A stretch of DNA of 64,000 nucleotides from positions 2,666,001 to 2,730,000 of the forward strand of contig NZ_CP121648.1 of assembly GCF_029714205.1 (NCBI RefSeq), written 5' to 3'. The notes below the pieces were generated by a model. The model was not told the origin of the DNA. It made no database searches and worked only from the letters and a program-made list of their open reading frames with translations. The number at the start of each line of letters is the position of its first letter. The first letter of the stretch is position 1. Made by a program: the position numbers and the translations under genes. Shown piece by piece: positions 1-64,000 of the stretch. Source of the stretch: Methylobacterium sp. CB376. GTDB lineage: Bacteria > Pseudomonadota > Alphaproteobacteria > Rhizobiales > Beijerinckiaceae.

Positions 1-1
1 G

Positions 2-361
2 CTCGCCCTGATCGAGGCTGAGCTGGAGCGGCTGCATGCCGAGCACGCCGCGCTCAGCCCCGACGACAAGGCCGGGCTGGCGCGCACGAACCGGGACCTG
101 AGGTACTGGACGGCGCGCCGCAACTCGGCCCAGGTGATCGAGCCCACGCCCGGTGACACGGTGCATTTCGGCTCGACCGTGGTGGTCGAGCGCGAGGACG
201 GCAGTCGCCAGACCTACCGCGTCGTCGGCGAGGACGAGGCCGATCCGGCCAGGGGCTCCATCGCCTACGTGGCGCCGCTCGCCCGTGCGCTCACCGGCAA
301 GCTGGCCGGCGACGTGGTGCGGGTCGCCGACCACGACGTCGAGATCATCGAGGTGCGCTGA
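2..361 (+). CDS. GreA/GreB-family transcription elongation factor (5' truncated by window edge)
   Basis: About 119 C-terminal residues are visible. The reading frame is open from base 2 (begins [11 protein letters not shown]), so the start lies outside the window. The visible part has the end of an N-terminal coiled coil and then the C-terminal FKBP-like domain: [24 protein letters not shown] and a closing [16 protein letters not shown], the usual order for GreA/GreB. Such proteins bind the secondary channel of RNA polymerase and stimulate transcript cleavage in backtracked complexes. The usual SP(L)(A/G)-type ending is replaced by [11 protein letters not shown], so a GreA/GreB-like paralogue is as likely as canonical greA. 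The gene runs convergently into the lysR gene and overlaps its 3' end by 17 bp. Confidence 0.75.
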
Positions 362-1244
362 CCCCGCGTCCCTCGATGCAGTCGCGCAGGCGGCCGATCT
401 CGGTCGCCACGAAGTCGAGGAACGCGCGCACGCGCGCCGCGTGGCGCAGATCCGCGTGGGTGAGCAGCCAGAGCCCGGCCGCGAGGTCCGGCTCGGGCTG
501 CGAGAGGCGGATCAGGCCCGGCCTGCGATCGCCCGCGAGGCAGGCCAGGGGCGCGATGCCGATCCCCGCCTCCACCGCCGCCACCAGCGCCGAGACGGTG
601 TCGAGGCGCAGGACGACCCGGCCCGGATCGGCCCGGGCCGCGACGTAGCGGGCGACCTTGGCGGCGCCGGTCTCCTGCGCGAGCGAGACCCAGCGGCGCG
701 CGGCCGGGGGCGTCTCCGTCCCGTCCTCCGCCCGCCCGTAGAGCGCCCAGGCGATGGTGGCGAGGCGGCGCCCGACCAGGGTGTCGGGCGGCTCGTCGGT
801 GGCGCGCAGGGCGACGTCGGCGTCGCGCTTCGACAGGTTCAGCGGCCGGTTGGACAGGACGACGTCGAGGCGCACCTCCGGGTAGCGGTCGGCGAAGCGG
901 GCGAGGAGCGGCGCCAGCAGGTCCGTGAACAGGGAATCCGCCGTCGTCACCCGCAGCTCGCCGGACGGGGCGAGGAGCTGCCCGTCGAGGCGGCGCGAGA
1001 AGCCCGCGACGTCCTCCTCCATGCGGGCGGCGACCCGGACCATCGCCTCGCCGGCGGGCGTCGGCGCGTAGCCGGCGCGGTGGCGCTCGAACAGCATGGT
1101 GCCGAGCGCCGCCTCGATCTGGCCGAGGCGCCGGAACGCCGTCGAGGCGTTGATGCCGAGCCGCTCGGCGGCGGGCGCGAGCCCGCGCTGGTCGGCGATC
1201 GCCTTGATCAGGCGGAAATCGTCCCAGGCGAGCGTCTTCGCCAC
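345..1244 (-). CDS. LysR-family transcriptional regulator
   Basis: Encodes 299 aa, normal for LysR regulators. A winged helix-turn-helix occupies roughly residues 5-65 ([39 protein letters not shown], quoted here only as landmarks: LAPAAERLG and AFRRLGQIE). The periplasmic-binding-like effector domain fills the rest ([12 protein letters not shown], then [13 protein letters not shown]). The GTG at 1244 is chosen because it puts the HTH at the usual distance from the N terminus. The gene is divergent from wrbA with 120 bp between them, so it may regulate wrbA; that is inference from the classical LysR arrangement. The effector is unknown. Confidence 0.85.
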
Positions 1245-1364
1245 GGCGTCGCGTGCACTCCTGCAAGATCGCGCTTGCAGTTTAGGCCATTCCGTCGCGG
1301 CGGGCGATCCCCGATGGTGCCGGCAGCTCGGCCCGCGCCGCTGGCGGTCGACATGGAGGTTGCG

Positions 1365-1964
1365 ATGGCGAAGGTTCTGGTTCTCTACTACTCCACCTAC
1401 GGCCACATCGAGCAGATGGCCCACGCGGTCGCGGAGGGCGCCCGCGAGGCGGGGGCCGAGGTCGACGTCAAGCGCGTGCCCGAGCTCGTGCCCGAGGATG
1501 TCGCGCGCAAGTCCCACTTCAAGCTCGACCAATCGGCGCCGCTCGCGCGCGTCGACGAGTTGCCGAACTACGACGCGATCATCTTCGGCACGCCGACCCG
1601 CTACGGCAACATGGCGTCCCAGATGAAGAACTTCCTCGACCAGACCGGCGGCCTGTGGATGAAGGGCGCGCTGGTCGGCAAGGTCGGCTCGGTCTTCACC
1701 TCGAGCGCCTCGCAGCATGGCGGCCAGGAATCGACGATCCTCAGCTTCCACACGGTGCTGCTGCACCACGGCATGGTGCTGGTGGGCCTGCCCTACGCCT
1801 TCCAGGGCCAGCTCGGCGTGTCGCAGGTGATGGGCAACTCGCCCTACGGCGCTTCGACCATCGCGGACGGCGACGGCAGCCGCCAGCCCTCGCCGATCGA
1901 GCTCGACGGTGCCCGCTACCAGGGCCGGCACGTGGCGGGCATCGCCGCCAAGCTCGCGGGCTGA
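1365..1964 (+). CDS. wrbA: NAD(P)H:quinone oxidoreductase, WrbA type (flavodoxin fold)
   Basis: Encodes 199 aa, the standard WrbA length. The N terminus [14 protein letters not shown] gives the FMN-phosphate-binding loop (STYGH, residues about 9-13). The FMN ring-binding loop [19 protein letters not shown] and the WrbA-specific [22 protein letters not shown] follow. WrbA proteins are tetrameric FMN enzymes that reduce quinones by two electrons, limiting semiquinone radical formation. The ATG at 1365 is preferred over the in-frame ATG at 1353 because a GGAGG lies 5 nt upstream of it (1356-1360). The gene is divergent from the lysR gene and ends at two tandem hairpins. Confidence 0.93.
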
Positions 1965-1980
1965 AAGCCCCAAAGACAAA

Positions 1981-2001
1981 GGCCCGGAACCTGTCCGGGC
2001 C
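1981..2001. terminator. Intrinsic-terminator-like hairpin, copy 1 of a tandem pair
   Basis: A 7-bp GC stem (GGCCCGG / CCGGGCC) closes a 7-nt AACCTGT loop. It is flanked by AAA on the left and TT on the right. The A-rich left flank becomes a T-rich tail for minus-strand transcripts from tsaC; the plus-strand tail after wrbA is weaker. The hairpin lies between convergent genes. Confidence 0.7.
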
Positions 2002-2016
2002 TTGCTCAAAGAAAAA

Positions 2017-2037
2017 GGCCCGGAACCTGTCCGGGCC
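2017..2037 (-). terminator. Intrinsic-terminator-like hairpin, copy 2, with T5 tail on the minus strand
   Basis: Identical stem and loop to the hairpin 36 bp upstream, including the AACCTGT loop. AAAAA at 2012-2016 gives a five-U tail to minus-strand RNA, so this copy is a good terminator for tsaC. In the plus direction it may back up the first hairpin after wrbA. Confidence 0.75.
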
Positions 2038-2139
2038 TTGGAAGGGGGAAGGCCGATGGGGGCTTGAGATGGCCTTCGATGAACCATTAACGCCACCCCA
2101 CCGCGGCCGGTTCCGCCGGCCGCTCGAATTTTTTCCGGC

Positions 2140-3153
2140 TCAGCGCGGGGCCGCCGCCCGCGCCAGCCGGTCGGCGATGGCCTCGCCCAAACCCTCGCGC
2201 GGGATCGGCGTGACGGCGATCGTCGCCGCTCCCGAGGCGTCGAGGGTGCGCAGGGCCGCGAAGAGCCGCGACGCGGCCTCCGCCAGGTCGCCCCGCGGGC
2301 TGAGATCGAGCCGCGCCGCCGCCGCCGCCAGACCGGGCGGCCGGGCGCCGCCGAACAGCAGCGCCGCCTCGCCGGGCCGGATCTCGGCCGCGTCGAGGCG
2401 GAGCGCGGCCCGCGGCGCGTAATGCGAGGCGAGCAGGCCGGGCGAGACCGGCGCCGCGCCCGCCGGGGCGGCCGCCCGGAGCGGGCCGCCCAGCACGGCT
2501 TCGAGGGCCTCGCGCGGAACGCCCCCCGGCCGCAGCAGGCGCGGGGCATCGTCCAGGCAGGCCACGATCGTCGATTCCACCCCGACCGGGCAGGGACCGC
2601 CGTCGAGCAACGCCGCGATGCGGCCGTCGAGATCCGCGAGCACGTGCTCGGCCCGGGTCGGGCTGACCCGCCCGGAGCGGTTCGCCGAGGGCGCCGCGAT
2701 CGGCCGGCCGACGGCGCGCAGCAGGTCGCGCGCGAGGGGCGCGGCGGGCACCCGCAGCGCCACGCTGTCGAGCCCCGCCCGGGCGAGGTCGCAGACGCTC
2801 CCCTCCGGAGCGCGCGGCACCACCAGGGTGAGCGGGCCGGGCCAGAAGGCCTCGGCGAGGCGCGAGGCCTGCGCGCCGAACACGCCCTCGCGCCGCGCGG
2901 CCGCGGCCTCGGGCAGGTGGGCGATCAGCGGGTTGAAGCGCGGGCGCGCCTTGGCGGCGTAGATGGCCGCCACCGCCGCGCCGTCGGTCGCGTCGCCGCC
3001 GAGGCCGTAGACCGTCTCGGTCGGGAAGGCGACCACCGCGCCGGCCCGCAGCAGCTCCGCCGCGGCCGCGACCCCGGCGGCGTCGCCCGCGAGCCGCAGG
3101 GTCGCCCGACCCGTTGACCCGAATTGGTTCACATGTAAACTATCTTCCGGCAT
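2140..3153 (-). CDS. tsaC: L-threonylcarbamoyladenylate synthase (Sua5/YrdC/TsaC)
   Basis: Encodes 337 aa. The YrdC domain covers roughly residues 25-215: PTETVYGLGGDAT, the basic AKARPRFNPLIAHL nucleotide-binding stretch, WPGPLTLVVPR, APSANRSGRVSPT and GVESTIV. A Sua5 C-terminal domain follows (SPGLLASHYAPRAALRL), so this is the longer Sua5 form, not minimal YrdC. The enzyme makes threonylcarbamoyl-AMP from threonine, bicarbonate and ATP for the t6A37 modification of ANN-decoding tRNAs. The ATG at 3153 is chosen; a GTG at 3177 is in frame but would only add eight residues. The gene is divergent from the acyl-CoA dehydrogenase gene. Confidence 0.93.
   Translation of the reverse strand: MPEDSLHVNQFGSTGRATLRLAGDAAGVAAAAELLRAGAVVAFPTETVYGLGGDATDGAAVAAIYAAKARPRFNPLIAHLPEAAAARREGVFGAQASRLAEAFWPGPLTLVVPRAPEGSVCDLARAGLDSVALRVPAAPLARDLLRAVGRPIAAPSANRSGRVSPTRAEHVLADLDGRIAALLDGGPCPVGVESTIVACLDDAPRLLRPGGVPREALEAVLGGPLRAAAPAGAAPVSPGLLASHYAPRAALRLDAAEIRPGEAALLFGGARPPGLAAAAARLDLSPRGDLAEAASRLFAALRTLDASGAATIAVTPIPREGLGEAIADRLARAAAPR
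3114..3141 (+). promoter_or_regulatory. Candidate sigma-70-type promoter for the acyl-CoA dehydrogenase gene
   Basis: TTGACC (3114-3119) and TAAACT (3136-3141) are separated by 16 bp, in the only AT-rich patch between tsaC and the acyl-CoA dehydrogenase gene. The elements overlap the first codons of tsaC. This rests on pattern only. Confidence 0.3.
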
Positions 3154-3243
3154 GACAGCGGCCCTAGCCTCGGGCACGGCTTCGCGTCAAATGACGAGGC
3201 CCCGGCCCGCGCGGCCGGGCGGCGCTGTCCCGGGAGGATCCGC

Positions 3244-5022
3244 ATGAGCTTTCGCGCACCGGTGGCCGAGATGGCCTTCACGATCCGGCAGGTGGCCGGG
3301 CTCGACCAAGCGATCGCCGAGGGGCTGCACGGGGACCTCACCGCCGACCTCGCCGAGGCGATCCTGGAGGAGGCGGGCCGCTTCGCCAACGACGTGGTGG
3401 CGCCGCTCAACCAAGTCGGGGACAGGCAGGGCGCCGTGCTGCGGGACGGCGCCGTGACGATGCCGCCGGGCTTCCGCGAGGCCTACCGCGCCTGGAGTGA
3501 GGCGGGCTGGAACGCGCTGCCGGGCCCGGAAGCCTACGGTGGACAGGGCCTTCCGCTCCTGCTCAACGCGGCCTGCGTCGAGATGTGGAACGCCGCCTCG
3601 ATGTCCTTCGGGCTCGGGCCGCTGCTCACGGCGGGCGGGGTCGAGGCGCTCGCCGCGCACGGCTCGGAGGAGCTGCGCGCGCGCTACCTGGAGAAGCTCG
3701 TCACCGGCACCTGGACCGCGACCATGAACCTCACCGAGCCGCAGGCCGGCTCGGACCTGTCGGGGCTGCGCACGAAGGCGGAGCCCGCCGGCGACGGCAC
3801 CTACCGGATCCGGGGCGAGAAGATCTACATCACCTGGGGCGAGCACGACCTCACCGACAACATCATCCACCTCGTCCTGGCGCGGCTGCCCGACGCGCCC
3901 GCCGGCACGCGGGGCATCTCGCTCTTCCTGGTGCCCAAGGTGCTGCCGGACGGGCGCCGCAACGACCTGCGCTGCGCCGGGCTGGAGCACAAGCTCGGCA
4001 TCCACGGCTCGCCGACCTGCACGATGGTGTACGGCGAGGGGGAGGGCGCGGTCGGCTGGCTCGTCGGCGAGGCCAATCGCGGCCTCGCCTGCATGTTCAC
4101 GATGATGAACAACGCCCGCCTCTGCGTCGGCCTGCAGGGCGTCGGCATCGCCGAGCGGGCCACCCAGCAGGCGCTGGCCTATGCCCGGGACCGGCGCCAG
4201 GGCCGGGCCGCCGGCGGGACGGAGGGCATGAGCCCGATCATCGGCCATCCGGACGTGCAGCGCATGCTGCTGACCATGAAGGCGCTGACGGGGGCGTCGC
4301 GGGGCATCTGCTACCTCACTGCCGAGGCGCTCGACCGGGCGCACCGCGCCCCGAGCGAGGCGGAGCGGCGCGAGGCGCTGGACCGGGCCTCGCTGCTCAC
4401 CCCGGTCGCCAAGGCCTTCTCGACCGATATCGGCATCGAGGTGGCCTCGCTCGGCATTCAGGTCCACGGCGGCATGGGCTTCGTGGAGGAGACCGGGGCG
4501 GCCCAGCACCTGCGCGACGCGCGCATCGCGGCGATCTACGAGGGCACGAACGGGATCCAGGCGATCGACCTCGTGACCCGCAAGCTGCCGCTCCGGGAGG
4601 GCGAAATCGTCCGGGCGCAGATTGCCCGGATGCGCGGCCTCGCCGAGCGGGCGCTGCGCGAGGGCGGTCCGGCCTTCGGGCTGACGGCGCCGCGCCTGCG
4701 CGAGGCGGTCGAGAGCCTCGACCGGGCGACGAGCTTCCTGCTGCGCGCGCTGCGCTCGAACCGGCCCGAGGAGGCGCTGGCGGGGGCGACGCCCTACCTG
4801 CGCCTGTTCGGCCTCGCGCAGGGCGGGGCGACGCTGACCCAGGCGGCGCTGGCCGCCCAGGCCGCCGCCGCGTCGGGCGACACCGATCCGGCCCATCCGG
4901 CCCGCGTCGCGCTGGCGCGGTTCTTCGCCGAGAACCTCGCCACGGCGGCCCGCGGGCTGGAGGACACCGTGACCTCCGGGGCCGGCTACCTGCAGGACGC
5001 GCCGCTCGCCCTGGCGAGCTGA
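3244..5022 (+). CDS. Acyl-CoA dehydrogenase with C-terminal extension (DmdC-like subfamily)
   Basis: Encodes 592 aa, about 200 longer than a standard acyl-CoA dehydrogenase. The extra length matches the subfamily with the AcylCoA_DH_C domain that includes 3-methylmercaptopropionyl-CoA dehydrogenases. Signatures: WTATMNLTEPQAGSDLSG (substrate/FAD-binding), IRGEKIYITWGEHD, VHGGMGFVEETGA, and IYEGTNGIQAIDLVTRKL, where the Glu of YEGT is the expected catalytic base. It should oxidise an acyl-CoA to the 2-enoyl-CoA using FAD and pass electrons to ETF. The actual acyl substrate cannot be read from sequence. It heads a set with an enoyl-CoA hydratase and two SDR genes, which fits one short beta-oxidation-like pathway. 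Confidence 0.88.
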   Translation: MSFRAPVAEMAFTIRQVAGLDQAIAEGLHGDLTADLAEAILEEAGRFANDVVAPLNQVGDRQGAVLRDGAVTMPPGFREAYRAWSEAGWNALPGPEAYGGQGLPLLLNAACVEMWNAASMSFGLGPLLTAGGVEALAAHGSEELRARYLEKLVTGTWTATMNLTEPQAGSDLSGLRTKAEPAGDGTYRIRGEKIYITWGEHDLTDNIIHLVLARLPDAPAGTRGISLFLVPKVLPDGRRNDLRCAGLEHKLGIHGSPTCTMVYGEGEGAVGWLVGEANRGLACMFTMMNNARLCVGLQGVGIAERATQQALAYARDRRQGRAAGGTEGMSPIIGHPDVQRMLLTMKALTGASRGICYLTAEALDRAHRAPSEAERREALDRASLLTPVAKAFSTDIGIEVASLGIQVHGGMGFVEETGAAQHLRDARIAAIYEGTNGIQAIDLVTRKLPLREGEIVRAQIARMRGLAERALREGGPAFGLTAPRLREAVESLDRATSFLLRALRSNRPEEALAGATPYLRLFGLAQGGATLTQAALAAQAAAASGDTDPAHPARVALARFFAENLATAARGLEDTVTSGAGYLQDAPLALAS

Positions 5023-5153
5023 GCCCCTCCGGAGCCCCGACGAACGCCGCCCGCGCCCCGGCCGGACCGGAGCGCGAGCCTCCCCCTCCGCGGGGGCACG
5101 CCGCGCCGCGACGCCGCGTCCCCCGATCCCGTCACCACGACCGAGGACGTCCC

Positions 5154-5918
5154 ATGACCGAGCTTGTCAGGATCACCCGGGAGGCGGGCGGTGTCTGCCT
5201 GATCCGGCTGGCCCGGCCGGAGAAGAAGAACGCGCTCACCGGCGCCATGTACGACGCCATGCGCGAGGCGCTGATCGCGGCCGACGCGGACGGGTCCGGC
5301 ACCGGCGCCATCGTGTTCGCGGGCGGCGAGGGCGCCTTCTCGGCCGGGAATGACATCGCCGATTTCGTGGCGCGGGCGGGCGCCGCCTTCGGCGACGCGC
5401 CCTCGCTGCGCTTCATCCGCCAGCTCTCGGTCACCCGCACGCCGATGGTCGCCGCCGTCGACGGGCTCGCCATCGGCATCGGCACGACGCTGACGCTGCA
5501 TTGCGACCTCGTCTACGTCTCGCCCCGGGCGCAGTTCCGCACCCCCTTCGTCGATCTCGGGCTCGTGCCGGAGGCGGCGTCGAGCTACCTGCTGCCGCGC
5601 CGGGTCGGCCTCGCCAAGGCGAGCGAGATCCTGATGCTGGCCGAGCCCTTCGGGGGCGAGGAGGCCTTGCGCCTCGGCCTCGCCAACGCCCTCCTGCCGA
5701 GCGACGCGCTCCTCGACCACGCGCTCGCCCAGGCCGCCAAGCTCGCCGCCAAGCCGCGCGGCGCCCTCGCGGCCACGCGCGCCCTGATCCGCGGCGACCA
5801 CGCCGCCGTGGCGGCGGCCCTGGACGCGGAGGTCGCGGCCTTCGACGCCGCCCTGCGCTCGCCCGAGGCGCAGGCCGCCTTCCGGGCCTTCCTGGACAAG
5901 AGCAAGAGCCGGGGATGA
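5154..5918 (+). CDS. Enoyl-CoA hydratase/isomerase (crotonase family)
   Basis: Encodes 254 aa, normal for crotonases. Features are RLARPEKKNALTGAMYDAM near the N terminus, the first oxyanion-hole region GAFSAGNDIADF, and AAVDGLAIGIGTTLTLHCDLVY forming the second oxyanion hole. FVDLGLVPEAAS occupies the catalytic loop; the Glu is in the position of hydratase Glu164. It should hydrate 2-enoyl-CoA or isomerise it. It lies 131 bp downstream of the acyl-CoA dehydrogenase gene and overlaps the next gene by ATGA, so it is probably co-transcribed. The start at 5154 is the first ATG that preserves the N-terminal strand. Confidence 0.9.
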   Translation: MTELVRITREAGGVCLIRLARPEKKNALTGAMYDAMREALIAADADGSGTGAIVFAGGEGAFSAGNDIADFVARAGAAFGDAPSLRFIRQLSVTRTPMVAAVDGLAIGIGTTLTLHCDLVYVSPRAQFRTPFVDLGLVPEAASSYLLPRRVGLAKASEILMLAEPFGGEEALRLGLANALLPSDALLDHALAQAAKLAAKPRGALAATRALIRGDHAAVAAALDAEVAAFDAALRSPEAQAAFRAFLDKSKSRG

Positions 5919-6786
5919 GGCCCGCCGGCGTCCCGGACCTGTCGAACCGGATCTGCCTCGTCGCCGGGGCCTCGCGGGGCGTCGGGCGCGGCATCGCCCG
6001 GGCGCTCGGCGAGGCGGGCGCCACCGTGATCGTCACCGGGCGCTCCAGCGAGAGCGGCCCGCGCACGGAGGGCCGCCCGGAGGTGCTGGAGGATGCCGCC
6101 CGCGAGGTCGACCTCGCCGGGGGCGGGGCTTCCATTACCTCTGCGACCACACGCGCGAGCAGGCGGTCGACGGGCTGGTGCACTGGGCCCTGCGCCGCTT
6201 CGGCCGCCTCGACCTGGCGGTGTCGAGCGTCTGGGGCGGCCACGAGGGCTTCGACGGCGAGCGCTTCCCGGACGGGGCCGCCTGGGGCGACCCGTTCTGG
6301 CGCCGGGCCGCGACCCCGCTCGGCCACGCCCTGCGATCGGGCCCCTATGCGGGGCTCCTCCTCGCCCGGGCGGTGGCTCCGGCGATGGTCTCGGCCAAGA
6401 CCGGGCTCGTCGTCTTCGTCTCCTTCGGGACCGAGGACGGCTATCTGGGGGACCTGTTCTACGATCTCGCCATGGCGGCCACCAACCGGCTCGCCCTCGC
6501 GACCGGGGCCGAACTCGCCCCGCGCGGGGTCACGGCCCTCGCCCTGGCGCCCGGGCCGGTGCGCACCGAGCGCGCCCTCTCGGCCGGGACCGACCCGACC
6601 GGGGCCGAGAGCCCCCTCTACGCGGGACGGGCCGTGGCGGCGCTGGCGGGCGATCCCGCCGTGGCCGCCCAGGCCGGTCGCACGCTCCACGTCGCCGACC
6701 TCGCCCGCACCTACGGCTTCACCGACGAGGACGGGTCTCAGCCGCAGCGCTTTCGGCTCGGAGGCGGAGCGGCGGATGGCGATTAG
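5915..6786 (+). pseudogene. Short-chain dehydrogenase/reductase, frameshifted (or sequence error)
   Basis: Starts with ATG overlapping the hydratase stop (ATGA). The N-terminal part reads NRICLVAGASRGVGRGIARALG, with the TGxxxGxG-type Rossmann motif as AGASRGVG. The frame is lost near 6117-6128 in a GGGGGCGGGG tract. The downstream frame resumes with FHYLCDHTREQAVDGLVHWALRRFGRLDLAVSS and runs to TAG at 6786. One extra G in the tract would rejoin both parts into a roughly 290-residue SDR. The C-terminal half resembles DHRS1-like SDRs (LDLAVSSVWGG, DGERF). The missing base may be a sequencing artefact. In context it would act on a hydroxyacyl intermediate, but the substrate is unknown. Confidence 0.75.
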
Positions 6787-6888
6787 AGCGTGTTCCGACG
6801 ACGGGGATGCCGGTCCGTCGAAGCCGACGCGGCACCATCGACGACCCGGAGCAGCGTCCGATCGCAGCGTGATCGGGCGTCGCTCCGG
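6784..6888 (+). repeat. Dispersed intergenic repeat, family A, copy 1
   Basis: Begins at the stop codon of the preceding gene with GAGCGTGTTCCGACGACGGG and ends in an imperfect 18-bp inverted repeat (6846-6863 / 6871-6888, core CCGATCGCAGCGTGATCGG). The same opening and the same type of palindrome recur at 52014-52115, and the palindrome core recurs at 25456-25488. It is probably a REP/MITE-like element. No function is assigned. Confidence 0.7.
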
Positions 6889-6991
6889 CGGGCGGCGATC
6901 CGCGACGCGCGTGTTCGCAAGAGATCGCGGACCGAATCCCACGTGACGGATTGAGGCCGAATCGTCGCCACTCGCCCCAACGGAGTTCCCC

Positions 6992-7846
6992 ATGTCACTC
7001 AAGGGCAAGACCCTCTTCATCACCGGCGCCTCGCGGGGCATCGGGCTCGCCATCGGGCTCAGGGCGGCCCGCGACGGCGCGAACGTGGCGATCGCCGCCA
7101 AGACGACCGAGCCGCACCCGAAGCTGGAGGGCACCATCCACACGGCCGCCGAGGCGATCGAGCGGGCGGGCGGGACCGCGCTGCCCCTGGTCGTGGACGT
7201 GCGCGAGGAGGCGCAGGTGCGGGAGGCGATCGACGCCACCGCGGCGCGCTTCGGCGGGCTCGACATCGTGGTGAACAACGCGAGCGCGATCTCGCTCACC
7301 ACCACCCCGGCCACCGAGATGAAGCGCTTCGATCTGATGCATCAGATCAACACGCGCGGGACCTACGTCGTCTCGAAATACGCGATCCCGCACCTGGAGC
7401 GGGCGGAGAACCCGCACATCCTGATGCTGTCGCCGCCCCTCGACATGCAGGAGAAGTGGTTTTCGCCGCACCTCGCCTACACGATGGCGAAGTTCGGCAT
7501 GTCGCTGTGCGTGCTCGGCCTCGCGGGCGAGCTGCGCCGCAAGGGCATCGCCGTGAACGCGCTCTGGCCGCGCACCACGATCGCGACCGCCGCGGTGAGG
7601 AACCTGCTCGGCGGCGACGCGCTCATGCAGGCGAGCCGCACCCCCGAGATCCTGGCCGACGCCGCCTGGCGCATCTTCCAGAAGCCGGCGCGCGCGTTCA
7701 GCGGGCAGTTCCTCATCGACGACAGCTTCCTCGCCGCGGAGGGCGTCACGGACTTCTCACACTACCGCGTCACACCGGGCGTGCCGCTTGCGCCCGACTT
7801 CTTCGTGCCGGATACGAGCGTGCCTCCGCCCCACGCCCTCGACTGA
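6992..7846 (+). CDS. SDR-family oxidoreductase, HSDL2-like
   Basis: Encodes 284 aa. The N terminus LFITGASRGIGLAIG is the classical SDR cofactor motif. NNASAISLT is the NNAG-like motif. LSPPLDM followed by HLAYTMAKFGMS supplies the catalytic Ser and the YxxxK pair. The overall pattern (GTIHTAAEAIERAGGTALPLVVDVR and VNALWPRTTIAT) is that of hydroxysteroid dehydrogenase-like protein 2 / DHRS proteins. NAD(P)H-dependent oxidation of a hydroxyacyl or hydroxysteroid substrate is expected; specificity is unknown. It follows the frameshifted SDR after a repeat element. Confidence 0.88.
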   Translation: MSLKGKTLFITGASRGIGLAIGLRAARDGANVAIAAKTTEPHPKLEGTIHTAAEAIERAGGTALPLVVDVREEAQVREAIDATAARFGGLDIVVNNASAISLTTTPATEMKRFDLMHQINTRGTYVVSKYAIPHLERAENPHILMLSPPLDMQEKWFSPHLAYTMAKFGMSLCVLGLAGELRRKGIAVNALWPRTTIATAAVRNLLGGDALMQASRTPEILADAAWRIFQKPARAFSGQFLIDDSFLAAEGVTDFSHYRVTPGVPLAPDFFVPDTSVPPPHALD

Positions 7847-7854
7847 GCCCGCCC

Positions 7855-8850
7855 TTGATCTTCGTCCACCAGCCGAACGCCTGCGCCAGCACGGGGCAGC
7901 CGCTCCTCGAGCGGCGCCTCCTCGACCCCCACGAGCCGATCCCGCCCGACACCCTCTGGATCGACCTCGTCGAGCCGTCCCGGGACGAGGACCACCGGGT
8001 CGAGGCGTTCCTCGGCATCTCCATCCCGACCCGGGAGGAGATGCAGGACATCGAGCCGTCCGAACTGCTCTACGTCGAGGCCGGCGCCCGCTACATGACC
8101 GGGCGCCTGCTCTGCCGCGTGGAGACGGAGGACGCGATCCTCACCGGCGTCACCTTCATCCTGCGCGACAACCGCCTCGCCACGGTGCGCTACGAGGACC
8201 CGCTGGCCTTCCGCATGTTCGTGCAGCGGGCGGCCCGGCCCGCCGGCGTGATGCTCGGCGGCGAGGCGATCCTGTCGGGGCTGATCGAGACGGTGATCGA
8301 CCGCGCCGCCGACGTGCTCCAGCTCCAGGGCGAGCGCATCGACGCGATCTCCCGCATGGTCTTCGCCGAGCGGGACGACCCCGGCGCCCGCAACGCCGAG
8401 TTGCAGGAGACCCTGCGCGGGCTCGGGCGCCACAACGACCTGCTCTCGAAGCAGCGCGAGAGCCTCGTGTCGATGGAGCGGATCCTGCTGTCGCTCTCGG
8501 CGAGCTACCGGACCAGCAAGGCGCCGCGCGAGATCCGCGAGGAGGTCCGCTCCACCCTGCGCGACCTGCAATCCCTGGAGGAGCACGCCACCTTCCTGTC
8601 CGGCAAGATCCAGTTCCTGCTCGATGCCACGCTCGGGCTCGTCAACCTGGAGCAGAACAACATCATCAAGCTGTTCTCGGTCATGGCGGTGGTATTCATG
8701 CCTCCGACTCTGATCGCGTCGATGTACGGGATGAACTTCAAGGCGATGCCGGAGCTCGAGTGGCCCTACGGCTACCCGATGGCGATCGTGATGATGGTGG
8801 TGGCGGCGATCCTGCCGTACGGGTTCTTCCGCTGGAAGCGCTGGCTGTGA
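7855..8850 (+). CDS. CorA-family divalent metal transporter
   Basis: Encodes 331 aa from a TTG start (7855), which lies 8 bp after the preceding SDR stop. No upstream ATG is available in frame without entering that gene. A large cytoplasmic N-terminal domain with long helices (GLGRHNDLLSKQRESL and LRDLQSLEEHATFLSGKIQ) precedes two C-terminal membrane segments. The pore signature YGMNF sits between them and the protein ends in a basic tail (RWKRWL). CorA proteins are pentameric Mg/Co/Ni or (ZntB) Zn channels. GMN is present, but the usual MPEL is replaced by AMPELEWPYGYP, so Mg versus Zn selectivity is open. Confidence 0.9.
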   Translation: MIFVHQPNACASTGQPLLERRLLDPHEPIPPDTLWIDLVEPSRDEDHRVEAFLGISIPTREEMQDIEPSELLYVEAGARYMTGRLLCRVETEDAILTGVTFILRDNRLATVRYEDPLAFRMFVQRAARPAGVMLGGEAILSGLIETVIDRAADVLQLQGERIDAISRMVFAERDDPGARNAELQETLRGLGRHNDLLSKQRESLVSMERILLSLSASYRTSKAPREIREEVRSTLRDLQSLEEHATFLSGKIQFLLDATLGLVNLEQNNIIKLFSVMAVVFMPPTLIASMYGMNFKAMPELEWPYGYPMAIVMMVVAAILPYGFFRWKRWL

Positions 8851-8860
8851 GGGTGCGGGG

Positions 8861-9586
8861 ATGTGCGGCCGCTTCGTGATCCTGTCGCCGCCCGAGCTGT
8901 TCCGAGACGCCTACGGCTACGCCGAGCGGCCGAATTTCCCGCCCCGGCACAACGTGGCGCCGACCCAGCCGGTCCCCGTGGTCACGGCGGAGCACGGGCG
9001 GCGGCGCTTCGTGCTGATGCGCTGGGGTTTCCTGCCCGCCTGGGTCGAGGACCCGGCCGAGTTCCCGCTCATCATCAATGCCCGGATCGAGACCGCGGCC
9101 GAGAAGCCGAGCTTCCGCAACGCCCTGCGCTACCGGCGCTGCGTCTTCCTGGCGGACGGGTTCTACGAGTGGCGGCGCGGGGCCGGGCGCGGCGCGGCCC
9201 CGTTCCTGATCCGCCGCGCCGACCGGCGGCCGATGGCCCTCGCGGGCCTGTGGGAGACCTGGAGCAGCCGGGACGGCTCCGAGATCGACACGGCCGCCAT
9301 CGTCACCTGCGCGGCGAACGGGCTCCTGGCTGCGGTGCACGAGCGCATGCCGGCGATCCTGTCGCCCGAGGGGGTCGAGGCCTGGCTCGACCTGGGCCAG
9401 GTGGACGCCGCGCGGGCCTCCGCCCTGTGCCGGCCCTGCCCGGAGGAGTGGCTGACGCTCGCCCCCGCGCATCCCCGCGTGAACGACCACCGCAACGACG
9501 ACCCGGCGCTGCTGGCGGGAGAGGACGAGGCCGCGCCGCCCCCACCCCCGGCACGCCCGGCACCGGCGCAGGGGAGCCTGTTCTGA
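8861..9586 (+). CDS. SRAP/YedK (HMCES) abasic-site processing protein
   Basis: Encodes 241 aa. Met1-Cys2-Gly-Arg-Phe is intact; Cys2 becomes the N-terminal nucleophile that forms a thiazolidine crosslink to abasic sites in single-stranded DNA. Other family hallmarks are NVAPTQPVPVV, RWGFLPAW, INARIETAAEKPSFR, the catalytic Glu in DGFYEWRR, and the His in HERMPAIL. The Pro/Ala-rich tail (after about residue 222) is probably disordered. It starts 10 bp after the CorA gene. The older name is SOS response-associated peptidase; no LexA-type box was recognised upstream. Confidence 0.93.
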   Translation: MCGRFVILSPPELFRDAYGYAERPNFPPRHNVAPTQPVPVVTAEHGRRRFVLMRWGFLPAWVEDPAEFPLIINARIETAAEKPSFRNALRYRRCVFLADGFYEWRRGAGRGAAPFLIRRADRRPMALAGLWETWSSRDGSEIDTAAIVTCAANGLLAAVHERMPAILSPEGVEAWLDLGQVDAARASALCRPCPEEWLTLAPAHPRVNDHRNDDPALLAGEDEAAPPPPPARPAPAQGSLF

Positions 9587-9591
9587 TACCG

Positions 9592-9708
9592 CCGGTCATT
9601 GAAAATGACCGGTGGTGCTGCTCTCGAATTCTCGCCAAGTCTTTGGCTTGAAATCGCAAATTCGAGATGGACCAACGGCTCGATGCGTCAGCATCCTGAG
9701 CCGTTGGT
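9592..9708. repeat. Intergenic palindromic segment between convergent genes
   Basis: Two structures are visible. One is a 9-bp inverted repeat CCGGTCATT/AATGACCGG (9592-9600 / 9604-9612). The other is a nested hairpin with arms ACCAACGGCTC/GAGCCGTTGGT (9671-9681 / 9698-9708) and an inner GATGC/GCATC. The DNA between them is AT-richer than its surroundings. It may act as a bidirectional terminator region or be a repeat element. Confidence 0.55.
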
Positions 9709-9785
9709 GTGAGGGGCCCGGATGCGGGGAAGCGGCAGGCCGGGCGCTCCGCGGCGTCGGTCCGCGAGGCTCCCGGACCCGGCCG

Positions 9786-11048
9786 TCATCGCCGCCGGCG
9801 CGCGGGCCGCCGGAACACCCCGACGAGTTCGACGTGCGGCGAGTGCCGGAACTGGTCCAGCGGCACCACCTCGTCGAGCCGGTAGCCTCCGGCGATGAGC
9901 AGGGCGGCGTCGCGCGCGAAGGTTCCGGCATCGCAGGAGACTCCGACCACCACCGGCACCTTCGAGCCGGCGAGGCGGGCCGCCTGCGCCTCCGCCCCGG
10001 CCCGCGGCGGGTCGAACACCACCGCGTCGAAGCGGTCGAGTTCGGGGGCGAGGAGGGGGCGGCGGAAGAGGTCGCGGCGCTCCGTCGTCACCGCGCGCAG
10101 GCCCGGCGCGCCGCGCACGGCCCGGTCGAGGGCGGCGAGCGCCGCCGCGTCCCCCTCGACCGCGTGCACGCCGCGCGCCTCCGCGAGGCGCAGCGAGAAG
10201 GCGCCCGATCCGCAGAACAGGTCGGCGACCCGCTTGGCGTCGCCGACGCCCGCCACAACGAGGTCGCCGAGCAGCGCCTCGCCGGCCCGGGTCGCCTGCA
10301 GGAAGCCGCCCGGCGGCGGCACGAGGGCGGCGCGGCCGACCCGGAGCAGCGGCGGGCGGCGCTCCACCAGCACCTCGCCGTGCAGCGACAGGCGGGCGAG
10401 ATCGAGGTCGCCCGCCAGCGCCACCAGGGCCTGGCGTGCGCGCCCATCCGCCGGCCCGTGCCCGCGCAGGTCGACGTCGAGCCCCGCCTCGGTCACCGTG
10501 GCCTGGACGTCGAGGGGTTTGCCGCCGCCGAGCGGGCGCGCCAGGGCGCGGGCCGCGTCCGGGGCGGGGTGCAGCGCGGGCTCGGTGATCGGGCAATGGT
10601 CGATCGCGACGAGGGCGTGGCTGCGCGCCGCCATGAAGCCGGCCTCGAGCGCGCCCTCGACCCGCCGGACGTGGAAGGTCGCCCGCCGACGCCCGGCCCC
10701 GTGCGCGTCCCGCAGCGGCGCCACCGTCGCGGCGATCCCGGCCCGCGCCAGGGCGGTCGCGACCAGATCGCGCTTCCAGGCCGCGTAGGGTTCCGGGGCG
10801 AGGTGCTGGATCGCGCAGCCGCCGCAGCGGCCGAAATAGGGGCAGAAGGGCGCGACCCGGTCCGGCGAGGGGGTCAGCACCGCTTCCAGATGGGCGCGGC
10901 GCTGGCCGCCGCGGCTCTCCTCGGGCCGCGCGCGCACGCTCTCGCCCGGGAGGGCGCCGGCCACCAGGAGCCCGTCCGCCGCGATCCCGTCGCCGCGCGC
11001 GCCCAGACGCGCGATGGCGACGGTCATCTCCGGATCCGCCCCACTCAT
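9786..11048 (-). CDS. Class I SAM-dependent RNA 5-methyluridine methyltransferase (RumA/RlmD/TrmA family)
   Basis: Encodes 420 aa. The N-terminal half carries the iron-sulfur type cysteine cluster PFCPYFGRCGGCAIQHL. The methyltransferase domain has VADLFCGSGAFSLRLA (SAM motif I), FDAVVFDPPRAGAE (motif IV) and VSCDAGTFARD with the nucleophilic Cys for C5 methylation. It should form m5U in rRNA or tRNA; which uridine cannot be decided. The GRGDGIA-like start MTVAIARLGARGDGIA fits a degenerate TRAM domain. The ATG at 11048 overlaps the tlyA stop by 4 bp (ATGA), so the two RNA-modification genes are translationally coupled. Confidence 0.9.
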   Translation of the reverse strand: MSGADPEMTVAIARLGARGDGIAADGLLVAGALPGESVRARPEESRGGQRRAHLEAVLTPSPDRVAPFCPYFGRCGGCAIQHLAPEPYAAWKRDLVATALARAGIAATVAPLRDAHGAGRRRATFHVRRVEGALEAGFMAARSHALVAIDHCPITEPALHPAPDAARALARPLGGGKPLDVQATVTEAGLDVDLRGHGPADGRARQALVALAGDLDLARLSLHGEVLVERRPPLLRVGRAALVPPPGGFLQATRAGEALLGDLVVAGVGDAKRVADLFCGSGAFSLRLAEARGVHAVEGDAAALAALDRAVRGAPGLRAVTTERRDLFRRPLLAPELDRFDAVVFDPPRAGAEAQAARLAGSKVPVVVGVSCDAGTFARDAALLIAGGYRLDEVVPLDQFRHSPHVELVGVFRRPARRRR

Positions 11049-11833
11049 GCCCTGTCCTCGCTCCGGCGCGCGCCGATCAGGAACTCGCGGTTGCCGTCCC
11101 CGCCCTCGATCGGCGAGGGGATCAGGCCCTCGACCCGGAAGCCGAGCGCGCCGACGAGGTCGCGGATGCCCGCGCAGACCTCCGCTTGGACGGCGGCGTC
11201 GCGCACGAGGCCGCCGCGCCCGACCCGCTCGCGCCCGGCCTCGAATTGCGGCTTGATCAGCGCGACGAGGCGCGCCGCCGGGGCGAGGAGGGCGGGCAGC
11301 ACCGGCAGGACGAGGCGCAGGGAGATGAAGCTCACGTCGACCACCGCGAGGGCGGGCGGCGCGGCGAACAGGTCCGGCGCGAGGCCGCGGGCGTCGGTGG
11401 CCTCGTGGGAGACGACGCGCGGGTCGGCGGCGATCCGCGGATGGAGCTGGCCGCGCCCGACATCGACCGCGTAGACCCGCGCCGCGCCGCGCCGCAGCAG
11501 CACGTCCGTGAAGCCGCCGGTCGAGGCGCCGAGATCCAGGCAGGTCAGGCCGGCCGGATCGACGCCGAACGCGTCGAGCGCCGCCTCGAGCTTGAGCCCG
11601 CCCCGCGACACGAAGGGGTGGGGCGCCTCGGCGCCCAGGACCGCCGCGCGGGAGAGCAGGTCCGAGGCGCGGCGCACCGGCGCCCCGTCCGCCCGCACCA
11701 GCCCCGCCGCGATGGCCGCCTGGGCGCGGGCCCGGCTCTCGAACAGCCCGGCCTCGACCAGGAGGCGGTCGGCCCGCACCCGCTCCTCGCTTGCCAAAAC
11801 GCCCTCCCGTCCGGTCCGGCCCCTGTCGGCCAC
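11045..11833 (-). CDS. tlyA: TlyA-family rRNA 2'-O-methyltransferase / haemolysin-like
   Basis: Encodes 262 aa. An N-terminal S4 RNA-binding domain (RADRLLVEAGLFESRARAQAAI, here only a landmark) is followed by an FtsJ-type Rossmann methyltransferase: SRGGLKLEAALDAF, LDLGASTGGFTDVLL (SAM motif I), VDVGRGQLHPRI and VVDVSFISLRLVLP. KPQFEAGRE carries the catalytic-type Lys. TlyA enzymes methylate cytidine 2'-hydroxyls in 16S/23S rRNA. GTG start at 11833. In many alphaproteobacteria tlyA follows dxs; here the upstream neighbour is a divergent superoxide dismutase gene. Confidence 0.92.
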   Translation of the reverse strand: MADRGRTGREGVLASEERVRADRLLVEAGLFESRARAQAAIAAGLVRADGAPVRRASDLLSRAAVLGAEAPHPFVSRGGLKLEAALDAFGVDPAGLTCLDLGASTGGFTDVLLRRGAARVYAVDVGRGQLHPRIAADPRVVSHEATDARGLAPDLFAAPPALAVVDVSFISLRLVLPVLPALLAPAARLVALIKPQFEAGRERVGRGGLVRDAAVQAEVCAGIRDLVGALGFRVEGLIPSPIEGGDGNREFLIGARRSEDRA

Positions 11834-11878
11834 GCCTCGTCTCCCTTACCTTATGCGGCCGTGGAGAGGAGAGGGTCG

Positions 11879-12412
11879 ATGACGAGAGGCATCCTGCTCG
11901 CCGGCACCGTCGCGCTCGGCGCGATCGGTCCGGCCGGGGCACAACAGCCCCAGGCGCCGGCGGTTCAGGTCTACGAGGCGCCGGTCGTGAACAACAAGGG
12001 CGCGACGATCGGGAAAATCCAGATTCGCGACGGCGCCAACGCGCTGGTCCTGCGGCTCACCATCGAGCCGGGCGGCGTGTCCCCGGGCTGGCACGGCATC
12101 CATTTCCATGCCGTGGCGAATTGCTCGGACACCGCCAAGTTCGAATTGTCCAAGGGTCACGTGAATCATGAATCCAGCAAGCACGGACTGCTCAACCCGG
12201 ACGGCCCGGACGAGGGCGACCTGCCGAACGTCTTCGCCAACGCGGACGGCTCGGTGAACGCGGAGGTGTCGAGCGAGACCGCGCTGACCGGCGAGGGCGG
12301 CCTCAAGGACGCGGACGGCTCGGCCCTGGTGATCCACGCCGGCGAGGACGACCACGCGACCCAGCCGATCGGCAATGCGGGCGCCCGCCTCGCCTGCGCG
12401 GAGATCAAGTGA
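11879..12412 (+). CDS. sodC: Periplasmic Cu/Zn superoxide dismutase
   Basis: Encodes 177 aa. A Sec signal peptide (MTRGILLAGTVALGAIGPAGA) is followed by the mature enzyme. Copper/zinc ligands are recognisable: HFHAVANC (two His and the first disulfide Cys), KHGLLNPDGP (bridging-type His), DLPN (the Zn Asp) and LVIHAGEDDH (the last Cu His). The second disulfide Cys is in RLACAEIK at the C terminus. The enzyme dismutates periplasmic superoxide. ATG 11879 is preceded by GGAGAGGAGAGGG. Divergent from tlyA. Confidence 0.93.
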   Translation: MTRGILLAGTVALGAIGPAGAQQPQAPAVQVYEAPVVNNKGATIGKIQIRDGANALVLRLTIEPGGVSPGWHGIHFHAVANCSDTAKFELSKGHVNHESSKHGLLNPDGPDEGDLPNVFANADGSVNAEVSSETALTGEGGLKDADGSALVIHAGEDDHATQPIGNAGARLACAEIK

Positions 12413-12515
12413 TCCACTGTCCGGACGTGATCGTCCGGACAGCGGATGCCAAGCCCGCGCGGCGCGTGAGCGAAGCCGACATCCGCATGGCGAAGCAATC
12501 ATCGGATTTCGTATG
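12413..12515 (-). repeat. Dispersed intergenic repeat, family B, copy 1
   Basis: Contains a perfect inverted repeat CTGTCCGGAC / GTCCGGACAG (12417-12426 / 12433-12442) and then, on the minus strand, ACGAAATCCGATGATTGCTT, CGGATGTCGGCTTCGCTC and GCGCGCGGGCTTGG-type blocks. These match the copies at 36880-36975 and 41889-41990. The element separates sodC from the convergent tadC and could also terminate transcription. Confidence 0.7.
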
Positions 12516-12553
12516 ACGCGCGTCGTCGCGGCGCCCGGCCCGGCGGGGCCGCG

Positions 12554-13519
12554 CTACTTCGCGGCGAAGACCTGCACCATCGCAGGCGTGAGGATCACCA
12601 CGAACAGCACGGGCAGGAAGAACAGGATCATCGGCACGGTGAGCTTGGGCGGCAGCGCGGCCGCCTTCTTCTCGGCCTCGTTCATGCGCTGGTCGCGGCT
12701 CTCCTGCGCGAGCACCCGCAGGGCCTGGCCGATCGGGGTGCCGTAGCGCTCGGCCTGGATGAGGGCGGTGCAGACCGCCTTCACGGAATCGAGGCCGGTC
12801 CGGATCGCGAGGTTGTCGTAGGCGACGCGCCGGTCGGTGAGGTAGCTCAGCTCCGCGGTCGTCAGCGCCAGTTCCTCCGCCAGCACGATGGACTGGTTGG
12901 CCATCTCGACGCCGACCCGCCGGAAGGCGAGCTCGATCGCCATGCCGGATTCCACGCAGATCAGCAGCAGGTCGAGGGCGTCGGGCCAGTTCTTGCGGAT
13001 CTGCGCCTGCCGCTTGTCGGTCTGGTTCTTGAGGAAGATCTCCGGGGCCTTGACGCCCCCGTAGGTCGCCGCGATCACGATCAGGAGCCGGATCGAGAAC
13101 GGCTGGTTCAGCACCTGCAGCACGAACAGGTAGAACACCGCCAGTACCAGGAAGCCGAGCGGCATCACGAGGCGGAAGAACAGGAAGGCCGTCTCGGCCT
13201 GCGGGCCGCGGTAGCCGGCCATCATCAGCCTGTTCTTGGCGTCCTCCGTGGCGAGCCAGTTGTCGAGCTTGAAGCGCTCGACCACGCGCTTCATGTAGGC
13301 CTTGGGCTGCTGGCGGAGATTGCCGCGCTGGTTGAGCCTGTCGCGCTCGCGCAGGCGGATGCGGTCGCGCTCCTCGCCCACGCTCTTCATGCGCTGGGCG
13401 AGGCGGTTCGGCTCCAGGAAGGGCTGCAGCAGCGTGAAGGCCGTCGCCGCCGCCGCCACCGCGGCGAGCACCGCGCCGACGAATTGCGGGTCGATCAGGT
13501 AGGAGAGGAGCTGAAGCAT
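12554..13519 (-). CDS. tadC: Tad pilus inner-membrane platform protein TadC (T2SS GspF family)
   Basis: Encodes 321 aa. Hydrophobic segments lie near residues 15-35, about 115-150 and at the C terminus (VPMILFFLPVLFVVILTPAMV). The GspF domain contains WPDALDLLLICVESGMAIELAFRRVG and LVQAERYGTPIGQALRVLAQESR-type signatures. With TadB it forms the membrane platform on which the TadA ATPase drives Flp pilin assembly. ATG 13519 is chosen because the upstream extension of the frame (to 13579) is basic, low-complexity and lacks a membrane segment. It is the last gene of the minus-strand tad cluster, 124 bp after tadB. Confidence 0.93.
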   Translation of the reverse strand: MLQLLSYLIDPQFVGAVLAAVAAAATAFTLLQPFLEPNRLAQRMKSVGEERDRIRLRERDRLNQRGNLRQQPKAYMKRVVERFKLDNWLATEDAKNRLMMAGYRGPQAETAFLFFRLVMPLGFLVLAVFYLFVLQVLNQPFSIRLLIVIAATYGGVKAPEIFLKNQTDKRQAQIRKNWPDALDLLLICVESGMAIELAFRRVGVEMANQSIVLAEELALTTAELSYLTDRRVAYDNLAIRTGLDSVKAVCTALIQAERYGTPIGQALRVLAQESRDQRMNEAEKKAAALPPKLTVPMILFFLPVLFVVILTPAMVQVFAAK

Positions 13520-13643
13520 CCGGCGTCTCGCTCGCGGGCCGGCGCCCGGCCCCTGCCTGGGCAGGATTGCCCGATGCAATCCTGCCGTGGTTCCTGTCCT
13601 GGCTTGCCCGCCGCCGGGCCGGGGCTCGCGCGGCGGGGGACGC

Positions 13644-14615
13644 TCAGATCTCGAAAGTGATCATGCGCTTCATCACCAGCACCCCGACCACCATCCAGAG
13701 GCCCGAGAGGGTGATCGCGATCTGGCCGACCTGCGTCGTCCAGAGGAGCGAGATGTAGTCGGGGCTCGAGAAGTAGCACAGGACCGCGACCACGAAGGGC
13801 AGGGAGGCGATGATCGCCGCCGAGGCCCGGGCCTCCATGCTCATCGCGCTCACCTTGTCGGCCATGCGCCGCCGGTCGCGCAGCACGCGCGACAGGTTGC
13901 CGAGCGCCTCCGAGAGATTGCCGCCCGACTCGCCTGCCTGGATGCCGATCACGATGGCGAAGAAATTCGCCTCCGAGACCGGCATGCGCTCGAAGAGCTT
14001 CGTGGCGGCCTCGCTCAGGGACACGCCCACGGCCTGCGACTCGACGAGGGCGCGGAACTCGGTGCGCACCGGCTCGGGCGCCTCGCGGGCGATGATGCGC
14101 AGGCAATCGCCCACCGGCAGGCCCGACTTGATGCCGCGCACGATCACGTCCATCGCGTTCGGCAATTCGAGGACGAACCGCGCGATCCGCCGCTTGCGCA
14201 GGTAGCCGAGGAGCCATTGCGGCAGCCCGAGCCCGGCCGCGAAGGCGAGGGCGATCGCCGTCAGCGGGCTGCCGCTCATCACCAAGCCCATCACGAGGGA
14301 GACACCCGCCAGGACGCCGCTCGCGACGTAGAACTGGCTCTTGGTGATGCTGAGGCCGGCCTGCGTGATCCGAAGCTCCAGGCTCGGCCGGGCCTTCCTC
14401 TCCTTCGCCTCGAGCTCCTTGAGGCTCTTGGCGACCTGCTCGCGGCGGTTGACCGCCTGGACGCGCTCCATGGGCGAGCGGCGCCCCGCGATGGCCTGCT
14501 GGCGCTTGGCGGCCCGCGCCTCGGAGGGCAAAAGCGGGACGACGACCGCGTAGGCGAGGCAGGAGGCCGTCACCGCCAGGAGGCCGGCCACGATCAGGGC
14601 GTCGAAGCTCGTCAC
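13644..14615 (-). CDS. tadB: Tad pilus inner-membrane platform protein TadB (T2SS GspF family)
   Basis: Encodes 323 aa. A first membrane segment near residues 5-28 is followed by a charged cytoplasmic region (VNRREQVAKSLKELEAKERKARPS). A pair of helices (YVASGVLAGVSLVMGLVMSG, ALAFAAGLGLPQWLLGYL) precedes the GspF domain LPNAMDVIVRGIKSGLPVGDCLRII with GIQAGESGGNLSEALGNLS. Two C-terminal membrane helices close it. GTG 14615 overlaps the tadA stop (GTGA), showing translational coupling with the ATPase. Confidence 0.93.
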   Translation of the reverse strand: MTSFDALIVAGLLAVTASCLAYAVVVPLLPSEARAAKRQQAIAGRRSPMERVQAVNRREQVAKSLKELEAKERKARPSLELRITQAGLSITKSQFYVASGVLAGVSLVMGLVMSGSPLTAIALAFAAGLGLPQWLLGYLRKRRIARFVLELPNAMDVIVRGIKSGLPVGDCLRIIAREAPEPVRTEFRALVESQAVGVSLSEAATKLFERMPVSEANFFAIVIGIQAGESGGNLSEALGNLSRVLRDRRRMADKVSAMSMEARASAAIIASLPFVVAVLCYFSSPDYISLLWTTQVGQIAITLSGLWMVVGVLVMKRMITFEI

Positions 14616-16063
14616 GCCTCGCCCCCGGTGTCGCGGACCTCGGCGGCGTCGAGGGCGGCGGCGAGCGCGCGGTCCTCGCCGTAGTAGCGTGCGCGGTCCC
14701 AGAAGCGCGGGCGACCGATCCCGGTCGAGCGGTGGCGGCCGATCAGCTTGCCGTTCTGGTCCTCGCCGACGACGTCGTAAACGAACAGGTCCTGGGTGAT
14801 GATGACCTCGCCCTCCATCCCCATCACCTCGGTGATGTGGGTGATGCGCCGCGACCCGTCGCGCAGGCGCGCCGCCTGGACGATGACGTCGACCGAGCCC
14901 GCGATCATCTCGCGGATCGTCTTCGACGGCAGGGAGTAGCCGCCCATCGAGATCATCGACTCGATGCGCGACAGGCACTCCCGCGGCGAGTTGGCGTGCA
15001 GCGTGCCCATCGAGCCGTCGTGACCGGTATTCATCGCCTGCAGCAGGTCGAAGGCCTCCGGTCCGCGCACCTCGCCGACGATGATCCGCTCCGGCCGCAT
15101 GCGCAGGCAGTTCTTGATCAGGTCGCGCATGGTGATCTGGCCCTGGCCCTCCAGGTTGGGCGGGCGGGTCTCCAGGCGCACCACGTGCGGCTGCTGCAGC
15201 TGCAATTCGGCCGCGTCCTCGCAGGTGATGATGCGCTCGTCGTCGTCGATGTAGCGCGTCAGGCAGTTGAGGAGGGTCGTCTTGCCCGAGCCGGTGCCCC
15301 CCGACACCACCACGTTGCAGCGCACCCGTCCGATGATCTGCAGGATCTTGGCGCCCTCGGGCGAGATGGAGCCGAAGCGGACGAGCTGGTCGAGGGTGAG
15401 CTTGTCCTTCTTGAACTTGCGGATGGTGAGGGCGGGGCCGTCGATGGCCAGCGGCGGCGCGATCACGTTGACGCGCGACCCGTCGGGCAGGCGCGCGTCG
15501 CAGATCGGGGAGGCCTCGTCGACCCGGCGGCCGACTTGGCTGACGATGCGCTGGCAGATGTTCATCAGCTGCTGGTTGTCGCGGAAGCGCACGTTCGTCA
15601 GCTGGATCTTGCCGGCGACCTCGATGTAGGTGCGGTTCGCGCCGTTCACCATCACGTCCGCGATGTCGTCGCGGGCGAGCAGGGGCTCCAGGGGCCCGTA
15701 GCCGAGCACGTCATTGCAGATGTCGTCGAGCAGGTCCTCCTGCTCGGCGATCGACATCACCACGCTCTTGAGCGCGATGATCTCCGTGACGATGTCGCGG
15801 ATCTCCTCGCGGGCGGCGTCCGCCTCGAGCCGGGCGAGCTGGGCGAGGTCGATCGCCTCGATCAGCGCGCCGAAGATCATGCTCTTCGTGCGGTAGTAAT
15901 CCTCGGACCGGGCGGCCTCGACCACGATCGGCGCGGCCCGCGGCGTCTCCACCCGGGGCGCGGCGGAATCGTTGAGGACGGGCGCCGTGGCCGCCTGGGG
16001 GGAAGGGGCGACGGGCGCGGCCGCGGGCCTCGACGCCGTCGCTCCGGGTCTCCTGCCGAACAT
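14612..16063 (-). CDS. tadA: Tad pilus assembly ATPase TadA/CpaF (secretion ATPase, GspE family)
   Basis: Encodes 483 aa. A Pro/Ala-rich head (1-50) precedes the N-terminal domain ([21 protein letters not shown]). The RecA-like core has Walker [10 protein letters not shown] (residues 254-262), an Asp box and Walker B region [10 protein letters not shown], and [30 protein letters not shown] covering the His box. It powers Flp pilus extension, and retraction in CpaF systems. The gene order cpaE-tadA-tadB-tadC is standard. The upstream gap to cpaE is 112 bp. Confidence 0.96.
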
Positions 16064-16175
16064 GGGTCCTGCGGCACCTTCGCTACGGTCGTTGCGGGAG
16101 AGCCGCGACCCCCCACGACCGGAACGGGATCACGGCTGTCGACCACCGCCCCTGGCCGGCCCCGGGGCGCGAGGC

Positions 16176-17420
16176 TCAGGACGCCTTGCGCCGCGCCAGG
16201 GCCGACAGGATGGGGTCGAGGAGCGTCGGGCGGGACTTCTTGGCCTCGGCGCGCCCGGTGACCGTGCCCGCCAGTGCCGTCACGATGTCGATGACCTTGC
16301 TGCCCGCCTGCACCTCGGCGAGCATCTGCCCGTTATTGGCCGCGGCGCCGAACAGGGCGGGGTCGAAGGGCACCACCGCCGCGGCGGTCACGTCGAGCGC
16401 CTTGGCGAATTCCGCCGCGGCGATCTCCGGCCGCTTGGGCATGCCGACCTGGTTCAGGACGAGCCGCGGCGGCCGGTCGTTCGGGCGCGCCTGGCGCAGC
16501 AGGTCGACGAGGTTGCGGGCGTTGCGCAGGGAGGCCAGTTCCGGGGCCGCGACGATCAGGATCTCGTCGGCCCCGATCACCATCTTGCGGCTCCAGGCCG
16601 TCCAGACATGGGGCACGTCGAGGACGATGCAGGGCACCATGCCGCGCAGGATGTCGACGAGGCCGTCGAAGGCGCCCTCGCCGAAATCGTTCGTCCGGTC
16701 GAGCGTGGCGGGGGCCGCGAGCAGGCTCAGGTTGTCGGTGCATTTCGACAGGAGGCGGTCGACGAAGTTGGCGTCGATGCGCTCGGGCGCGAACACCGCC
16801 TCGGCCACGCCCTGGGGAGGATCCTGGTTGAAGTTCAGGCCCGCGGTGCCGAAGGCCACGTCGAGGTCGGCGATCACCGTCGAGGTCGCGTAGTCGCGGG
16901 CGATGGACCAGCCGAGATTGTGGGCGAGTGTCGAGGCGCCCACGCCGCCCTTCGCGCCGACGACCGCGACGGTGCGGCCGAGGGGCTCGGCCCCCGGCTC
17001 GGTGAACAGGTCCGAGATCGCCGCGATCACCCCGACCGGGTCGATCGGCGCGATCAGGTAGTCGCTGACCCCGCGGCGGATGAACTCCCGGTAGAGCAGC
17101 ACGTCGTTGACGTGGCCCACCACCACCACCTTGGTGCCCGGGTCGCAGACCTCCGCCAGGGTGTCGAGCTGCGCCAGCGGGTTGGCGCGGGGCCCGTGCA
17201 TCTCGATCACGAGGACGTTCGGCGTCGGCGCGCTGCGGAACGCCTCCACGGCCGCCGCGGCGCCGCCCATCTGCACCTTCAGGTGGGCCTTGTGCATGCG
17301 GCGGTCCTCCGCCGCGGCCTCGATCACCTCCGCCACCTCGGGCGTGTCGCAGAAGGCCTGGATCGTGATGCGCGGAACTGGCGCGATCACCCGGTCGGCC
17401 GTGTCGGTCCTGTCAGACAT
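16176..17420 (-). CDS. cpaE: Pilus assembly protein CpaE/TadZ (ParA/MinD-like ATPase with receiver-like domain)
   Basis: Encodes 414 aa. Residues about 18-140 form an atypical receiver domain (PNVLVIEMHGPRANPLAQLD and VSDYLIAPIDP). A MinD/ParA-type ATPase follows with deviant Walker A GAKGGVGAST (155-164), STVIADLDVAFGTAGLNFNQ, and DRLLSKCTDNLSLLAAPATLDR. CpaE/TadZ localises the Tad apparatus to a pole in Caulobacter and Aggregatibacter. It ends with a basic tail. The neighbours cpaD and tadA fit the canonical order. Confidence 0.94.
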   Translation of the reverse strand: MSDRTDTADRVIAPVPRITIQAFCDTPEVAEVIEAAAEDRRMHKAHLKVQMGGAAAAVEAFRSAPTPNVLVIEMHGPRANPLAQLDTLAEVCDPGTKVVVVGHVNDVLLYREFIRRGVSDYLIAPIDPVGVIAAISDLFTEPGAEPLGRTVAVVGAKGGVGASTLAHNLGWSIARDYATSTVIADLDVAFGTAGLNFNQDPPQGVAEAVFAPERIDANFVDRLLSKCTDNLSLLAAPATLDRTNDFGEGAFDGLVDILRGMVPCIVLDVPHVWTAWSRKMVIGADEILIVAAPELASLRNARNLVDLLRQARPNDRPPRLVLNQVGMPKRPEIAAAEFAKALDVTAAAVVPFDPALFGAAANNGQMLAEVQAGSKVIDIVTALAGTVTGRAEAKKSRPTLLDPILSALARRKAS

Positions 17421-17520
17421 GGGGTGGCTCGCGGACTTGCGCTCGGCGGAGTGCGATTCGGTGAACTCGGATCCGGCGGTCAGTGCAGGCCGCCGCGGAC
17501 GCGGCCCCCTGCGCCGCGAT

Positions 17521-18277
17521 TCACTGACCGACCTGCGACCTCACACTGGCCTGGCCATCCTGCTTCCAAGTGGTTGAAGGATCCTTTCCGGCCCGCAGGC
17601 TCTCGATGTCCTGGGTGCGGGAGATCGTGTCGATGCGGCCTTCCTGGCGGCCGCGCACGAGGTCGACCGGGTCGGCGATCTGGCGGGCGAAGTTCGACTG
17701 GTAGGCGCAGCCGTGGTTCCAGTGGGTCCGGTTCGACACGTCGACGGCGGGGTCGCTGACGCCGAGATCGTTCGGCCACAGCCCGCAGGTGCTGGTCACC
17801 TTCGCCTGCATGCGCTGGAAGCTCAGCCGCACGGGAGCGGCGACCGACGCGTTCGCGACCGGGTAGGGAGCGACGACGAGCTCCCGCGCCGAGACCCCGC
17901 GGGCGAGCGCCCGCTCGCGCAGGAGCGCGGCCGTGCGGGCGACGGCCGGCCCGGGCGCCTGGCCGCCGCGGGGCACCTCGATCACCAGCACGCCGCGGCC
18001 GTAGCGGCGGAATTCCAGCAGGAAGGCGTCGACGTCGTCGGCCTGGCGGGGATCGACGTGCCCCATGCCGGTGACGAAGACGTCCAGGTTGCGCGGCGCG
18101 TCCGCGAGGGCGATCGGGTGTCGGGCCTGCACCGACGCCGGCTCGATCGATCCCGTCGTGGCGGCCCGGTTGGAGACGCAGGCGCCCAGCGACAGGGCGA
18201 GGGCTCCGAGGCAGGCGGCCCGCGCGGCGGTGCGGGGGCGGGGCGGGGAGGCGGATCATCGCGGGCATCCGTGTCAT
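17521..18277 (-). pseudogene. cpaD: Pilus assembly lipoprotein CpaD, signal peptide split by an apparent +1 frameshift
   Basis: The body from about 18222 to 17521 is an intact CpaD domain: LALSLGACVSNRAAT (lipobox ending at Cys), then NLDVFVTGMGHVDPRQADDV, RGVLVIEVPRGGQ, VAPYPVANASVAAPVRLSFQRM, CGLWPNDLGVSD, NHGCAYQSNFARQIADP and RDIESL-like SRTQDIESLRAG. In this frame a TGA stands just upstream at about 18256-18258. The only ATG codons (18277, 18268, 18259) are one frame off and read MTRMPAMIRLPAPP. Removing one C from the C-rich tract (18235-18248) gives a continuous lipoprotein signal MIRLPAPP-RTAARAACLGALALSLGAC. CpaD is an outer-membrane Tad component. A sequencing indel is the simplest explanation. 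Confidence 0.85.
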
Positions 18278-18310
18278 GGGCGGGTGGGCGGCGGGGCGTC
18301 CGGGCGCCGG

Positions 18311-19774
18311 TCAGTCGGTGATGAAGCCGAACTTGCCGCGATAGGCCTTGGGCGCGAGCGGGGCGGCGCCGACCACTCCGTAGAGGCGGTTGAAGCGACC
18401 GAGCAGGATGGCCTGCCCGTCGGTGGCGTCGACGAAGCCGTCATCCGGCCGCTTGACCTCGCCCGGATCCATCGCCTTGGCGATGTAGGGGGTGACCATG
18501 ATCATCAGCTCGGTCTCGTCGCGCTGATAGTCGCGGGAGCGGAACAGGGCGCCCAGGACCGGCAGGTTCATCAGCGCCGGCAGCCCCATCACGGCGGCCT
18601 TGTTCTTCTGCTGAATCAGGCCCGCCGTCATGATCGTCGCGCCCGAAGCGAGTTCGATCGTGGTCTCGGACTTGCGGATGGTGAAGCCCGGGACCGAGGT
18701 CGAGGTCGTGCCGATGTTGTAGCTGTAGGCGTTCTGCTGATCGATCTCGGTCACGTCGGTCCCGACGCGGATCGAGATGCGGTTCTCCGAGAGCACCACG
18801 GGGGTGAAGTTCAGCACCACGCCGTACTGCTTGAAGGTGATGCCGGGAATGCAGTTGTTGGCGGTGGTGCAGCTGAGGCCTGAGGGCACCGCGATCTCGC
18901 CGCCGGCGGTGAACTTGGCGGATTCGCCCGAGATCGCCGTCAGGGTCGGCTCGGCGAGGATGCGCGAGACGCCGGCCTGCTCGAAGGCCTTCAGGGTGGC
19001 CTTGAGGGAGGCGCCCGCGCCGCCGTTGATCGTGCCCTCGATCAGGTTGCCGAGGCCGCGATCGCCGTTGAGGGCGAACTGGGTCGCGTTCGTCAGGTTG
19101 AGCCCCGACCAGCTGCCGCTCAGGCTGACCCCGAACTGCTTCAGCACCGTGCGCGACACTTCGACGACGGTGACGCGCAGCATCACCTGGTCCTTGCCGC
19201 GGATCGTGATGTTGTTGATCACCGCGCCGCGGGTGACCGTGCCGCCGGCGATGCCCACGAAGGCGTTGGCGATGTCGAGGGCCTGCTGCGCCTCGGTGGC
19301 CGAGTTCACCGTGCCGGACAGAAGGATCGAATCGCCGGCCGGGCGGACCTCGAAGCGGGCCGAGGGCAGGCTCGTCGCCAGCGTCTGGCGCAGGATGTTG
19401 AGGTCGCGGCCGACCGTCACGTCGAGGGAGGCGATCTGGCGCCCCTCCGCGTCCATGACGAAGATCGAGGTGGCGCCGTTCTCCACGCCGATGATGAAGA
19501 CCTTGCGGGTCGAGCGCACCACCGCGTTGGCCACCTTCGGGTTCGCGACGAAGACCTCCTTGGCGTCCCGCGGCAGGTCGATCACCAGGGACCGGCCCTG
19601 GGTCAGGTCGATGCGCCGGGCGATCTCGGCCTCCTGCGGGCCGATCGACAGGACCGGCGCGGCGATGGCGGGGGCCTTCTCGGCCCGGGCCGGGCCGCCG
19701 AGCAGGGCGGGCAGGGCGAGGAGCCCGGCGCTCAGGAGCGCGCGCAGCGGCCGGGAGGAGAGGGATCTCGTCAT
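18311..19774 (-). CDS. cpaC: Tad pilus outer-membrane secretin CpaC/RcpA
   Basis: Encodes 487 aa from ATG 19774, which gives a clean signal peptide (SSRPLRALLSAGLLALPALL, cleaved after ARA). A GTG at 19816 overlaps the cpaB stop and is the alternative. Domains are a pilus-assembly N-terminal domain (RSLVIDLPRDAKEVFVANPKVANAVV), a BON-like region (LSGTVNSATEAQQALDIANAF), and the secretin domain (VSRILAEPTLTAISGESAKFTAGGEIAVP through IMTAGLIQQ and DETELMIMVTPYIA). It forms the multimeric outer-membrane channel for the Flp pilus. The cysteine pair CTTANNC in the secretin gate region is noticeable. Confidence 0.94.
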   Translation of the reverse strand: MTRSLSSRPLRALLSAGLLALPALLGGPARAEKAPAIAAPVLSIGPQEAEIARRIDLTQGRSLVIDLPRDAKEVFVANPKVANAVVRSTRKVFIIGVENGATSIFVMDAEGRQIASLDVTVGRDLNILRQTLATSLPSARFEVRPAGDSILLSGTVNSATEAQQALDIANAFVGIAGGTVTRGAVINNITIRGKDQVMLRVTVVEVSRTVLKQFGVSLSGSWSGLNLTNATQFALNGDRGLGNLIEGTINGGAGASLKATLKAFEQAGVSRILAEPTLTAISGESAKFTAGGEIAVPSGLSCTTANNCIPGITFKQYGVVLNFTPVVLSENRISIRVGTDVTEIDQQNAYSYNIGTTSTSVPGFTIRKSETTIELASGATIMTAGLIQQKNKAAVMGLPALMNLPVLGALFRSRDYQRDETELMIMVTPYIAKAMDPGEVKRPDDGFVDATDGQAILLGRFNRLYGVVGAAPLAPKAYRGKFGFITD

Positions 19775-19812
19775 GGTGCGGGCTTTCTCGGCGCGACCGG
19801 CGGGGAGGGGGC

Positions 19813-20617
19813 TCACCGGCGCGGCACCTGGCGGGAGACGCCGTAACGGACGACGGTCAGGGCGGATTCCTTCTGCGGCTCCGGGTTCTCGGGCTGGCTG
19901 ATCCCGGCATCCGCGATGCTGCGCAGGGCGAGGGAGAGCTGGCCGACCTTCTGGGCCAGGGTGATCTGCTCGGTCTGGGCGGGCGTGAGTTCGAGGGTGG
20001 CGGTGTCGCCCGTCACCACGCGCTCGCCGTTGCGCTCCTGCACGGTCTGGCCGACCGCGAGCACGCGGACGTTCTGCAGGATCGTCTCGGAGACTTGGAC
20101 GTCCGAGGTCGTCGCCCGGGACGCCTCGTCGTCGCGGTAGGTGCGCAGCACGTCGACCCGGTCGTTGGGCAGGATGAAGCCGCCGGCGGTGTTGCTGCCG
20201 CGGGCGTCGATCGAGATCGCCACCGCGCGCATGCCGGAGGGCAGGATCGCGGATAGGAAACCGCTGCCATTCGCCCGGATCAGCTTCTCGCGCCGGATCG
20301 GCTCGCCGCCCAGGAACGGGCCGCGCACGAAGGAGCCGACCGTGTCCTCGAGGGCGCGCGGATTCTGCCCGCGCTGGATGAAGCCGTCATTCACCGAGCC
20401 CTTCGGCCAGGCCTGCCAGCGCAGGTCGGCGGGCTTGAGCGTCTGACCCATCGGCAGGTCCGCCGCCGCCACCAGCACGTCCACCGTGTCGGGGACGGCG
20501 GGCGCCTGCACCACGACGGGCGGGGGCGGGGGCGGGGGGGCTGCCGCTCATCATGTAGAAGGCCGCCAAGCCGGTCACGGCGGCGACGCCGATGAGGAGG
20601 GCACGGGAGGATCTCAT
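19813..20617 (-). pseudogene. cpaB: Pilus assembly protein CpaB/RcpC, interrupted by a +1 frameshift in a C7 tract
   Basis: The N-terminal signal-anchor MRSSRALLIGVAAVTGLAAFYMM starts at 20617 (ATG). The rest of the protein is in another frame: VVVQAPAVPDTVDVLVAAADLPMGQ, LGGEPIRREKLI, GMRAVAISIDARGSNTAGGFILPNDRVDVL (SAF/RcpC domain) and ILQNVRVLAVGQTV to the stop at 19813. The frames part in the tract at 20518-20540 (minus strand C7-G-C5-G-C5-G-C3). With C6 instead of C7 the reading is SGSPPPPPPVVVQAP and the protein is whole, about 267 aa. CpaB is a periplasmic Tad component. Sequence error or slipped-strand phase variation are the two explanations. Confidence 0.9.
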
Positions 20618-20686
20618 GGATCTGCCGGAACGGGTTCGGACGGCACGGCGCCGTCGTCCCGCTCACCTCACCATGCATTCCTGAAA

Positions 20687-20698
20687 TTAAGGTTAACC
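20687..20698. promoter_or_regulatory. CtrA-like half sites upstream of cpaB
   Basis: TTAA (20687-20690) followed by the palindrome GGTTAACC (20691-20698) stands about 75 bp upstream of the cpaB start, in the AT-richest part of the 164-bp gap before cpaA. CtrA sites contain TTAACC half sites, and CtrA controls pilus genes in Caulobacter. The canonical TTAA-N7-TTAA spacing is not met, so this is only suggestive. Similar half sites occur at 21774-21779 and 21823-21829 upstream of flp. Confidence 0.3.
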
Positions 20699-20781
20699 CT
20701 TTCCTCCCAAGCGTTTCCGCTCCACTCGCGCGAGTTGTGCGAAAACGAAACGCTTCCTTCCGACCCCGCCTGCGAGCCCGC

Positions 20782-21288
20782 TCAGGCCCCCAGCAGCGCG
20801 CGCCAGAGCGGGGCGCTCGGGCAGACGACGAGCGCCGCCGCCGCCAGCGCGATCCCGTAGGGCACGCCCGTGCGGGTGTCATGGAGGCGCAGCGCCCAGG
20901 GCCACGAGGCGGCGATCCGGGGCAGGGGATAGGCCCTCGCCTGCAGGATCAGCAGGGTCAGGACGCCACCGGCCAGGGAGGCCGCCAGCACGTAATCGGC
21001 GAGCGGCTCGAAGCCGAGCCAGAGGGCGGTGGCGGCGGCGAGCTTGGCGTCGCCGCCGCCGATCAGCCCGAAGCAGAACAGCGCGAAGGTGACCGCGAGG
21101 GTGATGCCGCCCGCCGCGAGATGCTCCCCGAACTCGCCCCACGACAGGCCGAGCAGCAGCGCCGCGACCGGGAACACCGCGAGGAGCGCGAGCGACAGGG
21201 CGTTGGGGATCGTCATCGTCAGCAGGTCGCTCGCGGCCGCGTAGGCCATGAGGAACGGGAAGACGACGAGGAGGAACATGCTGGCCAT
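20782..21288 (-). CDS. cpaA: Prepilin peptidase CpaA/TadV (type IV, minimal A24 family)
   Basis: Encodes 168 aa with about four to six hydrophobic helices. The two catalytic aspartates are in YAAASDLLTMTIPN and in the GxGD motif of GLIGGGDAKLAAA. The N-terminal methylase domain of long prepilin peptidases is absent, as usual for TadV/CpaA. It cleaves the Flp prepilin after the conserved Gly and probably processes the TadE/TadG pseudopilins. ATG 21288 is chosen over the upstream GTG extension, which lacks a membrane character. Confidence 0.92.
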   Translation of the reverse strand: MASMFLLVVFPFLMAYAAASDLLTMTIPNALSLALLAVFPVAALLLGLSWGEFGEHLAAGGITLAVTFALFCFGLIGGGDAKLAAATALWLGFEPLADYVLAASLAGGVLTLLILQARAYPLPRIAASWPWALRLHDTRTGVPYGIALAAAALVVCPSAPLWRALLGA

Positions 21289-21508
21289 GGTCGACAGCCC
21301 TTCGCCGGTAGGACGGCCCGGCGCATCCGCCGAGCCCACGCCGAAGACCGCCGGTCTCTCGACCGCCGGATCGAGGACGATCAGGTCGCGCGCCCGGTGC
21401 GCGCCGCCGGGCCGATCGCGGCGCCCGGCCGGCAGGGGCGCGCACGCCCATGCCCGGGAGCCGTCTCGGCGAGACGGTCCGGACCGCCGCCGGACCGCTT
21501 CGATGCCG

Positions 21509-21673
21509 TCACTTCAGGTTGCCGGCAACCTTCTGGAACATCGAGTTCAGGTTCGACCCGACCGACTGGGCGGCCGTGATCAGGGCCACCGCGATCAGGG
21601 TCGCGAGCAAGCCGTACTCGATGGCGGTGGCGCCGCTCTCGTCCTTGGCGAAACGCTTGAGCATGGTCTTCAT
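21509..21673 (-). CDS. flp: Flp-type major pilin (type IVb)
   Basis: Encodes 54 aa: a basic leader (MKTMLKRFAKDESG), then the processed hydrophobic segment ATAIEYGLLATLIAVALITAA, with the cleavage site at Gly14-Ala15. The Glu at mature position 5 and Tyr at 6 (EY) are the Flp signature. The short hydrophilic tail ends NLNSMFQKVAGNLK. This is the pilus subunit assembled by the Tad machine downstream. ATG 21673 is used because an upstream ATG (21727) would add a non-leader-like extension. Confidence 0.95.
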   Translation of the reverse strand: MKTMLKRFAKDESGATAIEYGLLATLIAVALITAAQSVGSNLNSMFQKVAGNLK

Positions 21674-22028
21674 GGCACAGTTCCTCGAACTCGTTCCCGG
21701 TTTCATTCCGTCGACCAGCGACTTCACCGCCGAGCGGAACTGGGGCGAACGTAATCCCCTCCCGTTGAGGTTGGGTTAAAGGGATGCGCGCTGTTGCGTG
21801 TCTGAATGCGACCGGGCCCGATGGTTAACAGGATGAAACCGGCAGATTCCGGCGCCCCGGACCGGGTCCGGTCGCGCCCGATCGGCCCGTTCGACATGAT
21901 CTCTCCCCGCGACGTCTCAGCGCCCGCGCGGTCGCGACTTCCGTGATCTGCGGTCTCGCGATTAGGGCTTTCTCAACCATCTTGCCGGCATCCCTTGACG
22001 TGACGCCGTCCCGCCGAGGCCCGCCCCG
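21674..22028. other. Divergent control region between flp and the plus-strand tad genes
   Basis: No gene is seen in these 355 bp. The region is AT-richer than its neighbours around 21770-21850 and 21950-21985. It holds the likely promoters of both tad transcription units. GGTTAA at 21774-21779 and GGTTAAC at 21823-21829 resemble CtrA half sites. Confidence 0.45.
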
Positions 22029-22505
22029 ATGCCTGTGCGCCCCATCCGCCTCCTGCGCGCCCCCCTCAGCGCCGCCCTCGTCCTCGCCGCGCTGCTCCCG
22101 GCCGCGGCGGCCGGCGGGGCGGGGGACCAGGCCACGGTGGTCGTCTCCGTCGACAACGCCAAGATCATCCGGCTGCCGGAGCGCACCGCGACCGTGGTGG
22201 TCGGCAACCCGATCATCGCGGACGTCTCGCTGCAGCGGAACGGGCTCGTCATCCTCACCGGCAAGAGCTTCGGCACCACGAACCTGATCGCGCTCGACGG
22301 CTCCGGCGCGATGCTGGCCGAATCCTTCATCAGCGTGCAGGCCGCCACCACCTCGGTGGTGACGGTGCAGCGCGGCCTGGAGCGGGAATCCTACTCCTGC
22401 ACCCCGGCCTGCCAGCCGGCCGTCCAGCTCGGCGACGCGCAGCGATACTTCTCCGAGGTCAGCAGCCAGGCCGGCCAGCGCAACACCCTGGCGACCGCGA
22501 AATGA
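22029..22505 (+). CDS. Secreted CpaC-N-terminal-like pilus assembly protein
   Basis: Encodes 158 aa with a signal peptide (LLRAPLSAALVLAALLPAAAAG). The body matches the pilus assembly N-terminal domain seen in CpaC: VSVDNAKIIRLPERTATVVVGNPIIADVSLQRNG followed by TGKSFGTTNLIALDGSG. It lacks the secretin domain. A short C-terminal region contains a close cysteine pair (SCTPAC) that could form a disulfide. It starts the plus-strand arm of the tad locus with two TadE/TadG genes. It is probably an accessory periplasmic or outer-membrane Tad component; its exact role is not known to me. Confidence 0.8.
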   Translation: MPVRPIRLLRAPLSAALVLAALLPAAAAGGAGDQATVVVSVDNAKIIRLPERTATVVVGNPIIADVSLQRNGLVILTGKSFGTTNLIALDGSGAMLAESFISVQAATTSVVTVQRGLERESYSCTPACQPAVQLGDAQRYFSEVSSQAGQRNTLATAK

Positions 22506-22594
22506 GCCGCGTGCAGTCAACGGTTCGGCAAGCCTTCGACGCCTAACCTCGGATCGGTCGCCGGCGCGGGGCGCGCCGGCCGCGGGTTCGAGGC

Positions 22595-23170
22595 ATGTTG
22601 CGTCACTCGGTTCTCCCGATCCTCCGCCGCTTCGCGCGGGCGCGCCGCGGCGCCACCGCGGTCGAGTTCGGGCTCGTGGCGATCCCCTTCATCAGCCTGC
22701 TGGCGGCGATCATGGAGACGGCGATCGCCTTCTTCGCCGGCCAGCTGCTGGACGCCGCGGTCACCGACACGGCGCGCGCCGTCTATACCGGGTCGTTCCA
22801 GTCCCAGGCGACGCAGTCGGGCGCGCTGACGCCGAGCCAAGCCCTCGACGCCTTCCGCACCAAGCTCTGCGCGAACCGCGTGACCATCTTCGACTGCTCG
22901 ACCGTCAAGGTCGACATCCGCACGCTCGAGGACACGGACAGTTTCGGTGCGCTCAAGCCGGTCGATTCCACCACGAAGACCTGGACCCCCGGGTTCGGCA
23001 GCCATTACGGCGACACGGTCGGCACGCCGCCCGGGCCGGGCAAGATCGTGCTGGTCCAGGCGGCCGTGCCGTTCCCGATCTTCTTCAGCATGATCAACCC
23101 GGCGACGTTCGGGACGAACCAGCGCATCCTGCAATCCACGGTGGCCTTCCGGACGGAGCCCTACAAATGA
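22595..23170 (+). CDS. TadE-family pseudopilin
   Basis: Encodes 191 aa. The N terminus has a basic stretch followed by RRGATAVEFGLVAIPFISLLAAIMETAIAFF, the TadE motif: Gly cleavage site, then Thr-Ala-Val-Glu-Phe with the Glu five residues on. TadE-like minor pilins are processed by CpaA and needed for Flp pilus biogenesis. Two Cys (CANRVTIFDC) in the periplasmic part may pair. It overlaps the next gene by ATGA (23167-23170). Confidence 0.9.
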   Translation: MLRHSVLPILRRFARARRGATAVEFGLVAIPFISLLAAIMETAIAFFAGQLLDAAVTDTARAVYTGSFQSQATQSGALTPSQALDAFRTKLCANRVTIFDCSTVKVDIRTLEDTDSFGALKPVDSTTKTWTPGFGSHYGDTVGTPPGPGKIVLVQAAVPFPIFFSMINPATFGTNQRILQSTVAFRTEPYK

Positions 23171-23817
23171 CGCCCCGCCCGCAGGTCGCGCGCCGTCTGC
23201 GCCGCTTCGCCCGCGACGCGGAGGCGGTGGCGGCGGTGGAATTCGCCCTGGTCCTGCCGCTGATGCTCGCGCTGTATTTCGGGGCGACCGAGGTCACGCA
23301 GTTCATCAACAACAGCCGCAAGGTCACGCTCGCGGCCCGCACCATGGCGGACCTCGTCTCGCGCGAGCAGGATCAAGTCTCCACCAGCACGCTGCAGCTG
23401 ATCGTGAAGGCCGCCAAGGCGGTGATGCAGCCCTACGACGCGTCGAGCGCGACCTTCACGTTCAAGGCGATCGGGGTCTACGACGACGCCGCGACCCAGG
23501 TGAAGGTCTGCTCGGGGGCTCAGGTCAGCGGCTCCTCCGATCCCGGGATCCTCTCGGCCCTGCCCTCGACGACTCCGCCGGTCCCGCCCGACGCCTACAA
23601 GAAGCTGGGCGCCCGCTACATCCAGGTCGAGGTCACCATGACCTACACGCCCCTGCTCGGCTCGAACTTCTACAACGCGACGCGGCTGACGACGCTGTCG
23701 GAGACGATCCCCTGGCCGGTGCGCAACGGGACGCAATATTCGGGGAACGGGCCGGAGGTGACGCTGCCGAACGGCAACCAGGCCGGCAGCCGCTGCCCCG
23801 CGACCTTCGCGGGCTGA
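23167..23817 (+). CDS. TadE/TadG-family pseudopilin-like protein
   Basis: Encodes 216 aa. The N-terminal signal is RRFARDAEAVAAVEFALVLPLMLALYFGATEVTQ, again with the AVEF motif and a single membrane segment. The remaining periplasmic part is about 170 residues long and contains two well-spaced Cys (VCSGAQ and SRCPATFAG). It is translationally coupled to the preceding TadE gene. A role in Tad pilus initiation is expected from family and context. Confidence 0.88.
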   Translation: MTPRPQVARRLRRFARDAEAVAAVEFALVLPLMLALYFGATEVTQFINNSRKVTLAARTMADLVSREQDQVSTSTLQLIVKAAKAVMQPYDASSATFTFKAIGVYDDAATQVKVCSGAQVSGSSDPGILSALPSTTPPVPPDAYKKLGARYIQVEVTMTYTPLLGSNFYNATRLTTLSETIPWPVRNGTQYSGNGPEVTLPNGNQAGSRCPATFAG

Positions 23818-23886
23818 CCCGCGCCGCGCGCCGCGCCGTCCGGGAATGGCGGCGCGGCACCCCGCCGACGCGGCCGAGCGGCGCGG

Positions 23887-24396
23887 TCAGCCCCGCAGGG
23901 TGAGGCGGCCGCCCGCCGCCTCGAAACCGCGCAGCCGCCGCAGGAAGGACATGCCGAGGAGGCTGGTGTCGAGGCGCCCGCGGGGCAGCACGACGGCCTC
24001 CACGTTCCGGACCGTGATGCCGCCCACCTGGACCTCGGCGAGGCGCACCGGCGCGCCGCGCACCACCCCGTTGGCGGTGGCCATCGGCCGGGTGAAGTCC
24101 CGCTCGGCGAGGCGGATGCCCGCGCGCTCGGCATCGTCCTGGGTGAGGGCGCAGAGTGTCGCGCCCGTGTCGACCAGCATGCGGGTCCGCCGCCCCTCGA
24201 TCTGGGGATGCACGAGGTAGTGGCCGCTCCAATCCTGCTGCAGGGTGACGACGGGCGCGCCCTCCGCGTCGAGCGAGGCGGCCTCCCCGGCCGGCCGCGC
24301 CTCCCCTGAGCCCCCCGTCAAGCGCGCGACCGTGCCGTTGCCGGCCACGGCGCTCAGCACCAGCACGCCCAAGGCCCAGTGTAGCGGACGCGTCAT
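23887..24396 (-). CDS. Retropepsin-like clan AA aspartic protease (TIGR02281-type)
   Basis: Encodes 169 aa. An N-terminal hydrophobic segment (WALGVLVLSAVAGNGTVA) should be a signal peptide or anchor. The catalytic motif is LVDTGATLCALT, preceded by a GHYLVHPQIEGRRTRM strand, and LGMSFLRRLRGFEAAGGRLTL is the typical C-terminal end. Retropepsin-like enzymes have one Asp per chain and work as dimers. The natural substrate is unknown. It is convergent with the TadG gene and not obviously part of the pilus system. Confidence 0.85.
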   Translation of the reverse strand: MTRPLHWALGVLVLSAVAGNGTVARLTGGSGEARPAGEAASLDAEGAPVVTLQQDWSGHYLVHPQIEGRRTRMLVDTGATLCALTQDDAERAGIRLAERDFTRPMATANGVVRGAPVRLAEVQVGGITVRNVEAVVLPRGRLDTSLLGMSFLRRLRGFEAAGGRLTLRG

Positions 24397-24697
24397 CGGC
24401 GGCTCCCCGAGAAGGTGCGCTCACTCTCGGGTGCCAGCGTTAAGGATTGCTCGCCCGGATGCGCGGGCCGGGGAGCGGCCGCGGTTGATGGTTTCGCGCT
24501 CCTTGCGGGACTCGCGCGAAACGGGCGGAAAGTCTCGCCTCGCCGCCTTGCCCCGCCGCTCGCGCCCCGCTATAAGCCCGCCCGCGCATCCGGGCACCCT
24601 TGGAGGCCGGGGCGCGGCGACGCCGGTTGACGAGGCCGCTCCGCAACGGGCGGCCTTCGGCGTTTGAGCCACTCACATCATCTTGAAGGATCACGCC
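24397..24697. other. Promoter and long 5' leader of rplY
   Basis: No protein gene is supported in these 301 bp. It contains a sigma-70-like promoter at 24548-24576 and then about 110 nt of leader with GC-rich complementary blocks (GAGGCCGCTCCG with CGGGCGGCCTTC around 24628-24658), which would fold into a hairpin just upstream of the L25 ribosome-binding site. Confidence 0.5.
24548..24576 (+). promoter_or_regulatory. Candidate sigma-70 promoter of rplY
   Basis: TTGCCC (24548-24553), a 17-bp spacer, then TATAAG (24571-24576). It lies about 120 bp upstream of the L25 start, at optimal spacing in otherwise very GC-rich DNA. Confidence 0.5.
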
Positions 24698-25351
24698 ATG
24701 AGCGCCGTGAAGCCGCTTGAGGCCGTGGCACGCGACCGGGTCGGCAAGGGGGCCGCCCGGGCCGTTCGTCGCCAGGGCCGGGTGCCCGCCGTCATCTACG
24801 GGGGCGGCCAGTCGCCGCAATCGATCTCCCTCGACGCGAACCAGACCCACCACCTGATCTACGGCGGCGGCTTCCTCAGCACCGTCTTCGAGATCGCGGT
24901 GGACGGGCGCACGATCCGGGCGATCCCGCGCGACTACCAGCTCGACCCGGTCAAGGACACGCCGCTCCACGTCGACTTCCTGCGCGTGGTCTCCGGCCAG
25001 ACCATCGAGGTCGAGGTGCCGGTGCACTTCGTCAACCAGGACGCGGCGCCGGGCCTGAAGCAGAAGAGCGGCACGCTCAACGTCGTCCTGCACACGATCA
25101 CGCTGGCCGTGTCGCCCGACGCCATCCCGGACGCGGTGAATGTCGACCTGACCGGCAAGGATATCGGCGACACGGTGCACGTGTCCGACCTCGTCCTGCC
25201 GACGGGCGCCAGCCTCGCCCTCGCTCCCTCCGAGACCGTCGCGACCCTGGTGCCGCCGACCAAGCTCGGGGCCGATGTCGAGGCCGAGGAGGCCGCGGTG
25301 GCCGAGGCGGCTCGGGCCGGATCGGCGGCCGAGGCCGCCAAGGAGGGCTGA
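24698..25351 (+). CDS. rplY: 50S ribosomal protein L25 (CTC family, long form)
   Basis: Encodes 217 aa, the long CTC form. The N-terminal L25 domain (about 1-95) begins LEAVARDRVGKGAARAVRRQGRVPAVIYGGG and ends RDYQLDPVKDTPLHVDFLRV. A C-terminal beta domain follows, with an Ala/Glu-rich tail. It binds 5S rRNA in the large subunit. ATG 24698 is preferred to the TTG at 24683 because GAAGGA lies 7 nt upstream of the ATG. The next gene is pth, a conserved pairing. Confidence 0.95.
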   Translation: MSAVKPLEAVARDRVGKGAARAVRRQGRVPAVIYGGGQSPQSISLDANQTHHLIYGGGFLSTVFEIAVDGRTIRAIPRDYQLDPVKDTPLHVDFLRVVSGQTIEVEVPVHFVNQDAAPGLKQKSGTLNVVLHTITLAVSPDAIPDAVNVDLTGKDIGDTVHVSDLVLPTGASLALAPSETVATLVPPTKLGADVEAEEAAVAEAARAGSAAEAAKEG

Positions 25352-25455
25352 GCCGAGGGCTCGCCCGGCGAGACGCGGGGGCGTTTCGCGCCGACATTTC
25401 GCGACGACGTGGCCGCCGCGCATCGCGGACGGGGCGGCACGCGCGAGAACCTGGA

Positions 25456-25488
25456 GCAGGACCCGATCGCGCCGTGATCGGATCCTGC
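25456..25488. repeat. Palindrome of dispersed repeat family A, partial copy
   Basis: GCAGGACCCGATC (25456-25468) pairs with GATCGGATCCTGC (25476-25488), 12 of 13 positions complementary. The core CCGATCGCGCCGTGATCGG matches those in the repeats at 6784-6888 and 52014-52115. It is between rplY and pth. Confidence 0.6.
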
Positions 25489-25598
25489 GCGAAGCATCAT
25501 TCCGCCGGCCGGTCCCGGCCGGTGCCGAAGGGCCGCGTCAGCGAACAATGATGCGAAACCAAGAGGCTGAGCAGAATTGCCGCACGCCATTCTGCTTG

Positions 25599-25626
25599 GC
25601 GCCCCGGCCCGCCGCCGGGGCGCTTT
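25599..25626 (+). terminator. Intrinsic terminator after rplY
   Basis: GCGCCCCGG / CCGGGGCGC 9-bp stem (25599-25607 / 25615-25623) with a 7-nt loop and a TTT tail. A smaller inverted repeat GCAGAAT / ATTCTGC (25571-25577 / 25589-25595) precedes it. It would separate rplY from pth, whose start is only 26 bp further. Confidence 0.65.
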
Positions 25627-25651
25627 CCCGTTCGAGGAGCGTTGACGCGCC

Positions 25652-26263
25652 ATGCGGCTGTTCGTCGGCCTCGGCAATCCCGGGGCCCGCTACGCGGCGA
25701 ACCGGCACAATATCGGCTTCATGGCGCTCGACGCGGTCGCGCGCCGTCACCGCGCCGCGCCGTGGCGGCGCAAGTTCCAGGGCGAGGCGAGCGAGGCCGT
25801 GATCGGGACGGAGCGCGTGCTGCTGCTCAAGCCCGAGACCTACATGAACGAGTCCGGCCGGGCGGTCGCCGAGGCACAGCGATTCTACAAGATCGCGCTC
25901 GACGACGTGGTGGTGTTCCACGACGAACTCGACCTCGCCCCCGCCAAGGTGCGGGTCAAGAAGGGCGGCGGCAATGCCGGCCACAACGGCCTGCGCTCGA
26001 TCACGGCCCAGTGCGGCAACGAGTATTGGCGCGTGCGGCTCGGCATCGGGCATCCGGGCGACAAGGCGCTGGTGCACGCCTACGTGCTGAACGACTTCGC
26101 CAAGGCCGAGCGCCCCTGGGTCGACGACCTCTGCGACGCGCTGGCCGACCACGCGGCGCTCCTCGCGGCGGGCGAGGACGCGAATTTCCAGAACCGGATC
26201 CACCTCGCGCTGCAGGGCCGGGGCTGGGACGACGTCAAGCGCGTCGGGGACAAGCAGGCTTGA
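25652..26263 (+). CDS. pth: Peptidyl-tRNA hydrolase
   Basis: Encodes 203 aa, the normal bacterial Pth length. Motifs are [20 protein letters not shown] (catalytic His in NRHNIGF), [28 protein letters not shown] and [12 protein letters not shown]. The catalytic His/Asp and the tRNA-contacting Asn are all present. It releases tRNA from drop-off peptidyl-tRNA. It precedes ychF, whose product is functionally linked to Pth in many bacteria. Confidence 0.97.
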
Positions 26264-26335
26264 TCCGACCGCCCGCGACCGCGAGCGGGGGGGCCGCGCC
26301 GGCCACCGGCCGCTCCTTGCGAAGGGACTGAACCG

Positions 26336-27433
26336 ATGGGCTTCAAATGCGGAATCGTCGGCCTGCCGAATGTCGGCAAGTCGACGCTCTTCAACGCGCT
26401 GACGCAGACGGCGGCGGCGCAGGCGGCGAACTACCCGTTCTGCACCATCGAGCCGAATGTCGGCGAGGTCGCGGTGCCGGATCCGCGCCTCGACGACCTC
26501 GCGCGGATCGCGAATTCGCGCGAGATCATCCCGACGCGCCTCACCTTCGTCGACATTGCCGGCCTGGTGCGCGGCGCCTCCAAAGGGGAGGGGCTCGGCA
26601 ACCAGTTCCTCGCCAACATCCGCGAGGTCGACGCCATCGCGCACGTCGTGCGCTGCTTCGAGGACGGCGACGTCACCCACGTCGAGGGCAAGGTCGACCC
26701 GATCGCCGACATCGAGACGATCGAGACCGAGCTGATGCTGGCCGACCTCGAGAGCCTGGAGAAGCGCGTCGCGGCGCTGGAGAAGAAGGCCAAGGGCGCC
26801 GACAAGGAGGCCAAGGAGGCGCTCGACCTCGTGCAGCGCGCCCTGCCCCTGCTGCGGGACGGCAAGCCCGCCCGCCTGGTCGAGCGCAAGCCCGAGGAGG
26901 AGCGGCTCTTCGCCCAGCTCGGGCTGATGACCGCCAAGCCCGTCCTCTACGTCTGCAACGTCGAGGAGGGATCCGCCGAGGGCGGCAACGCCCATTCGCG
27001 GGCGGTCTTCGGCCGCGCGGCGGAGGAGGGCGCCAAGGCCGTGGTGGTCTCGGCCAAGATCGAGAGCGAGATCGCGGTCCTGCCGCCGGCCGAGCAGACC
27101 GAGTACCTGGAGGCGGTCGGCCTCTCGGAGCCGGGCCTCAACCGGGTGATCCGCGCCGGCTACGACCTCCTCGGGCTCATCACCTACTTCACGGTCGGCC
27201 CGAAGGAGGCCCGGGCCTGGACGATCACCCGCGGCACGCGGGCGCCGGCCGCGGCCGGCGTGATCCATTCCGACTTCGAGAAGGGCTTCATCCGGGCCGA
27301 GACCATCGCGTTTCCCGATTACGTCGGGCTCAAGGGCGAGGCGGGGGCGCGCGAGGCCGGCAAGCTGCGGCTCGAGGGCAAGGACTACGTGGTGCAGGAC
27401 GGCGACGTGCTGCATTTCCGCTTCGCGAACTGA
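26336..27433 (+). CDS. ychF: Redox-responsive ATPase YchF/Obg-like (OLA1)
   Basis: Encodes 365 aa. G1 motif GLPNVGKSTLFNAL, G3 DIAGLVRGASKGEGLGNQFL. In place of the G4 NKxD motif it has YVCNVEEG, the change that makes YchF prefer ATP. A coiled-coil insertion (LEKRVAALEKKAKGADKEAKEAL) and the C-terminal TGS domain (FEKGFIRAETIAFPDYV) are present. YchF binds ribosomes and is a negative regulator of oxidative stress responses. The gene follows pth by 72 bp. Confidence 0.97.
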   Translation: MGFKCGIVGLPNVGKSTLFNALTQTAAAQAANYPFCTIEPNVGEVAVPDPRLDDLARIANSREIIPTRLTFVDIAGLVRGASKGEGLGNQFLANIREVDAIAHVVRCFEDGDVTHVEGKVDPIADIETIETELMLADLESLEKRVAALEKKAKGADKEAKEALDLVQRALPLLRDGKPARLVERKPEEERLFAQLGLMTAKPVLYVCNVEEGSAEGGNAHSRAVFGRAAEEGAKAVVVSAKIESEIAVLPPAEQTEYLEAVGLSEPGLNRVIRAGYDLLGLITYFTVGPKEARAWTITRGTRAPAAAGVIHSDFEKGFIRAETIAFPDYVGLKGEAGAREAGKLRLEGKDYVVQDGDVLHFRFAN

Positions 27434-27457
27434 GCCCCGGGGCTTAAGACCCCCCGG

Positions 27458-28123
27458 ATGGAGCTTCACCCGCGTCACGCCTGGGAGGTCACCCCGGGCG
27501 AGGCGGTCGCGCTGCAGAAGCGGCTCGCCGCCGAGGTCATCGCCACCGACCCGATCGACCTCCCGGCCGTGCGCCTCGTCGCGGGCGTCGACGTCAGCGT
27601 GAAGGAGAACCGCTCGCACGCGGCCATCGTGGTCTCGACCTTCCCGGATTTCCGCGTCGTCGAGACCGTGACGGCCGAGCGCCCGACGCCGTTCCCCTAC
27701 GTGCCGGGCCTGCTCAGCTTCCGCGAAGGGCCGGTGCTGGAGGAGGCCCTCGGGCGGCTGCGGGCCGTGCCCGACGTGTTCCTGTTCGACGGGATGGGCA
27801 CCGCCCATCCGCGGCGCATCGGCATCGCCTCCCATATGGGGCTGTGGCTGGAGCGCCCGACCGTCGGTTGCGGCAAGACCCGGCTCGTCGGCCACAACGC
27901 GCCGCTGCCGGAGGAGAAGGGGTCGCAGGTCCCGCTGGTGCATCGCGGCGAGACGATCGGGGCGGTGGTCCGCACCCGCACGGGCACTCACCCGCTCTTC
28001 ATCTCCCCCGGCCACCGCGCCGATATCCCGAGCGCCGTCGCCCTGGTCCTCGCCTGCGCGCCGAAATACCGGCTGCCCGAACCGATCCGGCAGGCCCACA
28101 AGGCGGCGGGCGCGTTCGGCTGA
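27458..28123 (+). CDS. nfi: Endonuclease V (deoxyinosine 3' endonuclease)
   Basis: Encodes 221 aa. Core motifs are LVAGVDVSVKENRSHAAIVV (catalytic Asp), FPYVPGLLSFREGPVLEEAL (the PYxPGxLxFRE substrate-loop signature), DVFLFDGMGTAHPRRIGIASHMG (second Asp and the His) and TVGCGKTRLVG. It nicks DNA one base 3' of deaminated purines, starting hypoxanthine repair. It begins 24 bp after ychF. The GTAHPRR loop has Thr-Ala in place of the usual G(x)AHPR but keeps the His. Confidence 0.94.
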   Translation: MELHPRHAWEVTPGEAVALQKRLAAEVIATDPIDLPAVRLVAGVDVSVKENRSHAAIVVSTFPDFRVVETVTAERPTPFPYVPGLLSFREGPVLEEALGRLRAVPDVFLFDGMGTAHPRRIGIASHMGLWLERPTVGCGKTRLVGHNAPLPEEKGSQVPLVHRGETIGAVVRTRTGTHPLFISPGHRADIPSAVALVLACAPKYRLPEPIRQAHKAAGAFG

Positions 28124-28204
28124 GCGCGCGGTCGCCCGCGGCCGAAGCTGGAAGCGGCGGCGCCCGGATGCTAGCCGGGGGATCCCACCTCCGGACCCGC
28201 CGCG

Positions 28205-29209
28205 ATGCACCGCTACCATTTCGAAGACCTCGTGCCAGGCTTCACGCGACGGGGTGGACCCGGCGTGGTGACCCGCGAGGACATCCTCGCCTTCGCCCGC
28301 GCCTACGACCCGCAGGATTTCCACCTCGACGAGGCGGCGGCCCGCGACAGCCTCGTCGGCGGGCTGATCGCGTCCGGCTGGCACAGCTGCGCGCTCGGGA
28401 TGCGGCTCCTCGCCGAGAGCGTCGTCCTGCAGTCGAGCTCGATGGGCTCGCCCGGAATCGACGAGCTGCGCTGGCTTCGCCCGGTGCGGCCGGGCGATGC
28501 CCTGACCTCGACCCTCACCGTGCTGGAGAGCCGCCCCTCCGTCTCGAAACCCGACCGCGGTCTCGTGCGCCTGCGCCTCGACCTCGCCAACGCCGCCGAC
28601 GAGCGGGTGATGAGCCAGGATTTCTGGGCGATGTTCGGCCGCCGCGGCGCCCCGCCGCTGCCGCCCCGCCCGGCCCCGCCCCGGGGCGGGAGCCCGGACG
28701 CCGCCCCGGATCCGGCGACGGCGTTTCCGGCGGGTCCGATCGAGACGCTCGCGCCCGGCGCGACCTACGATCTCGGGCCCTACCACTTCACCCGCGACGA
28801 GATCCTCGCCTTCGCCCGGGCCTTCGACCCGCAGCCCTTCCACACGGACGAGGAGGCCGCCCGGGCGAGCCATTTCGGCGGGCTCTGCGCCTCGGGCTGG
28901 CACACCGCCGCCGCCTGGATGAACCGCCTGGTCGCCGCGCGGCAGCGGGGCATCGCGCAGGCGAGGGCGCGGGGCGAGGCCGTGGCGGCGAGCGGCCCGT
29001 CGCCGGGCTTCCGCAACCTGAAATGGCTGAAGCCGGTCTATCCGGGCGACACGATCCGCTACGCCATCACCGTGCGGGAGGTCCGCCCATCCCGCTCGCG
29101 GCCGGGCTGGGGCGTCATCCACCACGGCGCCGAGGGCGTGAACCAGCATGGCGAGCCGGTCTTGCGCTTCGAGGGCGCCTGGCTCGCCGAGTCGCGGCCC
29201 GAAGGCTGA
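28205..29209 (+). CDS. Double-hotdog MaoC-family dehydratase/thioesterase
   Basis: Encodes 334 aa made of two tandem MaoC hotdog domains (about 1-150 and 185-330). Each opens with the same pattern: YHFEDL.../YHFTRDEILAFARAFDPQPFH and GG(L)xASGWH. The strings VTREDILAFARAYDPQDFH and FTRDEILAFARAFDPQPFH show an internal duplication. A Pro-rich linker (PPLPPRPAPPRGG) joins the domains. MaoC dehydratases hydrate 2-enoyl-CoA with a D-x4-H dyad; the D-P-Q-x-F-H part is present in both halves, so both could be active. Physiological substrate unknown. Confidence 0.88.
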   Translation: MHRYHFEDLVPGFTRRGGPGVVTREDILAFARAYDPQDFHLDEAAARDSLVGGLIASGWHSCALGMRLLAESVVLQSSSMGSPGIDELRWLRPVRPGDALTSTLTVLESRPSVSKPDRGLVRLRLDLANAADERVMSQDFWAMFGRRGAPPLPPRPAPPRGGSPDAAPDPATAFPAGPIETLAPGATYDLGPYHFTRDEILAFARAFDPQPFHTDEEAARASHFGGLCASGWHTAAAWMNRLVAARQRGIAQARARGEAVAASGPSPGFRNLKWLKPVYPGDTIRYAITVREVRPSRSRPGWGVIHHGAEGVNQHGEPVLRFEGAWLAESRPEG

Positions 29210-29470
29210 CCGCCGGTCGCGCCCATTCGAATGTTACAATGTGATGAAATCCAATGGTTTAATTCACCGGCGCGAAGCCCCGGCCGGTCTCCCTGGTCCG
29301 TTCGCGAACGGCTGTGCTTCACGGGCCACAGCGCGACCGGAAACCGCCGAGCCTCCCGGGTTCTTTGCCGGTCTGTGACTGCCAAGTCGCTTTCCTGCCG
29401 CAATTGGCCCGGACCACGGACCCCCGACGCATGTGCGAACCCGCACATGATCGCAACCACAGGTCCGTGC

Positions 29471-30598
29471 ATGCGCCAGCGCCTCTCTCTCGCCGTCCTT
29501 GCGGTCGCGGCGCCCCTCCCGGCCCTGGCGCTGGAGGCGCCCCGCGACAACATCGATGCGCTGATCGAGGCGCAGGCCCGGGCGAATGGCGTGCCGGCGA
29601 GCTTCATCCACCGGGTCGTGAAGCGGGAGAGCGGCTACAACCCGCGCGCGGTCGGCCGCGGCGGCGCGCTCGGCCTGATGCAGATCAAGCACGGCACCGC
29701 GCGGGCCCTCGGCTACACGGGCCCCGCCTCGGGCCTGCTCGACGCCAAGGTCAACCTCACCTACGGCGTCGCCTACCTGGCCGGCGCCTACAAGACCGCG
29801 CGCGGCAACGAGGCCCAGGCCTACAGCTACTACGCCCGGGGATACTACTACGCGGCCAAGCGGGCCGGCATCCGCACCGACGTGGCGGAACTGGAAGCCC
29901 CGCCGGACCTGCCGAAGCCCGCGGCCAACCCGCTCAATCAGTTCTTCGGCAAGCTGTTCGGCGGCTCGACCGCGCGGGCGCCGGTCATGACCGCCTCGGC
30001 CGACCCGTCCGTGGCGGCGCTCTCGAACGCCGTCGCGGCCGCACCGGCGCCGCAGGCGGCAGCCCCGCAGGCGGCAGCAGCCCCGCAGGCGAGCCAGGCC
30101 ACGGCCGCCGAGGCGCCGCAGCCCGCCGCCCCGGCGCTGATTTCGGCCCCGCTCCCGCCGCAGCGGCCGGTCTCCGTCCCGGCCTCGACGCCCGTCCTGG
30201 CCTACGCGGCCGCCTCGCCGGTGGCGGGGCTTCCCGTTCCGACCTACGGGCTGCGCGGCGCCGTGCCGGCCCAGGCCGAAGCGCCCGGCGCGGCCCAAGC
30301 GGCGCCAGCCGCCGCCCAGGCTCAAGCGGCGCCAGCCGCCGCCCAGGCTCAAGCGGCGCCAGCCGCCGCCGCCCCCGCGGCGGCACCCGCCGTCCCGGCC
30401 GGCGGCGAGGCGCGGACGCTGGTCGCCTCGGCGGATGCGGTCGCCGCGGCCGCCGCGCCGGAGCCCGAGACCATCTCCGTCCCGCTGCCCCCGCGCCGGC
30501 CGGTCGAGTTCCGGCACTTCGCCGCCAAGAAGCCGGCGAAGCCCGTGCCGATGACCGCCTCGGCCGCGCCGGAGACCACCGGGCCGGCGACGCCCTGA
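29471..30598 (+). CDS. Secreted lytic transglycosylase (SLT domain) with long Ala/Pro-rich tail
   Basis: Encodes 375 aa. Signal peptide RQRLSLAVLAVAAPLPALA, then the SLT domain (about 25-135): FIHRVVKRESGYNPRAVGRGGALGLMQIK, where the Glu of RESGYNP is the expected catalytic acid, then YGVAYLAGAYKTARGNEAQAYSYYARGYYY. It should cleave peptidoglycan glycan strands to anhydromuropeptides. From about residue 150 the protein is a low-complexity Ala/Pro tail with a 9-residue tandem repeat and two (L)PPQRPV/LPPRRPV motifs, probably disordered. ATG 29471 gives the best signal peptide; an ATG at 29447 is in frame. Confidence 0.9.
   Translation: MRQRLSLAVLAVAAPLPALALEAPRDNIDALIEAQARANGVPASFIHRVVKRESGYNPRAVGRGGALGLMQIKHGTARALGYTGPASGLLDAKVNLTYGVAYLAGAYKTARGNEAQAYSYYARGYYYAAKRAGIRTDVAELEAPPDLPKPAANPLNQFFGKLFGGSTARAPVMTASADPSVAALSNAVAAAPAPQAAAPQAAAAPQASQATAAEAPQPAAPALISAPLPPQRPVSVPASTPVLAYAAASPVAGLPVPTYGLRGAVPAQAEAPGAAQAAPAAAQAQAAPAAAQAQAAPAAAAPAAAPAVPAGGEARTLVASADAVAAAAAPEPETISVPLPPRRPVEFRHFAAKKPAKPVPMTASAAPETTGPATP
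30296..30370 (+). repeat. 27-bp coding tandem repeat in the lytic transglycosylase gene
   Basis: Two perfect copies of a 27-bp unit (30296-30322, 30323-30349) and a third cut after 21 bp. Each encodes QAAPAAAQA. The copies are base-identical, so the expansion is recent and the copy number may vary between strains. Confidence 0.85.
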
Positions 30599-30790
30599 GC
30601 CGAGCCGCGAGGGCGCTCCTGCGCGGATTCCCGCGCCCGGACCTTCCCGGCGGCCGGGCCCGCGCCGCCGCCCTGCGATCCACGGCAATCCGGACCTGCA
30701 GACCGGTCGTTTCCGCTCGCCCCCGTTCCCCGTTATGGTCGGCCGTACCGCGTTTTCGAAAGCGCGGCCGCAGCCAGCCGGGAGGAACGC

Positions 30791-32005
30791 ATGGGCGCGA
30801 CGCGGGACGTCTTCATCTGCGATTACCTGCGCACGCCGGTCGGCCGCTACGGCGGCGCGCTGGCGGAAGTGCGGGCGGACGACCTCGCCGCGGTGCCCCT
30901 CGCCGCCCTGGTGCATCGCCACCCCTCCCTGAAGGAGGGCGTCGAGGAGGTCTTCCTCGGCTGCGCGAACCAGGCCGGCGAGGATAACCGCAACGTGGCC
31001 CGCATGGCCCTTCTGCTCGCGGGCCTGCCCGAGACCGTGCCGGGCGCGACGCTCAACCGGCTCTGCGCCTCGGGCCTCGACGCGGTCGGGGCCGCCGCGC
31101 GGGCGATCAGGGCCGGCGACATCGACCTCGCCCTCGCAGGCGGCGTCGAATCGATGACTCGCGCGCCCTTCGTGATGGGCAAGAGCGAGGCGCCGTGGCA
31201 GCGCCAGGCCGAGATCCACGACACGACGATCGGCTGGCGCTTCATCAACCCGGTGCTCAAGGCGCAGTACGGCGTCGATTCGATGCCCGAGACGGCCGAG
31301 AACGTGGCGGAGGATTACCAGATCAGCCGCGCGGACCAGGATGCCTTCGCGCTGCGCTCGCAGCAGCGGGCGGCGCGCGCGCAGGCGGACGGGACCTTCG
31401 CGCAGGAGATCGTGCCGGTCGAGATCCCGACCCGGCGGGGCGAGCACCGGCGCGTCGACACCGACGAGCATCCGCGGCCCGACACGGACGCGCAGGCCCT
31501 GGCGCGGCTCAAACCCTTCGTGCGGCGGGACGGGACCGTGACGGCCGGCAACGCCTCGGGCGTCAATGACGGCGCCGCCGCCCTGGTCCTGGCGAGCGCC
31601 GAGGCCGCGCGGCGCCACGGCCTGACCCCGCTCGCCCGGGTGCTCGGCCTCGCCTCGGCCGGCGTGCCGCCGCGCGTGATGGGGATCGGGCCGATCCCGG
31701 CGGTGGAGAAGCTCTGCGCGCGGCTCGGGCTGAAGCCCGGCGATTTCGACGCGGTCGAGCTCAACGAGGCCTTCGCGTCGCAGTCGCTCGCCTGCCTGCG
31801 CGGGCTCGGGCTGCCGGACGACGCGGAGCACGTCAACCCGCATGGCGGGGCGATCGCGCTGGGGCACCCGCTCGGCATGTCGGGCGCACGCATCGCCGGG
31901 GCGGTGACGCGGGAACTCGCCCGCCGGGGTGGGCGGCTCGGGCTCGCCACGATGTGCGTCGGGGTCGGGCAGGGGGTCGCGCTCGCGGTCGAGCGGATCT
32001 CCTGA
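30791..32005 (+). CDS. Acetyl-CoA acyltransferase / 3-oxoadipyl-CoA thiolase
   Basis: Encodes 404 aa, typical thiolase. The nucleophile is in [16 protein letters not shown]. The other catalytic residues are in [18 protein letters not shown] (His) and [11 protein letters not shown] (Cys). [19 protein letters not shown] is characteristic of the PcaF/PaaJ group that cleaves 3-oxoadipyl-CoA to succinyl-CoA and acetyl-CoA. The assignment to beta-ketoadipate is supported by the next gene, a BoxR-like regulator; both point to aromatic acid catabolism. A general fatty acid thiolase (FadA) is the alternative. Confidence 0.85.
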
Positions 32006-32155
32006 TGTCGCGCCGGTTCGGCGGCCAAACGGGGCGGAAACGGTCCGGATCTTGCCAAGCGGGCCGCGATCCGCGCGCGACCGGTCGGTTTCCGCGCGCC
32101 GCGGCGGCGGGACGCCCTGTCGCCACCGGCGCCCCTATGGCGTAAAGGAGGCGCC

Positions 32156-33220
32156 TTGACCGATCCGAGGCCGGCCGCGGCCGCGGATCCCGCCACGAGG
32201 CGGGATCGGACTCTCCTCACGAAGCGACAAGGCGATGCCCTCAGGTTCCCCACCCTCCCTCGCGCGCGCCGCCGCGGATCCGTCGTCAGGGAGCGGCGCG
32301 GCCGGGGCCGGCCGGCCGGCGCCGATTCGCCGGCGGCCGAGGCCGAGAGCCGCTTCCTGGCCGAACTCGGCCAGCGGGTGCGCACGGCGCGCGCCGTGCG
32401 CGCGATGTCCCGCAAGGCGCTCTCGCACAGTTCCGGCCTGTCCGAGCGCTACATCGCGCAGCTCGAGACCGGGCACGGCAACGTCTCGATCATCCTGCTG
32501 CGGCGCGTCGCCCACGCGATCGGCGTGCCGCTGGAGGACCTGATCGCCCCCGTCGACGCGTCGCCGGACTGGCCCGTGGTGCGCGACCTGCTGGAGACCG
32601 CCTCCGGCGCCCAGATCGCGGAGGCCAAGCGCATCCTCTCGGGGGTCGGCGGCACCCAGGCCGGGGAGGTGGAGCCCCAGCGCGTGGCCCTCATCGGCCT
32701 GCGCGGCGCGGGCAAGTCGACCCTCGGGCGCATCCTGGCCGAGCGGCTCGGCTGGCGCTTCGTCGAGCTCAACCGGGAGATCGAGCGGGAGAACGGCCTG
32801 TCGGTGGCGGAGATTTTCGCGATCTACGGCCAGGAGGGCTATCGGCGCCTCGAACAGGCGGCCCTGCGCAAGTTCGCGGTGGACGAGGGACCGGTCGTGC
32901 TGGCGACCGGCGGGGCGATCGTGGCCGAGCCGCTCACCCTCGACCTGCTGCTCTCGGCCTTCTTCACGGTCTGGCTCAAGGCCCAGCCGGAGGACCACCT
33001 GCGCCGGGTGCGGGAGCAGACCGCCCTCGGGGCCGCGCGGCCGCGGCTGCCCGACAACGACAGCGCGCTGCGCGAGCTGAAGGCGGTGCTGCTCAGCCGC
33101 GAGCCCCTCTACGCGAGGGCCCGTGCGGTGATCGACACCACCGACCTCACGGTCGCCGAGACCGCCGCCCGGCTCACCGGCCTCGTGGAGAACCATTTCG
33201 GCCTGCGCCAGCGCCGCTGA
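32156..33220 (+). CDS. BoxR-like regulator: XRE HTH fused to a shikimate-kinase-like domain
   Basis: Encodes 354 aa. A basic N-terminal region of about 65 residues precedes an XRE-type HTH (residues about 68-125: ELGQRVRTARAVRAMSRKAL and GLSERYIAQLETGHGNVS). The second half is a shikimate-kinase-like P-loop domain (IGLRGAGKSTLGRILAERLG, then LATGGAIVAEPLTL). This fusion is the architecture of BoxR, which in Azoarcus represses the aerobic benzoyl-CoA (box) genes and senses benzoyl-CoA through the kinase-like domain. The TTG at 32156 is supported by AAGGAGG at 32145-32151. The upstream thiolase is the last step of a box or beta-ketoadipate pathway. Confidence 0.88.
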   Translation: MTDPRPAAAADPATRRDRTLLTKRQGDALRFPTLPRARRRGSVVRERRGRGRPAGADSPAAEAESRFLAELGQRVRTARAVRAMSRKALSHSSGLSERYIAQLETGHGNVSIILLRRVAHAIGVPLEDLIAPVDASPDWPVVRDLLETASGAQIAEAKRILSGVGGTQAGEVEPQRVALIGLRGAGKSTLGRILAERLGWRFVELNREIERENGLSVAEIFAIYGQEGYRRLEQAALRKFAVDEGPVVLATGGAIVAEPLTLDLLLSAFFTVWLKAQPEDHLRRVREQTALGAARPRLPDNDSALRELKAVLLSREPLYARARAVIDTTDLTVAETAARLTGLVENHFGLRQRR

Positions 33221-33226
33221 GCCGGA

Positions 33227-34099
33227 TCAGCCGGTCAGGAACGCCTCGATGGCGGCCGCGACCTGCTCGGGCGCATCGTGGTGCAGGTTGTGCCCGGTAC
33301 CGGGCAGGCGCAGGAGGCGGGCGCCCGGCACCAGGGCCGCGCGCGCCTCGATCTCGCCGGCGAGCGCGGGCGGGAAAGGCTGACCGGATCCCAGGAAGAG
33401 CGTCGGCGCCGCGATCCGCCGCCAGCAGGATGCGGTCTCGGCGAAGCGATGCAGCGTCGCGAAGGGCCGGCGATGCGCCGGATCGAAGGCCCAGGTCCAG
33501 CCGCCCTCCGGCCGCTCCCGGCCGAGATGGCCCCCGAGGAACAGGGCGCGGGCGGTGTCGAGGGCCGGGTTGGCGGCTGTGAGCCGCGCGCAGAGGGCCG
33601 GGAGGCTCGGATAGACGGGCGAGGGCGCCGGGCCGGAGACGGAGTCGAGCCAGCGCCGGAGGTGGGCGGGCGCCTGCGCCGGATCCCGATCGGGGAGCCC
33701 GAACCCGTCGAGCGAGATCACGCGCGCGATCCGCGCGGGCCTCAGCCCCGCGTAGAGCAGCGCCATGTTGCCCCCGAGGCTGTGCCCGGCGAGGGGGACC
33801 GGGCCCGCGAAGCCGAGCGTGTCGAGGAGCGCGTCCAGGTCGGCGAGGTAATCCTGCCACCAGTAGCCGCCCGGCGCCCAGTCGCTGAGCCCGTGGCCGC
33901 GCCAATCGAGCGCGATCACCCGCCAGGAGCCGGCGAGCGCGTCGACCACGAACTGGAAGGTCGCCGAGGCGTCGCGGCTGCCGTGCAGCAGCACGAGGGG
34001 CGGGGCCTCGGGCGCCCCCCATTCGCGCAGGTGCAGGCGCAGGCCCCGCAGCGCGACGCGGCGGCCGGCGGAGGGTCGGCGTGGTTCGTAGGGGCGCAT
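33227..34099 (-). CDS. Alpha/beta-fold hydrolase
   Basis: Encodes 290 aa. The oxyanion HG motif is LVLLHGSRDASATFQFV, the nucleophile elbow GHSLGGNMA (Ser), and the catalytic His lies in GTGHNLHHDAPEQVAAAIEAF; the Asp is probably in APTLFLGSGQPF-adjacent sequence. The cap region is Pro-rich. Closest family types are serine hydrolases annotated as 2-hydroxymuconate-semialdehyde-type hydrolases or general esterases; substrate unknown. It is convergent with the BoxR-like gene (6-bp gap) and divergent from cysE. Confidence 0.82.
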   Translation of the reverse strand: MRPYEPRRPSAGRRVALRGLRLHLREWGAPEAPPLVLLHGSRDASATFQFVVDALAGSWRVIALDWRGHGLSDWAPGGYWWQDYLADLDALLDTLGFAGPVPLAGHSLGGNMALLYAGLRPARIARVISLDGFGLPDRDPAQAPAHLRRWLDSVSGPAPSPVYPSLPALCARLTAANPALDTARALFLGGHLGRERPEGGWTWAFDPAHRRPFATLHRFAETASCWRRIAAPTLFLGSGQPFPPALAGEIEARAALVPGARLLRLPGTGHNLHHDAPEQVAAAIEAFLTG

Positions 34100-34289
34100 G
34101 GCGGGCTCGGACTCGGTGTCGCGCAGGGGCTGCCGCGCGGGCGACGCATGACACATCTGCCGCCCTGAAAGGGTGGCGGGTCTTGCCGCCGGGGCGCGGC
34201 CTTCCCAGCCTATGCGGGAGTTTTCGGTTCGGATATGCCGGCCTCGCGCAGCGATACCTCCGTCGATCCTCCTGCCGAGGAGAAGTTTG

Positions 34290-35147
34290 ATGTCGTCCAC
34301 CCCCGCTCCCTCCGAGACCCGGCAGGACGCCATCGCCGGGATCGTGGACCCGGTCTGGCGCCGCCTGCGCCAGGAAGCCGAGGTGGTGGTGCGCGAGGAG
34401 CCCCGCCTCGCCTCCTTCATCGTCGCGACGATCCTCAACCACGGCAGCCTGGAATCCGCGGTCGCCCACCGGGTCGCGGCGCGGCTCGGCCATCCCTCGC
34501 TCTCGGCCGACCTGATCGCCCAGAGCTTCGCGGAGGCGGTGGCGGACGATCCCCGCCTCGGCCAGGCGTTCCGGGCCGATATCGGGGCGGTGATCGACCG
34601 CGACCCGGCCACCGGCCGGGCGCTGGAGCCGGTGCTCTACTTCAAGGGGTTCCACGCCATCCAGGCCCACCGCCTCGGTCATTGGCTGTGGGACCGGGGC
34701 CGGCGCGACCTCGCCCTCTACCTGCAGAGCCGCTCCTCGGAAGTGTTCCAGACCGACATCCACCCTGCGGCGCAGATCGGGCGGGGCGTCTTCCTCGACC
34801 ACGCGACCGGGCTGGTGGTCGGCTCGACCGCGGTGATCGAGGACGACGTCTCGATCCTCCACGCCGTCACCCTCGGCGGGACCGGCAAGCACGGCGGCGA
34901 CCGCCATCCCAAGATCCGCCACGGGGTGATGATCGGCGCCGGGGCCAAGATCCTCGGCAACATCGAGGTCGGGGCCTGCGCCCGGGTCGCGGCCGGCTCG
35001 GTGGTGCTGCACCCGGTGCCGCCCGGCACGACCGTCGTGGGCGTCCCGGCCCGGGTCGTCGGGACGGCGGGCTGCTCGGAGCCGTCCCGCGCCATGGATC
35101 AACTGGTGGGCGTCGATCCCCTGATTCACGCCATGGAAGGGATCTGA
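34290..35147 (+). CDS. cysE: Serine O-acetyltransferase
   Basis: Encodes 285 aa. An N-terminal helical SATase domain (VWRRLRQEAEVVVREEPRLASFI) is followed by the left-handed beta-helix of hexapeptide repeats: LYLQSRSSEVFQTDIHPAAQIGRGVFLDHATGLVVGSTAVI and GGTGKHGGDRHPKIRHGVMIGAGAKILGN. The catalytic Asp/His are in TDIHP and FLDHATG. It makes O-acetylserine for cysteine synthesis. The C-terminal tail (MDQLVGVDPLIHAMEGI) ends in a hydrophobic Ile, as needed to bind cysteine synthase CysK. A GAGGAGAAG Shine-Dalgarno precedes the ATG. Confidence 0.95.
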   Translation: MSSTPAPSETRQDAIAGIVDPVWRRLRQEAEVVVREEPRLASFIVATILNHGSLESAVAHRVAARLGHPSLSADLIAQSFAEAVADDPRLGQAFRADIGAVIDRDPATGRALEPVLYFKGFHAIQAHRLGHWLWDRGRRDLALYLQSRSSEVFQTDIHPAAQIGRGVFLDHATGLVVGSTAVIEDDVSILHAVTLGGTGKHGGDRHPKIRHGVMIGAGAKILGNIEVGACARVAAGSVVLHPVPPGTTVVGVPARVVGTAGCSEPSRAMDQLVGVDPLIHAMEGI

Positions 35148-35281
35148 GCGGCGCCGCGCGCTTGCCCCGCGCCGGCCCCCATGGCAAGGCAGCCGCCGAT
35201 GCTCCCGGACGCCCGCGACGCACCCTCCGGGCCGCATCGCTGCGGCCGGGGCGCCGTCACGGCAAACGCGAAGAGGCCAGC

Positions 35282-35494
35282 GTGAACAAGACCGAAATGG
35301 CGAAGGTGGAGGGCTACCTGCGCCGCAAATTCGCCAACCACTCCCTCCGGCTCGTCGGCCGCCCCAGGAAGACGGACTCGGCGGAGGTCTATCTCGGCGA
35401 CGAGTTCATCGGCGTCCTGTCGGTCGACGACGAGGACGGCGACCGCTCCTACAATTTCTCGATGGCGATCCTCGACACCGACCTCGAGGACTGA
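35282..35494 (+). CDS. DUF3126-family small protein
   Basis: Encodes 70 aa from a GTG start. The sequence MNKTEMAKVEGYLRRKFAN...EVYLGDEFIGVLSVDDEDGDRSYNF matches the alphaproteobacterial DUF3126 family (small, about 70 residues). The very regular pattern EVYLGDEFIGVLxxDDEDGDxSYxF is its hallmark. It is found after cysE in many alphaproteobacteria. Function unknown; no membrane segment or signal peptide. Confidence 0.85.
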   Translation: MNKTEMAKVEGYLRRKFANHSLRLVGRPRKTDSAEVYLGDEFIGVLSVDDEDGDRSYNFSMAILDTDLED

Positions 35495-35515
35495 GCCCGG
35501 CCGGCCGGGGCGCCC

Positions 35516-36166
35516 TCAGCCCTCGGCCGGAGCGCCGCCGAACAGGCGTTCCAGGGCCCGCAGCGCGCCGGCCCAGTCAGGCAGGCGGTGATCGGCGAAG
35601 CGCAGGCGCAGGGCCAAGTCGCCGATCTGGACCTCGCTCAGGCAGGCGCTGTCGGGCTCGGGGCCGGGATCGGCGGCGCAGCGCGCCGCGAAGCGCGTGC
35701 CGTCCGCCTGCGCCAGGTAGAGATCCTCGCCCTCGAACGGGGAGCCCGCCTTGAAGCGCCGCCGCACCAGCCCATCCGCCAGGGGTTCGACGTCCGCGGT
35801 CAGGAAGCGCGCGTAGCGGCGCGCCGGACTGAGCGGCGCCTCGGTCTCCGGGGCACGAGTCACGGTGACGCGCAGGGCATCGCCGCCGCCGGGAAGCGAG
35901 AGGTCGCTCCAGGGAATGACGAGGTCGAGGCGGTTCGCTGCGGCCTCGGCGGGCTTGGCGGCGACGAACCACGCGGCCGGCAGCGTGAGCGCGCGCCCGG
36001 CCGGGTCGGTGGTCCGGCGCAGGCCGGTCGCGGCCGGCGGCCGGGTCAGCCACGCGGCGACGAGGCCCGTGGAGGCGAGCGCGAGCAGGAGCGTGAGCCC
36101 GCCCGCGAGGAGGAGGGGGCGGTCGATGGCGATGCGGCGCGGCGTGACCCGCGCCCTGCGCGTCAT
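35516..36166 (-). CDS. Uncharacterised single-pass membrane protein
   Basis: Encodes 216 aa from ATG 36166; an extension to 36205 is also possible. A basic N terminus (MTRRARVTPRRIAIDR) precedes one strong membrane helix (PLLLAGGLTLLLALASTGLVAAWL), and the remaining 170 residues are predicted periplasmic. Two Cys (RCAADPG, SACLSE) may pair. The fold around RFLTADVEPLADGLVRRRFKAGSPFEGEDLYLAQADGTRFAARC is regular, but I do not recognise the family. Convergent with the DUF3126 gene. Confidence 0.65.
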   Translation of the reverse strand: MTRRARVTPRRIAIDRPLLLAGGLTLLLALASTGLVAAWLTRPPAATGLRRTTDPAGRALTLPAAWFVAAKPAEAAANRLDLVIPWSDLSLPGGGDALRVTVTRAPETEAPLSPARRYARFLTADVEPLADGLVRRRFKAGSPFEGEDLYLAQADGTRFAARCAADPGPEPDSACLSEVQIGDLALRLRFADHRLPDWAGALRALERLFGGAPAEG

Positions 36167-36410
36167 CGCGACGCCTGCTCCCGGCCCCATCGCCGCCATC
36201 CCCACCGACCTGCCGCCCGCGCGGCGCTGTGCAGTGACGATCTGCCGGGACGCTTAACACCGGCTTACCGGTCGACGCGGTGTTCGCCGCATCGGCACCG
36301 TGCCGAAACGGAATATCGCATTCATTTCTGTGGATAACGAAGGATTAACTATAACAGGCCGTGACCGGCCCGGCAGAGTGGCGCCGTCCCTGTCCCGCGC
36401 GGAGCCGACG

Positions 36411-36740
36411 ATGAACCTCACGCCGACAGCCATCGAGAACCTGCAGACCCTGGTGCTCGGCCTCGCCTTCGCGGGGCTGCTGGCGAACGGGTTCGAGTGC
36501 GTGACCGCGCGGCGCGCGAGCTTCAGCCTGCTGCAGGGCGGCGGCGTGGCGGCCCTGGCCTCCCTGCCGCTCCTCGCCTTCGGGGCGCCCTTCATCATTC
36601 TGCGCAACACGGTGCGCGGGCGTCGCCTGGAAGGCCGGCCGATCCCGTTCGTGATGGTGGCCACGATGATCGCCTGCGGCTGGAGCCTGTTGTCGGGCCG
36701 CCTCGTCCTCGACATCGCGCAGCTGGTGGCGCGGGCCTGA
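36411..36740 (+). CDS. Uncharacterised small integral membrane protein
   Basis: Encodes 109 aa from ATG 36411, which follows GGAGCCGACG. Three hydrophobic segments are seen at about residues 9-25, 40-62 and 77-103. Similar short polytopic proteins with FECVTARRASFSLLQ are found in Hyphomicrobiales, but I cannot assign a function. An AT-rich promoter-like stretch (TGTGGATAACG and TATAAC at 36350-36355) lies about 60 bp upstream. Confidence 0.6.
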   Translation: MNLTPTAIENLQTLVLGLAFAGLLANGFECVTARRASFSLLQGGGVAALASLPLLAFGAPFIILRNTVRGRRLEGRPIPFVMVATMIACGWSLLSGRLVLDIAQLVARA

Positions 36741-37227
36741 GCGGGGAGGGCACGATCATCCGGCGGCGGCGCGCACCCGCTGGTTCCGGTTGCCCGGAGC
36801 GATCGCGGGACGGAGGTGCGCCGGCCCCACGATGAGCCGCACGGGACCGCGGGCCTCGTTCGCAGGCCCCACATACCAAATCCGCTTGATCCCTTCGGGA
36901 TGGCGGATCGGGGCTTCGCTCGGGCGGCGCGCGGGCTCGCGATCCGGGATCCGCCGTGATCAACCGGATCCCGTCTCAGAGGCTGAACAGGACTCGCTCG
37001 GACACGGAGATGGCGACACGTGCCGGACGGCCTGCGCGACCACGCCGCGGACGTGCGAGGGATCGGGCGGGATCGCTGACCCATGCTGCGGCGCGCGTGC
37101 GGCGAGCCTCAGAGCCTCTCAGCACGAGGGAGGATGTGACCCGCCACACCTGCGAGCTACCGAGGATCCAGGCTTCGCGGCACGCCAGGTCAGAAGGGGC
37201 GTCGGGAACCGCTCGATCGTCGACCTC
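36741..37227. other. 487-bp intergenic region without a recognised gene
   Basis: No credible coding frame is seen. It holds a family B repeat at 36880-36975. The rest (36976-37227) has no obvious terminator, tRNA or conserved motif. It lies between a plus-strand membrane-protein gene and the 3' end of the minus-strand C93 peptidase. Confidence 0.5.
36880..36975 (+). repeat. Dispersed intergenic repeat, family B, copy 2
   Basis: Starts CATACCAAATCCGCTTGATC and runs through TTCGGGATGGCGGATCGGGG, GCGCGCGGGCTCG and an inverted repeat GATCCGGGATCC ... GGATCCC. These blocks match the reverse complement of 41889-41990 along nearly its whole length and that of 12413-12515 in part. Confidence 0.75.
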
Positions 37228-37929
37228 TCAGCGGTTCGCGGTGGTGACCGGCGAGGCGACGCCGTTCAGCGACACCCAGGCCAGACCCTCCTGGCCCTCG
37301 CGCTTCACGTAGGTGTATCCGGTGCGCTGCCACGGCAGGATCGCGTTGGTCTTGTTGTCGAGGATGTAGTCGCCCCGGTCGGTGCGCACCATCAGCACCG
37401 CGTGGCCCTCGCCGATCTCGTCGATCACCACCGTCATGCGCAGGGCGCGGCGCGGCAGGCCGCGCTCCACCAGCATTCGGCGCTTCAGGAGCTGGTAATC
37501 CTCGCAATCGCCGTAGCCGTCGTCGGGGAAGTCCCAACGGTCGACCACGCCCCAATGCGCCTGGTCGGTGAGCGGCTTGATGCGGGAATTGACCCGCCGG
37601 TTCACGGCCACCAGCGTCTTCATCAGGGCCGGCGTCAGGGTGATCGCCGCCGGCTCGTTGACGTCGACCGCGCACTCGCCCGGATAGCGCTGGCAGAACT
37701 CGACCCAGGCGCTCACCGGCTTGGCCGAACCGCCGCGCTCGATCGCCGCGCTCGCGTCCGGGAGGGCCGCCAGGGTCTGGGTCTGGGCCTGGCTGGTGGC
37801 GCCGCCGATCAGCAGCGTGGCGCCCACGAGACCGAGTTGCGCGGCACGGGCGCAGCGCGAGATGAGGCCCTGGCGATCGACACCGCTCGCCCGGCCAGGG
37901 CCAACCAACACAACCCGCATCTGCCCCAT
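37228..37929 (-). CDS. Periplasmic transglutaminase-like cysteine peptidase (BTLCP, C93), copy 1
   Basis: Encodes 233 aa. A signal peptide lies at about 25-48 (AAQLGLVGATLLIGGATSQAQ). The C93 domain has WVEFCQRYPGECAVDV, then the catalytic Cys in GYGDCEDYQLLKRRML, the His in GEGHAVLMVRTDRGDYILDNKT with the Asp in YILDN, and the closing ILPWQRTGYTYVKRE. Some BTLCP proteins (LapG) cleave periplasmic adhesins, but others have unknown targets. It lies next to a closely similar copy (38064-38711) on the same strand. Confidence 0.9.
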   Translation of the reverse strand: MGQMRVVLVGPGRASGVDRQGLISRCARAAQLGLVGATLLIGGATSQAQTQTLAALPDASAAIERGGSAKPVSAWVEFCQRYPGECAVDVNEPAAITLTPALMKTLVAVNRRVNSRIKPLTDQAHWGVVDRWDFPDDGYGDCEDYQLLKRRMLVERGLPRRALRMTVVIDEIGEGHAVLMVRTDRGDYILDNKTNAILPWQRTGYTYVKREGQEGLAWVSLNGVASPVTTANR

Positions 37930-38063
37930 CGACCCATGTGCAAATTCGTTGCACGCAGGCTGCCACGGTGCAGGGACCCGCTCAACCGAAAAATTTAAAC
38001 CTTAATGAACGTCCCCGCCGCATTTCGGTTCCAATTCGAGACGTCCAATTCGGCGCTGATTCG

Positions 38064-38711
38064 TCAGCGATTGGCCGTCATGGTCGGTCCGGTCGCGCCG
38101 CCCAGGGAGACCCAGGCCACCGCGCTCTGGGACTCGCGCTTGATGAAGGTGTAGCCGGTCCGGTGCCAGGGGAGCACCGCGCTGGTCTTGTTGTCGAGCA
38201 CGAGGTCGCCGCGGTCGGTGCGCAGCATCAGCACCGCGTGGCCCTCGCCCTTCTCGTCGATCACCACCGTCATGCGCATCGCCCGGCGCGGCAGGCCGCC
38301 CTCGGCGAGCAGCTTGCGCTTGAGCAGCTGGAAGTCCTCGCAATCGCCCGTGCCGTCCTCGGCGAGGTCCCAGTGGTCGGGCACGCCCCAATGCTCCTGG
38401 TCGGTCACCGGCTGGATGCGGGTGTTCACGCCGCGGTTGACCGTGAGGATGGTTTGCCAGACGCGCGGGCTCAGCGTGATCGTCTCGGGCTCGGAGGGGT
38501 CGACCGCGCATTCCGCCGCGTAGCGCTGGCAGAACTCGACCCAGGCCGCGATCGGGCGGGCGGCACCGAGGCTGGGCGCCGCCAGCGTCGTCGCCGGCAG
38601 GGCCGCGACGGTCTGGGCCCGCGCCGCCGGCGCGGCGCCCAGCAGCGCCAGCATCGCCACCGCGCCGAGACCCGCGGCGCGCGTCCAGATCGTCCCCGTC
38701 TTCCTGCTCAT
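38064..38711 (-). CDS. Periplasmic transglutaminase-like cysteine peptidase (BTLCP, C93), copy 2
   Basis: Encodes 215 aa. ATG 38711 is chosen because AAGGGG lies 9 nt upstream; ATG 38720 is possible. The signal peptide is AAGLGAVAMLALLGAAPAARA. The domain order is the same as in the neighbour: WVEFCQRYAAECAVDPSEPE, TGDCEDFQLLKRKLL (Cys), GEGHAVLMLRTDRGDLVLDNKT (His, Asp) and LPWHRTGYTFIKRE. The two share most of the catalytic domain but differ in the N-terminal part, consistent with an old tandem duplication. Substrate unknown; no LapA-like adhesin is visible in this window. Confidence 0.9.
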   Translation of the reverse strand: MSRKTGTIWTRAAGLGAVAMLALLGAAPAARAQTVAALPATTLAAPSLGAARPIAAWVEFCQRYAAECAVDPSEPETITLSPRVWQTILTVNRGVNTRIQPVTDQEHWGVPDHWDLAEDGTGDCEDFQLLKRKLLAEGGLPRRAMRMTVVIDEKGEGHAVLMLRTDRGDLVLDNKTSAVLPWHRTGYTFIKRESQSAVAWVSLGGATGPTMTANR

Positions 38712-38964
38712 CGGTGCCATCCCCTTCGTTGAGGGGACGATCGCGCGCCGCCTGCTGGGACCCGCTGAAGCGGTTCCGCGCAATTTTAGTGAAAGGCCGC
38801 CGGCACTTCGCGGGCCGCGAAGAGGCCCAAGAGCCGGCTGAGAGGTCCCGCTCAAATGCGCCGATCCGGTTCACGGCGCCGAAACCATGCGGGCCGCGAA
38901 ACAAGGGGCGCCCCGGCAGGGTTGTCCCGCCCCGGGCCTGCCATCGCCGGGAGACAGGAGCATC

Positions 38965-39591
38965 ATGGCTACGCCGACGCCCGAGACGACCGACGCGCTG
39001 CCGAATGGACCGCTCGGCGAGGACGCGATCCATGTCTGCGTGGACATGCAGAACCTGTTCGCCCGCGACACCGCGTGGCACACGCCCTGGCTGCCGCGGG
39101 TCCTGCCGCGGGTGCGGGAGCTCGCGGCCCGCAGCCCCGAGCGGACGGTGTTCACCCGCTTCGTCCCGGCCCGCCATCCGGGCGAGGGGAGGGGAACCTG
39201 GCGCCGCTACTACGAGCGCTGGTCCAGCATGACCATCGACGCCCTCGGCGAGGAGATGGTGGAGCTGGTCCCGGACCTTGCGGGCTTCGCCCCGCCCGCC
39301 CGCGTGGTCGACAAGCACGTCTACTCGCCCTGGCTGGAGCCGGGCCTGGACCACGCCCTGCGGGATCTCGGCGCCGAGACTCTCGTCATCACCGGGGGCG
39401 AGACCGACGTCTGCGTGCTCGCCACCGTGCTCGGGGCCGTCGACCGGGGTTACCGGGTCGTGCTCGCGACGGACGGGCTGTGCTCCTCCTGCGACGAGAC
39501 CCACGACGCGATGCTCACCCTCTACCAGCAGCGCTTCGGACAGCAGCTCGAAACGGCCACGATCGATCAGATCCTGCACAATTGGCGATGA
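38965..39591 (+). CDS. Isochorismatase-family cysteine hydrolase
   Basis: Encodes 208 aa from ATG 38965 (CAGGAG 5 nt upstream). The catalytic triad is visible: Asp in IHVCVDMQNLFARD, Lys in VDKHVYSPW and Cys in TGGETDVCVLATVLGAVDRGYRV. Members hydrolyse isochorismate, nicotinamide, biuret or N-carbamoyl substrates; the specificity here is not evident. The DAMLTLYQQRFGQQLETATI ending is frequent in alphaproteobacterial members. Divergent from the C93 peptidase pair. Confidence 0.88.
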   Translation: MATPTPETTDALPNGPLGEDAIHVCVDMQNLFARDTAWHTPWLPRVLPRVRELAARSPERTVFTRFVPARHPGEGRGTWRRYYERWSSMTIDALGEEMVELVPDLAGFAPPARVVDKHVYSPWLEPGLDHALRDLGAETLVITGGETDVCVLATVLGAVDRGYRVVLATDGLCSSCDETHDAMLTLYQQRFGQQLETATIDQILHNWR

Positions 39592-39805
39592 ATTCAGTCT
39601 GCAATCCGTCCCTCGACCGCTCATTCGGCCACCACATTCCGCAGCGCAGCACACACGATCGTGAGGGATGATGCCGGGAACTGGCGCGGATTGCGCTGCT
39701 TGGCCGGGGCCATATCTCAAGACACGGTCGCACGGCTCTGACATAGTCTCGTCAGATTTGTTGGATAACCGGAGTGCTGGCATCCAGCAGATCGGGAGGT
39801 GTCCT

Positions 39806-40033
39806 GTGCGCTGCTACAATCTGTTCCGCCTGAAGGAGCCCGACGGGCTGATCTGCGCCGTACCGGAGGATTACGCCGTACCGGCCTTCGTCACCGGCTC
39901 GCGCTGGGTGTTCGACGGCAAGGTCGACGGGGCCGGCCGGCACCCGTTCGGATTCGACCGGCACGCCGCCGCCACGGCCGTGCGCTTCAACGGCTTCTAC
40001 CTGTTCCAGCGCATGGAGGGCGCGGGCACCTGA
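39806..40033 (+). CDS. Uncharacterised 75-aa protein
   Basis: GTG start with GGAGGT (39795-39800) 5 nt upstream. The sequence MRCYNLFRLKEPDGLICAVPEDYAVPAFVTG...WVFDGKVDG...FDRHAAATAVRFNGFYLFQRMEG is composed like a small soluble globular protein and has no signal peptide. I do not recognise a family. The region before it (39592-39805) is AT-richer and probably holds its promoter. It precedes the PilZ gene by 90 bp in the same direction. Confidence 0.7.
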   Translation: MRCYNLFRLKEPDGLICAVPEDYAVPAFVTGSRWVFDGKVDGAGRHPFGFDRHAAATAVRFNGFYLFQRMEGAGT

Positions 40034-40123
40034 CCACCCGACGATCGCGTCGAGGGTTCCTTAACGTCCCGCACGCATCCTGCACGCGTCGCGATCGCGA
40101 TCGCGAATGGCTGGGCGGGCGGG

Positions 40124-40525
40124 ATGTCTGAGCATCGCAGAGAGGTGCGCCTGAGGACCTTCCTCAAGGGACGCATCGTCTTCAACAACGGCAACTCGTC
40201 GATGGACTGCCTGGTCCGGGACTTGTCGGCGACCGGCGCGCGGCTCGCGCTCAGCGAGACGGCGGTGCTGCCCGACGCGTTCGACCTGCACATCCCGGCC
40301 AAGGACAAGGTCTACAAGGCCGCCCTGCGCTGGCGCCGGGCGGACGGGGTCGGCGTCGCCTTCCAGGAGGATGCCGCGGTCGCGGCCCCCGCCGCCCCGA
40401 CGCCGGGGGCCGACGTGCCGGCGGCCGTTCTCATGCACCGCATCCGCGAACTCGAGGCCGAGAACGCCACGCTGCGCCGCCTCCTGGTCGAGGCGGAGGC
40501 GGCGGCCATGGAGCGCCTCGCCTGA
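40124..40525 (+). CDS. PilZ-domain protein with C-terminal coiled coil
   Basis: Encodes 133 aa. The PilZ c-di-GMP site is recognisable: RREVRLRTFLKGRIVF (the RxxxR box appears as R5-R6..R9-R11) and CLVRDLSATGARL (D/NxSxxG). The C-terminal 35 residues (MHRIRELEAENATLRRLLVEAEAAAMERLA) are a leucine-zipper-like coiled coil, likely for dimerisation or partner binding. It should sense cyclic di-GMP. It is unlinked here to cyclases or phosphodiesterases. A strong hairpin follows the stop. Confidence 0.88.
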   Translation: MSEHRREVRLRTFLKGRIVFNNGNSSMDCLVRDLSATGARLALSETAVLPDAFDLHIPAKDKVYKAALRWRRADGVGVAFQEDAAVAAPAAPTPGADVPAAVLMHRIRELEAENATLRRLLVEAEAAAMERLA

Positions 40526-40548
40526 CGGGGACGCTCCCGAATACGACG

Positions 40549-40580
40549 AAGGGCCGCCCCGGTCTCCCGGAGCGACCCTT
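40549..40580. terminator. Bidirectional terminator-like hairpin between the PilZ gene and the micro-ORF
   Basis: Arms AAGGGCCGCCCCGG and CCGGAGCGACCCTT (14 nt each, two G:U-type mismatches) close a TCTC tetraloop. It ends in TT on the plus strand and AA..TT on the reverse. It sits 24 bp after the PilZ stop and 40 bp after the 40620-40691 micro-ORF stop, so it can end both transcripts. Confidence 0.7.
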
Positions 40581-40619
40581 CCATTGCCGAACCGCAGCCC
40601 GGCGACCCGTGTCGTGCGC

Positions 40620-40691
40620 TCAGGCTGCGAAGCCGGAGGCGACGATCCAGGTCAGGGCCACCGATGCCTGCGGCTGATGACAATGAGACAC
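40620..40691 (-). CDS. Candidate 23-codon micro-ORF with an ideal Shine-Dalgarno
   Basis: GTG at 40691 to TGA at 40620-40622 encodes MSHCHQPQASVALTWIVASG followed by FAA. The Shine-Dalgarno AAAGGAGGTG (40706-40697 on the minus strand) is a 10-nt perfect match to the 16S anti-SD and lies 5 nt from the GTG. Upstream is an AT-rich ATTCCGATCATCGTCAACAA leader; downstream is a strong hairpin (40549-40580). The peptide has a hydrophilic His/Cys head and a hydrophobic second half (ALTWIVASGFAA). I do not recognise it. It could be a secreted or membrane micropeptide or a leader peptide without a nearby target gene. Confidence 0.6.
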   Translation of the reverse strand: MSHCHQPQASVALTWIVASGFAA

Positions 40692-40827
40692 TGGACCACC
40701 TCCTTTCGGTTGTTGACGATGATCGGAATGTAGGCGGCCCGTCCCCCGGCGCAAGAACCGGCGCCGCGGCCATCCGCCCTAATGCTGCGCCCTTGACCGC
40801 GGCCGCCACTCCGCCAGCTTGGCCCTC

Positions 40828-41889
40828 ATGAAGCGCAGGCGCCTCATCAGTCTCGCGAGCGCCGTCACGGTCATGACGCTGGGCGGGGTCGGCTACGCGG
40901 CCCACCGGCGCAGCCAGAATCCCTATTACCGGGGGCCGGTCAGCGACCACTTCGACGGGACGCGCTTCTTCTCGCCCGGTCAGGCCCAGGACAAGGACCT
41001 GGTCGAACTGGCGCGCTGGCAGCTCGGCCGGAGCCGGGAGAATTGGCCGCGGCGCTGGCCGAGCCCCTTTGCGGCGGACGTGCCGCCCGAGCGGGTGGCG
41101 GGCCTGCGCGTCGTCCATATCGGGCATGCGAGCCTGCTGATCCAGGTGGCGGGCCGCAACATCCTGGTCGACCCGGTCTACGGCAAGCGGGCGAGCCCGG
41201 TGGGCTTCGCCGGGCCCAAACGCGTCAATCCGCCGGGGATCGCCTTCGCGGACCTCCCGCCCATCGACGCGGTGCTGATCACCCACAACCACTACGACCA
41301 TCTCGACGGTCCGACGCTGGCGCGGCTGTGGGCGACCCACCAGCCGCTCGTCGTCGCGCCGCTCGGGAACGACGCCATCATCCGCTCCTACGACGACGCG
41401 ATCACGGTGGAGACCCGCGACTGGGGCGGCGAGGTCGATCTCGGCGGCGGGATCACGGTGCACCTCGTGCCGGCCTATCACTGGTCCGCCCGGGGGGTGA
41501 ACGATCGGCGCATGGCCCTGTGGTGCGCCTTCGTGCTGACGACGCCGCACGGCACCCTCTACCATGTCGGGGATACGGGCTACGGCGACGGCGCGATCTT
41601 CGCGCCGGTGCGCGAGCGCTTCGGCCCGGTCCGCCTCGCCACCCTGCCGATCGGCGCCTACGAGCCGCGCTGGTTCATGCAGCCCCAGCACGTCAATCCG
41701 GAGGAGGCGCTGCGCATCGCGCAGGCCGTCGAGGCGCGCCAAGCCCTCGGCCACCATTGGGGAACGTTCCGCCTCACCAACGAGGGCATCGCCGAGCCGG
41801 AGGCCGCCCTCGGCGCCGCGCTGGCGGCCGCCGAGGTCCCGCCCGAGCGCTTCCTCGCCCTGCGCCCGGGGCAGGTCTGGGAGGGCTGA
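40828..41889 (+). CDS. Metallo-beta-lactamase-fold hydrolase (NAPE-PLD/UlaG-like)
   Basis: Encodes 353 aa. An N-terminal hydrophobic segment (LISLASAVTVMTLGGVGYAA) is a probable anchor or signal. The MBL fold has VVHIGHASLLIQVAGRNILVDP, the zinc motif LITHNHYDHLDG (HxHxDH), HVGDTGYGDG (metal Asp) and ALGHHWGTFRL (final His). GFAGPKRVNPPGI and LPIGAYEPRWFMQPQHVNPEEA are typical of NAPE-PLD-like hydrolases. Natural substrate unknown; in bacteria these are seldom characterised. ATG 40828 is preferred to the TTG at 40819. Confidence 0.87.
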   Translation: MKRRRLISLASAVTVMTLGGVGYAAHRRSQNPYYRGPVSDHFDGTRFFSPGQAQDKDLVELARWQLGRSRENWPRRWPSPFAADVPPERVAGLRVVHIGHASLLIQVAGRNILVDPVYGKRASPVGFAGPKRVNPPGIAFADLPPIDAVLITHNHYDHLDGPTLARLWATHQPLVVAPLGNDAIIRSYDDAITVETRDWGGEVDLGGGITVHLVPAYHWSARGVNDRRMALWCAFVLTTPHGTLYHVGDTGYGDGAIFAPVRERFGPVRLATLPIGAYEPRWFMQPQHVNPEEALRIAQAVEARQALGHHWGTFRLTNEGIAEPEAALGAALAAAEVPPERFLALRPGQVWEG

Positions 41890-41990
41890 TCCGGGATCCG
41901 GTCGATCGCGGCGGATCCCGGATCACGAGCCCGCGCGGCTTGAGCGACGCCCGCAGCCGCCATCCCGACGGCATCACTGGATCCGGGATG
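41889..41990 (-). repeat. Dispersed intergenic repeat, family B, copy 3
   Basis: On the minus strand it reads GGATCCAGTGATGCCGTCGG, GATGGCGGCTGCGGGCGTC, GCCGCGCGGGCTCGTGATCC and an end palindrome GGATCCGCCGCGATCGACCGGATCC. This is the same order of blocks as in the copy at 36880-36975. It starts right at the stop of the MBL hydrolase. Confidence 0.75.
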
Positions 41991-42100
41991 AGCGCTCCGC
42001 GGCCGGCGATGACTCGTCCGGCTCCGATCCGCACTGATCAACCCTCGTCCATGGTCCTGCTCCGACCGAGTGGTCGCGCCGGGTCAGGCCGCTCAACCTC

Positions 42101-42373
42101 TCAGCTGATCGGGCAGCGCCCGCCGCCCCGGTAGAGGTAGGGCCTCCCGGCGAAGTTGTAGCAGATCTTGCCGGGTCTGGGCCCGCCGATGCCGACCGGG
42201 CGCGGGCCGCAGCCGGCGAAGCGGCCGCAATGCGCGCCGCCGTCGCGGCCGCCCCGGTCGGGCTTCCAGCCGCCGTAGCCGCCCCACTGCGCCTCGGCCG
42301 GCACCGCGAGAACCAGGGCGGCGGTTCCGGAGATCATCACCACCAGCCGTCTCACGGCCGCTGCGCGCATCAT
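42101..42373 (-). CDS. Uncharacterised secreted Gly-rich small protein
   Basis: Encodes 90 aa. A signal peptide (VRRLVVMISGTAALVLAVPAEA) precedes a Gly/Arg-rich mature part with four Cys (AHCGRFAGCGPRP, KICYNF, GRCPIS). An aromatic-Gly opening (QWGGYGGWKP) is notable. I do not recognise a family. It lies just downstream of the curli-like locus on the same strand and might belong to it, but that is only position. Confidence 0.6.
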   Translation of the reverse strand: MMRAAAVRRLVVMISGTAALVLAVPAEAQWGGYGGWKPDRGGRDGGAHCGRFAGCGPRPVGIGGPRPGKICYNFAGRPYLYRGGGRCPIS

Positions 42374-42462
42374 GACTGAGCCTCGTCGTCGATCATCCCC
42401 GACGAGACTGGACCGGGCACGCCCGCAACGATGTGCGGAACGCCACCCGCCCCGATTTCCTG

Positions 42463-43014
42463 CTACCGCGTCTCGCAGAAGCTCGCCTTCATGCGCTGCG
42501 CCGCCTCCTGGTAGAGCGCGAGCGAGGCGGGCGCCGCGAGGTCGCTGGCGTGGGTGATCTCGCTGCGGCAGGTCGTCCCCTCCCGGCTCTCGGCGCAGAT
42601 CAGCCGCGGGCCGCCGTAGAGGACGACGCGGCTCCCCGATGCGCCCGCGGGGGCGGGCTCGCCCCGCACGCCGCTGAGCTCGTGCAGATCGACCACCCCG
42701 CCGCCCGCCGCGAAATCCGGCCGCCCCGCGCCGTCGAAGCGCGCGATGCTCCGCGTCCTCGCCATCCAGAGACAATCGCCCAGCTTCTTCAGGAGGACGT
42801 GCACGCCGCAGCCGACGTCGCGGGGATTGGGGCAGGTCGTGGTGCGGCTGAACTCGTAGATCCCGAAGCCGGTGTCGCGGAGTTCCCCGGCCGGCCCGGC
42901 CCCGTGCGCCTGGTGGCCGCCGATCAGCAGGAGCGCCGTCTCGACCTCCGACTGCGCCCGAGCCGGCGCGCCGCCCAGGGCAGCCACGATCACCGCGAGC
43001 GAGGCGCATCGCAT
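42463..43014 (-). CDS. Uncharacterised secreted protein near the curli-like locus
   Basis: Encodes 183 aa. Signal peptide MRCASLAVIVAALGGAPARA, then GAGPAGELRDTGFGIYEFSRTTTCPN, CGVHVLLKKLGDCLWMARTRSIARFDG and SRVVLYGGPRLICAESREGTTC. Six cysteines in the mature part suggest disulfides. Size and position next to CsgF might suggest a CsgE-like accessory role, but I see no CsgE signature, so no function is assigned. Confidence 0.62.
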   Translation of the reverse strand: MRCASLAVIVAALGGAPARAQSEVETALLLIGGHQAHGAGPAGELRDTGFGIYEFSRTTTCPNPRDVGCGVHVLLKKLGDCLWMARTRSIARFDGAGRPDFAAGGGVVDLHELSGVRGEPAPAGASGSRVVLYGGPRLICAESREGTTCRSEITHASDLAAPASLALYQEAAQRMKASFCETR

Positions 43015-43156
43015 CGGAGGGACCCTCCCGGCATCGGCCGCGTCGGACCGGCCCTGCCGGGCAGCCATCATAGCGCGGATCACGGCCGGATGTCCCGGGC
43101 CGCGCCGAGGGGCGGGGCGCGCAGCCGATGCGGCCCCCGCGCGGGCTGGTCGCGTC

Positions 43157-43615
43157 CTACGGGGTTGCGGGGACCGTCACCGTGGTGACCGTGCTGCCGT
43201 CGTTGATCGTGATCGACACGTTGCTGCCGACCCGGGTGTAGCTGATCGTGGTGCCCTGGAAGCTGAACTGCCCGTTCGGCTGCGCGTTCTCGCCGAAGAT
43301 CGCCCGCGTGATCTGGTTGGCCAGCGAGCTGTAGAGCTGCGTCTGCAACTGCTGGGCAAAGGCTTGGCCGGGCGTCAGGATCCCGCCGCGGGCGGCGGAG
43401 GCTGCCGCCCCGGTGATCTGCTGGCGCCGCTGCGCGGCGGCCTGCGGTATGTTCTGGGCATTGGCCTCCGCCTGCAGCCACGACCCGTTGAGCTGGGGGC
43501 CGCCGAAGGCGGGGTTGACGGGCTGGTAGACGAGACTGCTCGCTTCGGCCGGCCGGGCGGCGTGGAGCAGGACCAGCCCCGCCGCGAGACCGATCATCCG
43601 CGTGAACGCAACCAT
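43157..43615 (-). CDS. csgF: Curli assembly protein CsgF
   Basis: Encodes 152 aa. Signal peptide ending at AEA, then the CsgF signature at the mature N terminus: SSLVYQPVNPAFGGPQLNGSWL. In E. coli this stretch (xLVYTPVNPxFGGNxxNG) inserts into the CsgG channel. The rest includes a Gln-rich helix (AFAQQLQTQLYSSLANQITRAIFG) and a beta-rich end. CsgF caps the secretion pore and couples it to the nucleator at the surface. Start ATG 43615. Last recognised csg gene of the minus-strand locus, 43 bp after the second curlin-like gene. Confidence 0.92.
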   Translation of the reverse strand: MVAFTRMIGLAAGLVLLHAARPAEASSLVYQPVNPAFGGPQLNGSWLQAEANAQNIPQAAAQRRQQITGAAASAARGGILTPGQAFAQQLQTQLYSSLANQITRAIFGENAQPNGQFSFQGTTISYTRVGSNVSITINDGSTVTTVTVPATP

Positions 43616-43658
43616 TGCGGAAACTCCGTGTGGGGATCGAGGAGGCAGTCGGCGCGCC

Positions 43659-44231
43659 TCAGCGCAGGCGGGTCTGGGAGACGGCGATGTCGGTGGGGGC
43701 ACCGGCTTGCGCGATGCCGGCCGATAATCCGTCGCCGACCTGCCGGACCGAGACCGTCCGGCCGTCCGGCGCCACGCCCGACACGGCGTTCCCGCTCCCG
43801 AACTGGCGGATCGTGACCGTCGTCCCCGGCCCGCCGATCAGCCGGGTCGCGTTGTCGTCCCCGCGCTGGACCACGTCCATCGTCGCCCCGTCTCCCGAGA
43901 GGAACAGGGCGCCGCGGTTGCCGCTGCCCTCCTGGCTCAGGGAGGCGCGGGTGCGGTCGCCGACGCTGGTGACGCTCGCGACGTTCCCGTCGCCGACCTG
44001 CCGCACCGTGGTGACGTTGAGGCTGCCCCCGGAGCCGACGGAGCGCGCCGCGGCGCGCGGATCCCCGAGCGACAGGATCGCGATCGGCAGAACCTCGCCC
44101 CCGATCCTCACGTATTCCTGCGTCACGCGGGCGGCCGGGCCCTGCGACGGACCCGCCGGCTCGGCCCGCGCCACCCCCGCCACCGCGGCGAGGGCGCACG
44201 CCATGAGCGATCGCTTCGAGGGAACAGGCAT
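43659..44231 (-). CDS. Curlin-repeat protein (CsgB/CsgA-like), copy 2
   Basis: Encodes 190 aa. Signal peptide SLMACALAAVAGVARA. From about residue 70 the sequence has curlin-type strands of about 11 residues alternating Q-x-G-x-x-N: VTTVRQVGDGNVASV, RASLSQEGSGNRGALF, MDVVQRGDDNATRL, VTIRQFGSGNAVSGV, VSVRQVGDGLSAGIAQAG. Such repeats stack into the amyloid beta-solenoid of curli. The shorter repeat region and the non-repeat head (IGGEVLPIAILSLGD) fit a nucleator (CsgB role), which is inference. It is 272 bp downstream of the first curlin-like gene. Confidence 0.83.
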   Translation of the reverse strand: MPVPSKRSLMACALAAVAGVARAEPAGPSQGPAARVTQEYVRIGGEVLPIAILSLGDPRAAARSVGSGGSLNVTTVRQVGDGNVASVTSVGDRTRASLSQEGSGNRGALFLSGDGATMDVVQRGDDNATRLIGGPGTTVTIRQFGSGNAVSGVAPDGRTVSVRQVGDGLSAGIAQAGAPTDIAVSQTRLR

Positions 44232-44503
44232 CGCGGAGTTCCATCTCTCCCGGACAGCGCGCTGCGCTCGCGGGACAGCCACGCTCACCCGCGCGTCGGC
44301 CCGCGCTGCAAGCCCGATCGGTGCAAGCCCGGGAGCCGGCGCGCGCGGTACCGTCGCCCGCACCTGACCTAAAGTCAACGCGTCGAGACGCCGCCTTGCA
44401 GGAGAACGGGCAAGTTCTCGACGTTCACGCCCTCGATACGCGAACGCGATCCGGCCCGGGCGCGCCCGACGAATCGGAGGGCGCGCCCGCCCCCGCGCCA
44501 TGG

Positions 44504-45211
44504 TCAGCGCTGGACCACCTGCATCAGGTTGCCGTAACCCGCCTGCACCGCCGTGATCAGGCTGGCGCTCGTGTTCCATTGCCCGAGAACCGCGTGGTTC
44601 GCCTCGCCGCTCTGACGCAGAAGCACCGTCGAGTCGGCAGTCCGATATAGAGTCACGTCTGCCGTCTGGCTCAGATCGTATTGAGAGACGGCGATCGAAG
44701 AATTTGTCGTTTCTTGTTGCGAAAGCACGGCGTAGTGCTTCTGGCCGAATTGAGACAGCCAGATCGAGCTGTCCTTCGTGCCGCTCTGGATGATGATATT
44801 GTCGTTCTTGTAGCCATTCTGTCCAACGTAGATCACGCTGAACAGTCCTGACGTCTGCGTGACCTGCGTGTTGTTTTCCGTGTCGGCCTGATTGAGCTGG
44901 ATCACATTGCCCTTGCCGCCGCTCTGGCTGAGCGCGAAGGTGTTGCGGTTGCCCTCCTGGACGCCCGAGATCATGTTGTACTGGCCGTCCTGGGTGATGG
45001 TGCCGGCCTCGGCGCCGCTCGCGTCGCGGCCGTTCTCCAAGCCGCTCTGCTCGAAGGTCACGGATCCGCCCTGACCGGTCTGCGTCAGGTCGATGAACGC
45101 GCGCTGCCCGGTCTGCCTGAGATTGGCCACGTTGGAATCGCCCGCCAGGGCGGCGGAGGCGACCACGACACCCGCGAGACCGGCGACGACCGCCGCGAAA
45201 TTCCTCGACAT
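44504..45211 (-). CDS. Curlin-repeat amyloid subunit (CsgA-like), copy 1
   Basis: Encodes 235 aa; about 215 mature residues after SAALA are repeats with the pattern (L/V/I)xQxGxxN: VANLRQTGQRAFIDLTQTGQ, TITQDGQYNMISGVQEGNRN, FALSQSGGKGNVIQLNQADTENN, VIYVGQNGYKNDNIIIQSG, IWLSQFGQKHYAVLSQ. That is longer than E. coli CsgA (about 150). It should be the major extracellular amyloid fibre subunit. DNA in this gene is visibly less GC-rich than the flanks. ATG 45211 (GGGGA at the proper distance) is preferred to ATG 45217. Confidence 0.86.
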   Translation of the reverse strand: MSRNFAAVVAGLAGVVVASAALAGDSNVANLRQTGQRAFIDLTQTGQGGSVTFEQSGLENGRDASGAEAGTITQDGQYNMISGVQEGNRNTFALSQSGGKGNVIQLNQADTENNTQVTQTSGLFSVIYVGQNGYKNDNIIIQSGTKDSSIWLSQFGQKHYAVLSQQETTNSSIAVSQYDLSQTADVTLYRTADSTVLLRQSGEANHAVLGQWNTSASLITAVQAGYGNLMQVVQR

Positions 45212-45511
45212 TTGCATTCCCCGATAGATGACTGATCTTCACGATGCACAGACATGTCGAACTGGAGCGTCTTCGGTGACAATTGCGTGTCACCAGCACA
45301 GTCGAACGTCCGTATTAACGCAGCGTTAGGTATTATGATCGCGGCCGGCCCGCATCATTCATTCTGATGAAGCGCGGCGCGGGACCCCGACCCGGTGCCC
45401 GCGCGCGGCGGCGGGCGCCCCCGCCGCGAGGCGCCGAAATGCCGGGAGAACAAGAGGAAACCGCGACGTGCCGCCGCCATCGCCCGCGGTGCCGCGATGG
45501 GCGCGGGCAGA
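45212..45511. other. Control region of the curlin genes
   Basis: 300 bp without a gene. On the minus strand it has an AT-rich stretch (CATAATACCTAACGCTGCGT, around 45318-45337) about 110-130 bp before the CsgA-like start, probably the promoter. No clear regulator operator is recognised. Confidence 0.4.
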
Positions 45512-45916
45512 CTACCTACGCGGCAGCGGCTCGGCGGGAGCCGTGTCGAGCGGGTCCGGGCGCGCGGCGCGGCTCGCCGGGCCGGCCGTCTCCGGCTCAC
45601 CCGTCAGGTCGATCACCCGCTCCGAAGCACTGGTCTGCGCCGCATCGTCGGGCGCGAGCCAATCGCCGGCCGGACCGGCCGGGAGCGCGCGGGCCGGTCG
45701 GGAAGCATGCGGCCGCTCGGGCGTGATCGGGGGAAGCGGGGAGGGCGGGACGGGTTGGAGTCCCGGCGACAGGGCCCTGTCGATGCAGGCGCGCACCGCC
45801 GCGAAGTCGCCGGCGCGGGTGCACTCGTTCACGCCGGTCAGTGCCTGAGGCGTGGCCGGTCCCGTGCCGCAGCAGAGTGCCGCGAGGGCGAGGAGCAGCG
45901 CGCGCGGGCGGGTCAC
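45512..45916 (-). CDS. Uncharacterised secreted protein of the curli-like locus (134 aa)
   Basis: GTG start at 45916 overlaps the preceding gene's stop (GTGA), so it is coupled to it. The signal peptide is RALLLALAALCCGTGPATPQA. A short conserved-looking segment with two cysteines (NECTRAGDFAAVRACIDRAL) is followed by a Pro-rich tail with VIDLTGEPE. No family recognised. Its position between csgG-luxR and the curlin genes suggests an accessory part of the amyloid system. Confidence 0.6.
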   Translation of the reverse strand: MTRPRALLLALAALCCGTGPATPQALTGVNECTRAGDFAAVRACIDRALSPGLQPVPPSPLPPITPERPHASRPARALPAGPAGDWLAPDDAAQTSASERVIDLTGEPETAGPASRAARPDPLDTAPAEPLPRR

Positions 45917-46664
45917 CGCGCGCTCCCGGACGGGACGACCTGCTCGATCTCGATCGCGCTGGGCTCGCGGGGTTTGAGCCGCACCGGCTTGCGCGGTTCG
46001 GCCTCGGCCTGCGGCGGCGGGGAGGGCGGGGCCGGGGGCTCGGCGCTCCGGCGCCCAGCGGCCGGCGCCGCTCCCCGCCCGTCCAGGCGCCCGAGCCGCA
46101 CCTTCACGCCGCGCGCCGTCCGCGTGGCGGTGTCGAACTCGCAATCGTAGGTGACCCTCACCCACTGGCCCTGCGGATCGAGGAAGCGGATCGAGTCGCC
46201 GCGGAAATGCGCGACCGTGCTGCGCTCCGGCGGCGGCACGGCCTGCTGGAAGATGCTGCCGACCGGGCGGCTGAGCCAGTCGAAATCGCGCGGCGCCTCG
46301 CGCTCGATCCGCGGCGCGCAGGCCTGCACGGCGAGCGGCACGGCCTGGCGCACGCATTCCTCGTCGCAAAGCGGCTTGGCGGGGCCATTGGCGGGGCCGG
46401 GAGGCGCGGCCGCCTGAGCCGCAGGCGGCCCGGCCGCGGCCGGTCGGCCCGCTTCGCCGGGACAGCCGGCCCGGGCTTGCCCGCGTCCGGCGGCTTGGTT
46501 GCCTCGGCCGGCTTGGTTGCCTCGGCCGGCTTGGCTGCCTCGGCCGGCTTGGCTGCCTCTGCCGGCTTGGCATGCTCCGCGGCGTGCGCGCACGGGCCGG
46601 GCAGCGACAGGGCCGCCAGGATGGCCGGCAGGAGCGCGGAGACGCGACGCTTTCTCTGCTTCAT
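45913..46664 (-). pseudogene. Uncharacterised secreted protein of the curli-like locus, apparently frameshifted
   Basis: ATG 46664 starts a good signal peptide (SALLPAILAALSLPGPCAHA) followed by four 6-residue repeats (KPAEAA/KPAEAT). That frame degenerates into Arg/Pro-rich sequence after about 46450. The body lies in another frame: AKPLCDEECVRQAVPLAVQAC, FDWLSRPVGSIFQQAVPP, FRGDSIRFLDPQGQWVRVTYDCEFDTATRTARGVKV, ending at 45913. One base missing in the GGCCGCGGCCGG-rich stretch near 46428-46445 would join them into about 250 aa. Four Cys in the body. It overlaps the next gene by 4 bp. Family unknown. Confidence 0.6.
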
Positions 46665-46716
46665 GGTGCAACCCTCGCTGGAGGTCACGGGGCACTCCGT
46701 CGGCGGCGCCCTTCGG

Positions 46717-47361
46717 TCAGGCGATGAGACTCGTCCGGGCCAGCAGCACGACGAGTTCGGCCTGCCGCGACGTGCCGGTCTTCTCGAAGATCGCGGCCAG
46801 CTGCGTGCGGAGCGTGGTGATGCTGACGCCGCGCGCCTTGGCGATCCGGGCGAGCGGCATGCCGGTGGAGAGCTGCGCGGCGAGCCGGGCCTCCGCCGCC
46901 GTCAGCTGGAAGACCTTCTCCAGCACGATCTCGCGGACCGGCGTCGACGCCTTGGGATCGACCAGGATCACCAGCCGGCGCGGAGCCGGCTCGGGACCGA
47001 TCGGGAGAGAACGAAAGGCCAGCCATCGCGCCGGCGCGCCCGGCGGCGCCTCGCACTCGATCCGTCCGTGGGGGTCGTCCCGCGCGGCGTGCCGGATGCG
47101 GGCCAGGACCGCGTCGCCCGCCTCGTCCGCCCCGGCGCCCCGCAGCAGGCCGGCGGCCGTCCGGTTGATCTCGACGGCGTCGCCCGAGGCGGCGAGGAGG
47201 AGCGCCCCGATCCCCATGCGGTCGAGGAGGTCGGGTCCCCACAGGTCGCCCGTCCCCTGCCGCTCGCCGTCGCGCGCATCCCGGTCGTCCACGTTCGGCT
47301 CCGCGTGAGGTCTCGGCCGCGTCCCGGCCCGCACCGGGGCGCCGGCCCCGCGTCGCGGCAC
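46717..47361 (-). CDS. LuxR-type HTH regulator of the curli-like locus (CsgD role suggested)
   Basis: Encodes 214 aa from GTG 47361. A PAS-like sensor part (DLLDRMGIGALLLAASGDAVEINRTAAGLL, shown as landmarks DRMGIGALLLAASG and EINRTAAGLL) precedes a C-terminal LuxR HTH: FQLTAAEARLAAQLSTGMPLARIAKARGVSITTLRTQLAAIFEKTG. It begins 6 bp after the csgG stop, so both are in one transcript. By position it parallels CsgD, the LuxR-family activator of curli operons, but CsgD has an N-terminal receiver-like domain, not this PAS-like one. Confidence 0.82.
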   Translation of the reverse strand: MPRRGAGAPVRAGTRPRPHAEPNVDDRDARDGERQGTGDLWGPDLLDRMGIGALLLAASGDAVEINRTAAGLLRGAGADEAGDAVLARIRHAARDDPHGRIECEAPPGAPARWLAFRSLPIGPEPAPRRLVILVDPKASTPVREIVLEKVFQLTAAEARLAAQLSTGMPLARIAKARGVSITTLRTQLAAIFEKTGTSRQAELVVLLARTSLIA

Positions 47362-47367
47362 CCGCCA

Positions 47368-48294
47368 TCAGCCCTTGGCGACGACGGGCGCGTCCGCGGG
47401 CTCCGCCTGGATCGGGGGAGAGCCGTCCTTGTCGCGGTCGCGATAGGCCTTGACGAGGGCCCGTCCGACGTCGGGCTTGAGGAACTTCCACAGACCCTTG
47501 TCCGCGCCCTCCATGATCGTGGCGTAGACGGCGAGTTCGATCGCCTCGCGGACGGCGAGCTGGGTCGGCTCGTTGCGCGTGATGCCGCCCTCGACCTCGA
47601 GCAGCTTGTTCACGGCCACGTACCGGAAGGTGTTCGTGGCGAGCGCGATCGAGTAGATCGTCTTCGTCACCGTGGCGCTCGTCAGCACCTCGCCGGTCTG
47701 CACCGAGACGATGCGCAGCCCGACCGTGACGATGTCCCGCCGGTACTTCACGTCGCCGCCGATGCCGAGGTAGCGGGCGCCGATCCCGCCGGTCACCATG
47801 TTGGCGTCGTAGGCCAGGATGCCGCCCTCCGCGAGGAGGCCCGCGAAGCGGATCGGCGGCAGCGGCCTCGCCCGGTCCTGGTCGAATTCCTGGCGCGTCG
47901 CCCGGATGAGCTGACGCTCCTGCAGGACGTTGGCGAGGCCGCTGCGCTCCACGACCCGGAACCAGCGGCCGCCGCCGGTGCGCCGCAGGGCATCGACCAG
48001 GAAGGCGGCGCCGCCCTGCGTCACCGCGCGCGAGTATTCCGCGAACGTATCGCTCGGCTTGTTCTGGCCGGTCAGGTCGGGGAAACTGTAGACGGCGATG
48101 TCGATGGCGCGGGCCGGCGGCGGCAGCGCCTCGAGGTTGAGGCCGGTCGGGGAGGGCTTCGTGACCTCGGGCGCCTCGTTCAGCGGCTCGCGCTGGCCCG
48201 AGGTGACGCAGCCGCCGCACAGGGCGCCGAGGCCGACCGCCCCGGCGGCGATCAGCGGGCGGAGAGGGGATCGCCGGATCATCGTCTCGAACAT
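47368..48294 (-). CDS. csgG: Curli secretion channel lipoprotein CsgG
   Basis: Encodes 308 aa from ATG 48294 (ATG 48282 is possible). The lipobox is LGALCGGC. CsgG landmarks are IAVYSFPDLTGQNKPSD, YSRAVTQGGAAFLVDALR, WFRVVERSGLANVLQERQLIRATRQ, LLAEGGILAYDANMVTGGIGARYLGIGGDVKYRRDIVTVGLRIVSVQTGEVL and a transmembrane-hairpin region SATVTKTIYSIALATNTFRYV. It forms the nonameric outer-membrane pore exporting curlin subunits. First gene of the minus-strand csg cluster. Confidence 0.95.
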   Translation of the reverse strand: MFETMIRRSPLRPLIAAGAVGLGALCGGCVTSGQREPLNEAPEVTKPSPTGLNLEALPPPARAIDIAVYSFPDLTGQNKPSDTFAEYSRAVTQGGAAFLVDALRRTGGGRWFRVVERSGLANVLQERQLIRATRQEFDQDRARPLPPIRFAGLLAEGGILAYDANMVTGGIGARYLGIGGDVKYRRDIVTVGLRIVSVQTGEVLTSATVTKTIYSIALATNTFRYVAVNKLLEVEGGITRNEPTQLAVREAIELAVYATIMEGADKGLWKFLKPDVGRALVKAYRDRDKDGSPPIQAEPADAPVVAKG

Positions 48295-48766
48295 CCTCGA
48301 TGGAGGCGGGCACGTTCCGCGCCGCCGGTCGGCGCGACGGCGCACGAGGCCGCCGCGCAGCGTCGGGCGGCCGGCCCGTCCGGCGCGTCCGTTGACGCAG
48401 GGGAATTTGTTCGCGTTATGGTTAACCCACGGTTAGCCGGACCGCACGATCGCGCTCTCGTGGTGAGACACGCCGCGCCGGCCCGCGGCCGGTCGAGCCT
48501 CGACGCCGGGGCATGCGGGACCGACGAGGTCCGGAACGCCGCTTCGTCGGCGTCCGACCCCGCGCGAGCGCACGGCCGCGTCGCAGCCGCGGGCCTGGGC
48601 TTAGGCTTGTGCTTGGGCCTGGGCTTGTGCTTGGGCCTGGGCCCGGGGGTGAACCAGGCGCGTCGATCGGGGTGCCGGACGGGGAGGGGCGGTCAGGCCG
48701 GGCCCGTCCGGGCCGCCAGGCGGCCGCGCGCGCGCTCGGGGGAGCGGCGTCCCGGACGGAGAAGGC
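48295..48766. other. 472-bp intergenic region upstream of csgG, with an 18-bp tandem repeat
   Basis: No gene is supported. Around 48392-48430 there is an AT-richer patch with TTGACG and the palindrome GGTTAACC (48420-48427), possibly part of the csgG control region. 48590-48645 is a short tandem repeat region. The rest is GC-rich and featureless to me. Confidence 0.45.
48605..48640. repeat. 18-bp direct tandem repeat
   Basis: Two perfect copies of GCTTGTGCTTGGGCCTGG (48605-48622, 48623-48640), flanked by degenerate partial units on both sides (GGCCTGGGCTTAG before, GCCCGGGGG after). Non-coding as far as I can see. Confidence 0.85.
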
Positions 48767-48937
48767 TCACGACAGGCCCCGGCGGATCGCCGCCCCGACG
48801 ATGAGCGTGGCCAAGGCCGCGGCCCCGGCGCCGTCCTCCAGCGCCCTCTGCGGCTCGTCGGGCATCACCCACAGCCACACCACGACGGTGGCGAGGACGG
48901 CGATGCCGATGGCGGCGATGACCCCGCGGCTGATCAT
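48767..48937 (-). CDS. Uncharacterised 56-aa double-pass membrane protein
   Basis: ATG 48937 with GGAG 5 nt upstream. It has two hydrophobic helices, GVIAAIGIAVLATVVVWLWV and ALATLIVGAAIRRG, joined by a short acidic loop (MPDEPQRALEDGAG). No family recognised. It stands alone between the DUF5131 gene and csgG. Confidence 0.6.
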   Translation of the reverse strand: MISRGVIAAIGIAVLATVVVWLWVMPDEPQRALEDGAGAAALATLIVGAAIRRGLS

Positions 48938-49118
48938 GTCTGCTCCTCGGGCTGTGCGCGGAGCCGGCTCCGGCCCCGTGATCCTCCTCGGCCAAGATCG
49001 TGCCGGCCGCAAGCGGGCGCCGCCGCGGCGGCGCCTCGGGGCGCGAGCGATCTCGCTCGCGACCGCGGGTAAGCCGCGGCCGGCGCTCCCGGCGCCTCTC
49101 CCGCGGCGCGCGCCGCCC

Positions 49119-50192
49119 TCAACCGCGCGCCGCTTCCCCGCGGCGCGTCTCGGGGGGCCGGCGGCCGTCCGGCACCTCGGCCCAGCTGCGGCCGTCGAGG
49201 AGGCGACGGGCGGCCCTCCCGCCGGTCCGCCCGCCCTCCGCGAGCCCTCCGTCGGGCTCGGGCGGTCCGCCGCCCACGCTCCCGTCCCCGTGCTGATGGA
49301 AGCGGAAGGCGACTCCGGCCGCCGCGCACTGGTCCCGCAGCGCGCGGGCCCAATCCGGATGCATCGGCCGGCTCCCCGGTCCCGTCTCGCCGCCGACGAC
49401 CACCCAGTCGAGGCCCTGCCGCCCCTCGGGCAGCAGCGGGAGCGCGGCGAGGCCGGTGCGGAAGTCGGCCCCTCCATCGAGCCTCGCGCTCGCCGAGACG
49501 GCGCCCGTCAGCGCGTCGAGGTCGAGATGGGCGGCGATTCGGAGCGCGCGCAGGTCGACGGGGCCGAGCAGCGGCTCCGCCGAGATCCAGCGCAGGGCGG
49601 CGGGCGTCGCGAGCAGGTCGAGGATCCGCTCGTTGGCGCGGCCCTGGTCCTCGGCCGAGACGCCGAGCCAGACGTTCGGCAGCGGCCTGCGCTGCACCAC
49701 GAGGAGGTCCCTCAGCCCGTCCGCCAGCGCCCGGGCGCCGGCATGCGCGCGGGCGGCGTGCCCGAGCTCGTCCATGATCCGGCCGCCGCGGCCGCGATCG
49801 CCGAGGTAGGCCCGCATGCGCGCCGACCGCTTCGTCAGCACCTGGAAGGTGTGGTGCGGCGCCAGCGCCATGACGGCGAAGACGCGGTCGATCCACCTCT
49901 CCGGGACGGCCTCCGCGAACAGGTCGCCGTGCGCGCAGACGCGGATCATCCGCGGCCGGCGCCAGCGCAGCGGCCGGTCCAGCCACGCCTCGTTGAACCG
50001 CACCTCCCCCGTCCAGACGGGACCCGCCTCGCCGTCCCGCGTCAGCCCCGCCCGCGAGGGGTGGTGCCGGAGCCGGGTGCCGGACAGCCGCATCGCGTCG
50101 CAGCGGAGGCAGCCGGCGGAGACCGCCGAGCAGCCGGTGATGACGTTCCAGGTCGCGTCCGGCGGCGCATCGCCGTGCTCGGACCGTGTCAT
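49119..50192 (-). CDS. DUF5131-family (phage Gp37/Gp68-like) protein
   Basis: Encodes 357 aa. The opening TWNVITGCSAVSAGCLRCDAMRLS is the family signature with three clustered Cys (CSAVSAGCLRC), a probable radical-SAM-like iron-sulfur site. Further landmarks are FNEAWLDRPLRWRRPRMIRVCAHGDLFAEAVP, FQVLTKRSARM, LPNVWLGVSAEDQGRANERI and DWVVVGGETGPGSRPMHPDWARALRDQCAAAGVAFRFHQHG. The family is common in mobile elements and phages of alphaproteobacteria; function unknown. The C-terminal 50 residues are low-complexity. Confidence 0.87.
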   Translation of the reverse strand: MTRSEHGDAPPDATWNVITGCSAVSAGCLRCDAMRLSGTRLRHHPSRAGLTRDGEAGPVWTGEVRFNEAWLDRPLRWRRPRMIRVCAHGDLFAEAVPERWIDRVFAVMALAPHHTFQVLTKRSARMRAYLGDRGRGGRIMDELGHAARAHAGARALADGLRDLLVVQRRPLPNVWLGVSAEDQGRANERILDLLATPAALRWISAEPLLGPVDLRALRIAAHLDLDALTGAVSASARLDGGADFRTGLAALPLLPEGRQGLDWVVVGGETGPGSRPMHPDWARALRDQCAAAGVAFRFHQHGDGSVGGGPPEPDGGLAEGGRTGGRAARRLLDGRSWAEVPDGRRPPETRRGEAARG

Positions 50193-50401
50193 CGCCCGGC
50201 GCTGCGCGGTTCGGCGCCCGCGACGTGCGCGAAAGACCCTGCACCGTGCGGCAGAGTGAGCAGGTGCAGCATCGCGGGGCGCCGAAATCGCTCCCTGGTC
50301 AAATTTTTACGCATCAGAACTTGTTGTCCAGCAAGTCTCATCTGCGTGCCTATGGCAGATTCGGCGATGTCAGCCAACCGCCGCAGCAGTGAGCTGGACC
50401 G

Positions 50402-50653
50402 ATGTTGCGCGAAATCAAGACGAAACAGGAAATCGCGAGCCTCCTGCGGGAAAGGCTCAGCGATGCCGGCCTGGGCCACCTCGTCGAAATCTCCGTCGTT
50501 CCCGTAACGGGATGGAACCGCTATGACCCCGATTTCCAGCTGATCGTGAACGATCCTTGCGAGGCAATTGCGAGAGCTATTCTTTGCGAAACGAAAAAGA
50601 TGCTGTCGCAGCTCTGCGGCGAGTACGATGTTTGCCGAGGCGGCGAGCAGTAG
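50402..50653 (+). CDS. Uncharacterised 83-aa protein, low-GC context
   Basis: A soluble small protein (MLREIKTKQEIASLLRERLS, then HLVEISVVPVTGWNRYDPDFQLI and ARAILCETKKMLSQL). There is no signal peptide. Base composition of the gene and the 130 bp before it (AAATTTTTACG, TTGTTGTCCAGCAAGTCTC) is lower in GC than neighbours, suggesting acquired DNA. No family recognised. Confidence 0.6.
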   Translation: MLREIKTKQEIASLLRERLSDAGLGHLVEISVVPVTGWNRYDPDFQLIVNDPCEAIARAILCETKKMLSQLCGEYDVCRGGEQ

Positions 50654-51196
50654 ATCGGCCGGCTGCCGCCCTCCCCGCCGTGCCGCAGGGCGGATCCCGC
50701 CGCCTCTTCGCGGCGTCGCGCCGGCCGGAGCGGGGCCCGCCCGCCTCCGGCGGCATGCCGTCCCGGCGCGGGGCCCACCCGGCGGCGCCCACCGAGGAGC
50801 CGGGCTGCCGCTGCCGGCGGGCTCCACGCGACGAAGCCGCGACGTGACGAAGCCGCGACCTGCCGCCCAGCCCGGGGGCGGTTCATCGCGACCGGCCGGC
50901 CCGTCCGGCGCCGGCGCACGCGGGCGCCGGAGTCCCTCTCCGGCCTGATCTCCCGCCATGCCGTTCCGGCCCCTCCCACCTCGGCTCGACCCTCACGGAC
51001 GCTCGATCGGCATCGGTGTCCGACACGGCTTGCGAGATGGCGGATCGCAAGATGTCCGATTTGACGTAGGGATTGTCCGTTCGCGCGACGCCGGACATGC
51101 TGTAGGTGTCTAACACTTCTCACTATCCTCCGATGCGGGGCGCTGCCGAATTGTTCGGATAATCTGCCCTGCGGCGCTGATAATGAGGAGATTCCG
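50654..51196. other. 543-bp region upstream of the BKACE gene
   Basis: No gene is convincingly supported. A minus-strand frame at 50883-51116 (77 codons) starts plausibly (MLDTYSMSGVARTDNPYVKS) but turns to low complexity and has no ribosome-binding site. The composition shifts from very GC-rich (50660-51000) to AT-richer (51040-51196). A 45-bp motif shared with 53083-53127 lies at 51053-51097. Confidence 0.45.
51053..51097 (+). promoter_or_regulatory. Shared 45-bp motif, copy 1 (upstream of BKACE gene)
   Basis: TGTCCGATTTGACGTAGG-GATTGTCCGT-TCGCGCGACG-CCGGACA matches 53083-53127 at 36 of 45 positions without gaps. It lies about 100-145 bp before the BKACE start, where an activator site would be. 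It may be a binding site of the AraC regulator encoded between the copies, or a duplicated remnant of that gene's 3' end. Confidence 0.5.
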
Positions 51197-52015
51197 GTGG
51201 AAAAACTTATCATCACGGCAGCCGTGAATGGCGGTATCACCAATCGCGAAAAAAATTCCAATGTCCCTTACTCCCCAGAAGAGATCGCACAATCAGTTGT
51301 CGAGTGCTGGAATGCCGGAGCTGCGATCGCCCATATCCACGCGCGCAACCCTGACGGATCGCCATCCTATGCAGCAAGCACCTACAGGGAGATCATCGAT
51401 CGTATTCGCGACCGCTGTGACATCATCATCAATTTCAGCACTTCGGGCTTGAATCTCCCCAAAGGTCAGTCTGTCTCTGAAGCCTGGAACCATCTCCAAT
51501 TCAAACCCGAAATTGCCTCGTTCAATTGCGGCTCGATCAATCACGGTGGCAAGCCGTTCATCAATCCTCCAGAGATGTTCCGGGCGTTAGCCGCCGACAT
51601 GCAACGGTTCGGAGTCAAACCCGAGATCGAGGTCTACCACGAAGGCGTGATCGAGGAAGCCAGGCTCCTGATGAAGGAGGGCCTTCTTCCTGACAAACCG
51701 TTGTTCACATTCGCTCTCGGGATCCGCGGCGCGACGTCGGCGACGTGCAAGAACCTTCTTCATCTCTCCGAATGCATTCCATCCGGAAGGCCCTGGTCGG
51801 CCCTGGCGATCGGCAAGGCTCAGCTTCCCATCAACGTGCATACCATTCTGCTCGGCGGTCACGTCCGAACGGGATTCGAGGACAACGTCTACTACTCGCG
51901 CGGCGAGCTTGCGCGGAGCAACGCACAGCTTGTCGAACGCATCGTCAAACTGTCTGAGGATTTCGGCCGCGAGATCGCGTCGGTGTCAGACGCGCGAAAG
52001 CTGCTGGATCTTTAG
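51197..52015 (+). CDS. BKACE-family beta-keto acid cleavage enzyme (DUF849)
   Basis: Encodes 272 aa, the usual BKACE length. GTG start with GAGGAG 6 nt before. The Zn site is in AAIAHIHARNPDG (His46 and His48, the numbering of 3-keto-5-aminohexanoate cleavage enzyme). Other signatures are FSTSG, FNCGSINHG, KPEIEVYHEGVIEEA and LGGHVRTGFEDNVYYSRGELARSNAQLVERIVKL. BKACE enzymes react a beta-keto acid with acetyl-CoA to give acetoacetate and a new acyl-CoA. Substrate is not decidable. The gene is clearly poorer in GC than its neighbours (A/T in many third positions), indicating transfer. Confidence 0.93.
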   Translation: MEKLIITAAVNGGITNREKNSNVPYSPEEIAQSVVECWNAGAAIAHIHARNPDGSPSYAASTYREIIDRIRDRCDIIINFSTSGLNLPKGQSVSEAWNHLQFKPEIASFNCGSINHGGKPFINPPEMFRALAADMQRFGVKPEIEVYHEGVIEEARLLMKEGLLPDKPLFTFALGIRGATSATCKNLLHLSECIPSGRPWSALAIGKAQLPINVHTILLGGHVRTGFEDNVYYSRGELARSNAQLVERIVKLSEDFGREIASVSDARKLLDL

Positions 52016-52115
52016 AGCATTTTCCGACGAAGTGGATGCCGGTTCGTCGCGGACAATGCGGCAAGATCAAAGATCGAGAGCGGCACCCGATTGCAACGTG
52101 ATCGGGTGCCGCTCT
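52014..52115 (+). repeat. Dispersed intergenic repeat, family A, copy 2
   Basis: Starts inside the BKACE stop codon with AGAGCATTTTCCGACGAAGT and GGATGCCGGTTCGTCG, nearly the same as the copy at 6784. It ends in a perfect 15-bp inverted repeat AGAGCGGCACCCGAT / ATCGGGTGCCGCTCT (52077-52091 / 52101-52115). The hairpin may also terminate the BKACE transcript. Confidence 0.8.
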
Positions 52116-52235
52116 AGCCGCTCCGCTCCCCGTTCGACGAGTCACCCTTCGGCGTCGGTCGGAGCACCGTCGCATCGCACGGACGACGCCGGTCACGGGT
52201 GGACGCCGGATGCGGCCCGTTGAACAATCCGAGAG

Positions 52236-53099
52236 ATGATCGCCAAGAGCACCGATCCCGCCAAGAGCACCGATCCTGCCAAGAGCACCGATCCCGAGGA
52301 CTACGAGGCGTCGCGCCACGGGATCGTCGCGATGCCCAAGGAGTTCCCGTCCGGCTTCCATGTTCCCTCGCACGTGCACAAGCGTGCGCAGCTGATCTAT
52401 GCGACCGCGGGCGTGATGGAGGTGACGACGGCGGACGGCCTGTGGCTGCTGCCGCCTCAGCGCGCCGTCTGGATGCCGGCCGGCATCGCTCATGCGATGC
52501 GGGCTCGATGCGACGTGTCCCTCCGAACGCTCTACATCGCGCAGGAGGCCTGCCCCGCGTCGTTTCCCGAGACGCCCCGATCGGTCCGCGTATCGGTTCT
52601 CCTGAGGGAGTTGATCCTGCGCGTGGCGAGGATGCCGCTGGAGCGGGAGCCGACCGAGCACGAGCGGCGCGTTCTCGATCTGCTGCTCTACGAGATCACC
52701 TGGGAAGCCGACGGCGTCCTCTATCTGCCGATGCCGAAGGACAAGCGGCTGGCAGGCCTCTGTCAGGCGCTGATCGACGACCCCGGAGACGGCCGTGACC
52801 TGGGAGACTGGGCGAGGCAGGCCGGAGCGTCGTCGCGAACACTGGCGCGGTTGTTCAAGCGGGAATTCGGAAGCAGCTTCCTGGTGTGGCGAAAGCAGCT
52901 GCGCGCGCTCTGCGCCCTGCCACGCCTCGCGGCCGGCGAGCCGATCAGCGTCGTGGCGATCGACCTCGGCTACGAGACGCCGGGCGCGTTCGCGGCCATG
53001 TTCCGGGGCGTGATGGGGGAAAGGCCCAGTCGCTACTTCGACGCGGGCGTTCCAGCGCCTCTGGGCGACGCGCACCTCACGCTGTCCGATCTGACGTAG
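52236..53099 (+). CDS. AraC-family transcriptional regulator with cupin-like sensor
   Basis: Encodes 287 aa. Residues 3-20 are three copies of KSTDPA. The sensor domain (about 25-110) is cupin-like: HVHKRAQLIYATAGVMEVTTADGLWLLPPQRAVWMPAGIAHAM. The C-terminal double HTH (about 175-275) has WARQAGASSRTLARLFKREFGSSFLVWRKQ and ISVVAIDLGYETPGAFAAMFRGVMG. Proteins of this build often regulate a divergent or following transporter gene; here the next gene is an EamA exporter 55 bp on. Its own ligand may be the substrate or product of the BKACE step, which is a guess from position. Confidence 0.9.
   Translation: MIAKSTDPAKSTDPAKSTDPEDYEASRHGIVAMPKEFPSGFHVPSHVHKRAQLIYATAGVMEVTTADGLWLLPPQRAVWMPAGIAHAMRARCDVSLRTLYIAQEACPASFPETPRSVRVSVLLRELILRVARMPLEREPTEHERRVLDLLLYEITWEADGVLYLPMPKDKRLAGLCQALIDDPGDGRDLGDWARQAGASSRTLARLFKREFGSSFLVWRKQLRALCALPRLAAGEPISVVAIDLGYETPGAFAAMFRGVMGERPSRYFDAGVPAPLGDAHLTLSDLT
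52242..52295 (+). repeat. 18-bp coding tandem repeat (x3) at the AraC gene start
   Basis: GCCAAGAGCACCGATCC(C/T) occurs three times head to tail (52242-52259, 52260-52277, 52278-52295) with a single base difference. It encodes (A)KSTDP repeats between the start codon and the sensor domain. Confidence 0.9.
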
Positions 53100-53127
53100 C
53101 GTTTGACCGGACCCGCGACGCGAGACA
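53083..53127 (+). promoter_or_regulatory. Shared 45-bp motif, copy 2 (3' end of araC-type gene, upstream of exporter-hemB)
   Basis: TGTCCGATCTGACGTAGC and the following bases match 51053-51097 at 36 of 45 positions. It covers the last codons of the AraC gene and ends 28 bp before the exporter start. As an operator it would place the exporter-hemB pair and the BKACE gene under the same control. Confidence 0.5.
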
Positions 53128-53154
53128 GCGACGCCGCGCGTATCGTCCTCGCCC

Positions 53155-54096
53155 ATGATGCAAGGCAGATCATCGCGATCCTACCTCGTCCTGGTGCTCC
53201 TCTCGACCTTTCTCCAGGGGTCGTCCTTCGTAGCCACCAAGGCCGTTCTCCAGGACGTTCAGCCGATGTGGCTGGCGACGCTGCGCTTCGCCCTGGCCGC
53301 AGTGTCGTTGCTGCCTGTCCTGATCCCGCGCCTCCTGCGGCCGCGCGGGGAAGGCGGCCCGCCGCTGCCCTGGCTCCGGCTCGCCATCATCGGCCTGCTG
53401 CAATCCACCGGCGTCATGGCCTTCCTGAACATCGGGCTGACCTCGACCACGGCACCGATGGCCGCCATCCTGATGGCCAGCAATCCGCTGCTCGTCGCGC
53501 TGCTCGCCGGCCTCGTCCTCAGGGAACCCGTCCGCGGGCAGGTATGGGCGGGGCTCGCGATCTCGTTCATCGGCGTGGTGATCTGTATCGGCGCGGGTAC
53601 CGTGATTCATGGAGCGGTCGGCCGGGGCGAGCTCCTGGTCATGCTCGGCTCGACATGCTGGGCCCTGGCGACGCTCGTCACCAAGCGTTTCAACCTGCAT
53701 GTCGACGCCTGGGTGCTGGCGTTCTGGCAGATGCTGTTCGGGTCCATGGCGCTCGCGCTCGTCGCGCTGGTCCGCGGCGACGATTTCAGCCTGCCGGCCA
53801 GCACGACGACGTGGCTGTATTTTCTATGGCTCGCCATACCTGCCTCGACGGGCGCGATGGGGCTCTGGTTTGCCGCCCTTCGGATCGGCGGAGCGGTTCA
53901 CACGAGCGGGTTCCTCTTTCTCTGTCCGCTCTTCGCGGCGGTGATGGCCTTCGTCCTCCACGGCGAAGTGGTGTCGTGGAATGAGATCGCGGGAGGCCTG
54001 CTGATCGCGATCGGGATCGTACTGGTCACCCGGCAGCGTGCTCTCGCGGCGCTCCCTGCAACGACTGGCCGCGCGTCGGCCGGGAGGGTGCCGTGA
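53155..54096 (+). CDS. EamA/DMT-superfamily exporter
   Basis: Encodes 313 aa with ten hydrophobic helices in two EamA repeats. First half: [81 protein letters not shown]. Second half: [20 protein letters not shown] and [39 protein letters not shown] members mostly export small metabolites such as amino acids. It overlaps hemB by 4 bp (GTGA at 54093), so the two are coupled; a link between transport of an amino-keto acid and hemB is speculation. Confidence 0.9.
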
Positions 54097-55079
54097 CGGC
54101 CCACTTTCCCCTGCGCAGGCCGCGCCGGCTCCGCCGAACGTCGGCGATGAGGTCGCTCGTGCGCGAAACCAGCCTGTCCTCGCACGACCTCATCTATCCG
54201 GTGTTCGTGGAGGAGGGCATCACGGACCCGATCCCGATCCCGACGATGCCCGGGATCACGCGCGTGCCCGAGCGAATGCTGGCCCGGGAGATCGCGCGAC
54301 TTGCCGCGGACGGCCTCAGGGCAGTGATACTATTCGGAATCTCGCATCGTAAGGACGCCCACGGCAGCGACACCTGGGACCCGAACGGTCTCATGGCGAG
54401 GATGGTGCGGATCGCCAAGCGGGAAGTCCCTGATCTGATCGTGATCACCGACAATTGCTTCTGCGAATACACGCATCACGGCCATTGCGGCGTCTATCGT
54501 GAGGGGCAAGTCGACAACGATGCGACGCTGACCAACCTCGGTCGCCAAGCGCGGGTCGCCATCGAGGCAGGGGCCGACATGGTGGCTCCCTCGGCGATGA
54601 TGGACGGGCAGGTCGCTGCCATCCGCCGTGCGCTGGACGAGGGGGGCCATCACGACGCGCCGATCCTGGCCTATTCGTCGAAGTTCGCGTCGGCGTTCTA
54701 CGGTCCCTTCCGCGCGGCGGCGGCCTGCGAGCCGATCGGGGACCGCTCGTCCTACCAGATGGATCCGGCGAACGGGCGGGAGGCCTTGCTCGAGTCGCTG
54801 CTGGACGAGGCCGAGGGCGCCGACATGCTCATGGTGAAGCCAGGCTTGGCCTATCTCGACGTGCTGACGCGGTTGCGGGACCGCACGCCCCTGCCGCTCG
54901 TCAGCTATCAGGTCGGCGGCGAGTACGCGATGATCAAGTTCGCGGCCGATGCCGGCGCTCTCGATGAAGCGGCGACGGTCCGTGAAAGCCTGTTGGCCAT
55001 GAAACGGGCCGGTGCGACCTTGATCGTGAGCTACTATGCGCACCGTGCCGTGAAGGACGGGTGGATCGGTCTGTCCTGA
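54093..55079 (+). CDS. hemB: Porphobilinogen synthase (delta-aminolevulinate dehydratase), Zn-type
   Basis: Encodes 328 aa, normal for the family. Two active-site lysines are seen in [13 protein letters not shown] (K197) and [11 protein letters not shown] (K249, Schiff base). The metal loop is [16 protein letters not shown] with Cys122, Cys124 and Cys132, the Zn-binding pattern. It condenses two 5-aminolevulinates to porphobilinogen in the heme and cobalamin route. Alphaproteobacteria normally use the Mg type with Asp in this loop, so this looks like an acquired and possibly second copy. The start GTG overlaps the exporter stop. Confidence 0.95.
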
Positions 55080-55309
55080 CGGCCCGGGCGGGCGCATTGC
55101 CTCGCCCGAGAGGCGCCCCGCAGGCGGGTCGCTGCCCGATCTGCTGTGCTCCCCGCGGCGTGTCGGCGGTGGAGGCAACGGAGAGGCGGCGTCGGGCGCC
55201 CCCGGATTCGACCCCCCGGGCGACGACGCGGGTCACGTAACGTCATTGTCCGGGCCGGATGGCCGTTCACCGGCGGGGATGGGCATGGCCCTGTCGCGCA
55301 GCATTCGAG

Positions 55310-55386
55310 TGGCGACCCCGGTAGGGCTCGAACCTACGACCTGCCGCTTAGAAGGCGGCTGCTCTATCCAGCTGAGCTACGGGGCC
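55310..55386 (-). tRNA. tRNA-Arg (anticodon TCT)
   Basis: On the minus strand the cloverleaf reads: acceptor GGCCCCG pairing with CGGGGTC (one G:U), D-arm GCTCAGCTGGATAGAGC, anticodon arm GCCGC-CTTCTAA-GCGGC with TCT at the centre, T-arm GTAGG-TTCGAGC-CCTAC, discriminator G and encoded CCA (55312-55310). Length 77 nt. It decodes AGA, and AGG by wobble. Its 3' end faces the BKACE/hemB segment, a typical integration-site orientation. Confidence 0.97.
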
Positions 55387-55487
55387 GGGCGCCGGTGCAG
55401 GTCGACACACCACGGCCGGAGCCCGCGGTCAAGGGACGCGCCGGCCCGGGCCGGGGGCGCCGGCGAGGCGCCGGCCGGGCGCGGCCC

Positions 55488-56945
55488 TCAGCCGGCCGCC
55501 AGGGCGTGCAGCCGGTCGAGATCGACGTGGCGCTCCAGGTGGTCGGCGAGCGCGTCGAGCGTCGAGTCCAGGCCGGCCTCGTAGGAGGCGCCGGAAGGCG
55601 CCGCCCCGAGGCGGCCGAGCCAGAGGGCGCGCTGGCGGTCATCCGCGAACAGCCCGTGGACGTAGGTGCCGCAGACCAGGCCGTCGGGCGAGACCGCCCC
55701 GTCCGGCCGGCCATCCGCGAGCCGCAGCAGCGGGCGGGCCGCGTCGGGGCCGCGCGTCTCGCCGAGATGCATCTCGTAGCCGCGGAAAGGGGTCGCGTCC
55801 GGCAGGCTCACGCCCTCGGCCGGGGCGAGCCGCTTGTCCGGGGTCATCACGGTCGCGACGTCGAGGAGGCCGAGACCCTCGATCTCGGGCAACTCGCCCT
55901 CGATCCCGTGCGGGTCCGCGATGCGCGTGCCGAGCATCTGGTAGCCGCCGCAGAGGCCGAGCACCCGTCCCCCGCGGCGCACATGCGCCTTGAGGTCGAT
56001 GTCCCAGCCCTGCTCCCGGAAGGCGATCAGGTCCGGGATCGTGGTCTTCGAGCCCGGCAGCAGGACGAGGTCGGCCTCGGCCGGGAGGGGACGGCCGGGC
56101 GCCACCAGCACCACGCTGACGCCCGGCTCCGCCCGCAGCGGGTCGAGATCGTCGAAATTGGCGATGCGCGGCAGCACCGGCACCGCCACGACGCGCCCGC
56201 CCGGCCGCTCCGCGCCCCTGAGCCCGAGCACGTCCTCCGCCGGCAGGCGGGCCGCCTCGGGGAAGTGCGGGATCAGCCCGAGGGCCGGCCAGCCCGTGCG
56301 CGCCGCGATCAGCGCCATCCCGTCCGCGAACAGGTCCGGATCGCCCCGAAAGCGGTTGACCAGGAACCCGCGGACCATCGCCGCGTCCTCCGGGTCGAGC
56401 ACCGCCCGCGTCCCGACGAGGCTCGCGATCACGCCGCCGCGGTCGATGTCGCCGAGGAGCACCACCGGCGTCCCGCTCGCGCGGGCGAAGCCCATATTGG
56501 CGATGTCGCCCGCGCGCAGGTTCACCTCCGAGGCCGAGCCCGCCCCCTCGACCAGGACGAGGTCCGCCTCCGCGCGCAGGCGCCCGAAACTGTCGAGCAC
56601 GCAGGCCATCAGGCGCGGCTTCCAGCCCTGGTACTCCCGGGCCCGGGCCGTGCCGACCCGGCGCCCCTGGACCACCACCTGCGCGCCGGTCTCGGATTGC
56701 GGCTTGAGCAGGACGGGATTCATGTGGACGGAGGGCGCCACGCCGGCCGCCCGCGCCTGCAGGGCCTGGGCGCGGCCGATCTCGCCGCCCTCCGCCGTCA
56801 CCGCGGCGTTGTTCGACATGTTCTGCGGCTTGAAGGGCCGCACCCTCAGCCCCCGGCGCGTGAAGGCCCGGGCGAGCCCGGCCACGATCAGCGACTTGCC
56901 CACGTCCGAGCCCGTGCCTTGGATCATCAGGGTGCGGGCATTCAT
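55488..56945 (-). CDS. cobQ: Cobyric acid synthase
   Basis: Encodes 485 aa. An N-terminal dethiobiotin-synthetase-like ATPase ([47 protein letters not shown]) is followed by a glutamine amidotransferase domain with the catalytic Cys in [16 protein letters not shown] and the His near [11 protein letters not shown]. It amidates four carboxyl side chains of adenosylcobyrinic a,c-diamide to give adenosylcobyric acid. It is on the minus strand beside cobO-cobP, with only an outer-membrane protein gene between. Confidence 0.97.
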
Positions 56946-57103
56946 CGGCGGCCCTCGCGCGGGGAAAGCGCCGCCTTACCAGAGCCGCCGGCGGACCAGA
57001 AGCGCGCGACTTGAGCGGGCCCTGTGGCAGGATGGCCATAGGCTGCGGCCACGCTTCACTCTATCTTTGGGTGTAGTTCTGCGAACAACCCGGATCCGCG
57101 CCG

Positions 57104-57958
57104 ATGACGAAGACCGCCCTCCTGACCGGCGCCGCCCTGGCGCTCCTCTCCGGCGCCGCCGGGGCCGCCGACCTGCCGCTCCGCGCGGCGCCGCCGCCGG
57201 TCTTCGCCGCCGTGCCGGTCTTCACCTGGACGGGCTTCTACGCCGGACTGCACACCGACTACGTCTTCACCGAGCGGCAGCGCATCACCACGGTCGGCAA
57301 CACCGCCTTCAACCAGGCCAACGTGGCGGCGCTCCTGCGCACCCCGACCACCTTCGCGGAGGTCGACGGCTTCGCCAACGTGGGCGGCGGGATCGGCTAC
57401 AATTACCAGTTCACGCCGGGCAACGGCCTCGTGGTCGGCGTCCAGGCGGACGTGTCCTGGACCGCGATCGAGAAGAACCGCGGCTACCTGAGCCCGACCG
57501 TTCCGGTGCTGGTCAGCACCTACAAGCACAGCCTGAACTACCTCGGCACCGTGGTCGGCCGGGCCGGCTACGCGTTCGACCGGTTCTTCGTGTTCGGCCT
57601 CGGCGGCTTCGCCTTCGGCGACGTGACGACGGGGGCGAACTTCTACAATGGCGGCCTTGCCCTGGCCTATACCGGCCGCACCAGCGACGTCCAGACCGGC
57701 TACGCCTATGGCGGCGGCATCGAGTACGCGATCCCGGCGGACAGCTTCCTGGCCAAGTTCAACGTGCTGAGCCTGCTCGGCTTCCAGACCGCCGCGGTGA
57801 CCCTGAAGGCCGAGTACCTGCACTACGACCTCGGCCGCCGCAACCTGCTCGTCAACAACACCGGTCTTGCCGGCTCGCCCGGCTCCTACACCTCGCGCTT
57901 CCAGACCGAGGGCAACCTCGTGCGGGCCGGCTTCAGCTACAAGTTCAGCGGCCTCTGA
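57104..57958 (+). CDS. Outer-membrane beta-barrel protein (Omp25/Omp31-like)
   Basis: Encodes 284 aa. Signal peptide TALLTGAALALLSGAAGAAD, then the family's DLPLRAAPPPVFAAVPVFTWTGFYAGLHTDYVF (usually TWTGFYxGxNxGY). Alternating aromatic strands follow (VGGGIGYNYQFTPGNGLVVGVQADVSW, YLGTVVGRAGYAFDRFFVFGLGGFAFGDV) and the C terminus ends VRAGFSYKFSGL, typical of the BamA-recognised last strand. A surface porin of Hyphomicrobiales. No link to cobalamin is implied, although it lies between cobQ and cobO. Confidence 0.9.
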   Translation: MTKTALLTGAALALLSGAAGAADLPLRAAPPPVFAAVPVFTWTGFYAGLHTDYVFTERQRITTVGNTAFNQANVAALLRTPTTFAEVDGFANVGGGIGYNYQFTPGNGLVVGVQADVSWTAIEKNRGYLSPTVPVLVSTYKHSLNYLGTVVGRAGYAFDRFFVFGLGGFAFGDVTTGANFYNGGLALAYTGRTSDVQTGYAYGGGIEYAIPADSFLAKFNVLSLLGFQTAAVTLKAEYLHYDLGRRNLLVNNTGLAGSPGSYTSRFQTEGNLVRAGFSYKFSGL

Positions 57959-58002
57959 TACGCCATCCGGTTGATTGCGTCGCGAGGCGGATGTCGGATG
58001 AG
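57959..58002 (+). repeat. Dispersed intergenic repeat, family B, partial copy 4
   Basis: TACGCCATCCGGTTGATTGC followed by GTCGCGAGGCGGATGTCGG resembles the first third of the family B element (ACGAAATCCGATGATTGCTT... ATGCGGATGTCGG on the minus strand at 12.5 kb). The palindromic end is missing. Confidence 0.5.
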
Positions 58003-58021
58003 CGGCAAGGCCGGGAGGGGA

Positions 58022-58627
58022 TCAGAACTCGATCCCCTCCTGCGCCCGCACGCCCGCCGCGAAGTGATGCTTGACGAGGGTCATCTCGGTGACGAGGTCG
58101 GCCGCGGCGATCAGTTCGGGCTTGGCGTTGCGCCCGGTGACCACGACGTGGAGGTCCGGGCGCCGCGCGGCCAGCGCGGCCACCACCTCGCCGAGAGGTA
58201 GGTAATCGTAGCGCAGCGCGATGCTGAGTTCGTCCAGGATGAGGAGGCGCAGGCCGGCATCCGCCATCAGGCGGAGCGCCTGGGCCCAGGCGGCCTCGGC
58301 GGCGGCCACGTCCCGGGCCCGGTCCTGCGTCTCCCAGGTGAAACCCTCGCCCATCGTGTGCCACGCGACCTGATCCCCGAACCGGTCGAGGGCGAGGCGC
58401 TCGCCGGTCTCCCAGGCGCCCTTGATGAACTGCACGACGCCGACGCGCCAGCCGCGCCCGAGCGCCCGCAGCATCAGCCCGAAGGCCGCCGTCGACTTGC
58501 CCTTGCCGGGGCCGGTATGGACGATGAGGAGGCCCTTCTCGATCGTCTTGCCCGCCACCTCCGCGTCCTGCACGGCCTTGCGCTTGGCCATCTTGGCGCG
58601 GTGGCGCGCGGCCTCGTCGGTCTCCAT
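58022..58627 (-). CDS. cobO: Cob(I)yrinic acid a,c-diamide adenosyltransferase
   Basis: Encodes 201 aa. The P-loop is LLIVHTGPGKGKSTAAFGLMLRALGRGWRVGVVQFIKG. Further CobO/BtuR signatures are LLILDELSIALRYDYLPLGEVV and HVVVTGRNAKPELIAAADLVTEMTLVKHHFAAGVRAQEGIEF. It transfers the adenosyl group of ATP to Co(I) corrinoids. ATG 58627 is 2 bp after the cobP stop, so the two are one transcript. Confidence 0.97.
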   Translation of the reverse strand: METDEAARHRAKMAKRKAVQDAEVAGKTIEKGLLIVHTGPGKGKSTAAFGLMLRALGRGWRVGVVQFIKGAWETGERLALDRFGDQVAWHTMGEGFTWETQDRARDVAAAEAAWAQALRLMADAGLRLLILDELSIALRYDYLPLGEVVAALAARRPDLHVVVTGRNAKPELIAAADLVTEMTLVKHHFAAGVRAQEGIEF

Positions 58628-58629
58628 CC

Positions 58630-59163
58630 TCAGCCTCCCTTCAGGACGAGCGGCAGCCCCGCCGCGACCAGCACGACCCGGTCGGCGATGGCGGCGAGGC
58701 GCTGATGCAGGCGCCCGGCCTCGTCGCGGAAGCGGCGGGCGAGGGCGTTGTCCGGCACGATCCCGAACCCGACCTCGTTCGAGACCAGGACGAGGGGGCC
58801 GGGATGGTGCCCGCAGGCCGCGACCAGCGCCGCCGTCTCGGCCGCGAGGTCGGCCTCGGCGAGGAGCGCGTTGGTCAGCCACAGCGTCAGGCAGTCGACC
58901 AGGACCGGCCGGCCGGCCGGGCTCTCGCCGAGCAGGGAGGGCAGGGCGCGGGGCGCGTCGCGGGTCTCCCAGCCGGCGGGCCGGCGGGCGCGGTGGTCGG
59001 CGATCCGCGCGCGCATCTCGTCGTCGTAGGCCTCGGCCGTCGCGACGTAGAGCCAGGGCGGCGGCAGCGCCTGGACGAGCCGTTCCGCGTAGGCGCTCTT
59101 GCCCGAGCGGGCGCCGCCGAGCACCAGGGTCAGGCGGGGCAGGGCCGCCGGTTCACTCGCCAC
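58630..59163 (-). CDS. cobP: Bifunctional adenosylcobinamide kinase / adenosylcobinamide-phosphate guanylyltransferase
   Basis: Encodes 177 aa. The P-loop is LVLGGARSGKSAYAERLV, followed by WLYVATAEAYDDEMRARIADHRARRPAGWETRDAP, where the His serves as the GMP-linked residue. DCLTLWLTNALL and LVLVSNEVGFGIVPDNALARRFRDEAGRLHQRLA complete the CobU/CobP family. It phosphorylates adenosylcobinamide and transfers GMP for lower-loop assembly. GTG 59163 is the only suitable start. Upstream is the lysR gene, 41 bp away, on the same strand. Confidence 0.95.
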   Translation of the reverse strand: MASEPAALPRLTLVLGGARSGKSAYAERLVQALPPPWLYVATAEAYDDEMRARIADHRARRPAGWETRDAPRALPSLLGESPAGRPVLVDCLTLWLTNALLAEADLAAETAALVAACGHHPGPLVLVSNEVGFGIVPDNALARRFRDEAGRLHQRLAAIADRVVLVAAGLPLVLKGG

Positions 59164-59204
59164 CCGGGTTTCTCCACCAAGCCACGCGTACCCGTCGCCC
59201 GCGC

Positions 59205-60143
59205 CTATGGCACAGAGCCGGCGCGGGCGCGAGCGAAGCCGGCAATCCCGCGCATGCGCTCGGCGAGGAAGTCCACCAGCACCCGCAGGCGGGCCGGCAT
59301 CGAGGCGCCGCCCACGAACACCGCGTGGATCGCCTCGCGGTCCCCGGGGTTGAAGGGTTCGAGCAGCGGCACGAGCCGCCCCGCCGCGAGGTCGTCGGCG
59401 ATGTGGAAGTCGCCCACCCGCGTGACGCCGACGCCCGCGAGCGCGAGCTGCACCAGCGTCTCGCCGTTGTTCGCCCGCATGTTGCCCCGTACGGCGAGGA
59501 GGTGATCGCGGCCGTCCTCGCGGAAGGGCCAGCCGGGCTCGACGCGCCGGAAGCTGAACTCGAGGCAATTGTGGGCGGCGAGGTCCGCCGGCACGAGCGG
59601 CGTCCCGGCGCGGGCGAGGTAGGCGGGCGAGGCCACCACCGTGCGGCCGGTCTCGCCCAGGCGCCGCGCGGTGAGCGGGCCGTCGGCGAGCGGCCCGAAG
59701 CGGATCGCCACGTCCGCGCGCCCTCCGAGCACGTCGGCGAGTTCGTCCGACAGGTCGATCTCGACCACGATCTCGGGGTGAAGGGCGGCGAAATCGGCAA
59801 GCAGCGGGACGACCGCGAGCCGGCCGTGGGCGGTCGCCGCGCTCACCCGCACCCGTCCGCGCGGCCGGCCCTGGTCGGCGAACGCCCGCTCGGTCTCGTC
59901 GAGGTCGGCGAGGATGCGCCGGGCCGCCCGGCCATAGACCTCGCCCTCCGCGGTGAGGCGCAGGCTGCGCGTGGTCCGCACGATCAGCCGCACGCCGAGC
60001 CGGGCTTCGAGGCGCGCGACGATTCGGCTCACGGCCGAGGGCGTCAGGCCGAGCCGGCGCGCCGCTCCGGCGAGGCTGCCGGCCGCGACCACTGCCAGGA
60101 AGGCGCTCATCTCGCCGGCCCGATCGGCCCCGTCCCGTCCCAT
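59205..60143 (-). CDS. LysR-family transcriptional regulator, probably of the MFS gene
   Basis: Encodes 312 aa. HTH at about residues 10-65 (EMSAFLAVVAAGSLAGAARRLGLTPSAVSRIVARLEARLG as landmarks AGSLAGAARRLG and VSRIVARLEARLG). The effector domain has RGRVRVSAATAHGRLAVVPLL, DELADVLGGRADVAIRFG, LVQLALAGVGVTRVGDF. Start ATG 60143. It is divergent from the MFS transporter with 97 bp between them, the usual LysR-target layout. It is not evidently linked to cobalamin. Confidence 0.88.
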   Translation of the reverse strand: MGRDGADRAGEMSAFLAVVAAGSLAGAARRLGLTPSAVSRIVARLEARLGVRLIVRTTRSLRLTAEGEVYGRAARRILADLDETERAFADQGRPRGRVRVSAATAHGRLAVVPLLADFAALHPEIVVEIDLSDELADVLGGRADVAIRFGPLADGPLTARRLGETGRTVVASPAYLARAGTPLVPADLAAHNCLEFSFRRVEPGWPFREDGRDHLLAVRGNMRANNGETLVQLALAGVGVTRVGDFHIADDLAAGRLVPLLEPFNPGDREAIHAVFVGGASMPARLRVLVDFLAERMRGIAGFARARAGSVP

Positions 60144-60240
60144 TCGTGAGCCTCGCGCACGGATCTCGGTCCCGCCCATCGGCTACCGCGCCGAGACCCG
60201 TTCCGCCACCTGATGTCGCGGAACGACGAGGATCATCACG

Positions 60241-61410
60241 ATGAAGAGCAATCCCGCCCTGCTCGCCCTGGCCGTCGGGGCCTTCGGCATCGGCGTGACG
60301 GAGTTCACCCCGATGGGCATGCTGCCGCTGATCGCGGGCGATCTCGGCGTCTCGAGCCCGGCGGCGGGCCTCGTGGTCAGCGCCTACGCCCTCGGCGTCC
60401 TTGTCGGGGCACCGCTCGTGACGCTCGCGGCGGCGCGCCTCCCGCGCCGTCGCCTGCTGGTCGGCCTGATGGGGATCTTCACCCTGGGCAATGTCCTGGC
60501 GGCCCTCGCGGGCGGCTACGCGATGCTGGTCGCCGCCCGGCTCGTCACCTCGCTCAACCACGGCGCCTTTTTCGGCGTCGGCGCGGTGGTGGCGGCGCAG
60601 ATCGTTCCGCCGGAGCGCAGGGCCGCGGCGGTGGCGACGATGTTCTCGGGACTGACCGTCGCCACCATCGGCGGCGTGCCGCTCGCGGCCTGGATCGGCG
60701 AGGCGCTCGGGTGGCGCGCGGCGTTCTGGGGCATCGCGGGAATCGGCGTCCTCGCCATGCTGGCGCTCGCCCTCGCCCTGCCGGACCTGAAGGCCGAGGC
60801 CGGCGCCGACCTGCGCGGGGAACTGCGCGCGCTGGTCCGCGGGCCGGTCCTCGCCGCGCTCGGCCTGACCGTGGTCGGATTCAGCGCGATGTTCACGGTC
60901 TTCACCTACATCGTCCCGATCCTGCAGGTCGAGGCGGGGATGTCCGCCGGCGCCGTCACCGCCATGCTGGTGCTGTTCGGAATCGGGCTGGCGGCGGGGA
61001 ACTGGCTCGGCGGAGCCCTCGCCGACCGCTCGGTGGACGGCACCATCGCGGCGGCTCTGGCCGGGATGGTGGCCCTTCTCCTGGTCTTCGCCGCGACCTT
61101 GCGCGCGGAGGTCGCGGTCGCGATCCTGATCCCCCTGTGGGGCGTCGCCAGCTTCGCTCTGGTGCCGCCGCTCCAGATGCGGGTGATGAACGAGGCGCGC
61201 GAGGCCCAGAGCCTCGCCTCGGCGATGAACATCGGCGCCTTCAACCTCGGCAACGCGGTCGGGGCCGCGCTCGGCGGCGCGGTGATCGACGCGGGGCTCG
61301 GCCATCCCGCCGTGCCGCTCGCGGGAGCCGCCATGGCGGCGGCGGGCCTCGCCATGCTGGTGGCCCTTCGCCGGGACCGCCGTCCGCGCCCCGTCCCGGC
61401 GGCCTGCTGA
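60241..61410 (+). CDS. MFS transporter (AraJ/arabinose efflux-type, DHA1)
   Basis: Encodes 389 aa with twelve hydrophobic helices. The N terminus LLALAVGAFGIGVTEFTPMGMLPLIAGDLGVS is the PbuE/AraJ-like opening. The MFS motif-A-type loop appears as RLPRRRLLVGLMGIF between TM2 and TM3. GGALADRSVDGTIAAALAGM marks the second half. Drug or sugar-type efflux is likely; the substrate is unknown. Divergent from the lysR gene, ATG 60241. Confidence 0.9.
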   Translation: MKSNPALLALAVGAFGIGVTEFTPMGMLPLIAGDLGVSSPAAGLVVSAYALGVLVGAPLVTLAAARLPRRRLLVGLMGIFTLGNVLAALAGGYAMLVAARLVTSLNHGAFFGVGAVVAAQIVPPERRAAAVATMFSGLTVATIGGVPLAAWIGEALGWRAAFWGIAGIGVLAMLALALALPDLKAEAGADLRGELRALVRGPVLAALGLTVVGFSAMFTVFTYIVPILQVEAGMSAGAVTAMLVLFGIGLAAGNWLGGALADRSVDGTIAAALAGMVALLLVFAATLRAEVAVAILIPLWGVASFALVPPLQMRVMNEAREAQSLASAMNIGAFNLGNAVGAALGGAVIDAGLGHPAVPLAGAAMAAAGLAMLVALRRDRRPRPVPAAC

Positions 61411-61557
61411 GCCCGGATCGGGCCGGCCCGCGGCGACGGAAGCCGGGGCTCCTGCCGCGATCGCGCGCGGTTGCGGGTGCGATTGCGGGCGCGATAGCCG
61501 GAAACCCGCCCTCCGGCCGATTGCGCGCGGGGGGCCGAGCCGCTACCTTCCGCCGCG

Positions 61558-61735
61558 ACGGTGCCTCGGCGACGAGGTGAAAAGGGAACGCGGAGCGGGG
61601 CCAGCCCCGGAAGCCGCGGCTGCCCCCGCAACTGTGAGCGGTGCGGGCCCGCCATCGGCCACTGGAGCGATCCGGGAAGGCGGCGGGCACGGTCCACCAT
61701 CGCGAGCCAGGAGACCTGCCGTCACCCCTTCCTCT
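61558..61735 (+). ncRNA. Cobalamin (B12) riboswitch
   Basis: The classical order of elements is visible: GGTGAAAAGGGAACGCGG, then AAGCCGCGGCTGCCCCCGCAACTGT with the conserved CCCCCGCAACTGT, then AAGGCGGCGGGC, and the B12 box GAGCCAGGAGACCTGCC at 61704-61720. It is placed 30-40 nt before cbtB. Adenosylcobalamin binding should repress translation or transcription of the cbtB-cbtA-DUF1636-cobW transcript. The ends are approximate. Confidence 0.95.
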
Positions 61736-61767
61736 CGACGCCGCCGGCGGGGCGGCAGGAGTTCACC

Positions 61768-61944
61768 ATGGTTGCTGCTCTTCGTGCCCTCGCTCCCGCC
61801 CAGACCGGCGAACGCCTCGTGGCGGTCTGCGTCGCCGCCGCTCTCGGCATCGGGCTGATCTTCGCGTCGGGCTTCTCGCCCGCCGTCGCGCTGCACAACG
61901 CCGCGCACGATTGGCGCCACGCCAACAACTTCCCCTGCCATTAG
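61768..61944 (+). CDS. cbtB: Cobalt transporter subunit CbtB
   Basis: Encodes 58 aa. One membrane helix (LVAVCVAAALGIGLIFASGF) and a His-rich C terminus (ALHNAAHDWRHANNFPCH) with the (H)NxxHDxRHxxxFPCH pattern, a putative metal site. CbtB proteins occur next to CbtA under cobalamin riboswitches and are thought to form a cobalt uptake system. AGGAG precedes the ATG at 61768 by 7 nt. Confidence 0.95.
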   Translation: MVAALRALAPAQTGERLVAVCVAAALGIGLIFASGFSPAVALHNAAHDWRHANNFPCH

Positions 61945-62014
61945 GGCGCGAGACCCTCGCGGACATGACCCGCGCGACGCCCTGAGGGCGCCGCGCGGTC
62001 TTCGCGTTGGCAGG

Positions 62015-62749
62015 ATGACCGAGATGACGATCCGACTCCTCTCCGCGGCCCTGGTCGCGGGCTTCCTCGCCGCTTTCGTGGCGTCGGGGCTGCAATTCGC
62101 GCTGACCTCCCGGCTGATCCTGGAGGCCGAGACCTACGAGAACCACGCCGCTCTGGCCCCGGCGCCGGCGCTGATCGTGCGCGCCGCCCATTCCGAGCAC
62201 CAGCACGGCGGCGGCGCCGCCGAGGCGGAGGAGTGGCAGCCCGCACCGGGCCTGCCGCGCCTCGCCTTCACGGCGCTCGCGACCCTGGTGACCGGCGTCG
62301 GCTACGCGCTCCTCCTCGGCGCGGTGCTGCTCGCCACCGGCCGCACCGTCACGCGCAGCGAGGCGCTGCGCTTCGCGATCGGCGGCTTCATCGCCGCGAG
62401 CCTCGCCCCGGCGGTCGGCCTGCCGCCGGAGCTTCCCGGCATGGGCGGGGCCGCGCTCGAAGCGCGGCAGGGCTGGTGGCTGGTGACGGCCCTCGCGACC
62501 GCGTCCGGCCTCTTCCTCGCGGTGATCCGTGGCGGGGCGCTCGCGACCGCCGCGGGGCTCGCCCTCATCGTCGCGCCGCATGTCTGGGGGGGCCCGCACG
62601 TCACCGAGAGCGGCGCGCTGCCGCCGGCCCTGGCGGCGCAGTTCGCGGCCCGCTCCCTCGCCATCGGCTTCGTCTTCTGGACGGTGCTCGGGCTCGGCTT
62701 CGGCTGGGCCTGGGACTGGGTCGCGCGCCGGCCCGAGGGGGCGCGATGA
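62015..62749 (+). CDS. cbtA: Cobalt transporter subunit CbtA
   Basis: Encodes 244 aa with five to six membrane helices. The first loop carries the His motif AAHSEHQHGGGAAEAEEWQPAPGL, and helices follow (FTALATLVTGVGYALLLGAVLLA, FAIGGFIAASLAPAVGLPPELPG). A second His/aromatic motif is VAPHVWGGPHVTE. Fits the CbtA family. ATG 62015 is used; 62024 is in frame and possible. Its stop overlaps the DUF1636 start (ATGA at 62746). Confidence 0.93.
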   Translation: MTEMTIRLLSAALVAGFLAAFVASGLQFALTSRLILEAETYENHAALAPAPALIVRAAHSEHQHGGGAAEAEEWQPAPGLPRLAFTALATLVTGVGYALLLGAVLLATGRTVTRSEALRFAIGGFIAASLAPAVGLPPELPGMGGAALEARQGWWLVTALATASGLFLAVIRGGALATAAGLALIVAPHVWGGPHVTESGALPPALAAQFAARSLAIGFVFWTVLGLGFGWAWDWVARRPEGAR

Positions 62750-63102
62750 GCCTGACGCTCTACGTCTGCACCACCTGCCGGGCGCAGGCCGATCCGCCCG
62801 AGGGGCCGCGGGCCGGCGCCCGGCTCCACGCGGCGCTGTCCGAGGCCTTCGCGGGCGAGGACGTCTGCGTCACGCCCGTCGAGTGCCTGTCGGTGTGCAA
62901 GCGGCCCTGCACGGTGGCGGTCGCCGCGCCCGGCCGCTGGACCTACGTCTACGGCGACCTCGATCCGGCGGGCGCCGTCGCGATCCTGCGGGACGGCCTG
63001 TCGCGCTACGCCGCGGCCCCGGACGGGATCGTGCCCTGGCGCGAGCGTCCGGAAGCCTTCCGCAAGGGCGTCGTCGCCCGCATCCCCCCGCTGCCCGCAT
63101 GA
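62746..63102 (+). CDS. DUF1636-family cysteine-rich metal protein of cobalamin loci
   Basis: Encodes 118 aa. Cysteines occur in LYVCTTCRAQ, EDVCVTPVECLSVCKRPC, giving a CxxC and a C-x7-C-x3-C-x3-C pattern like thioredoxin-type 2Fe-2S ferredoxins. DUF1636 genes are typical companions of cobW/cobN in alphaproteobacteria. The exact role, perhaps redox or metal delivery to cobaltochelatase, is unproven. It overlaps cbtA upstream and cobW downstream by 4 bp each. Confidence 0.9.
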   Translation: MSLTLYVCTTCRAQADPPEGPRAGARLHAALSEAFAGEDVCVTPVECLSVCKRPCTVAVAAPGRWTYVYGDLDPAGAVAILRDGLSRYAAAPDGIVPWRERPEAFRKGVVARIPPLPA

Positions 63103-64000
63103 CCCTCCTGACCAAGATCCCCTGCACGATCGTCACCGGCTTCCTCGGGGCGGGAAAGACGACGCTGGTGCGCCACGTGGTCGAGCACAATGACGGCCGC
63201 CGGCTCGCGATCATCGTGAACGAGTTCGGCGATGTCGGCTTCGACGGCTCGCTGCTGGCCTCCTGCGGCGTGCCGGGCTGCGACGAGGACGCGGTGGTGG
63301 AACTGCCCAACGGCTGCATCTGCTGCACGGTGGCGGACGATTTCGTGCCCGCCCTGAACAAGCTCCTGGACCGGCCGGAGCCGCCCGAGCACATCCTGAT
63401 CGAGACCTCGGGCCTCGCCCTGCCCAAGCCGCTGGTGCAGGCCTTCAACTGGCCGGCGATCCGCTCGCGGGTGACCGTCGACGGGGTCGTGGCGGTGGTG
63501 GACGGTCCGGCGGTGGCCTCGGGAGCCTTCGCGGACGACCCGGAGGCGTTGGCGGCCCAGCGGGCGGCGGATTCCTCGGTCGATCACGACAACCCCTTGG
63601 AGGAGGTGTTCGAGGATCAGCTCCTCTGCGCCGACCTCGTGGTGATGAACAAGGCCGACCTCCTCGACGCGCAGGCGCGCGCGGCCGTGCGCGCCGCCGT
63701 GGAGGCGCAGCTGCCGCGGGCGGTGAAGCTCGTCGAGACCGCGCACGGGGCGATCGACCCGCGCGTGCTGCTCGGTCTCGGCGCCGCGGCCGAGAGCGAC
63801 CTGGCGGCGCGCCCCTCCCACCACGAGACCGAGGAGGACCACGACCACGACGACTTCGCCAGCGTGGCGGTCCCGGTCGCGGCGGCGGCCTCGCCGGAGG
63901 ATCTCGCGGCCAGGGTGGCGCGGGCCTCGGACGTGCCCGGGGTGCTGCGCATCAAGGGGTTCTGCCCGGTCGAGGGCAAGCCGATGCGCCTCGTGGTCCA
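63099..64000 (+). CDS. cobW: Cobalamin biosynthesis GTPase CobW (3' truncated by window edge)
   Basis: About 300 residues are visible. G3E-family P-loop IVTGFLGAGKTTLVRHVVE, the metal motif ELPNGCICCTVADDF (CxCC), and the guanine motif VVMNKADLL. The linker is His/Asp/Glu-rich (SHHETEEDHDHDD), often a metal-binding segment. The C-terminal CobW domain begins with LRIKGFCPVEGKPMRLVV. CobW is the presumed Co(II) metallochaperone for cobaltochelatase CobNST. ATG at 63099 overlaps the DUF1636 stop. The gene probably continues to cobN outside the window. Confidence 0.95.
   Translation, partial: MTLLTKIPCTIVTGFLGAGKTTLVRHVVEHNDGRRLAIIVNEFGDVGFDGSLLASCGVPGCDEDAVVELPNGCICCTVADDFVPALNKLLDRPEPPEHILIETSGLALPKPLVQAFNWPAIRSRVTVDGVVAVVDGPAVASGAFADDPEALAAQRAADSSVDHDNPLEEVFEDQLLCADLVVMNKADLLDAQARAAVRAAVEAQLPRAVKLVETAHGAIDPRVLLGLGAAAESDLAARPSHHETEEDHDHDDFASVAVPVAAAASPEDLAARVARASDVPGVLRIKGFCPVEGKPMRLVV

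Follow-up and report, generated by a model that had tools for sequence, protein, structure and literature searches.

A rare BKACE, AraC, EamA and HemB gene cluster in Methylobacterium sp. CB376 and its possible role in making a porphobilinogen synthase inhibitor

Gene content and layout of the locus

The window considered here, a stretch of 64,000 nucleotides of Methylobacterium sp. CB376 (contig NZ_CP121648.1, positions 2,666,001 to 2,730,000 of the forward strand), carries four neighboring genes, all on the + strand, whose joint occurrence had been pointed out in an initial annotation and is borne out by the gene calls and by full-length family matches. The first of them (51197..52015, with a GTG start) encodes a 272-residue Claisen/retro-Claisen enzyme of the BKACE family (DUF849), which matches PF05853 with 310.4 bits against a cut-off of 24.8; position 51053, previously taken as the beginning of the group, lies in upstream DNA. 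On the same strand, 3' of the BKACE gene, lies an RNA hairpin of 18 pairs, two of them G-U (52077..52115), which is a putative transcription end. The region around it, between BKACE and AraC, has a folding energy of -108.6 kcal/mol (z -4.19), and none of 200 shuffled sequences was as low. The next gene (52236..53099) encodes an AraC-type regulator of 287 residues (HTH_18, 70.5 bits, plus AraC_binding), with an 18-bp unit occurring three times within its N-terminal codons (repeat D1), and it is followed by the gene for a membrane transporter of the EamA/DMT family (53155..54096; 313 residues; PF00892, 150 bits), a putative exporter. The last gene (54093..55079) encodes a second porphobilinogen synthase, HemB, of the Zn type (ALAD PF00490, 434.5 bits), putatively a self-protection copy. 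It begins with a GTG and shares 4 nt with the end of the EamA gene, in agreement with the translational coupling suggested earlier. Given the hairpin between BKACE and AraC, a single transcript spanning all four genes is doubtful. A scan for sigma-70 promoters found none, with 0.5 expected.

The low GC content attributed to the BKACE gene was also confirmed, since it is 0.566 at 51000-51999, whereas the surroundings, between 40 and 64 kb, lie mostly at 0.70-0.79, with a single other dip (0.626 at 44500-45499); across AraC, EamA and HemB it is 0.66-0.68. The right-hand border of the low-GC stretch is a tRNA-Arg(TCT) gene on the minus strand (55310..55386; ARAGORN and Rfam tRNA), as had been noted. 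When 60 stretches (1.2 Mb) of a genome of the same species were compared with the window, only a 1.5-kb repeat matched, and no empty site was found among them.

Distribution of the cluster

Among 111 Methylobacterium genomes, only the present strain holds both this BKACE and this second HemB, and both are absent from the genome of the same species. The cluster was found in 3 of 275 Halomonadaceae genomes, 1 of 40 Janthinobacterium, 1 of 298 Pseudomonas and in six Vibrio plasmid records. In the three Halomonadaceae and the Janthinobacterium genomes, BKACE, AraC, EamA and HemB stand together, so that the conserved adjacency proposed at the outset is real. The window AraC and EamA are 44% and 54% identical, respectively, to those of the Halomonas cluster. 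The Pseudomonas cluster lacks HemB, which is found elsewhere in that genome, and in the two Vibrio records examined directly the EamA is unrelated (only about 27% identical) and AraC is missing. The fuller clusters (Halomonadaceae, Pseudomonas and Vibrio) also carry a PcaF-type 3-oxoadipyl-CoA thiolase and an alpha/beta hydrolase. Neither is present in the window cluster, nor in one of the Halomonadaceae clusters (L160), where only a thiolase remnant was found. The group names of the surveyed genomes are inferred, and in one of the surveys the scoring covered only seven candidates per genome.

Other samples pointed to rarity. The cluster was found in none of 394 Enterobacterales genomes and in none of 369 genomes of a class-wide sample, zeros that speak for rarity only, as neither sample held a known positive; the single case among 314 Burkholderiaceae genomes was the same Janthinobacterium genome. 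Clusters may also be present in M. currus, Methylobacterium sp. B1, Zobellella and several metagenome contigs. HemB itself failed as a marker of the module: none of the 80 genome loci found by HemB adjoins this BKACE or EamA, and whole-genome searches of 13 of the genomes concerned gave any BKACE match in 5, the best being 41% identical. Other accessory HemBs on plasmids lie in different gene settings (the Sinorhizobium fredii record being unannotated), and an Azotobacter plasmid carries the AraC-EamA pair with neither BKACE nor HemB. We propose that the four genes represent a rare, horizontally moving cluster, of which the window holds a reduced copy.

Properties of the BKACE, thiolase and HemB proteins

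The window BKACE is 58.8% identical to the Vibrio protein and 63-64% identical to the Halomonadaceae and Janthinobacterium copies, and in a tree of 40 hand-picked rows the cluster BKACEs form one proteobacterial clade. The metal-binding histidine pair is kept (His48 in 23 of 23 clade rows, His46 in 22 of 23). Three further residues, His116 and Lys119 (23 of 23) and His148 (22 of 23), are rare or absent in the 14 rows outside the clade, and they would fit the binding of a second carboxylate. Tyr147 is likewise present in all 23 clade rows, the position being occupied by Phe in BsfD, the homolog from the flavophos cluster, and the window protein is closer to CcaKce (198 bits) than to BsfD (152 bits).

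The initial annotation had offered a pathway for an amino-keto acid as one possible reading. This was rejected as the main reading, together with a lysine-type substrate, because the window BKACE falls below the cut-off of the NCBIfam family of 3-keto-5-aminohexanoate (Kce) enzymes (308.5 against 382) and because the fuller clusters contain a PcaF-type thiolase. The thiolases of Halomonas, Vibrio and Pseudomonas (653.5, 656.6 and 673.8, respectively) all pass the TIGR02430 PcaF cut-off of 597; apart from the thiolase, assigned to 3-oxoadipyl-CoA, no cluster enzyme has a curated substrate. The window BKACE also scores below the cut-off of NF053568, the family of 3-oxoadipate:acetyl-CoA acetyltransferases (212.4 against 350); as that family was described on other BKACEs, this leaves 3-oxoadipate as a possible substrate. 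A HemB inhibitor, with HemB as its spare target, fits the gene set better than an amino-keto acid pathway.

The window HemB matches PRK13384 with 576.4 bits (cut-off 507) and contains the active-site lysines K197 and K249 and the three zinc cysteines C122, C124 and C132, in line with its earlier assignment to the Zn type; the genome also holds a Mg-type hemB. HemB is a second copy in all five genomes in which it lies within the cluster. More generally, all six genomes with a chromosomal cluster possess a Zn-type HemB alongside a Mg-type one, the housekeeping copy being of the Mg type in every case; in Pseudomonas both types are encoded away from the cluster. Nine of 10 cluster copies keep the catalytic residues, so that no resistance mutation is visible.

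The cluster HemBs do not form one clade, as judged from a tree of 49 hand-picked rows, which took 19 of the 120 listed HemB proteins (AU p 6.7e-7, with five rows of unknown setting left out; the test of these groups followed inspection of the first tree). A stricter test, restricted to directly seen clusters (39 of the 49 rows), dropped Janthinobacterium, four cluster rows with inferred setting and the five of unknown setting, and gave p 5e-11. Unrelated evolutionary origins of BKACE and hemB had been named beforehand as a finding that would speak against a module. For HemB, with its several lineages, this is in part what was found, but the BKACEs belong to a single clade, and we read the combination as suggesting repeated pairing rather than chance.

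A possible antimetabolite pathway and its alternatives

From the observed gene content, repeated clustering, extra HemB of another metal type, HemB and BKACE phylogenies and thiolase identity, we infer a direction for the pathway, as well as its product, export, resistance and regulation. The four genes may belong to a mobile antimetabolite cluster that makes succinylacetone or a close analog, exports it through EamA and protects the producer with HemB, a reading to which we give a chance just short of even. In the fuller clusters, the PcaF-type thiolase would join succinyl-CoA and acetyl-CoA to 3-oxoadipyl-CoA, the alpha/beta hydrolase may release 3-oxoadipate, and BKACE would add or exchange a C2 unit. 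This could occur by C-acetylation of 3-oxoadipate with acetyl-CoA and subsequent decarboxylation, as BsfD acts on its phosphonate analog, or by BKACE working in the joining direction, 3-oxoadipyl-CoA and acetoacetate giving 3,5-dioxooctanedioate, which would then lose CO2. Both routes would lead to 4,6-dioxoheptanoate (succinylacetone) or a close analog; according to excerpts of two sources, 4,6-dioxoheptanoic acid inhibits porphobilinogen synthase (PMC4863617; PMC13258150). EamA would export the product, the extra Zn-type HemB would sustain heme synthesis in the producer and AraC would control expression. Since the window cluster includes neither thiolase nor hydrolase, host metabolism would need to supply 3-oxoadipate or its CoA ester.

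This reading is supported by the clustering of the same genes in Halomonadaceae, Janthinobacterium, Pseudomonas (without HemB) and on Vibrio plasmids, by the status of HemB as an extra copy beside Mg-type housekeeping enzymes, by its many origins as opposed to the single BKACE clade, by thiolases that pass the PcaF threshold together with BKACE residues suited to a second carboxylate, and by the precedent of flavophos. Against it stand the missing thiolase and hydrolase in the window and in L160, the missing HemB in Pseudomonas, the retention of Tyr147 and the greater distance to BsfD than to CcaKce, the lack of a visible HemB resistance mutation, the divergent EamA and missing AraC of Vibrio, the solitary AraC-EamA pair of Azotobacter, and the HemB-found loci, none of which adjoins BKACE or EamA.

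The same enzyme set and HemB copy would be equally expected if the cluster served the catabolism or detoxification of an environmental beta-keto or beta-diketo acid, such as a HemB inhibitor that other organisms make. In that case BKACE and thiolase would cleave it to acetoacetate, succinyl-CoA and acetyl-CoA, EamA would expel the remainder and HemB would provide tolerance. The best-known roles of BKACEs and PcaF are catabolic, and the kept Tyr147 is in keeping with this; nevertheless, EamA transporters usually export, which suits a producer better, and the LuxR/LuxI genes about 4 kb upstream of the Pseudomonas cluster are of a kind common beside exported products, although they are not proof. 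We consider catabolism or detoxification rather unlikely. A related possibility is that the window copy makes nothing and is a resistance relic, in which AraC, EamA and HemB guard against a neighbor's HemB inhibitor and BKACE is a leftover. The absence of thiolase and hydrolase, the HemB-EamA overlap, the common direction of AraC and the hairpin that sets BKACE apart would all agree with it. Against this, BKACE remains intact and keeps both the metal ligands and the residues typical of the clade, and such a relic seems improbable.

Two other explanations assign HemB a metabolic role. HemB might be a working step that combines 5-aminolevulinate, an alpha-amino ketone, with a cluster-made beta-dicarbonyl (a Knorr-type reaction) to give an unusual pyrrole exported by EamA, and it is indeed strictly kept beside BKACE in the Vibrio records and in five of the six clusters on chromosomes. 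But a common new activity would favor one HemB lineage, and the cluster HemBs come from several ordinary lineages with intact porphobilinogen synthase active sites, while the Pseudomonas cluster does without HemB, so that we give this little credence. Alternatively, HemB could feed heme or vitamin B12 synthesis, with EamA moving aminolevulinate and BKACE incidental. The window carries cobQ- and cobO-type genes directly downstream of the cluster and a cobalamin riboswitch at 61542-61737, and the three Halomonadaceae clusters adjoin a transport operon preceded by such a riboswitch, with CobS and CobU in one of them (L159). By contrast, the Janthinobacterium, Pseudomonas and Vibrio loci have no cobalamin riboswitch and no cobalamin gene among the neighbors read there, and tetrapyrrole supply would leave BKACE and its constancy, the thiolase and the hydrolase unexplained; its chances appear slim. 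Finally, low GC and strain-specific distribution might suggest chance neighbors within foreign DNA next to a tRNA gene. Four other lineages, however, have the same families clustered within 7 kb, which contradicts this explanation, indicates that the neighborhood is more than chance and makes the explanation very improbable.

Returning to the antimetabolite reading, a wider proposal can be put forward tentatively, as one more apt to fail than to hold: that bacteria possess a pathway for succinylacetone or a near analog as an exported anti-heme antimetabolite, that Zn-type HemB gives self-protection in hosts relying on Mg-type HemB, and that BKACEs may be general builders of diketone inhibitors. 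A literature search, mostly without full texts, found neither a succinylacetone cluster in bacteria nor a cluster combining HemB with BKACE. If true, the proposal would reveal a bacterial genetic source of a compound that is known in human tyrosinemia and serves in the laboratory to block heme synthesis, and it would offer one reason why some bacteria have a pair of hemB genes that differ in metal type. With so few genes, the cluster is directly testable by expression.

Comparison with known systems

The thiolases of the fuller clusters resemble PcaF of the beta-ketoadipate pathway, whose cut-off they pass, but they adjoin BKACE, hydrolase, EamA and HemB. CcaKce and the window BKACE share the fold family, the metal-binding histidines and the equivalent of Tyr145; the two differ at position 14, where CcaKce has a Glu, which we take to bind the amino group, and the window protein an Ile.

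Alaremycin of Streptomyces is, according to excerpts of the source, a natural bacterial inhibitor of porphobilinogen synthase (PMC12670364), as is proposed for the product of the window cluster, which would then be a second natural-product type against HemB; the four window genes include no aminolevulinate-synthase-like family.

The nearest parallel in composition is the flavophos (bsf) cluster of Burkholderia. As described in passages of a preprint, it combines a BKACE homolog, an EamA transporter and a duplicated target enzyme that confers resistance; the same text sets out the BKACE cleavage reaction and reports that BsfD, a BKACE-family protein, uses acetyl-CoA to turn a beta-keto acid into a 1,3-diketone (PMC12871164). 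The joint presence of a BKACE homolog, EamA and a duplicated essential enzyme is matched by the window genes with their second HemB. In those same passages, flavophos belongs to a phosphonate pathway with PepM and its target is lumazine synthase, whereas here HemB is duplicated, the precursor would be 3-oxoadipate and neither PepM nor Pmm synthase is found among the four window genes; moreover, BsfD is a distant relative that carries Phe166 where the window clade keeps Tyr. If the antimetabolite reading is correct, the cluster would be the second case, after flavophos, in which a BKACE combines with an exporter and a duplicated target in a minimal antimetabolite cassette.

The Four-Gene Locus and Its Distribution

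The initial annotation had pointed to four adjacent genes as a possible module, and this observation holds: the genes for a beta-keto acid cleavage enzyme (BKACE; 51197-52015), an AraC regulator (52236-53099), an EamA transporter (53155-54096) and a porphobilinogen synthase (HemB; 54093-55079, GTG start) all lie on the + strand of the window. The EamA stop region contains the HemB GTG (4-nt overlap), a hairpin of 18 pairs occupies the BKACE/AraC gap, and the GC content of the four-gene stretch is below that of most of its surroundings, with a tRNA-Arg past its end. Within its N-terminal part, the AraC coding sequence has three tandem copies of an 18-bp unit (52242-52296), giving a KSTDPA repeat, and a DUF5131-family gene (49119-50192, - strand) lies left of the low-GC stretch. 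Elsewhere in the window, a 1.5-kb stretch (37023-38555) with 99.2% identity to a site in the same-species genome G050 is probably a mobile element, and positions 40551-40715 match the Caulobacter small RNA family CC2171 (100.8 bits).

Among 111 Methylobacterium genomes, a second HemB of the window type was found in one, the window's own; the remaining full-length HemB matches are at most 49% identical to the window's, one genome (G024) has no match and another (G078) has two fragments. The top BKACE match in Methylobacterium genomes outside the window's is 44% identical, and G050 has a single HemB (48%) and no close BKACE. In M. currus and Methylobacterium sp. B1, the BKACEs are 77 and 78% identical to the window's and the EamA proteins 82 and 77%, so that, on indirect grounds, the BKACE-EamA pair probably exists there too.

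The suspected module proved to be real and conserved, since the same genes cluster in other lineages. BKACEs 63-64% identical to the window's were found in 3 of 275 genomes of the Halomonadaceae, the family of Larsenimonas. Two of these loci (L158 and L159) have the order BKACE-HemB-hydrolase-thiolase, facing EamA-AraC, with 4-nt overlaps in L158 between BKACE and HemB and between hydrolase and thiolase; in the third (L160), only the thiolase tail remains and the hydrolase is gone, leaving the same four genes as in the window. In Janthinobacterium (1 of 40 genomes), AraC faces HemB-hydrolase-BKACE-EamA, and one of 298 Pseudomonas genomes, located through an EamA search, has BKACE, a gap, hydrolase and thiolase facing EamA-AraC, with no HemB in the cluster. 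Six Vibrio plasmid records carry a BKACE 58.8% identical to the window's, with a HemB about 2 kb away on the same strand; in the two records read, the order is BKACE-hydrolase-thiolase-HemB-EamA-SnoaL/LuxR protein, the EamA shares only about 27% identity with that of the window, and AraC is absent. Nine BKACE-EamA protein pairs from database lists were linked indirectly to common genomes, and four links of this kind involve HemB. Wide genome samples yielded the cluster in 0 of 394, 0 of 369 and 1 of 314, the last being the Janthinobacterium genome already known; the distribution is sparse and scattered. The region upstream of the Pseudomonas cluster (L174:39-5038) has genes for LuxR, LuxI, a DUF6190 protein, a DHDPS-family enzyme and a heme-oxygenase-like iron enzyme, and resembles a second biosynthetic set, one linked to quorum sensing.

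HemB Copies of Several Origins

All five genomes with an in-cluster HemB have two HemBs, in each case a Zn-type cluster copy and an Mg-type copy, and the two HemBs of the Pseudomonas genome, both outside the cluster, are a Zn-type copy (60% identity to the window's) and an Mg-type copy. A tree of 49 HemBs scatters the cluster copies: the window HemB is sister to Telmatospirillum among alphaproteobacterial Zn-type HemBs, that of Vibrio and those of Halomonas/Zobellella fall in two parts of one gammaproteobacterial group, and that of Janthinobacterium forms a long branch of its own. A single clade of cluster HemBs is rejected (p-AU 6.7e-7), the starred branches forcing at least four changes, and the rejection stands (p-AU 5.1e-11; three changes, at least two forced) in a stricter test that used only the five cluster HemBs seen directly in place and left out the long Janthinobacterium branch. 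The catalytic residues compared are intact in 9 of 10 cluster HemBs, the Janthinobacterium copy alone deviating (S167A, Q273N). In contrast, 13 cluster BKACEs (six assigned to clusters indirectly) group together against 14 outside BKACEs, some of them long-branched, with support of 100/99. One BKACE clade combined with HemBs of several origins implies either repeated pairing with different HemBs or HemB exchange under selection, and in both cases the BKACE-HemB pairing matters.

HemB was also seen in other surroundings. On a Sinorhizobium chiapasense plasmid (L053), genes for a Rid hydrolase, FAD oxidoreductases, an aminotransferase and a permease stand next to a Zn-type HemB, and HemB has neighbours of the same families in an Ensifer genome (L068), possibly another accessory-HemB setting. 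A Rhizobium brockwellii plasmid (L054:6953-9878) carries hemB, hemC and a gene, annotated as hypothetical, for a second and divergent HemB-like protein (29-31% identity), and 562 records of a Klebsiella plasmid collection, which includes some chromosome-sized records, gave HemB matches below 63% identity.

Enzyme Chemistry and Possible Function

The Halomonas, Vibrio and Pseudomonas cluster thiolases pass the curated cut-off for PcaF (3-oxoadipyl-CoA thiolase), the hydrolases are Abhydrolase_2/DLH-like and match no specific family, and the cluster BKACE falls below the cut-off in all four curated BKACE families matched. Set against 14 outside BKACEs, the clade is marked by Asn11, Tyr58, Asn86-Leu87-Pro88, His116, Lys119, Tyr147 and His148 (each in 22 or 23 of 23 rows); the additional basic residues close to the supposed substrate end would fit a dicarboxylate. 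Tyr147 is the retained equivalent of Tyr145 in the 3-keto-5-aminohexanoate enzyme CcaKce, a position at which, as worded in the flavophos paper (PMC12871164), all BKACEs carry Tyr; the outside BKACEs have Phe in 14 of 14 alignment rows, so the identity of this residue may not determine BKACE chemistry.

Our best reading, a tentative one, sees a small antimetabolite cluster in which HemB is the spare target and succinylacetone or a near analogue the product; beyond the gene inventory, all of its steps are what we infer. The thiolase would join succinyl-CoA and acetyl-CoA to 3-oxoadipyl-CoA, and addition of a C2 unit at the beta-keto end, followed by CO2 loss, would give 4,6-dioxoheptanoate (succinylacetone). 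The C2 unit might come from acetyl transfer onto free 3-oxoadipate, resembling BsfD, the BKACE homologue described as transferring acetyl to 3-oxo-4-phosphonobutanoate (PMC12871164), or from the BKACE reaction run in the joining direction. Succinylacetone is reported as a porphobilinogen synthase inhibitor (PMC4863617, PMC13258150), and the cluster holds precisely this enzyme as an additional copy, together with a putative exporter.

Several observations argue against an antimetabolite: thiolase and hydrolase are missing in the window cluster and in L160, HemB is not part of the Pseudomonas cluster, an Azotobacter plasmid has the AraC-EamA pair without the other cluster genes, and Telmatospirillum (L061) has AraC-HemB without BKACE or EamA. 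The cluster enzymes could equally run in the degrading direction, as a breakdown pathway. Tetrapyrrole supply stays alive as a role because cobalamin genes adjoin the cluster in two lineages: in the window, tRNA-Arg is followed downstream by CobQ-type and CobO-type genes (55488-58882) and a cobalamin riboswitch (61542-61737), and in the three Halomonadaceae loci, a TonB-receptor/ABC uptake operon adjoins the cluster, preceded by a cobalamin riboswitch (L158:13616-13858, L159:1890-2117, L160:2288-2516), with CobS and CobU genes close by in L159. Against this role, no cobalamin riboswitch turned up at the loci of Janthinobacterium, Pseudomonas and Vibrio.

For the antimetabolite reading, the closest parallel is the flavophos (bsf) cluster of Burkholderia, in which a duplicated lumazine synthase is reported to confer resistance, as did overexpressed lumazine synthases from other species (PMC12871164), so that resistance mutations would not be required in the cluster HemB. 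The window cluster would work alike, yet it is not a member of that system: its four genes include none of the phosphonate genes, the target differs, and BsfD is only distantly related to the window BKACE.
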